A DNA stretch of 64,000 bases, from assembly GCA_903813345.2 (NCBI GenBank), contig CAIIXF020000007.1:6451730-6515729 (forward strand), read 5' to 3'. Source of the DNA: Owenia fusiformis (taxonomy: Eukaryota > Annelida > Polychaeta > Sabellida > Oweniidae). Positions 1 to 64,000 of this stretch are shown one piece after another (position 1 is the first letter of the stretch; every line of letters starts with the position of its first letter). Position numbers and translations under genes: made by a program. Under the pieces are notes generated by a model. The model was not told the DNA's origin, did no database searches, and worked only from the letters and a program-made list of their open reading frames with translations.

Positions 1-1124
1 AATATAAATAAATTACAAGAACACAAATGTGTACAATATGTCCCCACCTATGGGTGATCTCGTCAAATGGTTATCCTTAAAATGAGTAGACAAGACTTTA
101 CCGACACAATTTGAGGACGGAGAATCCAAAATGCCCACCTTAAAATTTATCAAGAATGCCAAAAAATTAGTCAGTTCTAGATTTTCATACTAAGAACCAC
201 CCCTGAAAATTTGAAATTGATCCGTCACACAGTTAACCAGAAAACATGTAAACAAGACTTTACAGACAAGATTTGAGGACAGAAAATCCAAAATGGCTGC
301 CTTGACATTTATCCAGAATGCCAAAAACTAATCTGTTCTAGATTTTCATACTAAGAATCATCCCTGAAAATTTGAAATTGATCTACCAAACAGTTCACCT
401 GGAAATGTGTAGACAAGACTTTACAGACGAGATTTTAAGACAGATAATCCAAAATGGCTGCCTTGACATTTACCCAGAATGCCCAAAAACTAATGAGTTC
501 TAGATTTTCATACTAAGAATCATCCCTGAAAATTTGAAATTGATCTACCTAACGGTTCACCTAAAAACGCGTAGACAAGACTTTACGGGCAAGATTTTAA
601 GACGGAAAATCCAAAATGGCTGCCTTGACATTTATCCAGAATGCCAAAAAACTAATCAGATCTAGATGTTTATACTGAGAATCATCCCTGAAAATTTGAA
701 ATTGATCTACCATATGGTTCACCTGAAAATGCGTAGACAAAACTTTAGGGGCAAGATTTTAAGATGGAAAATCCAAAATGGCTGCCTTGACATTTAACCA
801 GAATGCCAAAAAACTAATCAGATCTCAATTTTCATACTGAGAATCATCCCTGAAAATTTGAAATTGATCTACCAAACGGTTCACCTGAAAATGGGTAGAC
901 AAGACTTTACAGACAAGATTTTAGGACGGAAAATCCAAAATGGCTGCCTTGACATTTACCCAGAATGCCCAAAAACTAATCAGATCTGGATTCTTATACT
1001 AAGAATCATCCCTGAAAATTTGAAATTGATCTACCGAACGGTTCACCTGAAAACGCGCAGACAAGACTTTACAGACAAGATTTTAGGATGGAAAAATCCA
1101 AAATGGCCGACAATAAAAAAGTGA
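1..1124. repeat. 162-bp tandem array (about 6.5 units)
   Basis: The landmark CCCTGAAAATTTGAAATTGA recurs at 201, 362, 524, 686, 848 and 1010, spacing 161-162 bp. Each unit also holds AAAATCCAAAATGGCTGCC. The array lies in the NOP58 intron after exon 9 and runs off the left edge. The unit length is a multiple of three, so short open frames cross units, but they are broken by stops and look like no protein. Confidence 0.9.
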
Positions 1125-1608
1125 TTATGAGTTTTTGCTGAAATCTTTTTACAAAATTATCACATATAACTACTGTTAACAATAACATAGGCTTTTACAA
1201 CAAAGTACACCTGAAATTATTTATAAAGCTACTAAAAAGTTAAAGTATGAAAACTGAAAAACACCATTCAATATGATACAAAGTATTATCGTGCGCTGAC
1301 TTTTCTTAAAACATTCAAAATGGCTGACATGACTGAGCTAACAGGTCCAAAACCTAATCAGATCTAGAATGAAGTGAGCTGAACAAGATGTTAAAGTTTT
1401 AAAAGCAACTGTGAAGCCGTTTTTCTTAAAGTTTGCAGACAAGGATTTCAGCATTTGACTTCAAAATGGCCGACAGGAAGTAGGTATCGAGTTAATTTTT
1501 TTTCATCCACATCTGTATGCACTCATAAGTTATCCCTGAAAGTTTGAAGGTGATATCTGTAGCGGTTTTGGAGAAAACTGCCGGACGTACGGACAGACAG
1601 ACGGACAG

Positions 1609-1639
<31 letters not shown>

Positions 1640-1725
1640 GACAGACGGACGCGCCTAGGCCGACAATATGGCCCCACACTATGTGGTGGGGACATAAGTG
1701 GTGGGGCCATAAAAACGCATTCTTA
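1125..1725. repeat. Dispersed repeat with GACGGACA microsatellite
   Basis: Downstream of the tandem array the sequence keeps array-like words (CCAAAATGGCCGACAGGAAG; TTATCCCTGAAAGTTTGAAG) and then enters a microsatellite of GACAGACGGACA words at about 1590-1652. It ends with a small inverted repeat, TATGGCCCCAC...GTGGGGCCATA (1676-1720). The same microsatellite style returns at 25377-25441 and 62466-62525. No coding content is credible here. Confidence 0.7.
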
Positions 1726-1780
1726 TTTGCGTCAGTGTAACAATGTATCATATCCTTCCTTAGTGACTTAGAGTACTAAC

Positions 1781-4700
1781 CTGCATGTGAGATAAGTCTT
1801 GCTCCAACAAGTTCACCAACAAGAACTGTAAGATTGGGAGCTATAGCCAACATACGATTCTTGAGATAATCATACAATTGGCCCCTGTATTCAGAGATCT
1901 CCAGAATCTGAAATGTAACACAATTAGTTTGATCATATCACTCTTATTTCAGTCAATAGTTGTTTATCATTTACGATAAAAAGAACACTGAGCAATGGCA
2001 AGTAAGACAATTAGGATATAACTAGATGTACATACAATCTATGTCAACCTAAAACATTCAAATTGACCATTGTAAACGACCGTATAACATTTATGAGTGA
2101 AGCAATATACAAAACATTAACATGACAAAATGTAGCAACCTTGTTCCAGATACAGACGTTCAATAATATGCTACAGACATTGAAACTAATTGAAATTAAA
2201 ATGGGTTTATGTTCATTGAAATTAAAATGGGTTTATGTACCTGATCACAGAGATATAGGACATTGGTCATATCCTCCTCTGATACCTCAGTTCCCATGGA
2301 GATCTCTGCTGCTTCCTTTACCTCAGCCTCAACCTCCTCTGGTAGGATGCTAGAGAAGTCAGTGGTAGCACAGTTGACCTTGTCACCTACATTACCAAAG
2401 CAACACAATGAGCTACCATGGGAACAATAATTTTACCTTTTGTTTTCATTCGCTTTAAGCTTTGTTATTAGAAATCCTAATGAACCCCTCACATTAGCTT
2501 GGATTACCCACCAACTATTACATAACATCTTACTAATATCAAATGTGACTTTTTGTAGCATTCAGATTAACAATAAAACATAGTACCTAAAGTGAATGGT
2601 GGTCAATTGAACACTAAAAGGTTCTGAACAAGAAATATGTGTTTGAAAATGTGTAGTACATTGTTGTTCCAGCAATGTGTACCACCTATGGAACAAAACT
2701 TACCCATTAATTTAAGGCATTTTGCATAGGCTGTATTGTCTGTAATAATTTTGCCTAATTCAGGGAAATGCCACCCGTACCATTCTCTACATCTCATGAC
2801 ATAGTTGTTCAGTTCTTTGTCTAAGTCATCAAGCAAAGCTAAAATTAAAGGGAGGCGATCAATATTTTTTTCATCAACAATTTTTTTAATGAATTTATAC
2901 GAGATATTGGATCATTCATGATGGGTTCAAAATACCTAAAATCATTGAAGAACAAATCTGAGTAACTTATGGGATTCTGAATTCTTTCAACCCTTATTTT
3001 CCAATTTCTTAACTGGGTGCAACAAAGTGAAGTAGAATGTATTCAGTTGCTTCAATCAGAAGGTCATGATCCATAAACATGTGTAACAGTATCAAAATTC
3101 TACTTACAGATAGCTTGTACAATCATTGTATCGACTTTCTCCGGACTGAACTTCAGCTTGTAGCGGGACAAACTAAAACACAATATTCCATAATTTATAT
3201 CATTTACACTAAATCCTGGGTACACAGAGAAACAAAGAAAAAAGTTTAAAGATCAACAGCATACTAATGTTAACCAGCTATTGCCATTATAACATATTCC
3301 TTGCAGTGCTCTCCTGGAATTTTTTGTCTGGAGGATTTTGTTTATGTCTTTTGTGCAACGTTTTAGTATTTTGTAATTTTTTGGAACATTTTATGATTTT
3401 ATAATTTTTTGTGCAACATTTTGTTTGATATCTTATAAAAAATGGAATTAGACATGATGGAGAGACGAAATGGCGGACACGGCAGTTTTAAAACTGAAAA
3501 TATAATCAATTCTTTTATGCGAACCATGGGTCTGATTTTTACCAGGTATGCCAATTTGACTAGATCACGAGTATATCTTTACATGTGTCAAAATCGGTGG
3601 CGCTTAACGGCTATCTACGAAAATCATGTCAGTAAGATCTTAGACTTAGCATGTGCTTAGGATGAATGTTGATCTAGTCAAATCGAATACTTTCACAGTG
3701 TTCTCCCTAATTTTTCAAAAGTGAGTGGTGAAAAAGTTTGAATAAAAATTGATGGGTGGTGGCAAAATTATTAGGGTGGTGATAAGTTTACAAAAACGTG
3801 CTTAAAAAAAATCAGCGCCGCTTCGCGGCGTTACTTAATTACAATCATTTGCATCAATAGCCAATTGTTATAAATATGCTAAACATTTGTTTTGGTGTTA
3901 TGTAGACTAATTACATAACATCAAAACAAATGAAATTTAGCACTGTATAATCATCTACTTTAATGACAATCACAATAGGCCATGTTGCAATATAAATGCT
4001 CAGAGGTTTGTTTTAATTCAATGTTCAATTTAATATTTATTTCCATAATATAATATAAAGTTCAATATACAAAATAATTTTCAGTATGTGGCCACATATT
4101 TCTTCAAATTATTGAGTCCGAAATTCCCGGGAAAATGTGCACACATGTTCATTTTTGTTCAGTGTACTCTTCAAAATCGGAGGCTGTGAGTCCTGACCTA
4201 GAAAAAACATGTTTCATTTCTGTGCAAATCAAACTGTTTTTTATCAAAATAGAAGGTAAATTGAAGATTCTTTAGTGCAAGAAAGGTAAGTACAGACATT
4301 TCTTTATCTACATAGAGCACTTTGTATCGTTTTCAAGCAAAACGGGCTGAGATTTTGATGTGATTAAAATTTTTTTCAATTTCTATTTTCACTTTGGGAA
4401 ATTTTCCTGTCAAAGTCTAATGCGTGGCGCAGTTAATAAATGTGTGGCGCGCAATAAATCAGCGTGGGGCAGCCACAATGTGTGTGGCGCGAGCGCCACG
4501 CATTTTCCAGTCAGGGAGAACTTAGCTTTCATGAAAAATAAATCAATAAAGTACAAAATACAGAAGATAATCTCTCAAAATCAAACAGCTGCAGCAGTGT
4601 GGCCTAATTGTGATGTCACTACATGATAGAATCCATTCAGTGATCGCAAATCATCAATGACTCAGATGCGAGTAAGAAGTTCCCAGTTTCACTACCAGGT

Positions 4701-7700
4701 GGCTCGTTCGGCTCAGATAGCATGGCGGGTATAGTACATGGTTCCTTTTAACTTAATATTCATCTGTTTTAGTGGTTCAATTTTCATATCAGCTTTATTT
4801 AATGACGTAAATCAAGAACTTATCTTCTCGCATGTAGTCTATTACATAGAGGAGCATTTTGTCTATAAAATACATGGAGGTGCTGCGTCTCGATGATTTC
4901 AATGTGGGGAGGGCACTGCCTTGGTTATTCATGGATGGCTATTTGTATTCCAGCTACTACATGTGCAGTATAACTTTATATAGCATCGGGTGTCTCATGC
5001 AGGGTTCGTACACCTTTTTCAAAATGAATTTCCCTGACATTTCCCTGACATTTCCAGGCAAAAAAGGAAATTTCCAGATCTAGTTTTCCTTGCACGGCCT
5101 CTAAAAAGTCTCTAACTGTTATGCGGAAAACATGATACAAATATATGTCATATTCCGCAACGAATATGGCATATTCACTTGCGGTATATGCCAGATTCAC
5201 CTGCGGAATATGGCATACACACTAACCAGTGAGAACGCGATACGGAAACACGCAATTGTCAATTACATCGATTCAATGAATGTCTATAAATTATTCTTAT
5301 GATAACTGAATCAACATCTTAGTGCACTGAATATATCAGCTTATACAATTGAATAACATACACCAGTATGGTACCTGTATTGTCTGATGTTTTTTGTGTA
5401 TGTGTTACACGCAAAAACACACTTCAAGGGAAACATTATGACGCATAAATAAACGAGCCTACGTTCGTAAAGCTTATGAGTGACTTTTATAACCAAATCA
5501 ACAGTTAACAAAAGCCAGATAAAAACTTTAAAAAATCACGAGTATTTATATATTGTTATATTGGCAATCATGATTTACACATTTCTGATACTTTTATCAC
5601 GAGGGGATTTTATTGTTTATTTGATGTTTACTTTTTGTTTCACTTTTGCTAAAATAATGTCAACTTAAGTTTTATAATTAGAGATGTACTCATTAACTCA
5701 GCAATTAGATTTAGGTCATTAAAATATTCTCAGACTTCTTCCTAAATATCTGTTGAAATTCAAGTGGTCATTTGTATTGTTGTATGTTTTATGTAACCAG
5801 AAATATGAATTTATTGTCACATGGTGTCTGGGAAACCAGCTGATTTATGTATTGTTGGGCAGTTTTCGGCCTAACCTTCAAAATTATAACATGGAAAATA
5901 AAGACCTCTCACCAAATTCTAAATTAAGAGCTAGTAACTAATTAACAAGAGAAAACAATGAATAAAAAAATATATACACAGAAATTATATAAAAACACCC
6001 CGTCATACTTTCAGGAGTATCATTCAGCAATTACACGTAATAAACGTACTTAATCAATCCAGGATTCATTCATATTAGTGCTCGAAGCGCTAACTATGTT
6101 GGTAGTCTAGCGTAGTTTTACATTTAGAATCGATTCTTTTGACCAATCAAATCGAGGCTTTCTGTATTGCGTTTTCATCTGCGGTATATGGCATATTCCA
6201 CAGTTGAGTATGCCATATTCCGCAGGAGAGTATGACATATTCCGCAGTGAGTATGTGGTATTCACTGAAATCAATGTATCGCATATTCACTGCGAAATAT
6301 GCCGTACTCACCTGCGGAATATGCCATATACCGCAGGTGAGTATGGCATATTCACCAGTATCACAAATACCGCACAACCATGAATATATGCCATATTCCG
6401 CGTAACACTAACAACTGTATTATTTAAAAGACAAGACTTATTATGAAACATTTTGGGTTTGTCCTTTAGTACCATTTCTCATGACTTAACTTTACTTCTA
6501 CAGGCCGTCTTATTCACCAATTTATTCCTGATACATTATATTCTCAATTTTAAATATTTACATTGCATAAGGCCAAAGGCAACATACATGTACAGAGGCA
6601 TCCAACAAGTGTCAAGGGGGTGCATCTTTTGGAGTTTGCATCACTGCGAGCGAAGGAAAACCAAAAGGGGGGGGGTTTGGGGGTTCAACCCCGGAAATTT
6701 TTCAAAATTGACAATTGTATATGGTGCATTCTAAGCATTTCAAACTATAATTTGTTAATGTTTTGTAATGAATCCAAATAAAAACTGAAACTTCAAAATG
6801 TTGATCTAAAGAAAAATAGCAACTCCCTTGAGGGGCAATTCCCAACTAATGAAACATTTTATCGAATACTATCATTGTGAACATTATATGAAAAATGGCA
6901 AGTGGCTTCTTGGGCAGAGGCTCTATATACAGTAACAAAAGCATTGGTATATAAAATTTTAACAAAATCTGTCAACTGATATTTGAGTTATCATGTGCAC
7001 CCTGATAGATAAATAGACTGAATACGACCGGACTGTTGAACAGACAGCTCCTTGATATAAATACAATTTTAAACTGTTAAGAGTTCCCGGATTTGTTTTT
7101 GTTTTTCACCTCCCGCCCTCCTCAGATTAACCCCTCAACAAACCATGAAACATATACCAGCAATTACATTTGAATGGCCTAAGACTAACTTACTACATGG
7201 GAAGCATAATTATATTGAACCATCTATTCTATACATATTCTTTACTCGGTTTCAGTATGATGTTCACACTGTTCTTACAAATAGACAAAACCAGATTCAA
7301 AGTCATTCAATCAACCCTAATGAAAAGATTTACAATTAGTGGAAACAACTTAACATTTGATTTTGGATTTCATTGATATCCTGTCATAGCCCTAAAATGT
7401 ATTTTGCTGGAACATTATTTTTTCAACAATCATACAAAATTCCCTGACATTTCCCTGACACATCTACTGTTTCAAAATTCCCTGACATTTTTGGCCCTTT
7501 TTGACCCAATTTTAAAATTCCCTGACATTTCCAGCACCTGGAAAAATAAATCAATTTCCCTGACATTTCCAGGTATGTACGAACCCTGTCATGGCCCTAT
7601 TAAGAGAAAAGCCTCAGGCTTCTGTTTTTACAAAGTTGCCTGATGTTTGCTGGATTTTTTCATTTAAAATTATAATTTCCAATGATTCTGCCTTTCAGAA

Positions 7701-10700
7701 ATTCTATTGAATCCCCTAACCCCTGCTACATGTCTAGCTACATACCTATGGGCAAGACCAAGGGCCATGGCTGCCATTTCTTTTTGCGGAAGACCAGTAA
7801 TTAAACTGTCCATCTGGGAGCGAATACCTCTGATCAATTCATTGATAGCAGAGTTAGCAACGCAGGGAATGGACAACTTGTCCTGGAATTCAAAATATAA
7901 TAACATGTAAAATACATTAGATCATGGTTTGAAACTCACAGCTGCCCGACTGCCAATTGGGCATTTCATAGAATGCATGCCAATATGATGTGACAATCAT
8001 ATGTTCAACCTTAGTCGTGAACCTTGTACTTGATTTTGTTGAAGGGGGGGGGGGGGTAACTGAGGATTTTTTTGTAAAAAATGTAGATTTAAGTGAAATA
8101 TAAGTGGACAGCATGCAAATCATCATTTTTTGTTTTATTACAGGAGATGGTTGTCAGTAAAACTGTAAAAAACTTTTTTTTCCACATCTGTCAACATTCC
8201 TTAAGCCCCTCATTGTCCGCCTTATTCTGTCTTCACATATGTCAGGTGTATCAACAGGTATTAATCATCGAGGCTTTCTTCACCCAAGTATATTTATGCA
8301 AAGTCATCTCATCAAAAATGGAGAAATTACAGCGTTTTATGAGAATTAAAAGAATTATGAATCTGGACGGTGTATGTTTTATCTTCGAAACTTGGATTAA
8401 AAAGTCAGAGAGACTACAAAAATTCCCAGAAAACTAACCTTAATACTATTTCCTAGTTTAGCATCAGCAACTGCCAATTGTTCATGTAGGTCTTCTGAAT
8501 ATAATTTCTTCAAGACCTTTTTCAGAGTCTTGCTCATTTTCCCCTCCACTGCTGCACATGTTGCTACAAGATAAATATTTTAATGAAGTAAATCATGAGA
8601 TATGAGTCTCCACTGTTTGGGGAATCACATAATCAACAGGTAAGATTTTGATCAAAATTAATCATGATAAAACTTTATATCTTACAAATTGAATGACTAA
8701 GCTCTAATGTAGAGTTTATAACAATTTTTCACTATTGGTACTTCACATCATCTCATACATATCTGTGTTTGAAATGGCACAGCTATAGCCTTTATTTAAC
8801 TAAGGTTTTCGTTAATGCAGTACACCAGAGTGTGTACATTTTTGGATTTCATTCAACTTTAATTTTAATTAAGCGAAGCCCCTCATTGTCCGCCTTATTC
8901 TGTCCTCACATATGTCAGGTGTATCAACAGGTATTAATCATCAGGACTTCCTTTTTATACAACAAAATTATCAGAAAACACCTCTCTGAACTTGTTCAGG
9001 TAGTTTTCACCAGTGTGATATAAAAGGAGACACTAACTCAAGAGGAAAAAAAAGTATTGTCGATATTCAAGGAGTATATTCTGTCACGATGATGTAGTCA
9101 GAACCTAGAAAACCGATGAATGTTTTAGGAGATTTTATAGTCGTAGGACAGTAGACTTACCAGCTAAGGCTTCTGTTGTGTCTTTGAATTTCTTGAATTC
9201 TTTCAGCTTAACTCTGAAACACAAATGGCATTCATTTATAAACAGTTTTCAAGGGAATTGAAAGTGAAGATTAAATTATTATGCAACGTTTAAAATAAAG
9301 GAACAAATACATGAAAGGAGAATTACATTATAATCCCAACTGCTTTGAATCAAATTGACGTTCTAAGTTCTTTAAAATCATTTTTGAAATTACAATACAT
9401 TATTACAATAAATTAGATAACAATGGTACTTACACTTTGCTAGCAGACTCTGCTGTTTGGAAGTCTTTGAAGAGGTCATCAGTTGATTTAAGTTTCTTTT
9501 CATCCAGTAACTACAACATATTAATAAAAAAAAAATATTAATCATTACTCAAGTTACAAGAGGTGTCTTACTATGAGCTAGTCTTGATAACCGACATCAA
9601 ATGGCCCTTGGAAGAATAACTTAAACAATTTAAGATAAACTGAACCCAGGAACAGCAAAATAAAGACTACATGTATTTATTTGATTTATGTAAAATAGCT
9701 GACGAGAAGATAAAGGACCCACGGTCCTGTGCTTACACAGTGTTTTATGCAGCCAATGATGATTGACTTTATACATGAGAAAGTTCCCTGAAAATGACGA
9801 AGTCCTACTTTTTGTCAAATTTTATAGATTAAACACCAAAAACTGTAATTTCATGAGCTTTGAAATCTTCAGGGAACATAAGTTGCATATGCAGCAACTA
9901 CTACAAATTATTTGACAGTTCTACTTCAACAAATTGTCTAGTATTAACAGAAAATTTGACGTCAAAATCAGCAATTTCTCGGACACAAGGCGAACTTGGG
10001 AAATGGCTATGTATTTATTTGATTTATGATAGGTCAAATAGGCATTATGGATATGCATAAAATGAATGTGGATAGGACTCAATCCGAATAGCAGTTTTAA
10101 TTTGTGCGGCCATATGTTGACGGATGGACCAACAGACGACGGATGCCTGGTCGATCCCATAGGCTCACTGTGTGAGCCAATAATCTAAAAGTGTAGCAAA
10201 TACATTTTCAGAGGTCAGAAAAAGCTATTTCATCATGTTTATGGTCATTCTGACCATGCCCATTGTGATCCTGGTCATGTACATGATATGTGGAACTAGT
10301 AAAACTGACTGAAGGTCAAAATAAAACTCTGTTATCTAAGTGCTGAGCTTAATAAATAAGTGTTATTTTTTCAAAATAAATAGCGGTCCTTCCAAAAATG
10401 TATTTGCCAAAATACACCTTAGACTCAACCAGAGTTATGTTGTCAAAAGCAGATGACTTTATAAACATGGTCATTTCCTCTGACGTCATTGCATAGTTAA
10501 TGAGCACACACAGTTCCTGTTCCTTCCAGCTCGCTAATTAGTTGAGAAAAGGTCAGTGCAGATTACCTATATTTCAAAAGCTGCCTAACTAGAACAGCGA
10601 CTGAAACTGAAATCAGCTGCTTACTTTATATTTGATATATCTCCAAATGTTCCCCACATCTCCATTCTGCATTTACGAAAGTGTGTTAGTTATCAGCTGC

Positions 10701-13436
10701 TTCTGTGTCAATCAGGAATTTTTCTTGTGAGAATTCAAAATGGCCATTTCGAGAGAAATTTACAAAGAGTATCGTTCAAATCTTTGTAGATTTCCAAATG
10801 AATTTAAAAACTGCTAAATTTCTGGCACGGAAAACACTGGGAATTTCAAATGTCCATCAAAACCGCCATTTTGATTTCTCGCTAGAGTCTGTTTCATTGC
10901 GTCAGTAGAATGGCAAAAATAAGAAATTGGGAGACCATTGTGCAATAATATATGGAAAAGTATATTCATAATATACATGAATGAAAGTATATTTCCGATT
11001 TTTTAGTTTTTTGTGCAATAAGCCTGTGTCGTCTTGTAATTTGAAGAATTTCAGCCATGTTAATCTTATTGAAAATAACATGGCAGAGAAGCATCCAAAT
11101 ATAAGAGGCCACACACTTTATAAGCCAAACTAGAAGCAATCCAAGATATACAAATGTCATTCATGTACAATAGGAATATATTTTTCCATATATTATTGCA
11201 AAATGATATTTTGATTTCCTATTTTTTAGCTTTAACTGACGCAATTAAACAGTGAAATGGACTCTAGAATCTGAACACAAATTCTCGGTAGAAGTTCATA
11301 TGGTGAAAATAGCGAAATAATGAAATGTTACAGTGTGTCTACTTAGCAGTTTGTTCTATGTCATCCATCCTACTAGGTTACATTGTGGAACGCAGCCAAA
11401 CACGACACTGAAGGCAACAACATGTCGATGTTGATAAGCAGAATTTTTGGAAATTTAGATCGTCCATTTTGCAAGTTCACGTGACTCACACGTGACACGT
11501 GTCTGATCACGTGACTAGTTACTGTACTGATCATGTGACTTAATGACGTGTCATCCAACCATGTCTTCAAGGAAAACAGAAGTAAATATTTTGGAAAATG
11601 TTTTCCGAGCATTTGCTACTGATTATAGAAGGCCCAATTACGCAACGAACGAAACTGCTAAATTGTATTTCGTGCCTAACAGGCCCAGTACGCAATGAAA
11701 GAAACTGCTAAAAATTGTATTTTTAGTCTGCTTATTGATCTATTGATTCATAAAGACCTGAAATGATGCATTCAAATAAGACCGCCTCCTAAATGAAAAC
11801 ACTACACATAAAGTGGTGAAAAACAACGAACTAAAGTTGAAAGATCGCAACGTTCACTACTTTGTTCAATTCCGGAAGTCTCCAAGGGGCTGCAGAAGAA
11901 GAAATGGGAAATTTTTACAATTTAGATTTTATAACCTCAGAATACTGCCTTCATTGTCGTGTTTGGCTGAGTTCAACAATGTAACCTTGCAGGATAGATG
12001 ACATAGAACAAACTGCTAAGTAGACACACGGTAACATTTCATTATTTCGTTATTTTCACCATGTGAACTTCTACCGAGAATTTCTGTTCAGATTCTACAG
12101 TGCTGATATATAATAATTAAGGGTGCGTTTTCAAACTAAACAGAGTGCTCCTATCAAAATGAATTTGCCTACATACCCCTGAGACTCTTATCTGATAGAT
12201 AGAATGCACAAATAAAACAAAAGTTTTGCTATTATAGGTAAAAAGTTCTCTTGAAATTTCGAAGTGATTTTACCTGTTAATTTTGTCCATGTCACGCCAT
12301 TTTTGCGGAAGTTACACTGAAACGCAAACTCCATGAAACGAAACGAAATCACTAGAAAAAAAACATGGCACACATTGTGCGCATGTGCAGCAAAGTTTAG
12401 ACCAATCAGATTATTTGATTATTTTGCGCATATGAATTAGTTGCTTCTGAGCACTTACAAGCTTACCACAATAAACAAACCTGGCAGAGACTACCCTTAG
12501 CCCACTTCATTTTGGCGAAATTTCAGCTCAAACTCGTGACAAATGCATTATGCATACGCTGGTGTGAAGCCTTGGAGACACTCATTTTGGTAAATATGAT
12601 TTATGGGGTATACTTTTCTGCAGTTTGTGTGAGTTTGGGACATTAAATGTTAAAATTCAAGAAAATATGCCAATTAAACGACTTATCAATTAATATATAC
12701 CAGCACTGTACAGTTGGGGACATAAATAAATGACAGGTGGATTTGCTGAAGTGAGGATTTCCCATGTTAAAAATAAGAGAATTTACAAGAGGCCATACAT
12801 CAGTGGATGAGATTATACAAAATATAAATATACAAATTTTAAGGGATATATATCTAGACAATATTGGAAATTATGGGCTTTCAGACCACCATAATTAGGA
12901 AATGGTGATCGAAAATCGACCTGTCATTTATTTTTGTCCCCAACTGTAAGAGAGTTTTGACTCGGGAATAAAGGCAAGTACTGACCAACCCAAAAGCAGC
13001 TGATTACTTACAGACTTTCGCCAGTTTCAGTTCTGTATGAAAAGATCTCTTAATTCTCAGGCAACTCGAATCGACTTTTTTATTCATGTTCCCATGGTTG
13101 AAATGGATTGTAGGCCAAGTGCAGAAAATAATCAGCTTTGAAATATAGAATATGGAAGGTTCAATTAGACTACTGCTCTTCAAGACCAGGACAAGGAACG
13201 AGATGGTCTTGGAAAAAGATAAATGATGTATTACAGATCTTCCAGGTTTTCAAAAAAAAAAAGATCAAAAACCAGATATACACGTGTTCTTATTTCCAGC
13301 TGTCCAGGGCTTTCTGCGAAGAGAACAAATGATAAATTGGTTAACGATGTGTGCCCTACATTATCCCCCACAAATATAAAATATATATTACCTTAAATAC
13401 TGCATATCCAGCCGGTGTTTCAAATAAAACCAACAT
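1781..13436 (-). CDS. NOP58: NOP58, box C/D snoRNP core protein, partial (residues 1-303)
   Basis: NOP58 works in the nucleolus with NOP56, fibrillarin and the 15.5K protein to assemble box C/D snoRNPs for rRNA 2'-O-methylation. Nine coding exons can be read, all with AG/GT borders and continuous phase: 13392-13436, 9434-9510, 9161-9213, 8439-8563, 7746-7882, 3108-3172, 2704-2838, 2241-2386, 1781-1907 (910 nt). The start [15 protein letters not shown] matches the family N-terminus. [13 protein letters not shown] (residues 184-196) marks the NOSIC region, [20 protein letters not shown] lies in exon 8, and [14 protein letters not shown] (291-304) opens the Nop domain. The last donor (1779-1780) is in phase 1; nothing in 1-1780 continues the protein, so roughly 225 C-terminal residues should lie left of the window. 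NOP56 is less likely because exon by exon the sequence follows NOP58. Identity is near certain; borders were read by eye. Confidence 0.96.
2190..2240. repeat. 26-bp tandem duplication next to the exon 8 donor
   Basis: ATTGAAATTAAAATGGGTTT occurs twice in a row, 26 bp apart, directly beside the 5' splice site of NOP58 exon 8 (2239-2240). The used donor reads GTACAT; the duplicate reads GAACAT and lacks GT. It is a local slippage duplication and its effect on splicing is unknown. Confidence 0.7.
3700..4521. mobile_element. Putative TIR element with GTTCTCCC ends
   Basis: The segment starts GTTCTCCCTAATTTTTC and ends in TGACTGGAAAA/GTTCTCCC read in reverse, giving short terminal inverted repeats. 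It contains GCGCCGCTTCGCGGCG (3813-3828) and several GTGGCGCG words near the right end. No clear target duplication was found. It lies in NOP58 intron 5 and has no coding content. Confidence 0.4.
5000..7588. mobile_element. DNA transposon with CAGGGTTCGTAC ends, hAT-like, non-autonomous
   Basis: Left end CAGGGTTCGTACACC and right end GGTATGTACGAACCCTG are inverted copies, and both sides carry several TTTCCCTGACATTTCC subrepeats. The 5-bp target duplication TCATG is present at 4995-4999 and 7589-7593. CAGGG termini with 5-bp duplications fit hAT5-type elements (inference). The body was opened by a second element (5117-6407), so the original element was about 1.3 kb. No transposase frame is seen. 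It lies in NOP58 intron 5. Confidence 0.75.
5117..6407. mobile_element. TGTTAYGCGG-ended transposon, copy 1 (1,291 bp), nested
   Basis: The ends TGTTATGCGG and CCGCGTAACA are inverted, flanked by the exact 5-bp duplication CTAAC (5112-5116 and 6408-6412). Both ends are built from many short words of the type TGCGGTATATGGCATATTC in either orientation, making long imperfect inverted arms. A second copy with its own duplication is at 48895-49525. No protein is encoded. It sits inside the CAGGG element, so it inserted later. Confidence 0.85.
7883..8438. other. NOP58 intron 4 remainder
   Basis: Apart from the snoRNA candidate, this intron holds a run of 13 G (8045-8057) and nothing else I can support. 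An exact ATGATGA on the minus strand near 8130 has no D box downstream. Confidence 0.6.
8203..8276 (-). ncRNA. Candidate box C/D snoRNA, copy 1, in NOP58 intron 4
   Basis: On the NOP58 sense strand this 74-nt segment starts and ends with a short stem (AAGCC 8276-8272 with GGCUU 8207-8203). Next to it lies a C-box-like UCGAUGA (8271-8265). A canonical D' CUGA (8245-8242) follows after 19 nt, a C'-like GUGAAGA (8236-8230) five nt later, and a D-like AUGA (8213-8210) 16 nt after that. These spacings are those of box C/D guide RNAs. About 62 of 68 core bases match a second copy in the neighbouring intron. NOP58 genes host snoRNAs in vertebrates. Weak points: the C box has one mismatch, the D box is AUGA rather than CUGA, and I could not recognise an rRNA target for either guide region. 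Confidence 0.55.
8876..8949 (-). ncRNA. Candidate box C/D snoRNA, copy 2, in NOP58 intron 3
   Basis: This paralogue of the intron 4 element is the better copy: it has a full UGAUGA C-box core (8943-8938). The terminal stem AAGUCC (8949-8944) pairs with GGGCUU (8881-8876); one C-G pair of copy 1 is a U-G pair here, so pairing is kept. D' CUGA is followed by C'-like GUGAGGA, and AUGA (8886-8883) is the D-like box. The D' guide UUAAUACCUGUUGAUACAC and the D guide CAGAAUAAGGCGGACA are identical in the two copies, while the flanking intron sequence is unrelated. That argues for selection on the element or for a recent small duplication. Confidence 0.6.
9511..10860. other. NOP58 intron 1, first part
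   Basis: No coding exon is visible. At 10110-10190 there is a dispersed-repeat end (GACGGATGG... followed by GGCTCACTGTGTGAGCCAAT, a small palindrome), like the segments near 15060 and 62540. Confidence 0.5.
10868..12105. repeat. Two adjacent foldback (inverted-repeat) elements in NOP58 intron 1
   Basis: The first pair of arms is about 10868-10990 and 11152-11275 (shared words CCATATATTATTGCA and CTGACGCAAT). The second pair is about 11266-11412 and 11935-12100 (GTTTGTTCTATGTCATC; AGCCAAACACGAC). The first foldback abuts the second. Between the second arms lies a CACGTGAC-rich stretch (11475-11525). No frame encodes a recognisable protein. Confidence 0.75.
12711..12946. mobile_element. Tc1/mariner-type MITE, CAGTTGGGGACA ends
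   Basis: The 236-bp element has inverted ends CAGTTGGGGACATAAATAAA / TTTATTTTTGTCCCCAACTG, each flanked by TA (12709-12710, 12947-12948). The TA duplication and the CAGTTG start fit Tc1/mariner. It is non-coding and lies in NOP58 intron 1, about 0.45 kb from exon 1. Confidence 0.8.
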
Positions 13437-13625
13437 TTTTCGATTTTCTTTTGGAAACACGAGGGTCGACGAACAGACTTATCTAATCTCGAGGAATTTC
13501 CCGAGATCTCATCTTGCAACGAGAACAGAATGCGGAAGTTAAGAAGTGAAAAATAATTGTCTACTAAAATAAAGCTTTTAGTGCGACTCTGGCGTCTCCG
13601 GGAACTCTGGTTGACGCCCAAAGGT
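13437..13625 (-). promoter_or_regulatory. Probable NOP58 5'UTR and core promoter
   Basis: This is the stretch directly upstream of the NOP58 start codon. On the minus strand it holds a pyrimidine-rich run, CACTTCTTAACTTCC, around 13533-13550, resembling the 5' terminal oligopyrimidine start typical of snoRNA-host and translation genes. An ETS-like CGGAAGT sits on the plus strand at about 13533-13539. No TATA box is obvious. The transcription start is not determined; this is inference from position and motif. Confidence 0.35.
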
Positions 13626-13890
13626 AAATTATTTATTCATGCAAATGTGATGCTTTTTATATGAATAAAGATTGAAACAATATATTAATTTAGAGATTTC
13701 AGAGTCAAGATCTAAAAAGATCAGTGAAAAAATTTCTTCAAAAATCATCAAAATGAAAAACTGGAAAATATCAATCCAAAGTCTGAACTGAAAAGCCTAG
13801 TCTCACTGGCGGATCTGGGGTGGGCCTGGCGGCCTGGGCACCCCCCACCCCCCCCCCCCCCCCCCTGGGTGGGCCAAGAAAAAAAGGAGA

Positions 13891-14363
13891 CCCTATATCT
13901 GTTGCAAGACTTATGCCTGGCACAACCGTCACCATGTTATTAAGTGTTTTTAAGTTTCGCAAGGATCCTGCCATGACCGTGGTAGTGTTATCCTGATAGT
14001 CTTATATAACTGTGACAATGTTACATTATATATTGTCAGTCCGATAAATGTGCAAAATTGTCACTTGCAAGCATTGATTTGTCACATTTGTTCGTTTTTA
14101 AGTACCCCAATGTCCCATTTAGTCACATTTTTAGAGGCCAGGTCGCCTTATCAGACACATACCCCTTGGGAAGCCCCCTGAGGCTTTGCAACCATTGTCA
14201 CGGTCATATCATGCCTTACAATATAATATAGCTATTATAGCATTGTCACGGTTATACCAGGCTTTCATGATAACAATACCACGGCCATGGCAGGATCCTT
14301 GCGAAACTTAAAAACACTTCATAACATGGTGACGATTGTGCCAGGCATAAGTCTTGCAATATA
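13891..14363. repeat. Foldback with about 100-bp arms
   Basis: Arms 13891-14000 and 14266-14363 are near-perfect reverse complements (TGCAAGACTTATGCCTGG and its complement mark the ends). The spacer is AT-rich and non-coding. Confidence 0.8.
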
Positions 14364-14376
14364 GCATGTGCAAAAA

Positions 14377-14744
14377 AGGCCTTATAACGTACAGCTGGAA
14401 AATAACATTTTGGTAAAAAAATTGCTAGATCTATTTTTTCAGGAAAGTATCATTACATTGTCTTCTTTTAGAATATCTGGTAGGAGTGTAATGGGAACTC
14501 CAGGAAATTCTGATATTTCACACTTTCTATTTTTCCAAATTTTCTTTTAAAGTTTCCAGACAACACATGAGCTACCATTGACCTGTTTCCAGGTTTACTA
14601 AAAGTAGACAGTGTAATGATACTTTCCTGAAAAAAGTAAGCAAATACACACATGCCTTCATACTTAATTTTGTACCAGAAAATAACATGTGCAGGTATAG
14701 CAATTTTTTACCAAAATGTTACTTTCCAGCTGAACCTTAAGGCC
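14377..14744. repeat. Second foldback inside the CACTGG element
   Basis: GGCCTTATAACG...GCTGGAAAATAACATTTTGG at 14379-14420 reappears inverted at 14705-14744. An inner pair, TCAGGAAAGTATCATTACA, lies at about 14439-14458 and 14611-14630. Confidence 0.75.
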
Positions 14745-14961
14745 CCAAAAAGTGGGCCTTTTTTATCATAACTGGGCCTTGTAAGGCCTTATTTTTTAAT
14801 TTCAGGCCAAATTTGATAGGAAATGGGCCTCAAAATTTCAAATTTGGGCCCACTCTTAGGTTTTAGGGGCCCAAAACTTTTTTTCTGTGCAAGCGCAGAC
14901 GTTTTTTCTCTGATCTGAAATTTGGGCCCCACCCCCTTGTTGGTTCCCAGATCCGCCCCTG

Positions 14962-16547
14962 ATTCTAGAGTCAAGAGCTCACAGTCAGCACCGTCTAATA
15001 TCTAATATAATAGAATATAATAGTCTAATAACTGAATAATGAAGATTGATACAATGTAACGCTCACTGTGGGTGAGCTCTTGTTCTAGACCTGTGATACT
15101 GATTTATCGAAGACCTGGCATTGTTTGAAGCACAGATGCTCCCTGGGTAATAAGAGTACAAGGCCTGTATTTTTGCTGTATTTTTCATTAGAACTCAGTT
15201 TTAAAGGCCTTTGTTAAAAGGGAAAGCTTATTATCAAAGTTAGATCTTACTTTCTCCAGTGTGCTCATATGAGAAAATTCAGTTCATGAGCAAGAAAACC
15301 TGCTCTTAGTTTTCTTCAGCCATTGTATTGTCTCATAGTGAACAGTTTTCCATACACTACAGTCTGATTTAAGATAGCATGTGCAACTTTACTTCAATGA
15401 CATCTAACAAATGAGGTTGACGTGACATTCAAGCATTACTGTAAACTTTTGACTGTGACTTTGAAAACAATTTAGATTAAATAGAGAATTACATATAAAG
15501 CACGTCGAATATATAAGATTTGACAACCCAATGGTAAAGGGTTATATCGTACATTATAGTGTGCCCTGAGCCACACATTATTGTACTGTACATATTTTGA
15601 CAGATAAGTTTTACATAAACCTATAATCTTAGAAGATATTTTGCTAAAAAATTGTTTTGGCATAATATGATGAGTAAATGTTACAGATGTAATACTATTT
15701 ACTAGATGGACTATTAAAAATAATATTTACTGGATTATTTGTTTATATTTGATATAACAAAATTCCTTTCAGGTTATTGCAAAGTATTCCTTGAATTTGC
15801 GGCTTAATTTGCTCTTAAAATTAAAGACAAATGGAACCGGGATTGACTCTGAAAATTCTTTTAAATGTAATAAAATAAGATTCCAAACTTCTTAAAAATC
15901 ATGACATTTTCTAGATTTACTGTACAGCAGTTTTACTTTGCTCTGATGAAAAAGCAGCTGGTATAAGCAGCATTCTCTAAATTGAAAACATATCCTCCTT
16001 TCTTGAGTCATCTTTGTTAACAGTGTTTGTTGTATGTTGTAGATTGACTGTTATTTAACTCTTTTTCAGTTTTCAATTGGAGAAGAGTATCAAAAGAATG
16101 ACAGAAATATCACATGTTTAACACTAACAGTACAGGCACATTTGATGCAAAACATTTTCTGGATAAACTAAACAGAGGTTACAAATTAGACACACTGACA
16201 TTCTGTTGCATTATCCTGATCTATTATAAATAAACAGTCATCACTCTAATTGATGTTAATTGTATCAGGTATATGTCAGCTATCTTGGATTTAATGGCCT
16301 CATAAAGGAAATATTAAACTCATTGATCAACTCTCTAAATCTTGTTTATATTACACAAACATTCAAATACAGCCTGAAAGAATAACTAAATCGGGAAGTG
16401 AATATTTGAACAAGGAAGTTCCAACAATTAATATTTTTAAGAATACAGGTGCTATACTTCACCATGATGCTCTTAAGCAAGGAGTGATTAAACGTCGCTC
16501 ATTGAAGTGTATGTACACAGTTATATTAAAGGATATTCTATATTACG
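14962..16547. other. Spacer upstream of the SOCS start codon
   Basis: About 1.6 kb with no coding evidence. It should hold the SOCS promoter and 5'UTR, but no TATA box or CpG-rich patch stands out. A short repeat end (GCTCACTGTGGGTGAGCTC, 15061-15079) is present. An in-frame TAA at 16527-16529 closes the frame above the SOCS ATG. Confidence 0.5.
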
Positions 16548-19500
16548 ATGTTTAAAAAAGTAAAGGCATTCAAAATCAAAGGCAACAGTAGTGCTGCTGA
16601 CATTGGTGATGACACAGTTGGAGGTGTCTTTCTTAAAACCTACCAACCTATAGACATAAATAACATTGGTAGCGCTGGTAGCAGTACGACTTCTGATAGC
16701 GACACACAGGAGCAGCCTGAGGAAAAACCAAGGAAGAACTCAAAAGGCTCTTCCATATTTAATACATTGAAAAAACTAGGACGGAAAAAGAAGCATAAAG
16801 ATATTCCATTTGAGGATGCATCTAACGCTAAAAACAAAAAGGAGATTGAAAATAATAACGCAAAATTGAAAGAGCAAAGCTCAGTTTTAAAGGAGGCACT
16901 AGATAAAGAAACTAAAACTTCAAATGAAAATATTAATAACAAAGATAAAGTAAATGGCGTTGAGCAGATCACTTCAGATAAAGATAGGCCCACAGATAAT
17001 GTAAATATTGAAAATGCCAAGGTCAATAATAAGGAAAATGACAACAAAGGTGAAGTGGTTCTAACAGACAATGGAGATGATCAAAGTAAACACGCTTTGA
17101 CTGTTAATACAGATCAGAAAAGTGAAATTATAATTGATGATGATGACGACCCTGATTATGCTACAGTTGGGAGTCCAAATGGAGGTGGATTGACATTTAA
17201 GCCTCATTTGCCAAAATCGCAGGAGTCCACATCAAAATCTACCAACTCTGGATACGCTTCAGTAGGTGCTCCAAGTGCAAATATAGATGTAGGCAATAAT
17301 GTTTTTGAAGATGATGAAGATGACACTTACGCCACTGTTGGTAGTCCAACAATGGCTAATGTTATACAGAAACAACAGATAGTACCTGAAAGTCCAGATG
17401 ATCCTGACTATGATTCCATCAGGAAGTCTTACATGATTGAGGCTACCCAACCTCTTAGTGCTATTAACAAATCAAATGATGATGATTCAGTAACTGAGAA
17501 CGCCAGATATCTGGCCCAAGGTGCTAGGCCAAAGGTGTTTCCAACTGGCCAAAATGACAATTTCAAAAATCCAGATGTTGAAGTTATCAACACTAATAAA
17601 CCACAAGATGAGATTAACAGAAACGAGGATATTAAAGATACTCCTGCAACGAAAGAAAACCTAGATGATATGTACATTACGAAAGAGCAAGTGAAAGAAA
17701 TGAAACAAAAAAATCAACAAAATAAAAAAGACCCAAAGTTAGATATCCAATTAGACATTCCTTCTTACCAACCTGGCAAGTCTGTAGAGTATGAAATGAC
17801 AAAGACAGAGCAAGATGACAAAGAGATTCCTAAAAACGATATTCCATCTCCCGACCCGGCTGTCAAGACATCCAATCTTATGTTACGGAACATAGATGTA
17901 CCATTTGAGTTAGAAGGCATTTATGAGTCAATTAAACCAGCATTACCAAATAAAGGTTTCAAGACTGAACATAACATCAAGGTAATAACAACAAATACAA
18001 ATGATCCACCAAAACCTGATCAAATTGATGGTGCCCAACAACAATCCACTCAAGAAGTGAATATTGATTCAGAGGAAAACTCTGATCCAAAATCAGCCCA
18101 GGACAAACAACTTGAACCAACAACAGAAACAACCAGCTTGTTGTGTGTTTCTGAAGATCAGCATAAACCGCACCCAACACCACTTACAGTTGAGATTCCG
18201 AGCAATGATGAGATTGATGAGGAACCTATCCATATGTCCTTAGAGGAAGTGCGGGGTGAAAGTTTACCTGGTGCTGATACCACTGAACTCATTCATGTCA
18301 CCATTGAGGAACTTAGGTGAGTAAAGAGTAAAACGTTTAACATGTGTAGCCTAGTAATTAAAATAATTGTATATTCTCGTTATCATTTATTTCAATTCAA
18401 TATTTTGGTCTGTATTTTTAATATTGATACTTAAATTTGCTGCAAATTAGGACAATATTTTAACTATATCCAGTGATTAATGAAGTTTGACCCCCATACA
18501 TTTAGTTATTTGATTACAGGAAGAGTAAAGAGTATAAGAAACTGCAAGATAGCTTAAGGCCCAATGATGGGAGAGGTGAACCAGATGGCGTCTCCACAAC
18601 AACCAGTGTCCCTATCAATCAACGGAGATTGCCTCCTACTCCCACTGTATCTCCAAAGACATCAACTTCAGAAGGTGAGCCCCGTTGTGATCAAAAAATG
18701 GCATTGGGCTATAAATGAACTACATGTACATATTATGTAAAGTATCCTTTCTAGAATGCCCATTGCTATGTAGGTATTGTATTAATATGTACAACCTTAC
18801 ATTGTATTGTACATTTGTGAAAATACACATCAGTAATGAACAATTTCAAAACTGGAACTTCACCATCTGTCTGAAAAACATCTTGTAAATGGAAGATGAA
18901 CTTCAGCGCCAGCATGTTCAAACTAGGCGAGTAGGTGCCGTAAGAGTTCGAGACGCGTGTGTTCCTTGTGTTTATTCATTCAAGGGATGTCAGGCCTTTT
19001 ATTTACTCTTAAATGAGAACTCAGTGTCCAGTTCTAGCAACAACCTATTGATATGAGTGTAACTTTGCCATAATCTAAACTTGCCTAAATGCTCAATTAT
19101 ATGATTTAAAGGAATGAAAATAGATAGAAGGGTTGATCACAAAGTTCTCACAATATCTCTCTAAGTTGTTTGTTTTTCATTCAATGTGGCATTTTGAAAT
19201 TTCACAGCAGAATGTGTAACATACAAGGACCTATAACAATTATTTTTAGTGTAACAGAAATATTCTCTGAAAATTCCAATATATATATATATTGAAAAGT
19301 AAAATTATAGAATGATAATGAGATAAGCCCTTGGTGTTTACATAAAAAAAGTTTAACATCTAGCATCCAGATTAATATTATACAAAAATATTTGAAGTTA
19401 TGGACTCTGAACTCTGGACCTCTAACTACCTGTAATTGACAACATGTGTGAACAGGTATTAACGAGACAGGTGCCAATAATTAGAACATTTTTAATATTA

Positions 19501-22500
19501 ATATGTCAAGTGTGGCCAATGATCCACATGAACTTTATGATCATATCACATTTGATTTTTTAATTTGCATTTTTAAGTATCAGTGATTTTGTTTGTTTAT
19601 TATTCATTTAGAATTTGACAATCTCAGGCAATCTTATCTTTAGAAGATATTGGAAACTTCCAAGTATTATTTTTACATGATTTATTTGTATTACATACAC
19701 CTGTTAGTGATCTAAATTCAGTTACTATATCTAGTACCTGTAAGATATGGTTTGAAACAACTGAACATGAATTTAAAAAAAATACTTTTGAAAATTTGAA
19801 AGGTCATAAAAGTTTTATTTATGCTGTCATTTTACTTGTTAAATCAATATGCTCAGTGTCAACATAGTGAAGTGTGTACTGTTTAAATCTCATCATGTAT
19901 ATGTGTTGCTATGGTGAAATACAGTACATACTTTAGATACATGTGACAGGGCAGAGATAATAAGGCCAGAGATAACTGGATTGTAGCATTACCAGATATG
20001 TTGCATTTCTGAAATGACATTAATTTTTTCACAGCTTCCTTATTATCGCTAAATTGCTGAATGTACTATTCTACCTGGTATATTAACCACTGCACTAATT
20101 ATGACACAGATCACCTCAGGCCATATTTGGACAAAACTTGAATTCAATATTTTTTTTAATACTTTCTCTTATTTCTCCCTCAGTGTGCATACTGCATACT
20201 AAGCCATTGCACCATCAAGAAATGTTTCCCAATTTTTCAATGAACAGTCTTATCAGAGATATACATGTACAGCAATTTTGACTACCAACGTTCTTATAAT
20301 GCTGAAAAGACAGAGACCCAATTCAAATTCACGCCACTAAACAAAATGGTGCATCAGTTTAACAAGTAATAAAGTTTATTTTAAAAAAAATACACCTCCT
20401 GGCTCCTGCACTTTTTAATGCCATCTTAAAAATATAGACCAGCAAGGAAATGTAAATCCCCATATTCTTTACCAATCCATAACATAGTTACAATTTACTA
20501 TCTAGTTACAATTTTCAATGAAGTACATGTACGTATATGCATAAACCTTTCTGGTTTAATATAAGGAAAGTCACATATATTTTTTTGTTCCAGGTTTGAA
20601 CCGTGTATCAAAGGAGAATGTTATAGAAGACTTGCGCAAATTGAAGGATGTAAGTATTTGATGCTGTTTTGGTTTTCTCAACCCTTTAGATTGCTAAATA
20701 TCTGAATATGTATGGAGTCAACATAATGAATGGAGTCAACATAATGTTCATAGGAATGGTAACCAGTTGTCAACAATTTTATATTAATTTGATTTCAGCT
20801 CTTTAAAACTTGAATACTATTTAAGGTACTAGTATAGTATTTACTACTTATTGTAGGACGCATGATGTTTTAAACTACTCAATATACTTTCAAATGAAAT
20901 ATATGATTTTAGAAGTGTGATTTACACTGATCGAGGGTAGTAAACAAAATGGTTTTAAAAGAAAATGCCGCATTTTGACACTTTGTACCTCTACGGGATA
21001 GTGATTTTGCTTACAGTTTAATCTCTTATCGTCTTTATGACTAGATATATGACCCACCCTCAACAAGCTTTTAAGCTTTTTAGAAAATTTGTAATTTCTA
21101 CAATAATATAATATATCTTTTGATTTATTATTTTTAAGAATTTTTAAGTTAACTGAACAATTGCTTTTTTGAGATCGCTTTCTTAAATGGGGTGTACTGT
21201 GTACTCTAGGAATAAAATATAAAAATCAAACAACCTCCAGTAGGCGCTCTGCCCTTGGAAGTAATATTTCATTGGTTACAGATTAAAGTAATGTTCAGTT
21301 ACAAGATATATAATGTCATGTCAACATCCCAAGGTATTTCAAGAGGCCCAACATCAGGCCCGTAGCCAGTTTTTACCAAGGGGGAGCTTTTGTTAAAGTG
21401 AGGAGTTTTTTTGACAGTCTTTGCTAAAGAATCATGCCAAAAAGTGCTCAGAATGGTGAAAAACTGCATGATTTTTAGACTCTCGCCAGGAAACTCCCCT
21501 CTGCCCCCTGGTTACGGGCCTATACATGTATCGTATAGGGTGAAAGTCAGTCCATTCCTAATTATATCATCATTACCAGTGAGTGTAATTTGCAAAAGGC
21601 TTATAAGCCTGCTTAAAGCACATATATAATTCAACAATAATTGTCTGAGATATACGTATATTAGGGGTTTCATTAGCAACAGACGAATTTCACCGGTTGT
21701 TTTCCCAAAATCGCCTGTTGTTTTTAGGGACTTTTCAAATTTTCCATGTTAAATTCATGATTTCCATTAATTTTGCCTGTTGCTTTTCATTTATTAAACC
21801 TGTCGTGAAAAATTCTAGTGAAACCCCTATATAGACAGGTTCCAATTTCAGAATATCTCAAGGGAAAGAGTTTTTGAGGCATTTTTTAGAAAAAGCAACA
21901 GACCTATTTTTTCTGGATCAGTTTTTCATGCTAATAAAGATATTAAAAGATGACAGCTCAACGGGGTGGTCACGACACTGAATTTTAGCGTTTTTACCCC
22001 CCTAGGAAATTATCTTAGGGGGTACTATAATATTAGTTCATAACTCAGAGGATATATAAACTATTGTCCTGAGTTCTACAGCATACATTGTTAGTACAGA
22101 GATAAATACTATCCTAAAGTTATTGGTTGATATCTTTGTTGGTTTCGGAAAAATACTATTAATAAGAAAAAAATATGCAATTTTTGTCATTTTTTTCTTG
22201 CTTATTTTATATTTGTAGCTTCAAGCAAAATATGATAACTTGAACAGCTCAAAGTAGTATTCTAACAACATTCCCAAGCTATGTGTGATATTGTAATACA
22301 TGTATTATAGTGATGAAGTACTATTTTGTAATTTAAATATGACTTTATAGTGCCCTACCCCTGGTAAATAGAAGAAAGTTGGTGTGGTTTTCTTCTGGTT
22401 TTAACAATTTATTGACTTCTTAGTTGAAGATACAATCAATTTTGTCACTTTACCATGAGTAGCTTTACAATGGTTAACTATTCCCATGAATAGAGGGTTG

Positions 22501-25500
22501 GGACCTCAAAAATACCAGAACTGTTAAGTGGCATCCTTGGGCATCCCTCTTCAGAGCATTTTCCTTATACTCCGATGAAATCTGCAGGGGATACTATAAG
22601 AAACCTATATATTATAAGATACTAATGAAGATACTGAATTCAAATTTTCAATTTTCAGGATTTGGTCCTGGTATGATAGGTAATCTGTATGACAAAAAAG
22701 ACAAAAAGAAAAAACTCTGTTGCCATAGTAACAAGAATACCACACTATTTGTTTCCTAAGAAATGTGTTTTAAGAGGTTTTGTCATTCTCTTCATATTTC
22801 TAATTCTAAATATATCTACAATGTGTTGCTATGGCGACACATAGATCATAGAAAAAATGCTGGGATGATCGCTCTATTTGTCAGGAAATTAAAATGGAAA
22901 CTGAAAAATGAGTTTCTTCCCACTGAATAGCAATTAATTTGGTAGACCATGGCTGACACGCACAAGAGAAAATGTTTATCAGTTCTATGTCATTTTGTTA
23001 TTTTTTTTTATTTATCGTGGTCTGGGACCTATAACACCTAATGCTGAATCTTCTCCAACTGCAAAGGAAGGCAAGATTTTAATAATGAACATTCATATAT
23101 CTCAACAAATATGGCCTAAGATTTGGACAATGATGAGGAAACTCTGAGGGAAAATTAGACGAAACATTAATGTGAGTGGTCCAAAAATAACACTAACTAA
23201 CATATTTTGGAAAAGTTATGCTCTCGGGTGAATCAGTGCTCATTTAAGGATAGTCTGAATCAGGTGAATTTTTTAACCTAATTGTACCCCTTCCCCAAAA
23301 CCCCCAGATTTTGACGAAATTGTCGAAAAGTGGCAAACAACATTCATTAAAGTTCAATATGGCTATTTCACTTCTATGTCATAAAGATATGATACGATCT
23401 CAGGTCAATCAATAAATTTCACAAGTGACACTCTATCTTATGAAGAAAATACTATCGTATTTGAAGACATGTCAAAAATTTGGTGGAAATAAATTGTGTC
23501 ACTCCTGATTTGACCTGCAAAATTTCAGGTAAGTTATCACAAACAATTTCAGACAGTTATATCTTTGATTATGACTATTTCCTGACCATAAAGACAGGTA
23601 TACAGGGATAATAAAGTCAATCGGACTTGGAGATATTTCACTAGCAATCAACCCATCAATATATTCTTTCAAAGTTGTTGACCTCATTTTCACCAAAAAT
23701 GCAATCATTTTAACAATGTTTAATGCATTACTATTCTTTATTTTAATGTATCAAATAGCTCTTGAAAAGAAAACTTAAATCCCCTAAGATTAGTGTTCCC
23801 CATGTTATTTCCCATTTGAAAAAATTCATGCTATCCATTGGTTTCAGTTCATTTTGGTCATCTAAATTCAGTGTCTTTAAAGTCCCTGGAGCAATCCACT
23901 TTTCCTCTTATGAAATAGAACATGTCTCAAAGCATATTCTAATTATGCATTCAACAATATAATTAAAGGTTGCATCTTTGGTAAAAACTAGGTCATCATT
24001 TTTAGTAAAAAGTATGTTGATTGGGCCATTCCCTTTAATATCACTTAGGTCTGATTAATCATGATTATATTTACTTTTCTTGAAGATAATGAATAGATCT
24101 AAAAGATATATCCAAGTTCATGGTCAGAAATTATTCATAATTCAAGTTAGAATTGACCTTTTTCCATATAAATGAAAAATAGATGGCATCATGGGTATTG
24201 GTAGAGCTTGGGTAGGGCTAGAATACATGTAAATGTATTGCCAGAGTCACTTAATTTCTTGATTTAAGAAGTAATTCCATTTGGATCAACTTAAAACATC
24301 ATTGGAATGTAACTATATGATCTTATTGACATGTGAATTGTGATTTCACATTAAAATTGTGATCCTCGTAAGAGTTAATGAACTTTTAAAGGTTTTTCAG
24401 CATTGTGTCAATGGGGATTTAGCCCGACCTTTTTTAGACAACCAGAAAATCATTAGAATTTGAATAATGGTAAATAACAGTGCAAATCAAATTGTTTTGA
24501 GAGAGAATTACTCACAGAATTTAAACATGCCATCAGATGGAAGAAAACGTTAGTTTTTAATGGTTAAAAATGCAGATCTCCTAAAATCTCATTAAAAACA
24601 AGTCCTTAACGAGATTTCAAAGCTATATGGAAAAGGACCATTGTCTGAAGTTGTTTGCGATAACCTACATGCTCCTTTATAACATTATTATGTAAATACT
24701 ATCAAATGCTTTAGGATCATGACAGTTGAAGTAAACTGAAGTCTTGGTATTTAAATGCAGAATCAGATCTATGTAGAATAAACAAAATTGAAAACAACAT
24801 GTACAGTTGACCTACCAATGTATTTCTTACAATCTCAAATATAATATCTCCCAAAAGATCCACAATATATTATTAATTGGTAATGTTGTTTAAAATTCAA
24901 AGTGTAAAAAGGGGGAAATGTTCAAATTCTCCCAAATAATAATAAATAAGTTACACTAAGTTATACAAGTGTGAGGCACCATCGCTGGGAAAGTCATCTT
25001 TGGTTAATAAAAAAGATTCTTAGCTACTTTTCTAACATCTGGCTGTGATGCATCGTGGCTTAATGAGGACTCTGCTATATGGTCAGATGATGAGAACTAA
25101 CAGTTTTACGGAATTTTTGCCATGTTTTGCACATTGTTAATGACCCTTCTGAATGGGTTGTAAAGGTATATACCAGGAGGTATATATGGCTCAAATGACT
25201 CGTGCCCTAGTACATGGGGCACTGTAGTACATTACTTGTGCATGATGACCACCATAGTCTAGTTGCTCAAATGAGATCAATTGATGATTATAATGTTTAG
25301 ACTTTATGTCAATGTCCTCTCTAGTATGTGATTATCCCATCGAACGAAGTTCGGAGGGATATAGGGAATGCCTCCGTTCGTCCGTCCGTCCGTACGTACG
25401 TCCGTACGTACATCCGTCCGTCTGTCCGTCCGTCCGTCCGGGCAATAACTCAAATACCGTTGGCCCGATTTTGTTCATATTTTGTACACATATACCCTAT

Positions 25501-28500
25501 GGGAGTAGAAGTTCTGCTCGAAAGCCGATTTTCAAAATGGCCGCTCATTTCAAAATGGCGGCCATTTTAGTGGCGATTTTACAGTAATTTAGGTGCAATA
25601 TGTAAAACTGTAATAGCAATATGTTTTAAATGTAAAAAAATTATGAAGGACATTAATAATGCTACAAATGTAGATATTAAAAAAGCACATGGCAGCCATC
25701 TTGAAAAAGGGCGGCCTTTACTCGTCATTTTACGATTTTTGCTGTAACTCAAAAAATAGTGGAGCGATTTTGTTCATATTTGGTGTGTGAATACTATAAG
25801 CATTGCACACTGTCTAAAGACACTTTTGGTAGAAGGCGGCCATTTTTCAAGATGGCCGCCATTTTAACGTATTTTACTATAACTCGAAAAGTAGTGGAGC
25901 GATTTTGTTCATATTTGGTATGTGAATACTATAAGCATGGCACACTGTCCTATGACACTTTTGGTAGAAGGTGGCCATTTTGAAAGCAATTTTGAAAAAT
26001 GGCCGCCATTTTAACGTATTTTACTATAACTCGAAAAGTAGTGAGCGATTTTGTTCATATTTGGTATGTGAATACTATAAGCATGGTACACCGTCTATTT
26101 CAAATGACGCTTTTGGTAGAAGGTGGCCATTTTGAAAAATGGCCGCCATTTTAACGTATTTTACTATATCTCGAAAAGTAGTGGAGCGATTTTGTTCATA
26201 TTTGATATGTGAATACTTTAAGCATGGCACATTGTCTAATAAAACTTGGGGAGTTTTGAAAATGGTGGCCTTTCTGGTGTGTTGTTTTATGATATTTTGC
26301 TTCGTTTGTAAAAATGCCAGCCATTTCTGTTCGATGGGATTCGCTACGCTTTGGCGTTGCCGTTGTTCTGGTTACACTAGATTTCATTATGATACATGTA
26401 CTAAATTGAAAACTTACATATAAAATATCTTAAGTCATATATTCTAGTAATAAATGAATTAGAATGTCACCTAACATTTGATGATGGTATGAATTTATTG
26501 ATTTGGTGTCTATCAATACATGTTTCTAACTTAATGCTGCAAAATGATAAAATTCACCACATCCACTTTCTTCAATTTTCCAGGGGTAGGGCACTATAAA
26601 GTCATATTAAAATTACAAAATAGTACTTCATAACTAAAATAGATGTATTACAATACCACACATAGCTTGGAAATGTTTTTAAAATACTACTATGCGCTGT
26701 TAAAAGTGTCATATTTTGCTTGAAGCTACAAATATAAAATTGGCAAGACAAAAATTGCATATCTTTTTCCTGTTTATTGTATTTTTTCTGAGACCAATAA
26801 GGGTATCAACCTATAACTTTAGGATAGTATTCATATTTGTACTAGCAATGTATGGTGTACAACTCAGAACAATAGCTCATATATCCTTTGAGTTATGAAC
26901 TAGTTTCATAGTACCCCCTAAAATATTTTCCTAGGGGGGTAAAAATGTCAAAATTCAGTGTCGTGACCACCCCGTTGAGCTGTCATCTTTTAATATCTTT
27001 ATCAGCATGAAAAACTGATCGAGTAAAAATAGGTCTGTTGCTTTTTCTAAAAAATGCCTCAAAAACTTGAATTATTAGAATTGGAACCTGTCTAATATAC
27101 TCAACATTGTAATGGATTCTTGGAGTACTTAAAAGAGTTTTAGTTCACATTTGAAATTGTGCCTTGTTACAATATTTTGCTTTGTATTGACTTTACAAAA
27201 GTCTGGTCACAATATCAGTGGAGCAGTGCTATTGTAGAGGATAGAATTTTTTTTACAATAATAAGGGTTCGATGTCACAACATTAAAGAATCAAATGTCA
27301 AATTATTACAAAATTATGTTGTAACATGATTGTAGTCTCACTCTACTCATTCTATTGATGCATGAATCCTAAAATATGTGAACACTGTTACTTTGGAAGA
27401 AATATGGTTTAAGGTGTTTTAACTTCATCACATAAATTTAAAAAGGTTTTCTCATATGTGTAATGAGACTACAATCACGTCACAACATAATTTTGTAACA
27501 ATTTGACATTTGATTCTTTGTGACATCATACTCTTGTTATTGTAGAATTATTATACACAGGTTTTACTTCACCTCTTTAGAATCGTATTTAAGACTTCTC
27601 GCTTTGCTTTCTCAGATGGGCTGGTACTGGGGACCATTAAGCTGGGATGATGCAGAAATTATCCTAGACAAGAAACCTGATGGCTCATTTCTGGTTCGGG
27701 ATAGCTCGGACGAGTGTCACATTTTAAGCTTAAGCTTCCGAAATCAAGGCTCTACTCATCATTCCAGGATTGATTACCACAATGGTAGGTTATAGCGCCA
27801 TCTATACAATATATTAGATGTGAATAATTACAATGATATGAAAATGAAAATGCAGTATACATAGCACTGGCTGATTCAGGGGGGTCGGGGCCCAGGCCCC
27901 CCAATTTTTAGGGCCCAAAAATTTGGTATGGCCTCAAATTGGGTATAATTTTTTAAGCCAAATTATCATAAATGGGCCTTACATTTTCAAAATTTGGTTT
28001 TGGGCCCCAAAAAAATTTTCCATGCAAGCGCAGAACTTTTTTTTCTTGACTTGAAATGTCCCCCCCCCCCCCCCCTTGTTAGCTTCTGGATCCGCCAGTG
28101 CATAATTGATTTTTTGGGGGGGTTGGACAATTTTATTATTCACATGAATTTTTTTTAAATCAATAAAGTAATACAGTTTAATTTAAAACATATTCAGCCA
28201 TCTACAATGTTTACTATGGTGAAATGCTATATATGGGGTACTATATTTGGATATCTTATAGAGTATGTAGTTAGACTTTTATACAATAAACTAGTGCTTT
28301 ATTAGAGGAAAGGTTCTGCTAAATAACAAAAATGGGTCTGTTATGATAGCTAAGATTCAATCAGTAAATGTTTTATAATCACAAAGACAACACAGACACA
28401 ATTGCAGACAAGATTTCACGAGAAAGAGAAAAAATTCAACTTCATAATAACCTATCACTAAAATGCCTCTTAAAAAGGGAGGATTATACATCATCTCGAA

Positions 28501-31500
28501 TGAACACTCACAAAAAATTCTTTTTACTTGAAGAGGATATCTACTCAAATATTGCTGATGCTAAGTGTGCCAAAAAACAAACAACAATGAAGGACCTTTT
28601 CAAGCAAAAGTAAAGCAGTGCTATATAACCATAATATGGGATAAGTCATTTGAGAAGCTTAAGATTTTGTACGAGACTATCATATACTTATACTGTCAGT
28701 GTATTACAAAGTTTTTACCAAAATATAAGTTATTTTACTAAAATAATGAAATTGTTCAAAATGTAAATAAAAATAGCATATAGGCTATAGGCCATGAACA
28801 ACATGTATTATTACCACCTAGCCGGGCCAGTTCTAGGGGTTTTAGTGCTAGTTTATTTAGAAGGCGTTTATTTTACTATATCGACCTGAGAAATGTGTGA
28901 CGTCATAGTGGTGGTCCATATGGACCGGTCTAGAATATATTCTGGACTGGCAATTTTCCCCGGGAAATTAGATATCGTTCAATGCGTAAGATTTTCTTGC
29001 TGTTTCAGTCCTGGTCGTTAACGGTGGTAATAATACTAATAACGTCATTTCTGCGAGCAATATAGTGAAATATTGGACCTTGGGCCTTCGGCCCTTGGTC
29101 CAATATTTCAATATATCGCCCTTAGAAATGACGTTATTGTACTATTGTTTTCTGACTTAGTATTAAGTGTTCAATATAGTGGACTGAACAATGAAAATCC
29201 CCTCCCCCTGATCAACAATATCCTCGAAATTTGAACACCTGCCAATTTGAACGCTTTTGGCTGGTCCCATGGGTGTTCGGATTAGACAGGTTTTGCACGT
29301 AGAAATTATATTTCAAAACCTAGTTTTTCAATTCATCGCTGTTCCCACTTTTTCACAAACTAATTCATAAAATTCATATACCAATACCTGCTGTTTCAAT
29401 ATCCAACCTCATTTCAATACACAAGATGCGTGTAGAAATAATCTTGATTTACGTCATAAAAATTCAGTCAAAGTGATACCTCAAAGTGATATTTTATATC
29501 TGAATGTAAAATTAGAGGCAAAATTAAATCTAGAAATATGGATTTAAATAGTGTTAATCAAATTTGAAAACTTCTAGGTTGGGGAGATTGTTATAAAATC
29601 ACGAAAAGTAAAATATCTTTTCTTGTACTGGACAGATAATATTTTCTTTTTCTGGACAAACTGTATTCCCAGTTAATTTTGTGAGTTTTGATTTAACGAA
29701 TTTTGAGCAAACACGATTTAGCGGCTTTTAAATTTTGCGGATTTCACAAGTTAAGATACCTTTATTCTCTGAATCCTCAAGCTCTGTAAATAAGCTTACC
29801 TCATGTACAGTAAGTACACCTCGTCACCTACCTTATGTCATATTTGGATAAGATTTACAATTACTTCTAGATCTTGGTCAATGGTGCGCTTCACCTTAAC
29901 CTCTATTACATCATCATTTTCAATTTGTAACAGACATTATTGTTTGGTATCCCATTTATCACCTAGTAACCACGGTGTATAACCCAAACGCTCCTACATG
30001 CACGACGGAGCGTTTCATTACTGAAATTAAACAAAGAAACGCTCCGGAGTAAGAAAACTGGCTGGCGGGAATGATGAGCCATCTGACGATTTCCCCAATA
30101 ATGGGAATACGAGGTATGAGTTCCATATTTCGAGTATACCATTCGATGGGTGTGATATTCATGTTGTACTTGGCTGGCTGTTGACGGTTGAAGCAATTAG
30201 GAAGAGCTGTACGAAGCAGTATAGTTATCAAAATTCAAAAACGTATTTGTCATTCTACCGGTCAAAACCCCTTTTGTCGATACATGTGATTAGTTGAGCC
30301 AAGATTAGAGCACCAACGTATATTTTAGTCAAATTCCAATGCTTCAACGCACCTAACATTATCGTAATAGTGATTTGATGACCGAAAATCCAGTCTTAAA
30401 AATGATGACATTCTCATACTCAAGAAACGCTCCGATCTGGTTAACACAGTGAACTGGAAACGCTCCGGTAGTCTAGATCAGTTTAGGAAATATATAGCTT
30501 GCCTTTCCCTTTCAGGAAGCGAAAGAAAATATGTATTATACCCCTTGGCATCAAAAGAAGAAAGAGTAATTCACATATAAATTTTAGTTTTTTCTATAGT
30601 TTTATGATTTAGCACACATGTAGGCATGACATCATCTAATGTAGGCTTAAATCAGCTAGTTGCACGTTTAGCACCACCAGGTTCAGATGTTTCAATTTGC
30701 CTAACAAGTACAACACGTTTTTGAGAGATAGATTCGATTCGGAACTCTTCTCTAATAATCTGAAAATGATATCAAAACAAAATGGTAAGAGCGTTTCTAA
30801 AATTGTGTTTTAAATCGACGGAGCGTTTTGAGGAAAACAAGCGATTTCTCGAGAACAAGTAATGTATTTGGACTGGGATTTTAGGAAATGAGAATATACG
30901 AGTTTGTGATCTACTACTTTAACAGAAAGATTAACGTTTTCATAGAAATACTAGTTTAATTCATAATTTGTGGTCAAATCGTCATCTTCAGATTCGTTCG
31001 ATCTACACTACGGAGCTTTGATCAAGCAATATAACAGTTTACCACCAGAAGTTGAATAAATAAGATCTTTCCTTACGGTATTGTTCATCGAATGGTACAT
31101 AATATTTCACCATAACATATGATATGTAAGAGAAACGAGAGAAACAATACTTACGGTCATAGTGGAATCTTCATTAGCCGCCATTTCATTTCGCTCCGGA
31201 GCGTTTCCGCGTAAATGAAACGCTCCGTCGTGCATGTAGGAGCGTTTGGGTTATACACCGTGATAACACTGGACATGAAATACAATGGAGTCCCAGGTAT
31301 TTTCACAAATCCCTGGGGATTTAATTGACAACTTCGCAAAGATTAATCCGGAAAAGCGTGAGACTAAATCGCAGTATTTTAATTTGTATGACTATCAGAT
31401 ACATAAGGGTGATAAGAAAAATGAACCACTAAAACTGATTAAAATTCAAGTTTAAGGGAACTTTCTACCTTGCCATGTTAAGACCTAACTAGCCACCTGG

Positions 31501-31912
31501 TGGTAAAACTGGTAACTACCTACTCGCATCTGGGTTATTATCTATTTATAACTTGTATTTTTCAGGGACATATGGATTCTTCTCTCAACCTGCCTCTCAC
31601 GGATATCACTCAATCATAGACTTTATTGACTCCATAATCACGAACAGTGATTGTGGACGCTTCCGCTATTTCATCCGCCAATCAGCACCAGGCGTTGCAC
31701 CCATTCCCATTTCTGCGCTTCACCCGGTATCAAGGTTTAAATACATGAGATCGCTGCAGCATATTTGTCGGTTCCTGCTATTGAAACATGTTCGTTACGA
31801 CCATATTGACTCACTCCCCCTGCCCAATAGGGTGAAGGCATATTTAAGAGAACCGCAGTATTATGCGGAATATTTACGCAATGAGGACCAGGAGACAGAT
31901 GATGATGAATGA
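16548..31912 (+). CDS. SOCS6/7-like adaptor (SH2 + SOCS box), five exons, 831 aa
   Basis: SOCS6/7 proteins bind phosphotyrosine partners through SH2 and recruit an Elongin B/C-Cullin 5 ubiquitin ligase through the SOCS box. Exons: 16548-18316, 18520-18674, 20594-20649, 27616-27784, 31566-31912, all GT-AG with matching phases (2,496 nt). Exon 1 encodes a long, low-complexity, acidic/polar N-terminus with Y204, Y236, Y261, Y288 and Y459 in Y-x-[ST]-[VI] contexts. Exon 2 has RRLPPTPTVSP. The SH2 domain starts at about residue 661 (GWYWGPLSWDDAE); FLVRDS is 685-690 with the pocket arginine R688. The SOCS box shows SLQHICRFLLLKHV (779-792) and LPLP (800-803). The Y-W-G-P opening and C-terminal order place it with SOCS6/SOCS7 rather than CIS/SOCS1-3; which of the two cannot be decided. 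An in-frame TAA lies 21 bases above the ATG. At 831 aa it is longer than vertebrate SOCS6/7. Confidence 0.94.
18675..20593. other. SOCS intron 2
   Basis: AT-rich intron of 1.9 kb. I see no repeats with recognisable ends, no exon and no RNA gene. Confidence 0.6.
21663..21828. mobile_element. MITE with AGGGGTTTCATTAG ends, copy 1
   Basis: The 166-bp element starts AGGGGTTTCATTAGCA and ends TCTAGTGAAACCCCT. It directly precedes the left end of the 5.3-kb TIR element in SOCS intron 3. A second copy of nearly the same length lies in the SOCS 3'UTR (31987-32151). Confidence 0.7.
22719..22838 (+). promoter_or_regulatory. Two X-box-like (RFX) motifs
   Basis: GTTGCCATAGTAAC at 22719-22732 and GTTGCTATGGCGAC at 22825-22838 resemble the imperfect palindromic X-box bound by RFX factors. 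Both lie in SOCS intron 3 inside a transposon body, so function is doubtful. Confidence 0.2.
24157..24638. mobile_element. CCTTTTTCCATATA-ended element, copy 1
   Basis: About 480 bp with inverted ends CCTTTTTCCATATA / TATATGGAAAAGG. A clearly homologous copy in the same orientation lies at 43125-43608. No coding capacity; the target duplication is not resolved. Confidence 0.75.
25334..26340. mobile_element. ATCCCATCGAAC-ended repeat with microsatellite and 135-148-bp tandem units
   Basis: The ends ATCCCATCGAACGAAG and TTCTGTTCGATGGGAT are inverted. Near the left end is a GTCCGTCC/GTACGTAC microsatellite (25377-25441). The rest holds about four tandem units marked by GTGGAGCGATTTTGTTCATA (25758, 25893, about 26040, 26180), each followed by GGCCGCCATTTT. 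The overlapping open frames here are repeat artefacts. Partial relatives of the left end appear near 34975 and, inverted, near 43640. Confidence 0.65.
27271..27531. mobile_element. Hairpin MITE just upstream of the SH2 exon
   Basis: GATGTCACAACATTAAAGAA at the left and its complement at the right (GATTCTTTGTGACATC) bound arms of about 75 bp (27271-27345, 27458-27531). The right end is 84 bp before the SOCS exon 4 start, so the element overlaps the region where a branch point is expected. Confidence 0.75.
27865..28100. mobile_element. CACTGG element, 236-bp copy
   Basis: Starts CACTGGCTGATTCAGGGG and ends GGATCCGCCAGTG, with flanks CATAG / CATAA (four of five match). GGGCCC-rich body as in the 13804-14961 copy, with a C-rich run at about 28059-28075. 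Lies 80 bp after the donor of SOCS exon 4. Confidence 0.7.
28101..29030. other. SOCS intron 4, no recognised feature
   Basis: An 81-codon frame at 28368-28613 has a lysine-rich composition and no recognisable domain or splice context; I do not call it a gene. A short GGACCGGTCTAGAATATATTC-like palindromic patch lies near 28920. Confidence 0.4.
29036..29139. repeat. 104-bp near-perfect hairpin with GGGCCTTCGGCCC centre
   Basis: AATAACGTCATTTCT at the left pairs with AGAAATGACGTTATT at the right, and GAAATATTGGACC pairs with GGTCCAATATTTC around the centre GGGCCTTCGGCCC. It lies in SOCS intron 4. Other hairpins of the same design with different sequence are at 40571-40735, 59420-59449 and 59711-59847. 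Confidence 0.85.
29971..31262. mobile_element. CACGGTGTATAACCC-ended transposon with repeated ACGCTCC motif
   Basis: The 1,292-bp element has inverted ends of about 50 bp starting CACGGTGTATAACCC; flanks GTAAC / ATAAC match at four of five positions. AAACGCTCC or its complement occurs in both ends and repeatedly inside (near 30045, 30427, 30463, 30826, 31196, 31219), looking like subterminal transposase-binding sites. Short open frames inside show no known domain. It lies in SOCS intron 4, 300 bp before the last exon. Confidence 0.75.
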
Positions 31913-32655
31913 AGTATTTCCAAGTGTGTTTCCAAAAAAGCTTTCTGTTGAATGCTGTTGGGAATGTATAATCTGTAGTACACTCCAGGGGTTTCATTAG
32001 CATAGGCATCCGGTGATATTCCATAACTGTTTTCAATAAAGTCACCCACTCGTTGTTTTAAGGAACTTCACAACAGTACTATTTTTTATATTGAATTGTG
32101 CTATTGTTCTCATTCAATATGCCTATTGTCAGAATTTCTGATGAAACCCCTGTAGTCTGTCATCAAATCTCCCAAACCTGCACCAATATCAGTTCCCTTT
32201 TGCTGTGTATGTGCTATGTTACTGGGGGAATATAATAAAGAGATGATTTTTTAAGAGTCTCTTCATAAAAACAGAATGACTAAGTTGTCTTCCCAGTATC
32301 ATACTGCCCCAAGATTTTGACTCAGCCTGCTTCATTAACTTTGGGAATTTTTACTTTATCAGCCATGTTATTTGTGGTTATGCGCTAGACTGTCAAGGAA
32401 GAAGTTAGCATGACATACTGTTTATGTGTATATTTAGGTAATATTGTGTCCCTACAGTGCAGTTTGTAATTAACTTAGCTAAATGCATTGCAATTTATTT
32501 ACTGGTATACATAACATAAAAATAGTAAACATCAATATCTTGTACATTTATTAAATATTAGTAATATATTTTTGGTTTTGAACAAATACTTCTGTAATTC
32601 TTGATTTTGTTTAACCAATGTTATGTGAATGAGGGCAATAAAATGTGTGCACACT
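31913..32655 (+). other. SOCS 3'UTR
   Basis: Follows the SOCS stop codon. It holds a MITE (31987-32151), an AATAAA within that MITE (about 32034), AATAAA near 32232, and a good AATAAA at about 32636-32641 followed by a GT-rich stretch, which I take as the main polyadenylation signal. The true 3' end is inferred. Confidence 0.5.
31987..32151. mobile_element. MITE with AGGGGTTTCATTAG ends, copy 2, in the SOCS 3'UTR
   Basis: 165 bp bounded by AGGGGTTTCATTAGCA and TTCTGATGAAACCCCT. The interior differs from copy 1 while the ends are conserved. It would be transcribed as part of the SOCS mRNA and supplies an AATAAA. Confidence 0.7.
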
Positions 32656-33649
32656 GAACTCATGCCATGTCCAACTGTGATTGATTGATCTATAAACGTG
32701 ATCTGGTGTCCAGTCCTCTTAACCCAATACTATCTAAAATGTAGTTCATACAATATACATGTAAAGTTATATAATGATTATGATTGTTCTATTTTTATCA
32801 AAATATATAATTCACAATAACACATATGCAGCATATGCCTTATTTTTGTGTCTAGCGGTTCATTTTTAAAATTGAAATAATTGAATTAATTATAAATGAA
32901 TTAAAATCATATCTTTCTCATATCCCCTAAGATGAACACATTCGAACGTTGAACATATTGTCCAAAGTGAAGTACTCCTACTGAACTATCAAGATGTAAT
33001 TCCTCAGTTCCATTTGATCTACGTATGGCGGTCGTAGCTTCCCCAACTCGAGAGAAATAGTATACAGCATAGAATACAGGGATAAGCAGTAGGATGTAGG
33101 TTTTCTATGTCGATTTTGTGAGGCTTCAGCCAACGTAGAGCAAATGTGACTAAGACTTATGTCATATAATCTGTACCATACACTGTTATCTATATCGGTA
33201 ATAGTGTTATGGGAAACTTTTATTGCTCCATAATGCCCATATAGTATCTACACTTATGGGACAACAAAGTAAGAAAATAGACTCTTTCTGAAAAAATTGC
33301 TCACAACATTCTTTGTCATGCTTTGTTTTTAGAAAGTCGACATCTTTTATTTCTTTGATTTTAGGTTATTAAGCAATCGTTTTCTGAAAAAGTGTTATCC
33401 CTCATTTCAATTCTGATGAACTTGGATATTTTAGTATCTTAAATCTGCTTTCAGCTTTCATATTAGCTCAAATTACAATAAGACTGTGAGGGAAATATTG
33501 AATTGCTTTTTTTAAAAGAATCATTCCAGATGTTTATTCGACACAATAGTAAATACAACATTAAGAAATGGAGAAGCTGTTATATTTAATTTATGAATAA
33601 GTCCAAGGGGCTATAAACAATAACTTAAGGCAATTTGGAATAATCAGTG
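32656..33649. other. Intergenic, no recognised feature
   Basis: AT-rich sequence downstream of SOCS. No coding frame, RNA gene or bounded repeat that I can support. Confidence 0.5.
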
Positions 33650-34385
33650 CAGTGCAAAGTGAAAAATGGTCTTAGAAATGGTCTCATTACATATTTTCAT
33701 GGAGCTCTCCACTAGACTGTGTTGAAACTATATGCTTATGTTCTGTGAAATCTGTAAAGTGGGACATCTCTAGAAATTGAACACCTCTGTTAGTGGAACA
33801 CTTCAGAGTTGCAAAGTGTTCTTAGAAATGGTTTCATTACATATTTTCATGGGGCTCTCCACTAGACTGTGTTGAAACTATATGCTTATGTTCTGTGAAA
33901 TCTGTAAAGTGGGACATCTCTAGAAATTGAACACCTCTGTTAGTGGAACACTTCAGAGTTGCAAAGTGTTCTTAGAAATGGTCTCATTACATATTTTCAT
34001 GGAGCTCTCCACTAGACTGTGTTGAAACTATATGCGTACATGTATGCAGGTATGTACAGTGTTGAAACTATATGTGTATGTACAGTGTTGAAGCTATATG
34101 CTTATGTACTGTGAAATCTGTAAAGTGGGGCATCTCTAGAAATTGAACACCTCTGTTAGTGGAACGCTTCAGAGTTGCAAAGTGTTCTTAGAAATGGTCT
34201 CATTACATATTTTCATGGAGCTCTCCACTAGACTGTGTTGAAACTATATGCGTACATGTATGTACAGTGTTGAAACTTTATGCATATGTACAGTGTTGAA
34301 ACTGTATGGGTATGTACTGTGAAATCTGTAAAGTGAGACATCTCTAGAAATTGAACACCTCTGTTAGTGGAACACTTCAGAGTTC
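33650..34385. repeat. 150-bp minisatellite (about 4.7 units)
   Basis: CTTAGAAATGGTCTCATTAC and relatives recur at 33671, 33821, 33971 and about 34188. The first units are 150 bp and almost identical; the later ones are expanded by an inner repeat of about 30 bp built on GTACAGTGTTGAAACTATATG-like words (34030-34110, 34250-34315). Confidence 0.9.
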
Positions 34386-36673
34386 CAAGATCAACTGACT
34401 TAATGATATATGAACCTCTGTATTAGATGAACAGTTTTTTTTGAAGTACCAAATGTGTTCCACTTAGACAGGTTTTACTGTTCATTCAAACCTGATGTGT
34501 TGATTCAGGTCTCTGACTCCCACTCCCTATTTTTAGGGTGAGAAGGGGAACAATGAACACAGTAATGGCTTACATTGATGCTAGACTAACCTAGGGTCAT
34601 AGACAGAAACTTTGTCAAGAATTCCTAAGGCAGTTGTCTTCACCATTGATTGTTATGATGATGTCATGTAGTAATTACGAGGAGACAAATGGACTATTAG
34701 AAGTCTTATATTTTCAAAGGTTTAATGTCAATGACCCTCTAGTGTTCAAAGGGGCACCACACGACAGAGACATGTTGAGGATAAGCTTTTGAAAATTTGT
34801 CAACTTTTATTTTTTCTTGTATCATTCCTTTCCTGTACATTCGGACTCTATTTCTTGAAATATGTTCACATGTTTAATTTTGATGATTTCTAAAATGTTT
34901 GATTATCTTGACATTTCAAATCTTCTTTTATCAAACTTATGGCTTCAAGGTGTACATTGACAAGTTTAGTATCCCACCGAATAAAGTTCTAGGGGGATAT
35001 ACAGAAGCTGTATAAGTGGTAATTTTGCTTGATCGTTTAATTTTCCTATTACCTAATTTTTGCCATGTTGGGAAAAAATATCAGAAAAATTATCTTCATA
35101 ATGTTATCCAATTGGAAGTTTCTTGTCATTAGGAAAATTAAAATCAGGAAAATGATAAAATGTGCAGCAAATTAACCACTCGGATTAAATACAACTTATA
35201 CAGTAAACATATACACTCTCCTTCATGTGTCTTTCAACCTGAAGTTTCCTTTTGAGCCACTAATATTAAAGCATGTTTATAGATGTAGTTGGTGATTTAA
35301 AACGGATCATCAAATTGACTGTAAATATCCAAACCATTATAATTGAGGGACAAAATTGGGACTTTGATATGTTATCTTATGAAAACTTCAAGTTGCCAAA
35401 CTTGTGGAGTGGAGTGTATATTTGATGAATTCATTGATTTGCAAAAGTAGCTTTGAGAATTCTTGTTAATTAATGTATGTAAAATGCATATATGTGCCAT
35501 AGATAATTATGTAATAACGACAATGGTTTAAAGTTAATGCATATGCAAGTATAAAGAATTATTATATGAAAAACAACCATATGAAAACAAATGTAAATGT
35601 GTCCAAATTGTTGTGTAAATTTGTAAAAACCCGATGTCATGTAAAGTAACTAATTCATGAATAAAATTATTAAAATCTTTATATTTAAAAAATTGTTTAA
35701 CTGTCTAGGTTGAATATGCTTTGTCCGTGTGATTCTGTCTCAGCCAATGAGCTTTGAGCATTCCAATGCGTTAATTTATTGGTTTTTGCAGGAAAATGAT
35801 TTTACAATTGTGTTTTACAGGATGAACTTTCTGAGCAGTGCTATTCTTAAAAAGCGGTAACGGCATATCAAGTTTCCGTAATTTTTCTGAAATGCATGTA
35901 TTCCCATATTTATACTATAGTTTTATCAAAGTTTGTTATGTGAAACTTTGTTTTTAAATGTCAAAATGTGGTTTTAATTTTTGTTAAAAAAATCGTGAAT
36001 TTATTTAAAACTAACTTTTAGCTGTTTAGAGGTCACATATATCTCTAAATAAGCGATCATTTACGCCAATGCATATAGCATTCCTCACGTGTGTTTTGCA
36101 ATTAAGAAAATTGGTTCATAAATAAGCGAGAGATGCATTCATGCATGAAAATGGTTCAGAGAAAAATGCATTTCAAAATTTTAGTCCTCATAGAAACCAA
36201 TGGTACGATAATATTCCTTTCAACCTGATAAGACATTCAACATTGGTTTATTTTTGAAGATTCATTTAGAAATTTGATTTGAAAAGCTGACAACTATTTT
36301 TTCAAAAATATCTAAAATAATATCATGACAAATAGAAAATAAATGAATGATGAAAACATATTTTCAAACTTTACACGGAGACTGCAAAGCTATGTTTCCA
36401 TAATGTGTTCGTGCGATCTATGTGTTTAAGCTCACCTTATAAATATGCAAGAAGATCGAATATAATACCGACACATCCGTTTTTGTCACATTTACAAATG
36501 CCAAGTCTTCCCTCAAATTTTTTTTGTATTTTCGCGGGAATGTAACGTGACCCATTACATTACCCCTGTATAAATCATTAATCGAATCACGGTTTTGCCG
36601 CATTTTAGTCATTTCAGATTAATTAATGAAATATTATACAAATATTGAATTCTGTGGAGTTGAATATCTGTAT
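34386..36673. other. Intergenic, AT-rich
   Basis: No gene seen. ATCCCACCGAATAAAGTTCT near 34973 resembles the left end of the 25334-26340 repeat. The rest has no bounded structure that I can support. Confidence 0.45.
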
Positions 36674-37132
36674 TTATCCTATGCCAAGTAGAGTTTTAGG
36701 GAGATAAGTTGGTAAGATATATCCCGTATCCTGATTTTGAGGTTTCCATATCCTGAACCTCCATATCTCCCGCCATATCTCCCGCTCCAGGGCATATCTT
36801 CCCGCTTCGAAAAAAAATTGAAAAAATAAGAAAAAATTGAAAAAAAGAAAAAATGTGAAAAAATTGAAAAGAATTAAAATTAAAAAAAGAAAAAAATAGA
36901 AAAAATGTGAAAAAATTGAAAAGAATAAGAAAAATGTGAAAAAATTGAAAAAATAAAAAAATTGAAAAATTGAAAGAAAATTACAAAACTCTATTTGGTA
37001 TAGGATAAAGCAGTTATGTACGGTCGGTTTGGATATTGGGTTCATCCATCGTGAGATATGCACATCTACCTGAGGGACCGTAGGGACCCTCTGGATAAAC
37101 CCCATATCCAAAACCTCCCAGTACATAACCCT
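36674..37132. mobile_element. TATCC-type foldback, copy 1
   Basis: TTTATCCTATGCCAAGTAGA at the left returns inverted at 36985-37011, enclosing CATATCTCCCGC subrepeats and an A-rich run of GAAAAAATTGAAAA words (36808-36980). Directly next to it (37020-37132) is a palindromic segment centred on GGGACCGTAGGGACC. A rearranged copy in the other orientation is at 58113-58432. The phenylalanine-rich open frame across it is an artefact of the A-run. Confidence 0.7.
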
Positions 37133-38035
37133 TATATATTACTGAAGGTGTATTCATCGCAACCCGAATGGGCTTCTCAGTTATACCATGATATTGCGTG
37201 ATATCATTGCGTGATTTAAATACTGTGGCCATTATCAAATATCTCGGATTCGGCTGGTGGTTTAACCAGAGGCATGTAATAACATTTATTTTATGTCTCT
37301 GGTGTAACTTACTATTTCATGACCAATTCATTTTAATATGAATATTACCCGCCACTATACCATTCATATTTGAATGAGTTGGCCATAAAAATAGTATGTT
37401 AATCCATCAGCCGTCAGTTGAATTCGAAAGTGACGCAAATAGGAAGAAACTTGAATATCAGTTGTAAGCAACGTCTTAGGACACATCAATAATTCAAAGG
37501 CAACACTAATGATTGCCTAGCTGGACCTTGCTTTAAAACATGGGCCCTCTCTGTTGGAAATACCTGTCAACAAGGAACAGTTTTGGCCAGTCCGGAGAGC
37601 GTTCCTTGTTCGTAGGTCTTACCGCATATGTACACGGTAGTTTTGAAACGTTAATTCAATCTATTTAAACATAAAGTTTAATTTCAATTACAATTTAAAA
37701 TCGTAAAAGAATAAAATAATGGAACAAACAGATAAGAATTGCAAAAGCTAGGGCGATAGCCAGTTGAATACGATTTCTGAGTTGGGGCATTTTCGTATAA
37801 TTTAAATCTGCTAAATCCCTGATGTGATTCACTGGGAAGCAATGGTATCATGGTTTTACATCTAATTATATTCAAGGTATGATTATTCGAGGAGCAAAAA
37901 ATCTAAATATCAAACATGTACATCATACTAGTATAAGTAAGCACTACGTATAATTATATTGCGTAATTTCAAAAGTTTACAGGAGTCAGTAACGATGGTT
38001 AATGCTCTGGGTGTTTTCATAGCACTGTTCAACAA
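37133..38035. other. Intergenic, no recognised feature
   Basis: No coding frame with recognisable content, no bounded repeat. Confidence 0.45.
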
Positions 38036-38038
38036 CTA

Positions 38039-38274
38039 GTTACCTTGACGGAACGTCAATGTAACAAAATGGATGAACTTCCTGGTTACGACTTTTTTGT
38101 TTTCTCCATTTAAACTTACGTATAAGTCATGTTGCGAATTATCATTTAGCACAAAGCACAATATAGTCAAGCTTTCAGAAATGCTCTCGGATGGGAATTT
38201 GATTTGTAAATAAAGCTGTAATTCCTGCATTTAGACCATCGCTTTTGTTACATTGACGTAAGTCGTCAAAGTAA
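38039..38274. mobile_element. MITE with GTTACNTTGACG ends
   Basis: GTTACCTTGACGGAACGTCA at the left and TGACGTAAGTCGTCAAAGTAAC read inverted at the right bound about 236 bp. GTCAATGTAAC recurs just outside, near 38304. No coding content. Confidence 0.6.
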
Positions 38275-38866
38275 CATATATTGGTGAAATGACGGACGTT
38301 CGTCAATGTAACACAAGGCATTAACATGACAAAATGTCACCACCTAGTTGCTCACAATATTTTTAGTTAAATCTTAAGTCAGATTTGAATTCCTGAGAAC
38401 TTGTAGATGATTTTGAAAATAAAAATTGGTCAATTTGAAGCAAGTTGAAAAAAGACCTTTTCAGTTGATGATATAACGTATTTATTTTCACCACAAATAC
38501 GCCAACACATTAGTCACGTTTGCGAATTGTTCGCGAATATACCCCGGGTAAAATGTTGACTTTGTTTACTGTTTATAGAAGGCTTGAATACAGCCTCGAA
38601 CTAATATTAGTTACATCATTTGGCTGTTGGAAAAATGTAAAATATGGATCTGAGGATGTTTATCCATACAGAAACCTTCACGCTTGCCAGCAAACATTGC
38701 AGCAAAAAAGGCAAGTAATGTTTTAATGTTTAGCTTCTACAATGAAAACAGTTGATTTTTTTTACATATATACAGTATTCTACTAACACACCATTCTTAC
38801 AGGGTTTTTAGGTATTTGCAAGTTACTTTTATAAATATTTGGATATTATTGTTGTATTATATGGTT

Positions 38867-38994
38867 CATTGGCGGATGTGGAAGCTAACAAGAGGGGGGG
38901 CACGGCAAGTCTAAAAGGGCCCACTTATTGAAAAACGATTCTGGACCCACCCTAGGAATGGGAGGCATGCCCCCCCCCCCCGAATCCATCAGTG
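38867..38994. mobile_element. CACTGG family, 128-bp copy with exact TSD
   Basis: Starts CATTGGCGGATGTGG and ends GAATCCATCAGTG. The 5-bp duplication TGGTT is exact (38862-38866 and 38995-38999). This is the best-preserved insertion site of the family also seen at 13804 and 27865. Confidence 0.75.
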
Positions 38995-39484
38995 TGGTTG
39001 CTTTGGAAACAGCATTTGCCTGTTCATAAAATGTCAATTTGCATTTAGTTTTGTATAAAGGGAACAACATCTATCCTTACTTATTGTAGATTGTTAGTAC
39101 ATGTAATGTTTTTTGTCAAGTTTGTGTAGTTTCATTTCTATGCATGTGTACACCGGTGAATAACTCAAATAAGCTGAGTTGTTCGACAATATATTTACAG
39201 TTTTGAAGTGAAAATAGATAAATCTAAATCAGGATTTTTGACATGCTGACCCGTTTGTGTTTTTTCATTTGTTCCTTTGACATTTGCAAACCTGAATTGC
39301 CGACTGTTGCAAATCAATGTGTTCCTATTGCTGTATTGATCAAAACACAAAGAACAACGCAATAAAGTTGAAACTACCATTAAAGCACCTTAGGAACTTA
39401 AATCCATAACGGGGATTGAAATGGAACCTTAGAATCTACACGTAACACACCATACGGTTAGTGATATGAACATGTTATCTCGAT

Positions 39485-39604
39485 ATGAGTGCTACTGAAA
39501 GTAAAGATGGAGGTGATGCCATCTTGGAACGTATGAACAACAACCAAGGTACGAACGAAATGATGAGAGGAGATATCAATGTTTTCCCAAATGAGAAATT
39601 CTAA
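39485..39604 (+). CDS. Small ORF or first exon candidate (39 aa)
   Basis: ATG at 39485 opens MSATESKDGGDAILERMNNN, which has the composition of a real N-terminus. Either it reads on to TAA at 39602-39604 (39 aa), or it is spliced at GTACGA (39549). No homology is recognised and no following exon was found. Low confidence. Confidence 0.2.
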   Translation: MSATESKDGGDAILERMNNNQGTNEMMRGDINVFPNEKF

Positions 39605-39848
39605 ATCGCACATCTATCCTGGCCGGTGAATAATGGATTTATCATATAAATCGTAGCTATTGTTTTGTGGATACTGTTTTATTGATTTTGTTGACTGCTA
39701 TGTCGTTTGCATTTGTCTTCCTGATTTTGCTGTTTCTGTTTTCTGATGTCGTTGCTATGGCGATCATTTGGTTATAACGTTAAAACGTTAATCATAGCAA
39801 TAATGACCTTCGATAGGAAGTCGCTACTACCGTCTGAGCTGTAGTGGC

Positions 39849-39876
39849 TAGCCCTTATGGCTCAGGGGTAGAGCAT
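39849..39876 (+). repeat. tRNA-like head fragment (A box only)
   Basis: GCCCTTATGGCTCAGGGGTA contains a tRNA A-box pattern (TGGCTCAGGGG), but no B box follows; the sequence passes straight into the TIR element at 39877. Probably a truncated SINE head. Confidence 0.35.
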
Positions 39877-40513
39877 CGGCCATTCTTTTCGTCCCATTGG
39901 ATTACATTGTGGGCGACGCCCACTTTTCAATGGAAAGCATTATTTCGCACTTCTTTGCTTATCATTTGCCGGAAATTATTGGAAATTGTTTTCCTGTTAT
40001 AGGCCTAAGCATTTGGATATACATCAAAACAATTTAAATTGATGCAAACTAGATTGTTCTAGCACTTTTTGTCGCCGAGATATTGTCAGTCTACTAACTT
40101 GTAGTCTACTGAGGGAGGGGGTCAAAAATAAAAATTGATTTCAGCCACTTTTATTCTTAAAACATGTTTTATTAGATTTGCAAGGGGATACTTTGTTATT
40201 TTATGATCAAACGATATTCAAATCGTTGACAGAAAAGAAAAACATTCGTGAATTTAGCTGCCCGATATATGCATTTTTTTATTTGTTCGACCCCTGGACC
40301 AGTAGATCTGCAATATCTTTGCAATAAAACGTGCTAGAACAGTCTAGTTTACATCAATTGAAAGTGTTTTGATGTATTCTCAAATGCTTATATCAGAAAA
40401 AATGATTCTAACCAGTTCTGGTAAATGAGCAGCAAAGAAGTGCGAAACATTGTTTTCCATTGAAAAGTGGGCGTCGCCCACAATGTAATCCAATGGGACG
40501 GAAAGAATGGCCG
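39877..40513. mobile_element. CGGCCATTCTTTTCGTCCC element with about 190-bp inverted arms
   Basis: Left arm 39877-40075 and right arm 40328-40513 are reverse complements (CCCATTGGATTACATTGTGG; GTGGGCGACGCCCAC). The middle is AT-rich. A piece of the right end plus its flank is repeated at 50547-50706. Confidence 0.8.
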
Positions 40514-40568
40514 ATGGACCAGTTTTAACGTTATCCGATTTTGTTGAAAAAAATAAGTGAACTACCAG

Positions 40569-41060
40569 TATACAATTGTTGACCTCTCCAGAGGTCAACC
40601 GGCAAAATTGTATACCGAGACTGTAAACCGAGAAACTTCTGTTGACAGAGACCGAAGGTCGAGGTCAACAGTAGTTTCATGGTTTACAGTCGAGGTATGA
40701 TTTTGACGGTTGACCGAATTGAGAGGTCTACAATTGTTTTGTTAGTCAGAAGAAACTAATAATACACATATAGACGACAGTCATCAACCATGGCTTCAAT
40801 TCACAATCTTTTCTCCGAACCACGCCAGCAATAATTTTTTAAGAAAATCTGAAGACAGTGGTAGTTATTCTCTCTGTTTTTGGCACATAGCAGCGTACTC
40901 ACTAGTAAATTAATGTTAATTAATTCCTAAGTGTAGTACAGTGACATAAGCGGTCAATAATATGATATCCCATGATGCACAGGTGAGGTACAGGCAAAAA
41001 TGTTGACCGCTAATTGACCAATCAGAATTCATACGTATTTACACTGAGGTACTAACAATA
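40569..41060. mobile_element. About 490-bp insertion carrying a long hairpin
   Basis: The paralogous segment at 50547-50706 (reverse strand) runs uninterrupted across this point, while here ACTACCAG and ACCATTTGTAACCCC are separated by about 490 bp. The left part (40571-40735) is a near-perfect hairpin: ACAATTGTTGACCTCTCC pairs with the region before 40735, and GACTGTAAACC pairs with GGTTTACAGTC around the centre GACCGAAGGTC. Confidence 0.7.
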
Positions 41061-41197
41061 CCATTTGTAACCCCCTGTTAAAGGGCCGTTGTAATCTGAG
41101 AACATTCTTGAAAAATGAAACACCCTATTGTGGCTATTTTCTGAAGATTTAAAAAGGTGCATACAGTATGTTAGGCCAATGCATTATTTAAAGGAAA

Positions 41198-41660
41198 GGT
41201 AGTTTTAGAGATGAGAAAATAATTTGGACTTTGAGACAGGGAAAATGCAAACACCCCATCGACATCTTCTCCAAAACTATTTCTTGAAAAGAATATTTTC
41301 AACCTCTTCCACTCCTGTTTTTTCAATGTTTTATGCATCAATATGTTGCATTTGTAGACATAGTTAGCCTCTTAAAGTGGAAAACAATATTTCCCGAAAA
41401 CTCATGCGATCCATTGTTTTCAGCCTAATTTTGGTCAACCAGAATTGGTATATTTAAAATCCCTACTTGAATCCCATTTTCCTTTTGAGAGGTTGTCTGT
41501 GTCTCTAAATGCAACACATTGAAGAATTGAAAACTGAAAACACGAGTGGAAGGGGTTGAATATCAGGAAAACATTTCCAGAAAAAAAATGTTGGCGGGGT
41601 GTTTGCACATCCCTTGTCTAAAGGCCAAATTATTTTATCATCTCTATAACTGCTTGTCCT
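41198..41660. repeat. Foldback, about 460 bp
   Basis: Arms 41198-41375 and 41490-41660 are imperfect reverse complements (AGATGAGAAAATAATTTGG; GCAAACACCCC). The spacer has no coding content. Confidence 0.7.
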
Positions 41661-41839
41661 GGAGTTAATGGATTTGTTTACTATATGCACATGAAATAAA
41701 AATAAGCTATTCTCCTGGAGGAAATGTGATATGGGGAATATCACAAGGAAGATATCAATATGTCCTGAGGGAGCGCAGTGACAGAGGTGACAAACCCCAC
41801 AGGTGACAGGACATGTTTTAATTAATAGTGGTCACCCTC

Positions 41840-42037
41840 AAGATATCCACTCGATCAGAGCTGCTTTATCTCTAGGCATCAGCATATAAAATTTGATCCA
41901 AATCCGTCAACTGGTATTTAATATATCAAAGATTGCGTTATTTTACGAAAAATGGCAGCCATTTTGAAATTCGAATGCCATCTTGAAAATCTCTTCATTA
42001 GCAAAACTGCTTTGTCCCTTGGCATCAGCTTATAAAA
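41840..42037. repeat. About 137-bp tandem repeat with GGCATCAGC landmark
   Basis: GGCATCAGCATATAAAA (about 41877) and GGCATCAGCTTATAAAA (about 42020) mark two successive units that also carry CTGCTTT and AAAATGGCAGCC. The second unit is interrupted by the 42038-42828 element. Confidence 0.7.
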
Positions 42038-42828
42038 GGATCTAGTGCACTCTCCATTATGATATCCCCATGAACAAAATGAATCATTTTTAGGTGTAAC
42101 ATGAAGAATTCAATGTCACATAATACTTTGGAAAATACTTAAGCGTTTGAACCCACTTGGGCTGAGTTTGGAGTCGTAAAGTTTAGCAAGGGTGTATTGC
42201 CTTGACATTGGACGTGCTCTATTGACTTAACATGGGTATACCATCATATCCCAATAGAGACCATTGGTTTCCATTGCCAATCACAAAAATACGAAAAAAT
42301 ACACTATGACCTGAATCGATTGCAAATTAGATAATTTCACAATATGACACAAATGGTATATCACATCAGATGTGCAAATATGAAGTTTGCAATCGATTTA
42401 GGTCATACTTCAAATTAAAAGATTATACATTTTTTCATCATTTTTTCCTACAAAATGGCTACAGAAAAATGCTTCAAAAGCAACTTCTGCACTTATAAAT
42501 TGCCATACAACTTTGTAAATCCAAAGATTATACTATTATGTTCCATGAGTTAGTAACATATTTGGATAAGATGTAAGGATGTGCAGGATGCAAATGGATT
42601 TTGACAGACAGAAAGGCCTTCCTGGCTTGGCATCTCTACACCTGTACACTTTATGATTGAATATTGGCCCTAATAAGTGGCCCATTCATCAATACAGTGC
42701 TGAATATAGGTCAATAAGATACTAGTTTACATATATATATAATAATAAAAGCAGTATATTCATTTTGAAAAATCAGATGATATAATTTTTGTTCATGGGG
42801 AAATCATAATGGAGAGTGCACTAGATCC
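42038..42828. mobile_element. Spy-like transposon inserted between AAA and TTT
   Basis: Ends GGATCTAGTGCACTCTCC / GGAGAGTGCACTAGATCC are perfect inverted repeats, extending about 45 bp with few mismatches. The tandem unit at 41877 shows the uninterrupted site TATAAAATTTGATCC; here TATAAAA is followed by the element and then TTTGGACC, with no base duplicated. Insertion between AAA and TTT without duplication is the habit of Spy-group elements; the assignment is inference. It is non-autonomous (791 bp, no frame). An inner inverted pair, GAATCGATTGCAAA / TTTGCAATCGATT, is near 42315-42400. Confidence 0.7.
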
Positions 42829-42848
42829 TTTGGACCAAATCTATCTAC

Positions 42849-43000
42849 TAGTATTGTACAGTACCGTGAAATATGGTACCATACGGTACCGTAGACTAAA
42901 ATGGTACCATACAGTACCGTGAACAGTGTACGGCGTCATACTCAAACGGTACCATACTGTTAATACTGTACTGTACATACTGTACGGTACTGTGCAATTT
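42849..43000. repeat. Cluster of GGTACC palindromes
   Basis: GGTACCATAC, GTACAGTACCG, TACGGTACCGTA and variants recur within 150 bp, giving many overlapping palindromes. Probably a degenerate tandem repeat. Confidence 0.6.
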
Positions 43001-43124
43001 TAGAGTGCGGATTGGGGGTGATTTGAAAAATTACATTTTGTTATTAAAAATGGTGGCCATTCTGATTTGGGTGCTCATATTGAAAATTCCATCTCGAGCA
43101 TAAGCAGTGATCTTGCACTCGTAA

Positions 43125-43608
43125 CCTTTTTCCATATAAATGAAAAATAGATGGCATCATGGGTATTGGTAGGGCGGGGGTAGGCACAGAATACATGTAA
43201 ATGTATTATCAGAGTCACTTAATTTCTTGATTTAAGAAGTAATTTCATTTGGATCAACTTAAAACTCCATTGGAATGTAACTATATGATCTTATTTACAT
43301 GTGGATTGTGATTTCACATTATAATTGTCATCCTTGTAAGAAAAAAAGAACTTTTAAAGGTTTTTCAGCACTGTTTCAATGGGGATTTAGCCCGACCTTT
43401 TTTAGACAACTAGAAAATCATTAGAATTTGAATAAAGATAAATAACAGTGCAAATCAAAGTTGTTTTGATAGAAAATTAAACACAGAATTTAAATATGGC
43501 ATCAAAAAGAAGAAAATGTTAGTCTTTAATGGTTAAAAATGCAGGTCTCCCAAAATCTCATTAAAAACGAGACTTTAACAAGATTTCAAAGCTATATGGA
43601 AAAAGGAC
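43125..43608. mobile_element. CCTTTTTCCATATA-ended element, copy 2
   Basis: Full-length counterpart of 24157-24638 in the same orientation; internal landmark GGGGATTTAGCCCGACC is identical in both. It lies intergenically between SOCS and the GT31 gene. Followed by GACGAATGGGCGG and CCTCCTCGAATTTCG, a decayed repeat end. Confidence 0.75.
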
Positions 43609-44465
43609 CAATCAGACGAATGGGCGGCTTCTCTATATCCTCCTCGAATTTCGTTTGGTGTGATAATCAAATTTGCAACTCTTTATAAAGGGCAAAATTT
43701 AAGTGTCTATTAAGATAAAGAATAGAGTATTGGAAATATCATACGGCAAATAACTTAAGGCTGATTCAGCATCGAGAAAAATGCTGATCGGGAAACTCTC
43801 CATGAACAAGCAAAGCAACTATGTTGTAAATACGCAATCAAATATATTGATTGTGATAACGGGAGTTTGCATTCACACCCAAACTAACTGTTAAGTGTAT
43901 TTATTGATATACTGCTATTATATATAATTATGCCCTTTTGGGATCAATTGTATATATTGATCGCTGTATTCCTTGCGAATGTATTATTTGGAATCAATGT
44001 ATAAGAAAACAAGTCTTGGCAAAATTCAAATATGGACGCTTTATTACCCACTCTGTATTTTATGAATTCTCAGCATTTGCTTGGCTATTTTTAAATCGTC
44101 AATGATACGTATCATGTATTTTAGGTACGTGTTTTAAATTGTACCTTGTACGTAAAATAAGCAAAGGAAAACAAAATATTGTTATCGTTTTCTACAAAAT
44201 AATGAATAAGATTAATGTGTTTTGAAAAGTTCAATGAGATATTTAGAAATATTAATATTATTGTTTAGAAAAGTATTGACGGGTGTATTTAATGAGAATC
44301 ATTGATTTGATTTTCCATTGTTTCTGCTCTGTTGTTTTATTCCTTTTGAGAAATACGAGTTCACATTGATTTTTCTCCAGTGCTGATGCTATTAACATCA
44401 AATTATAAAAAATGGAAAATTTTATGTTACCATTCGCTATTTTTGTCAATTATTTTATCTTCTGG

Positions 44466-44640
44466 GAAAGTGTACACCAAGCAAAGCGATAGCCAATACA
44501 CGATTAGGGTACAGTTTTACTGGGATAACGCGCTCGCACACAAGGGCATCCTTACAACTAGTACAGTGGATGAATTGGGACTGCCGTAACTCAGGCATGC
44601 CCCATATTCCCCAAATTGTTATCCTAGGTTACATTTAATT
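44466..44640 (+). pseudogene. Tc1/mariner transposase remnant
   Basis: The frame reads RVQFYWDNALAHKG, then DELGLP, a TAA stop (44587-44589), and in the same frame LRHAPYSPN. The order DNAxxH, then a leucine-glycine turn, then PYSP matches the end of a mariner-type DD(D/E) catalytic domain, the first aspartate here being D of WDNA (44524-44526). The stop and the absence of recognisable upstream and downstream domains make it a dead fragment. Confidence 0.5.
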
Positions 44641-45632
44641 ACATGGTGAACTTAAATGGAAGCTATTGAAGTGGAATCAATTAGTTTTCAAAATTCAGGT
44701 GATTTAAGAAAATATGTTTTGGGAGCATTCCAAAAATTAGTAATCATGAATTTCGCGATCTCGCGTGGGTACTACGATGAAAAATACAATGCTAATAGAG
44801 GCAATTATGTAGAGTTATATGTTTAAAATAACTGAGCAATTAAATATTCACGATTTTGAAAATATAAAGTGTCATTAATATTGTCCTTTTGAAATGTTCA
44901 TTCCATTTTCTACAAAACAAATAATTTTCCTAGGGTGACGTAACATTACATCAGGGTACCATATTTACCTTAAAATCAACCAACCAAATAGAAGAGTTTT
45001 TAAAATTGGAATTTACATTCAATTGTGTTTGGGGAACATCTGTACCCACGCGTGGTACCAGGTTTCATGAAGATTAGTCTAACTTAGCATTGAAATGTCA
45101 ACAACTTTGACGTTACTTCTGGATCAACCTGTATGTCGATTAACCAACGAAAACACATTCAGCAGATCGATAAATGCATGAGGAAAACATCGAGGTATGA
45201 TACTATGTTATCTAGTTGGTGTTTGTCCAGTTTTAAAGAGGAAAATCATGAAGTACCCTATTTTCATCCAGATACAGTATGTTAATCTTTAAAAATCCTC
45301 GGAGATTTTGTCATTTGAGACATCTCCTCCAGGAGATTTTGGGAGACGATATGTGGCTTTATTAGAGAGAATAAATGGTGTACTTTCATGCAAATTATCT
45401 CGATTAGAGAACAGGTTCATATCATTGCATTTGATAGGCCTCGTTGGATTGTTAAAGCTTACCTTCCATGCGGTCCAGGAAATTATTTCTACAATATACG
45501 GCTTAAAAGTAATACGATTGATTCGATTGATTGCATTTGCCTACTGTAAGTATTTTGCACAGCCTAGTTGACAATTGTCAAAACAACAAGTGCTTAAGAT
45601 ATATGAAGAAGTTTATTTCGATTTAAATTCCA
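44641..45632. other. Upstream region of the GT31 gene
   Basis: No coding exon recognised. AAATTCCAG at 45625-45633, directly before the GT31 ATG, looks like a 3' splice site, so a 5'UTR exon may lie in this region, but it cannot be located by eye. Confidence 0.4.
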
Positions 45633-45635
45633 GTG

Positions 45636-48352
45636 ATGGGGATTTATGGTACCAGAAAATGGAGATTCCTGTTTTTAACATTTGCCCTTATCATTATGAT
45701 TTACGCCTTCGATGTACTACTAGACCTGCGTCAATTTGCACCAGTAGGAAATCACAGAAATTGGACAAAGTTTGGATATGACCGTCAGGCTTCAGTCCAC
45801 GGGCGTATGAAATGCAAACAATTTACAGCAGAACTTCCAAATATTACAAGAGAGCGTCACGCGCTGGCTCCCGATGCATTTTATAATTTAGTATTTAATA
45901 ACACTTACTTGGATGAGATCGAGTTTATTCATAAAGCGCATGGTATATGTGATCGAGAAAATGTTGGGGAATTTCTGTTTATGGTAAAACTTATAAGCGA
46001 TGCAACAGGTAAATACAGTATATTTGGTATTATTTATCGAATAGAATAGAAAAAAGTGTGTGTGTGAAAAACAAAAAATCATCGCACGTTTTTGTATTTT
46101 TGAATAGTTTTTAATAGATGGTCCTTCATTATTGATTTAGTATAATGATTAAAGACACCGGCCTTTTTAAAACACGCCTAACCATCGACAACGTACAGTG
46201 ACAAAATATACCGTCGTACACTTTAGATGTACGGTGTCACCGTATTTAACCGATTTGAAGCAAAGACGATGATGTAGGTTTGATGTAGGTTTTAGAAAAA
46301 TAATCTGAGGAATGCACTATTAAGGATTTCATGTTTGATTTTGTGTGTATTCGTTTGGGAAGACATTTAACATTCTAATAAAGTTAAAAGATTTTCGAAC
46401 AGTGCTTGCTTTTTTCGTAGTCAATCTACCCATATAATTGGTCGGTTGGAAAATGTATTTTTTTATACATTTTCTTTGATCATTTCCTCCCCTGTCGTCT
46501 AAGAGTGTCGAATATTTTTATGAGAATATGTTTCTTTTAACTACACGATTAAGGTCTGTTGAAGATTAGATAAGTATTATCGTTTTGGCTATAATTTAAA
46601 AAATCATACGTGTACGTTGTCAACTCGAATGTACGATGACAACGCACATTTCTGATTTTTTAAATCACAATAAATACTTGAATTAGTGAATCTGAAAACA
46701 TAGGATCACATCCAATGCTAAGGGCTGATCTGAAAAAGTCACTCCACCCTGGTGGGAAACGAACCCACAACCTTCCGACAGCATGTCAGGTGCTTTACCA
46801 CTTGAGCTACGGAGCCGACTGACTCTCTTACATTAACATTGCATATATGGCATCACAGCCATGACTTACATGCCCAGTCTCCTGGAGCCATTATGAAGTT
46901 TACCTGTCTTTCCAGCTTGTCAATCACACTATTCATGATGTCACATGGTCTTTCCCATGTCTCATTTCCCAAAGGAGAAATCACTAGTCAATCTGAAAGC
47001 ATAGGATCAAATCCTATGCTAAGGGCTGATGTGAAAAAGTCACTCCACCCTGGTGGGAACGAACCCACAACCTCCCGATCAAAGGAAATGTGTAAAAACA
47101 ACATTTTCCAACCGGCCAATTATATGGGTAGATTAACCACTAAAAAATCGAGCAGAATGTCTTCCCAAACGAATACTCACAAAATCAAACTTGAAATCCT
47201 TAATGTATTGTTCAGATGATTTTTAAAAACCTACATCAAATCTACACCACTGTCTTTCAAATCGATTAATGGTGACACCGTACATCTAAAGTGTACGACG
47301 GCGTGTTTTGTCACTGTACGTTGTCGATGGTTAATCGTGAAAAGAAAACCTACTAGTATTATATTAAATTATATATATTATTATATAAAAAATGCTGGTC
47401 TTCTCTCATTGTCATATGCCTGATGGGAAATTGTTTCTCTTAATTCAAAGTCACTGTTTTTGCATTGAACACTCTATCTCTTAAAATACAAGCACAATTG
47501 AGAGTTATACATGTTATACCAAGATTGTAAAGTCACAATTTTAGGTAGTCTCCCCCTTGCAAAATTCAAGGCTTCATGACGAATGGTATGCGTTTATATG
47601 TATTTTGATATATTTCAATAGAAACGGCTGCTTCGTTCCGGCATGCAATACGGAAGACATGGGGTAGTGTAAGGAAAAGGTCACGCTGGAGCATCCGTGT
47701 TGTGTTCGCAATAGGACAAACTGAAAATACGACACGCACGAATGCAATCGATAAGGAAAGTAGGAGATATGGAGATATCGTACAAGGCACATCTGCCGAT
47801 TCCTATCTGAAACTTGCAGATAAAACAATCATGTCTTTCAGATGGCAACAAGAGTATTGCTCAAATGCGATGTACGTCTTTCATGGTACACACGATATTG
47901 TTGTTAACATGGACAAACTTATTGCATGGGTTGATGACTTTTATTTACATAATACTTCTTCTGAACGGGTATATTTTGGATATCCTATGTTCAATCCAAG
48001 GATTCTACACGAGGGTATTTATAAATTGTATTCCCCTGTCCAATGGCCAGCTGGTAAATACCCTTTTTACCACCCTGGTCATGGGATAATTTACTCTATG
48101 TCATTTATACGTCAAATGAACGCTATGTTCTGCAGAACTCCCATAACCAACCCAGATGACTGCTATCTCGGAGCAATTGCGGAAGCCATGGGAGCAAAAG
48201 AATATTACTTCAGAAACTTCCATGCCGATTACAATGGAAAAATAAACAAAAATGTTGTATATTTACATTTGGGTCACACGGGTAAAATGAAGCGTAATGA
48301 AACAGAAATGTACGAATGGATGGCTGAAATATACAATGGTTTTATAAAGTGA
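45636..48352 (+). CDS. GT31 family beta-1,3-galactosyltransferase-like protein, two exons, 367 aa
   Basis: GT31 enzymes are Golgi type II membrane proteins that transfer sugars from UDP-donors in beta-1,3 linkage. Exons 45636-46008 and 47622-48352 join in phase 1. A short cytoplasmic start is followed by a membrane anchor (about residues 10-28, FLFLTFALIIMIYAF) and a stem with N-glycosylation sites. Family landmarks: FRHAIRKTWG, VVFAIGQTEN, YGDIVQGTSADSYLKLADKT, CSNAMYV, YPFYHPGHGIIYS and NPDDCYLGAIAEAMG. The usual DxD region (KTDSD or DDD in relatives) reads HGTHD (212-216), so its first aspartate is replaced by T214; the C-terminal acidic pair D303-D304 is kept. The frame is otherwise intact, so this may be an inactive or unusual member. 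Exact substrate cannot be told. Confidence 0.9.
46690..46816 (-). mobile_element. tRNA-derived SINE, copy 1
   Basis: On the minus strand a tRNA-like head starts GGCTCCGTAGCTCAAGTGG (A box) and continues to GTGGGTTCGTTTCCCAC, a perfect T-arm with B box, ending CAGGGTGGAGT. A SINE body GACTTTTTCAGATCAGCCC follows. The anticodon arm is imperfect (no U33), so it is not a functional tRNA. Confidence 0.65.
46987..47081 (-). mobile_element. tRNA-derived SINE, copy 2, 5'-truncated
   Basis: Same family and orientation as copy 1: GTGGGTTCGTTCCCACC then GACTTTTTCACATCAGCCC. The A-box half is missing. It lies about 170 bp from copy 1 inside the same TIR element. Confidence 0.6.
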
Positions 48353-48889
48353 CTTCAGTCTATATCTAGGATTATGTAAAATTATAATATCAGTTAACAT
48401 TACATCAGATTTTATACGGGACGAGTACAGGACGAGTATTATTAGATATTGTAGCAATGATCAATATCAAAAGGGTGTCTCACAAAAATGTACCTAAAAG
48501 TATATCAACAGTCCAGCCTGTATCCTTATTGCTACATTGCTTTGTTCATCACAGTTGATAATGTTAATGTTAAAATACACTGGCTTTCTCTTCAAATGTT
48601 GGCCTAAATTGTTCTACGTCTCTTGGCTTTAGATCGGCATAAACATTGTCGTCCAACTTCCCCAAAAGAAATGAATCCGCGCCATCTTTATACAGAGAGA
48701 TCAGACGTTCAGGAAACTCCATTCGAAGAAATTCTCATGTGGCCTTTGCTGTGTGTGGAAGGAATATGATTCGGTCTCCGAGCTAGCCTGCGTAGCTCTG
48801 AAAGGTAGCGCTTCTTAATAATTTGATAATTGAAAATTGACCTAGTTGTCTGTGATTGTTCTGCCGGCGTCATCATCGAGCATCGTGTG
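48353..48889. other. GT31 3' flank
   Basis: No second gene seen. No convincing AATAAA directly follows the stop codon; the 3' end of the transcript is undetermined. Confidence 0.4.
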
Positions 48890-48894
48890 ATACT

Positions 48895-49525
48895 TGTTAC
48901 GCGGTATATGGCATACATTCATGGTTGCGCGGTATTTGTGATACGGGTGAATATGCCATACTCACCTGCGGTATATGGCATATTCCGCAGGTGAGTATGC
49001 GATATTCCGCAGTGAATATGCGATACATCGGTTTCAGTGAATAACCGATACTCACCAGCGGAATATGTCATACTCACTTGCGGAATATGCCATATACCGC
49101 AGGTGAATATGACATATACCGCAGGTGAAAACGTGATACAGAAAGCCTTGATTTGATTGGTTGCGAGAATCGACTCTAAATGTAAAACTACGCTGGATTA
49201 CCAATATAATTAGTGCGTCGAGTACTAATATATGAATCCTGGATTGATTGAGTAAGTTAATTACGCGAGATTGGTGACTGATACTTCTGCTAAGTTAATA
49301 TATTCGATACACAGTACTGTTGATTCAGTAATCATTATAATAATTTATAACGATTTACTTGTTCGTTCAATCGATGCAATTGACAATTGCGTACTTCCGT
49401 ATCACGTTCTCATTGGTTAGTGTGTATGCCATATACCGCAGGTGAATCTGTCATACACCGCAAGTGAATATGCCATATTCGTTGCGGAATATGACATATT
49501 TTTGTATCGTGTTTACTGCGTAACA
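48895..49525. mobile_element. TGTTACGCGG-ended transposon, copy 2 (631 bp)
   Basis: Ends TGTTACGCGG and TACTGCGTAACA are flanked by the exact 5-bp duplication ATACT (48890-48894, 49526-49530). The arms carry the same CACCTGCGGTATATGGC words as copy 1 at 5117-6407, to which it is inverted and about half as long. Confidence 0.85.
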
Positions 49526-49530
49526 ATACT

Positions 49531-51275
49531 GACACACGTTTGTCATAAAAATGATAGAAATAAGGGAAAAAAATCGTACCTTCGAGGTCCCGACACTTTG
49601 TAACCGAGACGATCCGTTTTGGTAACCAGCGTAATCGAGTGGAGTACCAGTGATCATACGTCAAAGCAACAGGAGTACTACATTGTTGTGAATAAAACAA
49701 CAATCTGAGACGATCTTCAGTTACAAAATGTGATTTTCGTTTTATTCTCGATATATATGAAACTATACCAATAAATGATTTTTTATAATTTTGTAACTTT
49801 GACAAAACGAAAAGAACATGAACTTGGTATTTTTCTAATAACGGATAAACATTTTACAACCACCAGAAAAATCAGACTCGATTAAAAAATTCATCTGTAA
49901 ACTCGTATCACTTTACTGCATCTCAACATAGTGACAACTTCATGAACGAAATACTTTTGATTTAGAAAATTAAAGAGTCAATAGATAGATGATCTATACC
50001 TGTCAATTATCATTGTTTTCATACTAACGAGTCTATTTGTGAACAGCAGTTGGTCATGACAGTAGCTGGGCAGTTGACATATAGTGGTTGTATGCATACA
50101 ATATGTAGGCAACATATGTAGACAATGATCTAAAAATTCTAATTGATTCAGGACCCTTAGTGATATCCACAATCTGTGTTATTTAAATAGCTGTTTATGT
50201 ATTAACTGTTTCTGTCTAAATTGAGATATGTAGATATTCTGCAAATATTTAATTATACTTAGGTGAATATCTATGCATCTTTCAAAAGTGATATTCCACG
50301 AGGTTTTTAAAATGTATGGCTTCTTGTATTTTGATGCTTTTCTGACATATTCTGACATATTTAGTCTGTACAGCTTTACTGCACATAAATTAGATATACC
50401 TGAAATAAACAAAAGTTCCGCACCAAGATAAATGATTTTTTCAAAAAGAGTTGCACTGTGGTGCTTTGGTTGCTTACTTCTATTGACACATAGAAAAATT
50501 AATTTGGATTATTAACTGAATACGCGTTCAGCTGCTGCACTGTACGGTGTTTCATTTTTCAAGAATGTTCTCAGATCATAACGGCCCTTTAACATGGGGT
50601 TACAAATGGTGCTGGTAATTCACTTTTTTCAACAAAATCGGATAACGTTTAAACTGGTCCGTCGGCCATTCTTTCCGTCCCATTGGATTACATTGTGGGC
50701 TACAAGATGACTCAAATTCATTGAAAATTTCAATAAAGTAGCCTAGGGGTATCAGTAGCAAGTTGTAAGTGATAAGGCTTTTACTGAAAACCGTTTCAAG
50801 GTAAAAGATGCGATGGGAGATGAATCAAAGGAATTAAGGGCAATACTTGGAGTCATGTCATTGAAAAAAATGTAAAAATGCACGTTTTTGTAGTTCTAGT
50901 TGCATTAAAGAACGGGATGTCATTGGAGGTGATTTTGGGAGAAATACACAAAAGCATTTCAATTGGAAAACGGCTTCTTTCAGACTGAAGAAATAATTGA
51001 AGTTTCCGTTGATATTTGATATTTTTGCATGCTGTTTTCAATTTGTCAATACTTGTCCATAATATGTAACCGATCTCTTTCATATTCATAACTGATACCC
51101 TTTAGTTTTTCAATTAAAAATTTCGGTAAATTAAAATAATTCGGCCCATCTATTGCTGAGAAAATTATTGTCAGAAACAGCTTCTTTTAGAGTGAAATTG
51201 GTGACTTTTCCATTGCTCTTATTTTGCTTGCTGTTTTTAATTTGACAATATGTAACCTATCTCGTTCATATTTAT
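49531..51275. other. Repeat-bearing intergenic region
   Basis: 49605-49655 holds an end fragment (GGTAACCAGCGTAATCGAG) of the cassette found at 51276 and 55910. 50547-50706 is the empty-site paralogue of the 40.5-41.1 kb region. No gene is seen. Confidence 0.55.
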
Positions 51276-51564
51276 CACTGGTGATCCGCTCGATTACGCT
51301 GGTTACCAAAACGAATCGATTTGGTAACAAAATGGCTGCCGTTCAGGCTGAAGAAAACGGTAAGAATTTTCGTTTTCCTTGATATCTCGAGATACAGCAT
51401 GAATCATCCATATCTTTTCGGCCAAAATATGGGTAAGCAAAATATCTTTCTGGACAACCAAGTGATTCTGCTCGAAATAGTTTGCAGGATGGCAGGAACG
51501 CCAAAATAATTCCTCGCTTTGGTTACATAAACGAACTGGTTGAAAATTGATGATAATACGACAA
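51276..51564 (+). repeat. Duplicated cassette with ATG and splice donor, copy 1
   Basis: About 285 bp shared with 55910-56190 (inverted). It begins CACTGGTGATCCGCTCGATT and contains GGTTACCAAAACGAATCG, a start codon and a GTAAG donor (51360). The shared block ends near CGACAACGG. Confidence 0.7.
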
Positions 51565-51729
51565 CGGACAAATACAGCTACATAAACGATAACTAATATT
51601 TCTATTTAACGAGTTGTTTTCTACATATCTTCATTTTTAGAGAAGTTACATTCTCAGTATGGACATACCAAACCAGGTGGTAGAGCCCGTGGTATGAAAA
51701 AGGAAATATATGCTGACATGACTGACTGA
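51332..51729 (+). CDS. Two-exon mini gene model, 38 aa, unknown
   Basis: Exon 51332-51359 (MAAVQAEEN + 1 nt) has a GTAAG donor. A strong acceptor TTCATTTTTAG ends at 51640, and exon 51641-51729 continues in frame (EKLHSQYGHTKPGGRARG...) to TGA. The KLxxxYxxxKPGG stretch weakly recalls the endosulfine/ARPP19 core, but the FDSGDY motif is absent, so I assign no function. The second exon could also be spliced at GTATGA (51693). This may be a pseudogene or captured exon. Confidence 0.3.
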
Positions 51730-52019
51730 CTGTGCCCTTGATTGGAATCTTTGAAAAGATCAATAACTACCATGACATTGTTTGCTCCCCGTGTGTTTGA
51801 ATTTAAATCACTCGGCATACATTGGTTTACAGTAGAAACTGTCCCGGTATTTTGTCTGATTTTAAATGATTGTTTTATGGGGGCCGCCGGTCACCTACCC
51901 ATCCCACCCAAATATAGTGCGTGTCTGACCCGGGGTGTCTGACTCATTTTCGAAATGCTAGATGAATCGAATGTTAATATTAGGCACACTAAGAAAATCA
52001 TTTTTTCTGTTCAATTTCT

Positions 52020-52200
52020 CTATAATCATTATAACTTTTGGAAGTATCTCCTTTAATTCCTCCTGAGGATCTTGTTTTGGAGAATCATCGATATCACTCG
52101 AAAATTCTGCAGCCTCCTTAGTAACTCCTTAGCTCTCCCTGCATTTTCTCAGTGTTTGTGTCGTGTACTTTCTCCTGGATGTCATCTAAGAATAAAAAGA
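52020..52200 (-). pseudogene. Possible decayed coding segment
   Basis: On the minus strand DIQEKVHDTNTEKMQGELRS is followed, after a frame change, by KEAAEFSSDIDDSPKQDPQE and an amphipathic helix-like tail. The charged, helix-forming composition looks coding, but the frame is broken and no family is recognised. Confidence 0.2.
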
Positions 52201-52849
52201 AGTAGTAGCTGTGTACGTTTTTGAATAACGTGCTGAATGGAACATTACACGGGGCAATGAATGTATAAATTGTAATGCATGTAATGCTGTTGTCAACTGA
52301 AGTAACCCATGAATCACAGGTCCCCATCTGGATATTTGCAAGTACACAGACTGAGAGTATCATCTAAATTGCAGAACAAAATTACTTTCTGATGAACCTT
52401 CGATTGATTTAGCCAAACGAATTGATAAATAACACAATTTTAAAGAACTACAAGAAATTTTTAAATAAAAAAAATTCACTCAAGATTACTCTTAACTCAA
52501 ACGTGCGACAGCGTATTGATAAAGGTAAATAAAAGGGGGGATGACGCCAACTTTTGGAGGGGAATGTACATGAATACAATATGCTAATATTCAAGGTGGT
52601 TTGTAGAAACATTTTGTCCATTATTTTGGATGACACTAAGTGCAGTTAAGTCATTTAGAAAATCGGAAACTCCACCGAGCAAAGCCCAACGAACACTATA
52701 TCCAAAAAATCGTGTAATTAGTAAATAAAGGAGCACGTACGTTATCGCAAACAATTTCACACGGTCATATCTTTGATTGTGACTACTTTCCGACCACGAA
52801 GACTGGTAAATCTTTTAAATCCATTTATTATCTTAAAGAAAAGTGTATA

Positions 52850-53950
52850 GACTGGCCAGACAGACAGACTGGACAGGCCAATCAAAATTTGGTTTCCAGA
52901 TTCGGATTAGTGAGAAATTTCTACCCTTATTTCATAACTCACACGTTATATTTGGAGAACTTTTTGTTTTGACCTACTTTCTTGATACAATATCTCAAAA
53001 TCAGTTCAAAATACTCTCTGACGACAAAAGGCTAACGCTTTAAACATACTCTTTGCTATCTGTATACCAAATTTCGAAGAATATTATTAATGTGCAGTGC
53101 CAGAATCCTAAAAATAAGGAAAAACTATGAATTTGACCTAGATTTTGACCTAGGCCTTTTAGTGTTCAAATTTTGAAGAAATTATATTTTAAGGTCCAAT
53201 TCTATTGAAGGCTTTCATTAAGTTGGCTGTGAAGTAGGTAGCTGAGCAAGAAGCTGGTATTTTTCAATTCAAACTGGCACCATTGACTTAACATGAGGAT
53301 ATCATCATATTGATTTTTTTGCGATTTCAAAATGCCATAACTTCCGAACCGAAAGCTGGATTGCTATTTGGTTTGCAGATTCTGATTTCTGAGAAAATTC
53401 TACCCTTATTTCATAATTGGTATGTTGAATGTGGAGAATTTTTTGTTTTGACCTATTTTCCGGACACGATATCTCAAAAGTGGGTCAAAATATTTCCTGA
53501 CGGCAAAAGGCTAACACTATTAGCATACTGTTTGCTAACTGAAAACTAAATTTCGAAGAATTCTATTAGTGTAGTGCCAGAATCGTAAACATTAGGAAAA
53601 ACTATGAATTTGACCTAGATTTTGACCTACGGTGTAGGCCTTTTAGAGTCCAAATTTTGAAGGAAAGTAGATTTTGAGGACGGTTTCTATTGTTGTAGGC
53701 TTGTATTAAGTTGGCTACATCCAAGCTGTATCTAGTGTTGTTACAATTGATAATTTTCTCAAGCCCCACTGACTTAACATGGGATACCAAAATAGCAATA
53801 ACTTCCGAACCGGAAGTCGGATCAAAATTTAGTTTGCAGATTCGGATTCCTTGGAAAATTCTACACCTATTTCATAACTCATACGTTGAATTCCGAGAAC
53901 TTTTTAGTGTGACCTACTTTTCGGATGCCATATCTCAAAAACGGTAAGTG
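52850..53950. repeat. Tandem array, 460-480-bp units (2.4 copies)
   Basis: CTACCCTTATTTCATAA or close variants occur at 52921, 53400 and 53861. Each unit also has CGGATT/CTGATTTC before and GACCTACTTT, GACCTAGATTTTGACCTA after. The short open frames in each unit are repeat-derived. Confidence 0.8.
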
Positions 53951-54074
53951 TGATCAAAAACGATTTGCATGAAGGGATTAGCTTTTTTCCAAAGAATGTG
54001 ATTGAAAAAAACCAGAGCAGGAATATTGGAGGACGACTGAGAAAATTGAAAAAAATGACAAAGTACTGGATTTG

Positions 54075-54180
54075 ACCTTGATTAAACCTGATTAGACCTG
54101 GATCTGGACTTAGACCTGACCTGGACCTTGACTTGGACCTGGATCTGGACTTGGACCTGGAAATGGACTGGACTGGTATT
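54075..54180. repeat. GGACCTGGATCTGGACTT minisatellite
   Basis: Short 6-bp-based words (GGACCT, GGATCT, GGACTT) follow each other for about 100 bp. On the minus strand they translate to a serine-arginine/lysine run that should not be read as an SR protein. Confidence 0.8.
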
Positions 54181-55399
54181 TTTTCAATATTTTCTACACT
54201 TCTCTTGACTTCCTTTAAGGCTATCATCAGATCTGTCCAAATGTATTCATCGGTTAGGTAAATTAAAGATAATTAATTTGTATTACTTTCCTCAAATCAC
54301 TAACCAAAATAATTTACCTTTTCGAGCTTTCGGTAGCAGCTACTACCTTTGTCAAGAAAAAAATCAGATCGATTTTTCTCGAAAAAATATTCGGTTGTAT
54401 GGCTTACCTTCGGCTGCATGGCCCAACCTCGATTGAATGGAAAAGATGCTGTCCCAGCTGTTTTAAGTCACTATATTCACTATATATTCAACTTCTAAAA
54501 TAATCAACGGAACCATTCGGAATACTTTTATTTTACCCTACTATCACACCAAACTAGTGTTCACTACGTTCTCGAAAACGGGCTTCAACTGTGTACGAAC
54601 GGACTGGACGTACTTAGAACCGTTTGAGGTCTATTTACAAACTTTATCGAACGTACTCGAACGGGTAGGTCCTCTAAAACTTAGAACATGATCAAAATGA
54701 TCTCGTGGTCGTCACGTTCTACAATTAGAACGATTGACAACGTACTAACGACGAGCTGGACGTACTACGACGGTACCGTCGTACTTCAATCCTACTTGGG
54801 ACGTTTTTACAACGAGTTTAACTGTCTGAGGACGTATTGAGAACGAGGTAGAACTAATTGCAAACGGGTTTAAACTGACTTGGAACGTATTAAAGACTGC
54901 TTATGAACGAGTTAGCAAAACTATAGCTATCACACCAAACAAGTTGCCACTACTTCTTCAAAACTGGTTTTAAACTGTGTGCGAACGGAATGAACGTAGC
55001 TGCAACTTTCAAAGGTCTATTTACGAACTTCATGAACGTTCTCGGACGGGAAGGTGATTTAAAATTTTGAATCGATTCAAAATTCGATGGCGACCATACC
55101 GTTCTATAATCAGGTCATGATGACCTTCTAGACTAAGGGACGCGTTATAAGACGTTGCACACCGACTTGGTGCGACCTGAACGTACTGCGAATGAGATGG
55201 ACGTATTGAAGACTGTTTATGAACGAAGTAGCTAATTATTTTAGACATATTTCCCGACCAAAGCCAGATTGAGCCCGTTTAACGACATTTTCGTAGGACG
55301 GGCAATAACGGGTAAGAACTAGTTTGGTATGATAGGGGGGTAAGAAAGTTAACAAACCAAAATGCATAGGTGGGGGACAAAGTGAGTTTTAAAGTATTC

Positions 55400-55532
55400 A
55401 CCTCCACATAGCCTTGCCCAAGTCGGTCTCTTTTACTTATTTTGATTTCTATCATGACCGGCGGTAATAATTCAAGATCAGATAAGTAATAAAAAAATAC
55501 CGACTTGGGCAAGGCTAACCTCCACAGGGTAA
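55400..55532. repeat. Short hairpin in the foldback centre
   Basis: CACCTCCACATAGCCTTGCC with AAGTCGGT (55401-55430) returns inverted at 55499-55525 (ACCGACTTGGGCAAGGCTAA), about 55 bp of spacer between. Confidence 0.75.
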
Positions 55533-56134
55533 TGGGAGTCTCTTGATGTTGAGTTGTAGTGTGGTCTCATTAATGGAGCCTCGGCTCCTTCCCTCTGGAG
55601 GTCGTTTATTTTCTGTACCGTTATCCCAAAATGGTGGGAGCTATACTCAAATCCCACGACTTCTTCCCTGAGATATCGTTTATGCACTTTAAGGTCCTGT
55701 GTGAGGTGCAATCTCATTTCATGTTCTATAACACGTTCGATTTGATTATCCCCGGTGTTGCACGGTAGCACGCGTGAGAAGAAGCACTTAAAAATATGCG
55801 GTAACATATGATGCCGTTCTAAAAAAGAAATAACACATATACATTTCTTTGTTTGATTATCAATAGCTAAACATAACCGTTTCGGTAACAAGTGTGTTCA
55901 AATGCGTGACCGTTGTCGTATTATCATCAATTCGTTTATGTAACCAAAGCGAGGGATTAAATGGGCGTTCCTGCCATCCTACAAACTATCTCGATTAAAA
56001 TCACTTGGTTGTCCAGAAAGATATATTGCTTATCCATATTTTGGCCGAAAAGATCTGGATGATTCGTGCTGCATCTCGAGATATCAAGGAAAACGTAAAT
56101 TCTTACCGATTTCTTCAGCCGGAACAGCAGCCAT
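55478..56134 (-). CDS. Two-exon gene model inside the foldback, 122 aa, unknown
   Basis: Exon 1, 56107-56134, reads MAAVPAEEI with a GTAAG donor and lies in the inverted copy of the 285-bp cassette. Exon 2 starts at 55818 after TTTTTTAG and stays in frame to a stop at 55478. It contains RVIEHEMRLHLTQDLKVHKR and a proline/serine-rich end; a GTTAGC near 55518 could be an earlier donor. The frame is intact over 113 codons, yet no family is recognised. It may be a host gene fragment carried by the foldback, or chance. Confidence 0.3.
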
Positions 56135-56190
56135 CTTGTTACCAAAACGATTCGTTTTGGTAACCAGCGTAATCGAGCGGATCACCAGTG
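55910..56190 (-). repeat. Duplicated cassette with ATG and splice donor, copy 2
   Basis: Inverted counterpart of 51276-51564. The start codon (56134), the reading frame of the first residues (MAAV.AEE) and the GTAAG donor are all kept, with substitutions between them. Confidence 0.7.
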
Positions 56191-57040
56191 TTTATAGCAC
56201 TTGCTACCGATACCCTAAAATTCCCAAAGAATTTGGCTTACCTGTTGCTTACCCTACTATCCCCCCTATCACACCAAACTAGTTCTTACCCGTTCTTGCC
56301 AGTCCTACGAAAACCGGGAAATATGTCTGAAATAATTAGCTTCTTCGTTCTTAAACAGTCTTCAATACGTCCATCTCGTTCGCAGTTCGTTCAGGTCGCA
56401 CTACGTCGGTGTGCAACGTAGTAGAACGCGTCCCTTAGTCTAGAAGGTCAACATGACCTGATTACAGAACGGCATGGTCGCCATCGAATTTTGAATCGAT
56501 TCAAAATTCTAAAATCACATTCCCGTCTGAGAACGTTCATAAAGTTCGTAAATAGACCTTAGAAAGTTGCAGCTACGTTCATTCCGTTCGCACACAGTTT
56601 AAAACCAGTTTTGGAGAACGCAGTGGCAACTTGTTTGGTGTGATAGCTATATTTTTGCTATCTCGTTCATAAGCAGTGTTAAATACGTTCTTAATCAGTT
56701 TAAACCCGTTTGCAATTAGTTCTACCTCGTTCTAAACACGTCCTCAGACAGTTCAACTCGTTGTTAAAACGTTCCTAGTAGGATTTAAGTACGACGGTTT
56801 CGTTCGTAGTACGTCCAGCTCGTCGTTAGTACGTTTTCACTCGTTCTAATTGTAGAACGTGACGACCACGAGAACATTTTGAGCATTGTCTGAGTTCTAG
56901 AGGACCTACCCGTTCGAGTACGTTCGATGAAGTTTGTAAATAGATCCCAAACGGTTCTTAGTAGGTCCAGTCCGTTCGTACACAGTTGAAGCCCGTTTTC
57001 GAGAACGTAATGAGAACAAGTTTGGTGTGATAGTAGGGTA

Positions 57041-57612
57041 ACACACCAAACTAGTTCTCACTACGTTCTCGAAAACGGGCTTAAACTCTGCACGAACGGA
57101 TTTGACGTACTAAGAACCCACTAAGAACCGTTTGGGATCTGTTTACAAACTTCATGAAACTACTAGAACGAGTAGGTCCTCCAGCACTTAGAGCATGCTC
57201 AAAATCTTCTGGTGATCGTCATAACGTTGCCGAATCGGTTTTAAACTGTGTGCGAACTGAATGAACGTAGCTACAACGTTCTACAGTCTGTTTACGAACT
57301 TCATGGACTTTCCAGGACGGGGTATGTGATTTAGAATTTTGAATCGATTCAAAATTCGATGGCGACCATACCGTTCTGTAATCAGGTCATGATGACCTTC
57401 TAGACTAAGGGACGGTTTATACTACGTTGCACACCGACGTGGTGCGACCTGAACGAACTGCGAATGAGATGGACGTGTTGAAGACTGTTTATGAACGAAG
57501 TAGCTAATTATTTTAGACATATATCCCGACCGCAGCCAGATTGAGCCCCTTTTACGACATTTTCGTAGGACTGGCAAGAACGGGTAAGAACTAGTTTGGT
57601 GTGATAGGGGGG
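57041..57612. mobile_element. Deleted copy of a foldback arm
   Basis: Begins ACACCAAACTAGTTCTCACT like the arm start, then jumps to the second-subunit text (AAACTGTGTGCGAACTGAAT) and ends AACTAGTTTGGTGTGATAG. It is an internally deleted arm adjoining the full palindrome. Confidence 0.75.
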
Positions 57613-58112
57613 TTAGATAATACTTGTCGAAAAGCACCTCACTTTTTGGGACACCCGATATAAAGGATCTAGGTAGGTATCTAGATTATTCGCAGTGACT
57701 TTGAACATTTCGGGTAAGCAAACGTTTTAGGTCACCTACATTTTGCTGTATGTAGCCTATTTCAAACTCAAAATAATGATTTTACATTGATGTAATCCTG
57801 TATTATGATGCATATACTGTAAACAGCATCGCCATCTTTATGAGGTAGCAGACACAGTTTTTACAATCCCAAACCAAACCTTACACTCCCCTCCATACGT
57901 TTGGCAACCTTAGCCCCCTCATTGTAGTACGTGTTAAAGCCTCTTTATGTTTGAATTTTTATTTACATAACCTGCGATGAAAATACTTATAATATTGATG
58001 GGAATGTAATTTGTTCAATGAAGAAGCCAAGTTGCCAAACATATCCACATATCCACATATCACATATCTTTTCGTGTGATATTCGATCTATATCCTTGCA
58101 ACCATGGGATAA
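57613..58112. other. Spacer, no gene
   Basis: A single TTTTTGGGACACCCGATATA near 57635 resembles a mariner end without a partner. Nothing else is supportable. Confidence 0.45.
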
Positions 58113-58432
58113 ATAAAGGTTATGTACTGGGAGGTTTTGGATATTGGGTTTATCCAGAGGGAGATATGCATATCTACCTGAGGGACCGTAGGGACCGAAG
58201 GTAGATGTGCATATCTCACGAAGGATGAAGCAACATTTTCAAATTTTTCACATTTTTTCTTTTTTTCAATTTTTTCAATTTTTTCGAAGCAGGAAGATAT
58301 GCCCTGGTGCGGGAGATATGGCGGGAGATATGGCGGGAGATATGGAGGTTCGGGATATGGAAACCTCAAAATCAGGATACGGGATATATCTTACCAACAT
58401 ATCTCCCTAAAACTCTACTTGGCATAGGATAA
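58113..58432. mobile_element. TATCC-type foldback, copy 2
   Basis: Rearranged and inverted counterpart of 36674-37132: GGATATTGGGTTTATCC, a GGGACCGTAGGGACC segment, T-rich run, CGGGAGATATGG subrepeats, and TCTACTTGGCATAGGAT at the right end. Confidence 0.7.
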
Positions 58433-58470
58433 AACGTATTACTTATTGCGAAGAATAAAGAAAACAACTA

Positions 58471-59105
58471 CAAGGTGTCCCGAAAGTATGCCCCCTAGGC
58501 AGACATATTCCAGTGTTCTCATAGTATGTGGCATATATCATTTTAAAGCTTATCCAAAGTTACATTGATTTGCCAAGTATCATGGTTTAACTCCCAAATG
58601 GGAAAAAGTTATACTCATTTTAAAAGTTAGTGTTTTGCCAAAATAAAGTTTAATTTTACACCACATTACTAGTCAATGAGTTTCCCCTTGGCCATATTAC
58701 AGCAGCAATTCCTTTCAGATATGACTCTAAAGGCCCTTCAAAAAGGGGTGTGGAATTTTATAACCCTCTTAAAACCTGTTAAGGCACTTTAGAAGAGTTT
58801 CCTTAGAGTTTCTACCCTCATCGTTCTCTTTTTCCAACTCAATATCCATCCGATCCGAAAAGAATTGCTGCTGTTAAGATGGCCTAGGAGGACACATTGA
58901 CTAGTGATTTGGTTTAAAATTGAACTTAATTTTGACCAAACACTAAATTTTGAAATGCCTGTAACTTTTTCACATTTGAAAGTTGAATCATATACTTGGC
59001 GAATCAATGTAACTTTGGATAAGCTTTGAAATGATATATGACACATACTATGACGACACTGGTATATGTCTGCCTAGGGAGGGGGCATACTTTCGGGACA
59101 CCCTG
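58471..59105. mobile_element. Mariner-type non-autonomous element with long TIRs
   Basis: Ends CAAGGTGTCCCGAAAGTATG / CATACTTTCGGGACACCCTG, flanked by TA on both sides (58469-58470, 59106-59107). The inverted arms extend over about 250 bp each (TCTGCCTAGG... and the poorly conserved inner part). The start CAGGGTGTCCC and the TA target fit mariner. No transposase frame is present in the 635 bp. Confidence 0.8.
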
Positions 59106-59263
59106 TATAACCGTATTGGAGTTTCTTGACAAAATACCCTCTGTTAAGGAAGTATTGTCGGAGATACTATGCTGACTTCCATCATCGTTGCTTGGCAGAC
59201 TTCTAGATAAAAATGACTTAACATAACCCTATATACCCTATATACCATATATATACCATATTT

Positions 59264-59369
59264 ATCCCATACTTGGACGTGTTACGGGTACATAAAGCCG
59301 GTTTGTAAAAACTTTTATCCCATACTTGGACGTGTTACGGGTACATAAAGCCGGTTTGTAAAAACTTAT
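59264..59369. repeat. Perfect 53-bp tandem duplication
   Basis: The 53-bp unit containing CTTGGACGTGTTACGGGTAC and AAAGCCGGTTTGTAAAAACT is repeated twice without a mismatch, so it is recent. Confidence 0.9.
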
Positions 59370-59419
59370 ATTTTCATCAGCGGGCAGATATAGCTTTACG
59401 TCCCGCTCCGAGCGGGCAG

Positions 59420-59449
59420 ATATAGTATATCTGCCCGCTACGTCATAAT
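59420..59449. repeat. Short palindrome GCGGGCAGATATA
   Basis: GAGCGGGCAGATATA is followed directly by its complement. The upstream text CGTCCCGCTCCGAGCGGG forms a second small hairpin. Confidence 0.75.
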
Positions 59450-59501
59450 CGCTGTTCCCGTATTGGTTCTTTTTTGTAACGTTCGCATACTGTAAACGAC
59501 A

Positions 59502-59624
59502 ATGGAGAAAAACGCAGACAATCTCGACCTGTTTGATCCTTTAAAGAAGGGAAGGAGCAGTGTACCGGCGTTAATAATCAAAGATTTGAATAGGAAAGAA
59601 ACAGGAATACAAAACTGGACATGA
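59502..59624 (+). CDS. Small ORF, 40 aa, unknown
   Basis: ATG at 59502 opens MEKNADNLDLFDPLKKGRSS and runs to TGA at 59622-59624. The composition is protein-like and CG content is locally higher, but there is no homology I know and no splice site is compelling. It could be a first exon or a remnant. Confidence 0.2.
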   Translation: MEKNADNLDLFDPLKKGRSSVPALIIKDLNRKETGIQNWT

Positions 59625-59710
59625 ATATTTTAAGAATATTCCACTGTTGGTCGCAAAGTTTCTGAACTTTGGCAAATTGAACAATGTGATTGGTATGGGA
59701 TAAACAGATC

Positions 59711-59847
59711 ATCCTATAGTCGGTTCAGGATATTTGGATTATCCCTTGGCCAATATAATATATCTACCCTCGGGACCTACGGCCCTCGGGCAGATATATT
59801 ATATTGGCCTCGGGATAATCCCAATATCCTGAACCTCATATAGGATA
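59711..59847. repeat. 137-bp near-perfect hairpin
   Basis: ATCCTATAGTCGGTTCAGGA at the left is answered by TCCTGAACCTCATATAGGAT at the right; the inner arms carry CCAATATAATATATCT and the centre is GGGACCTACGGCCCT. Same design as 29036-29139 and 40571-40735. Confidence 0.85.
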
Positions 59848-61180
59848 ATCTATATATATATACGGGATAGCCCCATATGTCCCCTTTCAAACAAAAAAAA
59901 TTATCATAGATCACCCATTGAGAACAAAAGATATGACCGCTTTTTCCGCCATCTATTCGAATTTTAAACAATTATCACTATATTTCAAACTTAAGACCAC
60001 CATCACAAAAAGTCAAATATTTGAAGTGAGCCGAATTATTTCGTCATACTTTTTGTAAAATTATATCCACATAATAAAAACAAAATAAAATGTAAATTCC
60101 GTACATTTTCACTGGTGATTGCACTGATAAATCTTGATTTCAGTTAACCATCATCCCAATTTTTGATTTAGATTTTTTGCCTTGTACCTTTTCACTAGCG
60201 CCCTCTGTTGAGTAATCCCTAATTAACGGCTTGTGCTATTTCAATAATATAAGTAACACAACGACTGATATTTCAACAATAAAAGTAATATGATAATATT
60301 GAATCTATTTCCAAACCGTAAAGACATGCATCATTGTAACCAACAAAACAAAGTACCTGTATGGTGACAAGCATATTGATTGAGTTTTGGCTAAAACGAT
60401 CTGCAACACGATTTTCGGCAATGAATGCGGCCATTTTGAAAATAGGCGTTCCTATACTATAAATGTGCCATGAATTTTGACTGACAAACGAGACATATAG
60501 ACAAGCAGGCAGAACACTTGCTAGAGCGACGTTATGAGGTGATTTACAAGTTTTCCAGATATGTTGTGGGTATGTTTTGATATTGTGAGGCTACCCCCTT
60601 CTAAGGGCTTAAGACTAAGCAGATTCAGCAAAAACAACGAACATTATGTGCATTTTGACTCATGATTTGTTTGCTTGTGAGTATAGGATGACTATGGGAG
60701 ACGTTTTACAAAAACATAAAGGACAGACATAGTAAACACCCTTTCGTCACTCTTGTAGACGTGATGGAGTGATTGTACACACATGAGCTAAAACAGCTCA
60801 CTTATGAACTTGTGAACGACCTGGTACAGGATGCTTCGATAAAATCAGCAACGAGAACAGAATGATGTTGTAATAATGACGCGACGCCATCAAATGAATT
60901 AATAACAGCAAAGTGCTTTTCTGATGTCAGACACTTTTCAAATGATTGAACGATACCCTGGATGCTCTGCTCTGCGAAGGCTTATTTATCTTGACAAACA
61001 TCCTAGGGAATATATCCGTAGTGTGAGCGTCATTATTTATTAGGCAAAATAAGGCAAAACCAAGCAAACACGATGCATAGCTTTTAGTATTCATTACATT
61101 GTTCGATGGCGATATTGTCACAAGATACATGTACTTGTACATAAGTTCAATAGTTTTGTATAAATAGGACGACCAATCTT
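59848..61180. other. Intergenic, no recognised feature
   Basis: No bounded repeats or credible coding frames found. Confidence 0.45.
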
Positions 61181-61549
61181 AAGTTTGAACTTTAAATGTA
61201 ACGATCGCTTATCTGTGATTAAACATAAGAGTTGTTCAGGTGCTCCACAGTTCCATGGCAATGGTTACCATAGTAAACGCAACGTTAGTAATGCCATGGT
61301 GATTGTCAAGAAACCTTTACAGAATAAGATAAGAAATGTTCCTTCTGTTGTGAAAATTAGTGAACTCACGTGGGAGTGAAGCAAATAAGTCAAACGTTAC
61401 AATATCATTAGAACTGAATACCTAGTTAATATAATTATTTCGGGCGAGTAAGAGCAAGATCGTCATTATTGCAATGGAAGTGATGTGGTAGGTATTTGAG
61501 ATGAATATCGCGATCTATTAACATGATTGGAAACTCCTCGTGTCAAAGC

Positions 61550-61669
61550 TCATTCTATAGGAGGTTCAAACGTGAAATCAAATTGATGGCGAATTGATGT
61601 AAAGTCAGTAATTGTGACATTTCGGGGATCACGAGCCCTTCCCGGAGACACCGTCGTGATTGCAGCCAT
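61550..61669 (-). CDS. Small ORF, 39 aa, unknown
   Basis: On the minus strand ATG at 61669 opens MAAITTVSPGRARDPRNVTI and reads to TGA at 61550. Local CpG and GC content are above the surroundings, as in some first exons. No family recognised and no downstream exon identified. Confidence 0.2.
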   Translation of the reverse strand: MAAITTVSPGRARDPRNVTITDFTSIRHQFDFTFEPPIE

Positions 61670-62465
61670 ACCACAATAATAGCTATCTCTCAACAATTGA
61701 AATATGGATTGGATTAGCCATATACATACATTACTCAATGTATGAGTATGTATCCGTTGTATATTACTTGGATAATAAATACATTTCCTCAACGATTTGC
61801 ATTGCTATATAGCTGATGTCATCGCAGTAATGTTCAATCATTTTAGGAATTGCCTCAAACCCTTAAATAAAAAAAATGATATTAAACACATGTAAAGTTA
61901 TGTTTATTAACACCAAAACAATTTACATTGATTTCAGATGTAAAATAGCAAAATATAATCACGCTTATAGTGATAAAAAAGCTTTACAATATTTACAAGA
62001 CTTGGCAACTTATAATCAATGACGCCCCTACTGCAAGTCCTGGTGAGTTAATGATGGTACCTGTCCAATGACCTAACCATGGTGGACCATCAGTTTATAC
62101 GTCTAAATATAGTATATGAATATGAAATATTGTTACTAAGTAATATATAAAATAGTACCGTGGGTACTGGGCTTACATTGTGTTGCTCTAAAAGGAAATT
62201 GTAGCCATTTTGAAAGAAGAAACTTGTAGACATTGTTGATAATCTAGAAATAAAGGTACCTGTATAATTTCAAGCAAATTTGTGAAAAACTTGAGTTATA
62301 ACCAAAACTGAAACCTGATTTTTTGTGAGTAAAAATTGGCCACCATTTTGAAACAAGGCGAGCTTTTGAGATACCACTTATGGAACAACTGACGACCTTA
62401 TGTAGACACATTTTGAAAGTGAATTCGTCCTGGAGGATTTCTTTATTAGCTACCAATGTGTTGAC
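61670..62465. other. Intergenic, no recognised feature
   Basis: No gene seen. The right part leads into a GACGGACA-bearing dispersed repeat, with AAATTGGCCACCATTTTGAAA typical of that repeat class. Confidence 0.45.
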
Positions 62466-62565
62466 AGGCAGACGGACAGACATATGAACGGACGGACGGA
62501 CTGACGGACGGACAGACAGACAGATAGATGGGTGATAACAATAGCTCGCCAATGTGAGCCAATAA
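62466..62565. repeat. GACGGACA microsatellite and repeat end
   Basis: GACGGACA/GACAGACAGA words at 62470-62527 are followed by TAGCTCGCCAATGTGAGCCAAT. It matches the style of 1590-1652 and 10110-10190. Confidence 0.8.
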
Positions 62566-62772
62566 TCAACAAACTTCATATTTATCTATAAGGGAATGGA
62601 TATAGAGCAATTGACAACATTTTAAAGTAATCCCTTCCCCCGGTCTCCTCTGAAAAAATTAAAGCATTCCCTAACTGTGTTAATTCTAATTAGCTTAATA
62701 ACATCGTTGATATAATGATATATTTGCAGCTGTATAATATGTCGATGATATGGTATATTCAATGCAGTTGTG

Positions 62773-63833
62773 CATAGTAGCCCCCACAGAATGGCCCAAG
62801 GGTCAGTTTTCCTTTAATAACTTTTTAATATTCAGTATTATCAAAAACCAATGACACATTTGAAAACAACACAAAAGATATCTATTAGATATCTTTTGAC
62901 CGTGTTAAACATCTCTTACTATATTAATATTATAGCCATTTATAGTATGAGTGACGCAAATACAAAATTCATCATTTTGTTTCATATTTGTTCAAAAATG
63001 GCAGCATGTTTTGTGAATTTGAATGTTCAGTTGAAAGTTAATATCTAAGAAATGTCATAGGTATATGAATTCATGAAGACTGCTGCTTTGGTATTACTGC
63101 ATTAAAAAGCTCTTATTTTAAATTGACTGGAATGTATATCTGAAAAAGTTCGTATATTGTATGTACAGTACGTGTATATTGGTAGGGTTGCGGGACTTAA
63201 CGTTTTTGTTTATAGCCATTCCATTGTTACCAGTAGTGGATTAGCAGCTTAGTTTGTTTAACCCGTGCAGCTATAGGGTTATGCTGCTACCGTATTTTAA
63301 TGTCTTAACCATCCTTGGAATGCACGTGAATTGTTCTTCAGCTTTTCAAGGCCCTCTGAGATGGCTGGATGGGCCTCTTGAAAGGATTGGGGACCCATTC
63401 TCATCACATCCCGCGTATTGGGGCCCCACCTGTTCACATCCTCTTGAGCACAACCCACAAACATTTCAATAGAGTTGAGGTCATGAGCCTTTGAAAGGAG
63501 TAAAACTTTTTGTAGGCTATTTGAATTTGGTCATTTGCTGAATCACATCAAGATCGTAACGGTGGCAGCATGACCATATAGGCTTATGACACTTCTTGAA
63601 TACAAACTTTCAACTGAACATTCATAAAAAATAGTGAAATATGTATTTGCGTCACTCATACTTTGACCACCTATAATATTAATTAGTTAAGAGATGTTCC
63701 TTAGATATCTTTTTTGTATTTCAGCATTTTAATCAAGTTTTCAAATATGTTATTGGTTTTTGATAATACTGAAAATTAAAAAAATATATTAAAGAAAAGG
63801 TGACCCTTGAACAATTCTGTCCGGGCTACTATG
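62773..63833. mobile_element. CATAGTAGCC-ended transposon with transposase remnant
   Basis: Arms 62773-63042 and 63602-63833 are reverse complements; ends CATAGTAGCC / GGCTACTATG are flanked by TGTG (62769-62772, 63834-63837). Between the arms lies a Tc1-like transposase C-terminal fragment on the minus strand. A 4-bp duplication is unusual for Tc1, so the fragment may belong to another insertion or the flank match may be chance. Confidence 0.7.
63297..63488 (-). pseudogene. Tc1-like transposase C-terminal fragment
   Basis: The minus-strand frame reads AHDLNSIEMFVGCAQEDVNR and continues open for 63 codons to TAA (63297-63299). HDLNSIEMFVG aligns with the SPDLNPIENLWG signature that carries the last catalytic acidic residue of Tc1 transposases. 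Upstream catalytic parts are missing. Confidence 0.45.
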
Positions 63834-64000
63834 TGTGCCTCAAATATGATATGTGTTGATATGAATTGATACTGTTTTGACATTTTGATTCAAAAGATAT
63901 CACAACGACCTTAGTATTAACGTCACTTAACATCATATCTGCCGCTGCACTAGTTTTGCACCATCCTTTGTTAATTATCAGTGATAGTGTTGAAGAAGAG

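Follow-up and report, generated by a model that had tools for sequence, protein, structure and literature searches.

Two near-identical box C/D-like elements in neighbouring NOP58 introns, a putative intron-encoded snoRNA pair

What are the two almost identical short segments that occupy neighbouring introns of a NOP58 gene: a pair of box C/D snoRNAs encoded within the gene of a C/D core protein, as the first-pass annotation had proposed, or a repeat of some other kind? The DNA analysed here is a stretch of 64 kb, referred to below as the window. On its minus strand nine tblastn matches track residues 1-303 of human NOP58 in order, from 13436 to 1779, the query being 408 residues of the human protein; for the residues of this 408-residue query beyond 303 there was no tblastn match in the 64-kb window. 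The joined exons match the Pfam families NOP5NT and Nop. Among the chains of PDB entry 7mq8 they match 'Nucleolar protein 58' at 5.5e-134 and 'Nucleolar protein 56' at 9.1e-54. The gene, the two introns concerned and the repeated unit are the following.

1779..13436, minus strand: NOP58 gene, exons for human residues 1-303 (tblastn, Pfam, PDB)
8564..9160, minus strand: NOP58 intron 3, GT..AG, between exons 3 and 4, host of copy 2
7883..8438, minus strand: NOP58 intron 4, GT..AG, between exons 4 and 5, host of copy 1
8876..8953, minus strand: copy 2, box C/D-like 78-nt element in NOP58 intron 3, direct repeat
8203..8280, minus strand: copy 1, box C/D-like 78-nt element in NOP58 intron 4, direct repeat, sole strong match between the two introns

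The gene and its surroundings carry other features. A repeat of about 630 bp is contiguous at 48895-49525 (inverted), while its copy in a NOP58 intron is interrupted: the parts 5117-5343 and 6012-6407 are separated by some 670 bp (5344-6011) that look like an insertion. A NOP58 intron also holds, at 5163-6381, a cluster of short palindromic units of the GCGGAATATGCCATATTC type in direct and inverted orientation, and a tandem array with offset steps of about 162 nt lies at the left window edge (55-1118), downstream of the last NOP58 exon found. Outside the gene, a 596-codon open frame (stop to stop) at 16530-18320 contains repeated YATVGSP-like motifs and gave no Pfam match at 0.001, and a Galactosyltransferase (PF01762) coding stretch lies at 47609-48352. 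No tRNA was reported in the window under bacterial settings.

The two copies are identical at 73 of 78 nt, lie in direct orientation and in the sense of the host, and are separated by 673 nt from start to start. When introns 3 and 4 were compared by blastn, using pieces a few nucleotides shorter than the full introns, the 78-nt unit was found at 6.7e-31 and the runner-up was a 15-nt match in the opposite orientation (E = 0.039). The 60-nt flanks of the copies share 28% and 25% identity (ungapped), so that near-identical segments between unrelated flanks, as initially described, are confirmed. In the 64-kb window no third copy was detected, the best other blastn match having E = 0.14, and a 30-nt core with up to 3 mismatches occurs at 2 places (mean 0.00 over 100 shuffles). 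Searches of a viral_contigs collection with the core motif (0 matches) and of a phage collection with a 151-nt query (no match) concern databases where animal DNA is not expected. It should be mentioned that the window is repeat-rich, with 62 self-matches at E up to 1e-6, and thus a repeated pair is not by itself remarkable.

Our analysis revealed in both copies, on the host sense strand, a box C/D-like layout, as listed below.

8270..8276, minus strand: copy 1 stem I 5' arm AAGCCUC, uninterrupted 7-bp pairing with 8203-8209
8262..8268, minus strand: copy 1 C box AUGAUUA, 1 mismatch to RUGAUGA; bulge formed by G at 8269 with A and U of the box
8246..8261, minus strand: copy 1 D' guide spacer, 16 nt, between C and D' boxes, same in copy 2
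8242..8245, minus strand: copy 1 D' box CUGA, exact
8230..8236, minus strand: copy 1 C' box GUGAAGA, 1 mismatch
8214..8229, minus strand: copy 1 D guide spacer, 16 nt, same in copy 2
8210..8213, minus strand: copy 1 D box AUGA, 1 mismatch; its A faces U at C-box position 6
8203..8209, minus strand: copy 1 stem I 3' arm GGGGCUU
8943..8950, minus strand: copy 2 stem I 5' arm GAAGUCCU, uninterrupted 8-bp pairing with 8875-8882
8935..8941, minus strand: copy 2 C box AUGAUUA, 1 mismatch; bulge formed by G at 8942 with A and U of the box
8919..8934, minus strand: copy 2 D' guide spacer, 16 nt
8915..8918, minus strand: copy 2 D' box CUGA, exact
8903..8909, minus strand: copy 2 C' box GUGAGGA, 1 mismatch; top cryptic 5' splice-site match of intron 3
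8887..8902, minus strand: copy 2 D guide spacer, 16 nt
8883..8886, minus strand: copy 2 D box AUGA, 1 mismatch
8875..8882, minus strand: copy 2 stem I 3' arm GGGGCUUC

The spacers measure 16/5/16 nt in both copies, the internal D' CUGA and C' GUGARGA lying 5 nt apart. With a length of about 72-78 nt and two spacers of 16 nt, the elements fall inside the ranges given for box C/D RNAs, namely 60-90 nt and 10-21 nt (PMC8162545). The opposite strand of the element has no C or D box at its ends. Each copy is predicted to form a kink-turn consisting of a flush stem of 7-8 bp, a G-A-U bulge, G.A, A.G and U.U pairs and then a U-A pair, which occupies the place of the consensus G-C in the C/D kink-turn. 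The sequence elements of the fold, i.e., stem I, a 3-nt bulge with U, tandem G.A/A.G, U.U and a Watson-Crick pair, are thus all found in both copies.

The boxes and the 19-, 5- and 16-nt spacings initially proposed can be located in both copies; the choice of the C box and, with it, the 19-nt spacing had to be revised. Under the published box-score definition (PMC10234308), AUGAUUA scores best as the C box of copy 1 and lies 3 nt downstream of the one originally chosen; in copy 2, AUGAUUA and CUGAUGA tie with one mismatch each. The original choice (CUGAUGA in copy 2, UCGAUGA in copy 1) was rejected, as it overlaps the stem, has two mismatches in copy 1 and leaves the D box unexplained. Moving the C box 3 nt downstream results in the same C box in both copies, a compensated D box, a flush stem and two spacers of 16 nt. 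With this correction, the assignment of the pair to a class, that of putative intronic box C/D elements in a snoRNP-protein gene, is supported by the sequence.

The non-consensus C and D boxes, found in both copies next to an exact D', can be set against published kink-turns. In the cryptophyte nucleomorph snoRNAs GtNM-R12 to R14, recorded at small-RNA loci, a C box AUGAUU accompanies a D box AUGA, a combination called compensatory (PMC6461891). As recounted there, Kuhn et al. 2002 found that single changes weaken L7 binding and that the double change restores it, and a C box GUGAAG, with A-U replacing U-U, is described as neutral for L7 binding (PMC6461891). The C' box of copy 1 has this A-U form, while that of copy 2 has G-U. 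A full-length guide RNA kept its activity when the U-U of terminal stem II was replaced, whereas a variant lacking C'/D' became less active; for U14 in extracts, weaker protein binding was noted (PMC6770171). A terminal AUGA D box has also been recorded in 2 of 41 Entamoeba C/D snoRNAs (PMC3542256) and in a small fraction of those of Dictyostelium (PMC8817022). However, G:C is strongly conserved at this place in human and archaeal C/D kink-turns (PMC5689011), and five human control snoRNAs had exact C and D boxes throughout; against this background the U-A form, and the AUGAUUA/AUGA combination as a whole, is unusual. In a partial survey of the literature, which does not thereby exclude animals, the AUGAUU/AUGA pair was met in nucleomorphs alone (PMC6461891).

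Several scans bear on how often such an arrangement arises by chance. The box score was 3 in both copies, a value equalled or bettered (3 or below) by 3 of 3000 69-nt stretches drawn at random from the window. A kink-turn scan was defined by RUGAUXA and YUGA 35-75 nt apart, a Watson-Crick X-Y pair, an NRU bulge and a flush stem. With a stem of at least 6 bp it returned two places on both strands of the 64 kb, which are copies 1 and 2, and these were still the sole matches when X-Y pairing was dropped and the stem relaxed to at least 5 bp. In 200 dinucleotide shuffles, with X-Y Watson-Crick, there were 0.085 matches per window at stems of at least 6 bp and 0.035 at at least 7 bp; with D' and C' also demanded (up to 1 mismatch each), the rate was 0.005 per window at a 5-bp stem and 0/200 at at least 6 bp. 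The case is somewhat weaker than these figures suggest, since the model was fixed after the sequence and the box-score output had been seen and the two hits are homologous and not independent.

Less specific measures were less distinctive. A generic C/D scan used generic weights and a D-box threshold lowered post hoc, the initial setting having excluded AUGA. With the original C box, copy 2 was the best place of the window on both strands (28.3), a value reached by about 0.5 hits per shuffled window and exceeded by the best hit of 15 out of 40. Copy 1 scored 22.2 with the original C box, which is background (about 21 hits of at least 22 per shuffled window), so the initial version taken alone is suggestive only. 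Two readings scoring above this value, 8154-8236 (24.3) and 8242-8315 (23.4), were discarded because they rely on flanks absent from copy 2. The terminal-stem energies, -6.9 and -8.3 kcal/mol, were matched by 37% and 6% of 500 shuffles and are unremarkable, the 5% quantile of the window being -9.5 kcal/mol. Folding z-scores were -1.67 and -1.59 over 81 nt, and -0.34 and -0.38 over 73 nt. In Rfam nothing matched at the gathering score, and with E values up to 10 allowed there were just two hits, both below threshold.

Comparison of the copies adds a further line of evidence. All five differences, at unit positions 4, 8, 10, 11 and 49, are transitions. Three of them lie in the stem (C/U, U/C and C/U, each facing G) and pairing is retained in all, so that the stem variation reported earlier stands, with three changed pairs instead of one. 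A fourth affects C' at the pair with U of D' (A-U in the first copy, G-U in the second), and the fifth falls immediately beyond the 7 bp of the copy 1 stem, at the site of the eighth pair of copy 2. The C, D' and D boxes and all 32 guide nucleotides are the same in both copies, in agreement with the earlier statement that the guides are identical. Were five transitions placed at random, the 22 tolerated non-guide positions would receive all of them with a probability of 0.0012, which becomes 0.15 when guide positions are counted as tolerant.

We consider an intron-encoded box C/D snoRNA pair, orphan so far and made by cis-duplication inside NOP58, to be the best explanation of the locus, with a probability of roughly 70% judged from sequence. 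After splicing and debranching, each stem-closed element would be trimmed to an RNA of roughly 72-78 nt, to which SNU13 would bind first, with NOP58 and fibrillarin then joining at the C/D motif and NOP56 at the C'/D' motif. The host mRNA would in this way encode a protein that packages the products of its own introns. The distances from the elements to the 3' ends of their introns, 312 nt for copy 2 in intron 3 and 320 nt for copy 1 in intron 4, are compatible with intronic processing, since expressed human snoRNAs mostly lie at least 100 nt away from the branch point (PMC10234308).

Among the alternatives, an ordinary short dispersed repeat inserted twice in NOP58, with a coincidental box pattern, survives best, although we regard it as unlikely. 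It would suit the repeat-rich window, and a small MITE could likewise show short terminal inverted repeats. However, there is no further copy or clear fragment in the 64 kb, the flanks show no target-site duplication or A-tail as judged by eye, and both copies lie in the host sense in neighbouring introns. Furthermore, the combined kink-turn and D'/C' model has no other match in the window and none in the 200 shuffles, and the substitutions spare the C, D' and D boxes as well as the guides.

The guides themselves, whose complements are UGUCCGCCUUAUUCUG and GUGUAUCAACAGGUAU, were compared with human 18S, 28S (the part outside the expansion segments), 5.8S, U1, U2, U4, U5 and U6 and with protist rDNA from BQJP01000067.1, to which the human rRNAs were also aligned as a check. 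The latter contig, deposited as part of a Thermodesulfobacteriota MAG, holds eukaryotic rDNA (18S, 5.8S, 28S) that contains three group I introns, and it ends in a GGGGTTT array; it is a contaminant in that MAG. The best values in the anchored scan of this target set were 7.9 for the D' guide and 8.4 for the D guide, with null means of 9.5 and 8.65, and 93.5% and 61.5% of 200 shuffled guides do as well. The unanchored scan of the 16-nt guides gave 8.5 and 8.0 against 8.99 and 9.16, values equalled in 53 of 60 and 58 of 60 shuffles. There is thus no D+5 antisense match to rRNA or snRNA beyond shuffled guides in the human and protist set, which bears out the original failure to match either guide to an rRNA. 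As orphan members of the class lack such a match, its absence alone does not exclude membership. A 28S match of the originally defined 19-nt D' guide was set aside, as its 13 pairs include 5 G-U, start 7 nt from the box and enter the revised C box. Orthology with SNORD11 or SNORD70, the latter presumably identical with HBII-234, was also dismissed, there being no Rfam hit and no contiguous pairing at human 18S G509 or A512, which we take to correspond to G470 and A473 of the chicken.

The D guide pairs over 8 bp (1 G-U) with U5 loop I, which is not above chance, and its position 5 falls on C36, which we take to be one off the known Gm37 site. U5 loop I is retained as a weak lead for a candidate D-guide target, because for yeast U18, which has an AUGA D' box, methylation of two neighbouring nucleotides has been discussed as the outcome (PMC5389607). 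The identical 16-nt guides may act on a lineage-specific rRNA site, on an snRNA site or on no trans target.

Next in order comes cis-autoregulation, in which the C/D kink-turns would bind SNU13/NOP58 in the pre-mRNA and switch splicing, excess NOP58 lowering its own production; for example, binding may mask a cryptic donor in the C' box of copy 2. We hold this to be rather unlikely as the explanation of the pair, while it is not mutually exclusive with the snoRNA reading. Guides for which no target was found, in the gene of a C/D core protein, would agree with it, and there is a precedent in SNORD86 of NOP56, described as a cis sensor (PMC11028025; PMC8162545). In addition, by scores computed with generic weights, the strongest cryptic donor of intron 3 is the C' box of copy 2, at 77.3 vs 91.9 for the true donor. 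However, in an intron of 597 nt the chance that the top cryptic donor lands in a 78-nt element is about 13%. Furthermore, the support from cryptic donors is weak because the C' box of copy 1 (63.6) is not the best in intron 4, whose top cryptic donor (74.7, at 7939) lies outside the element. Pairing of the guides with NOP58 pre-mRNA (best 10.5 and 10.0, null means 10.1 and 9.7) was not above chance, and guides unchanged between copies suit a trans role. A narrower proposal, that the non-consensus U-A kink-turns act mainly in cis, sensing free SNU13/NOP58 and thereby setting NOP58 splicing or intron retention, appears decidedly doubtful.

The least probable of the alternatives, that the copies are decayed and unexpressed snoRNA duplicates, would account for the non-consensus C and D boxes, the targetless guides, the modest stem energy and the fact that copy 1, with the originally chosen C box, would be classed as a pseudogene by the published definition of the SnoBIRD filter (C score of at least 2 and D score of at least 1; PMC12309372), but the best C box gives a C score of 1 and places both copies outside that filter, the two box changes compensate and the five differences spare guides and the C, D' and D boxes, unlike random decay.

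If the snoRNA pair is real, it would suggest a snoRNA-hosting role of NOP58 beyond vertebrates as well, and it would provide an example of a compensated C/D box pair, a form penalised by tools in which the C and D boxes are scored one by one. By analogy, host-gene feedback like that of SNORD86 in NOP56 is possible, and the locus would offer a second test case for C/D core proteins regulating themselves through elements in their own introns. If the cis reading were true, the pair would constitute a second, independently built feedback loop of a C/D-RNP protein after SNORD86/NOP56, and the altered U-A pair would tune the affinity of the sensor.

The pair resembles several known systems. As the first-pass annotation had stated for vertebrates, NOP58 is a published snoRNA host: chicken NOP5/58 carries paralogue C/D pairs in introns 3,6 and 8,9 guiding 18S, and nearly all snoRNA paralogues of the chicken are attributed to intragenic duplication (PMC2653536). 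The elements described here resemble HBII-95/SNORD11B, HBII-234 and chicken GGgCD12 and GGgCD13 in being box C/D-type paralogue pairs in NOP58 introns, but the vertebrate RNAs guide chicken 18S G470 and A473 (PMC2653536), and the guides of the present elements pair with neither of the human positions taken as counterparts. The molluscan and bivalve snoRNA literature, superficially surveyed in excerpts, offered nothing on NOP58. With GtNM-R12 to R14 the elements share the AUGAUU(A)/AUGA pair, interpreted there as a Watson-Crick pair preserved where the end of C meets the start of D; however, the former belong to small-RNA loci of an algal nucleomorph and have potential rRNA targets (PMC6461891), while the NOP58 elements are intronic, known from sequence and targetless in our search. 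SNORD86 likewise is an orphan C/D element lying within the gene of a C/D core protein, in an intron of NOP56; it differs in that its cis-regulatory role has experimental evidence (PMC11028025; PMC8162545), whereas the NOP58 elements are two copies with a sequence-based description. Finally, in the SNORD115/SNORD116 arrays, too, successive introns hold C/D-like RNAs that have no known target, but these arrays comprise dozens of copies in the snoRNA host gene SNHG14, whereas here two copies reside in a protein gene.
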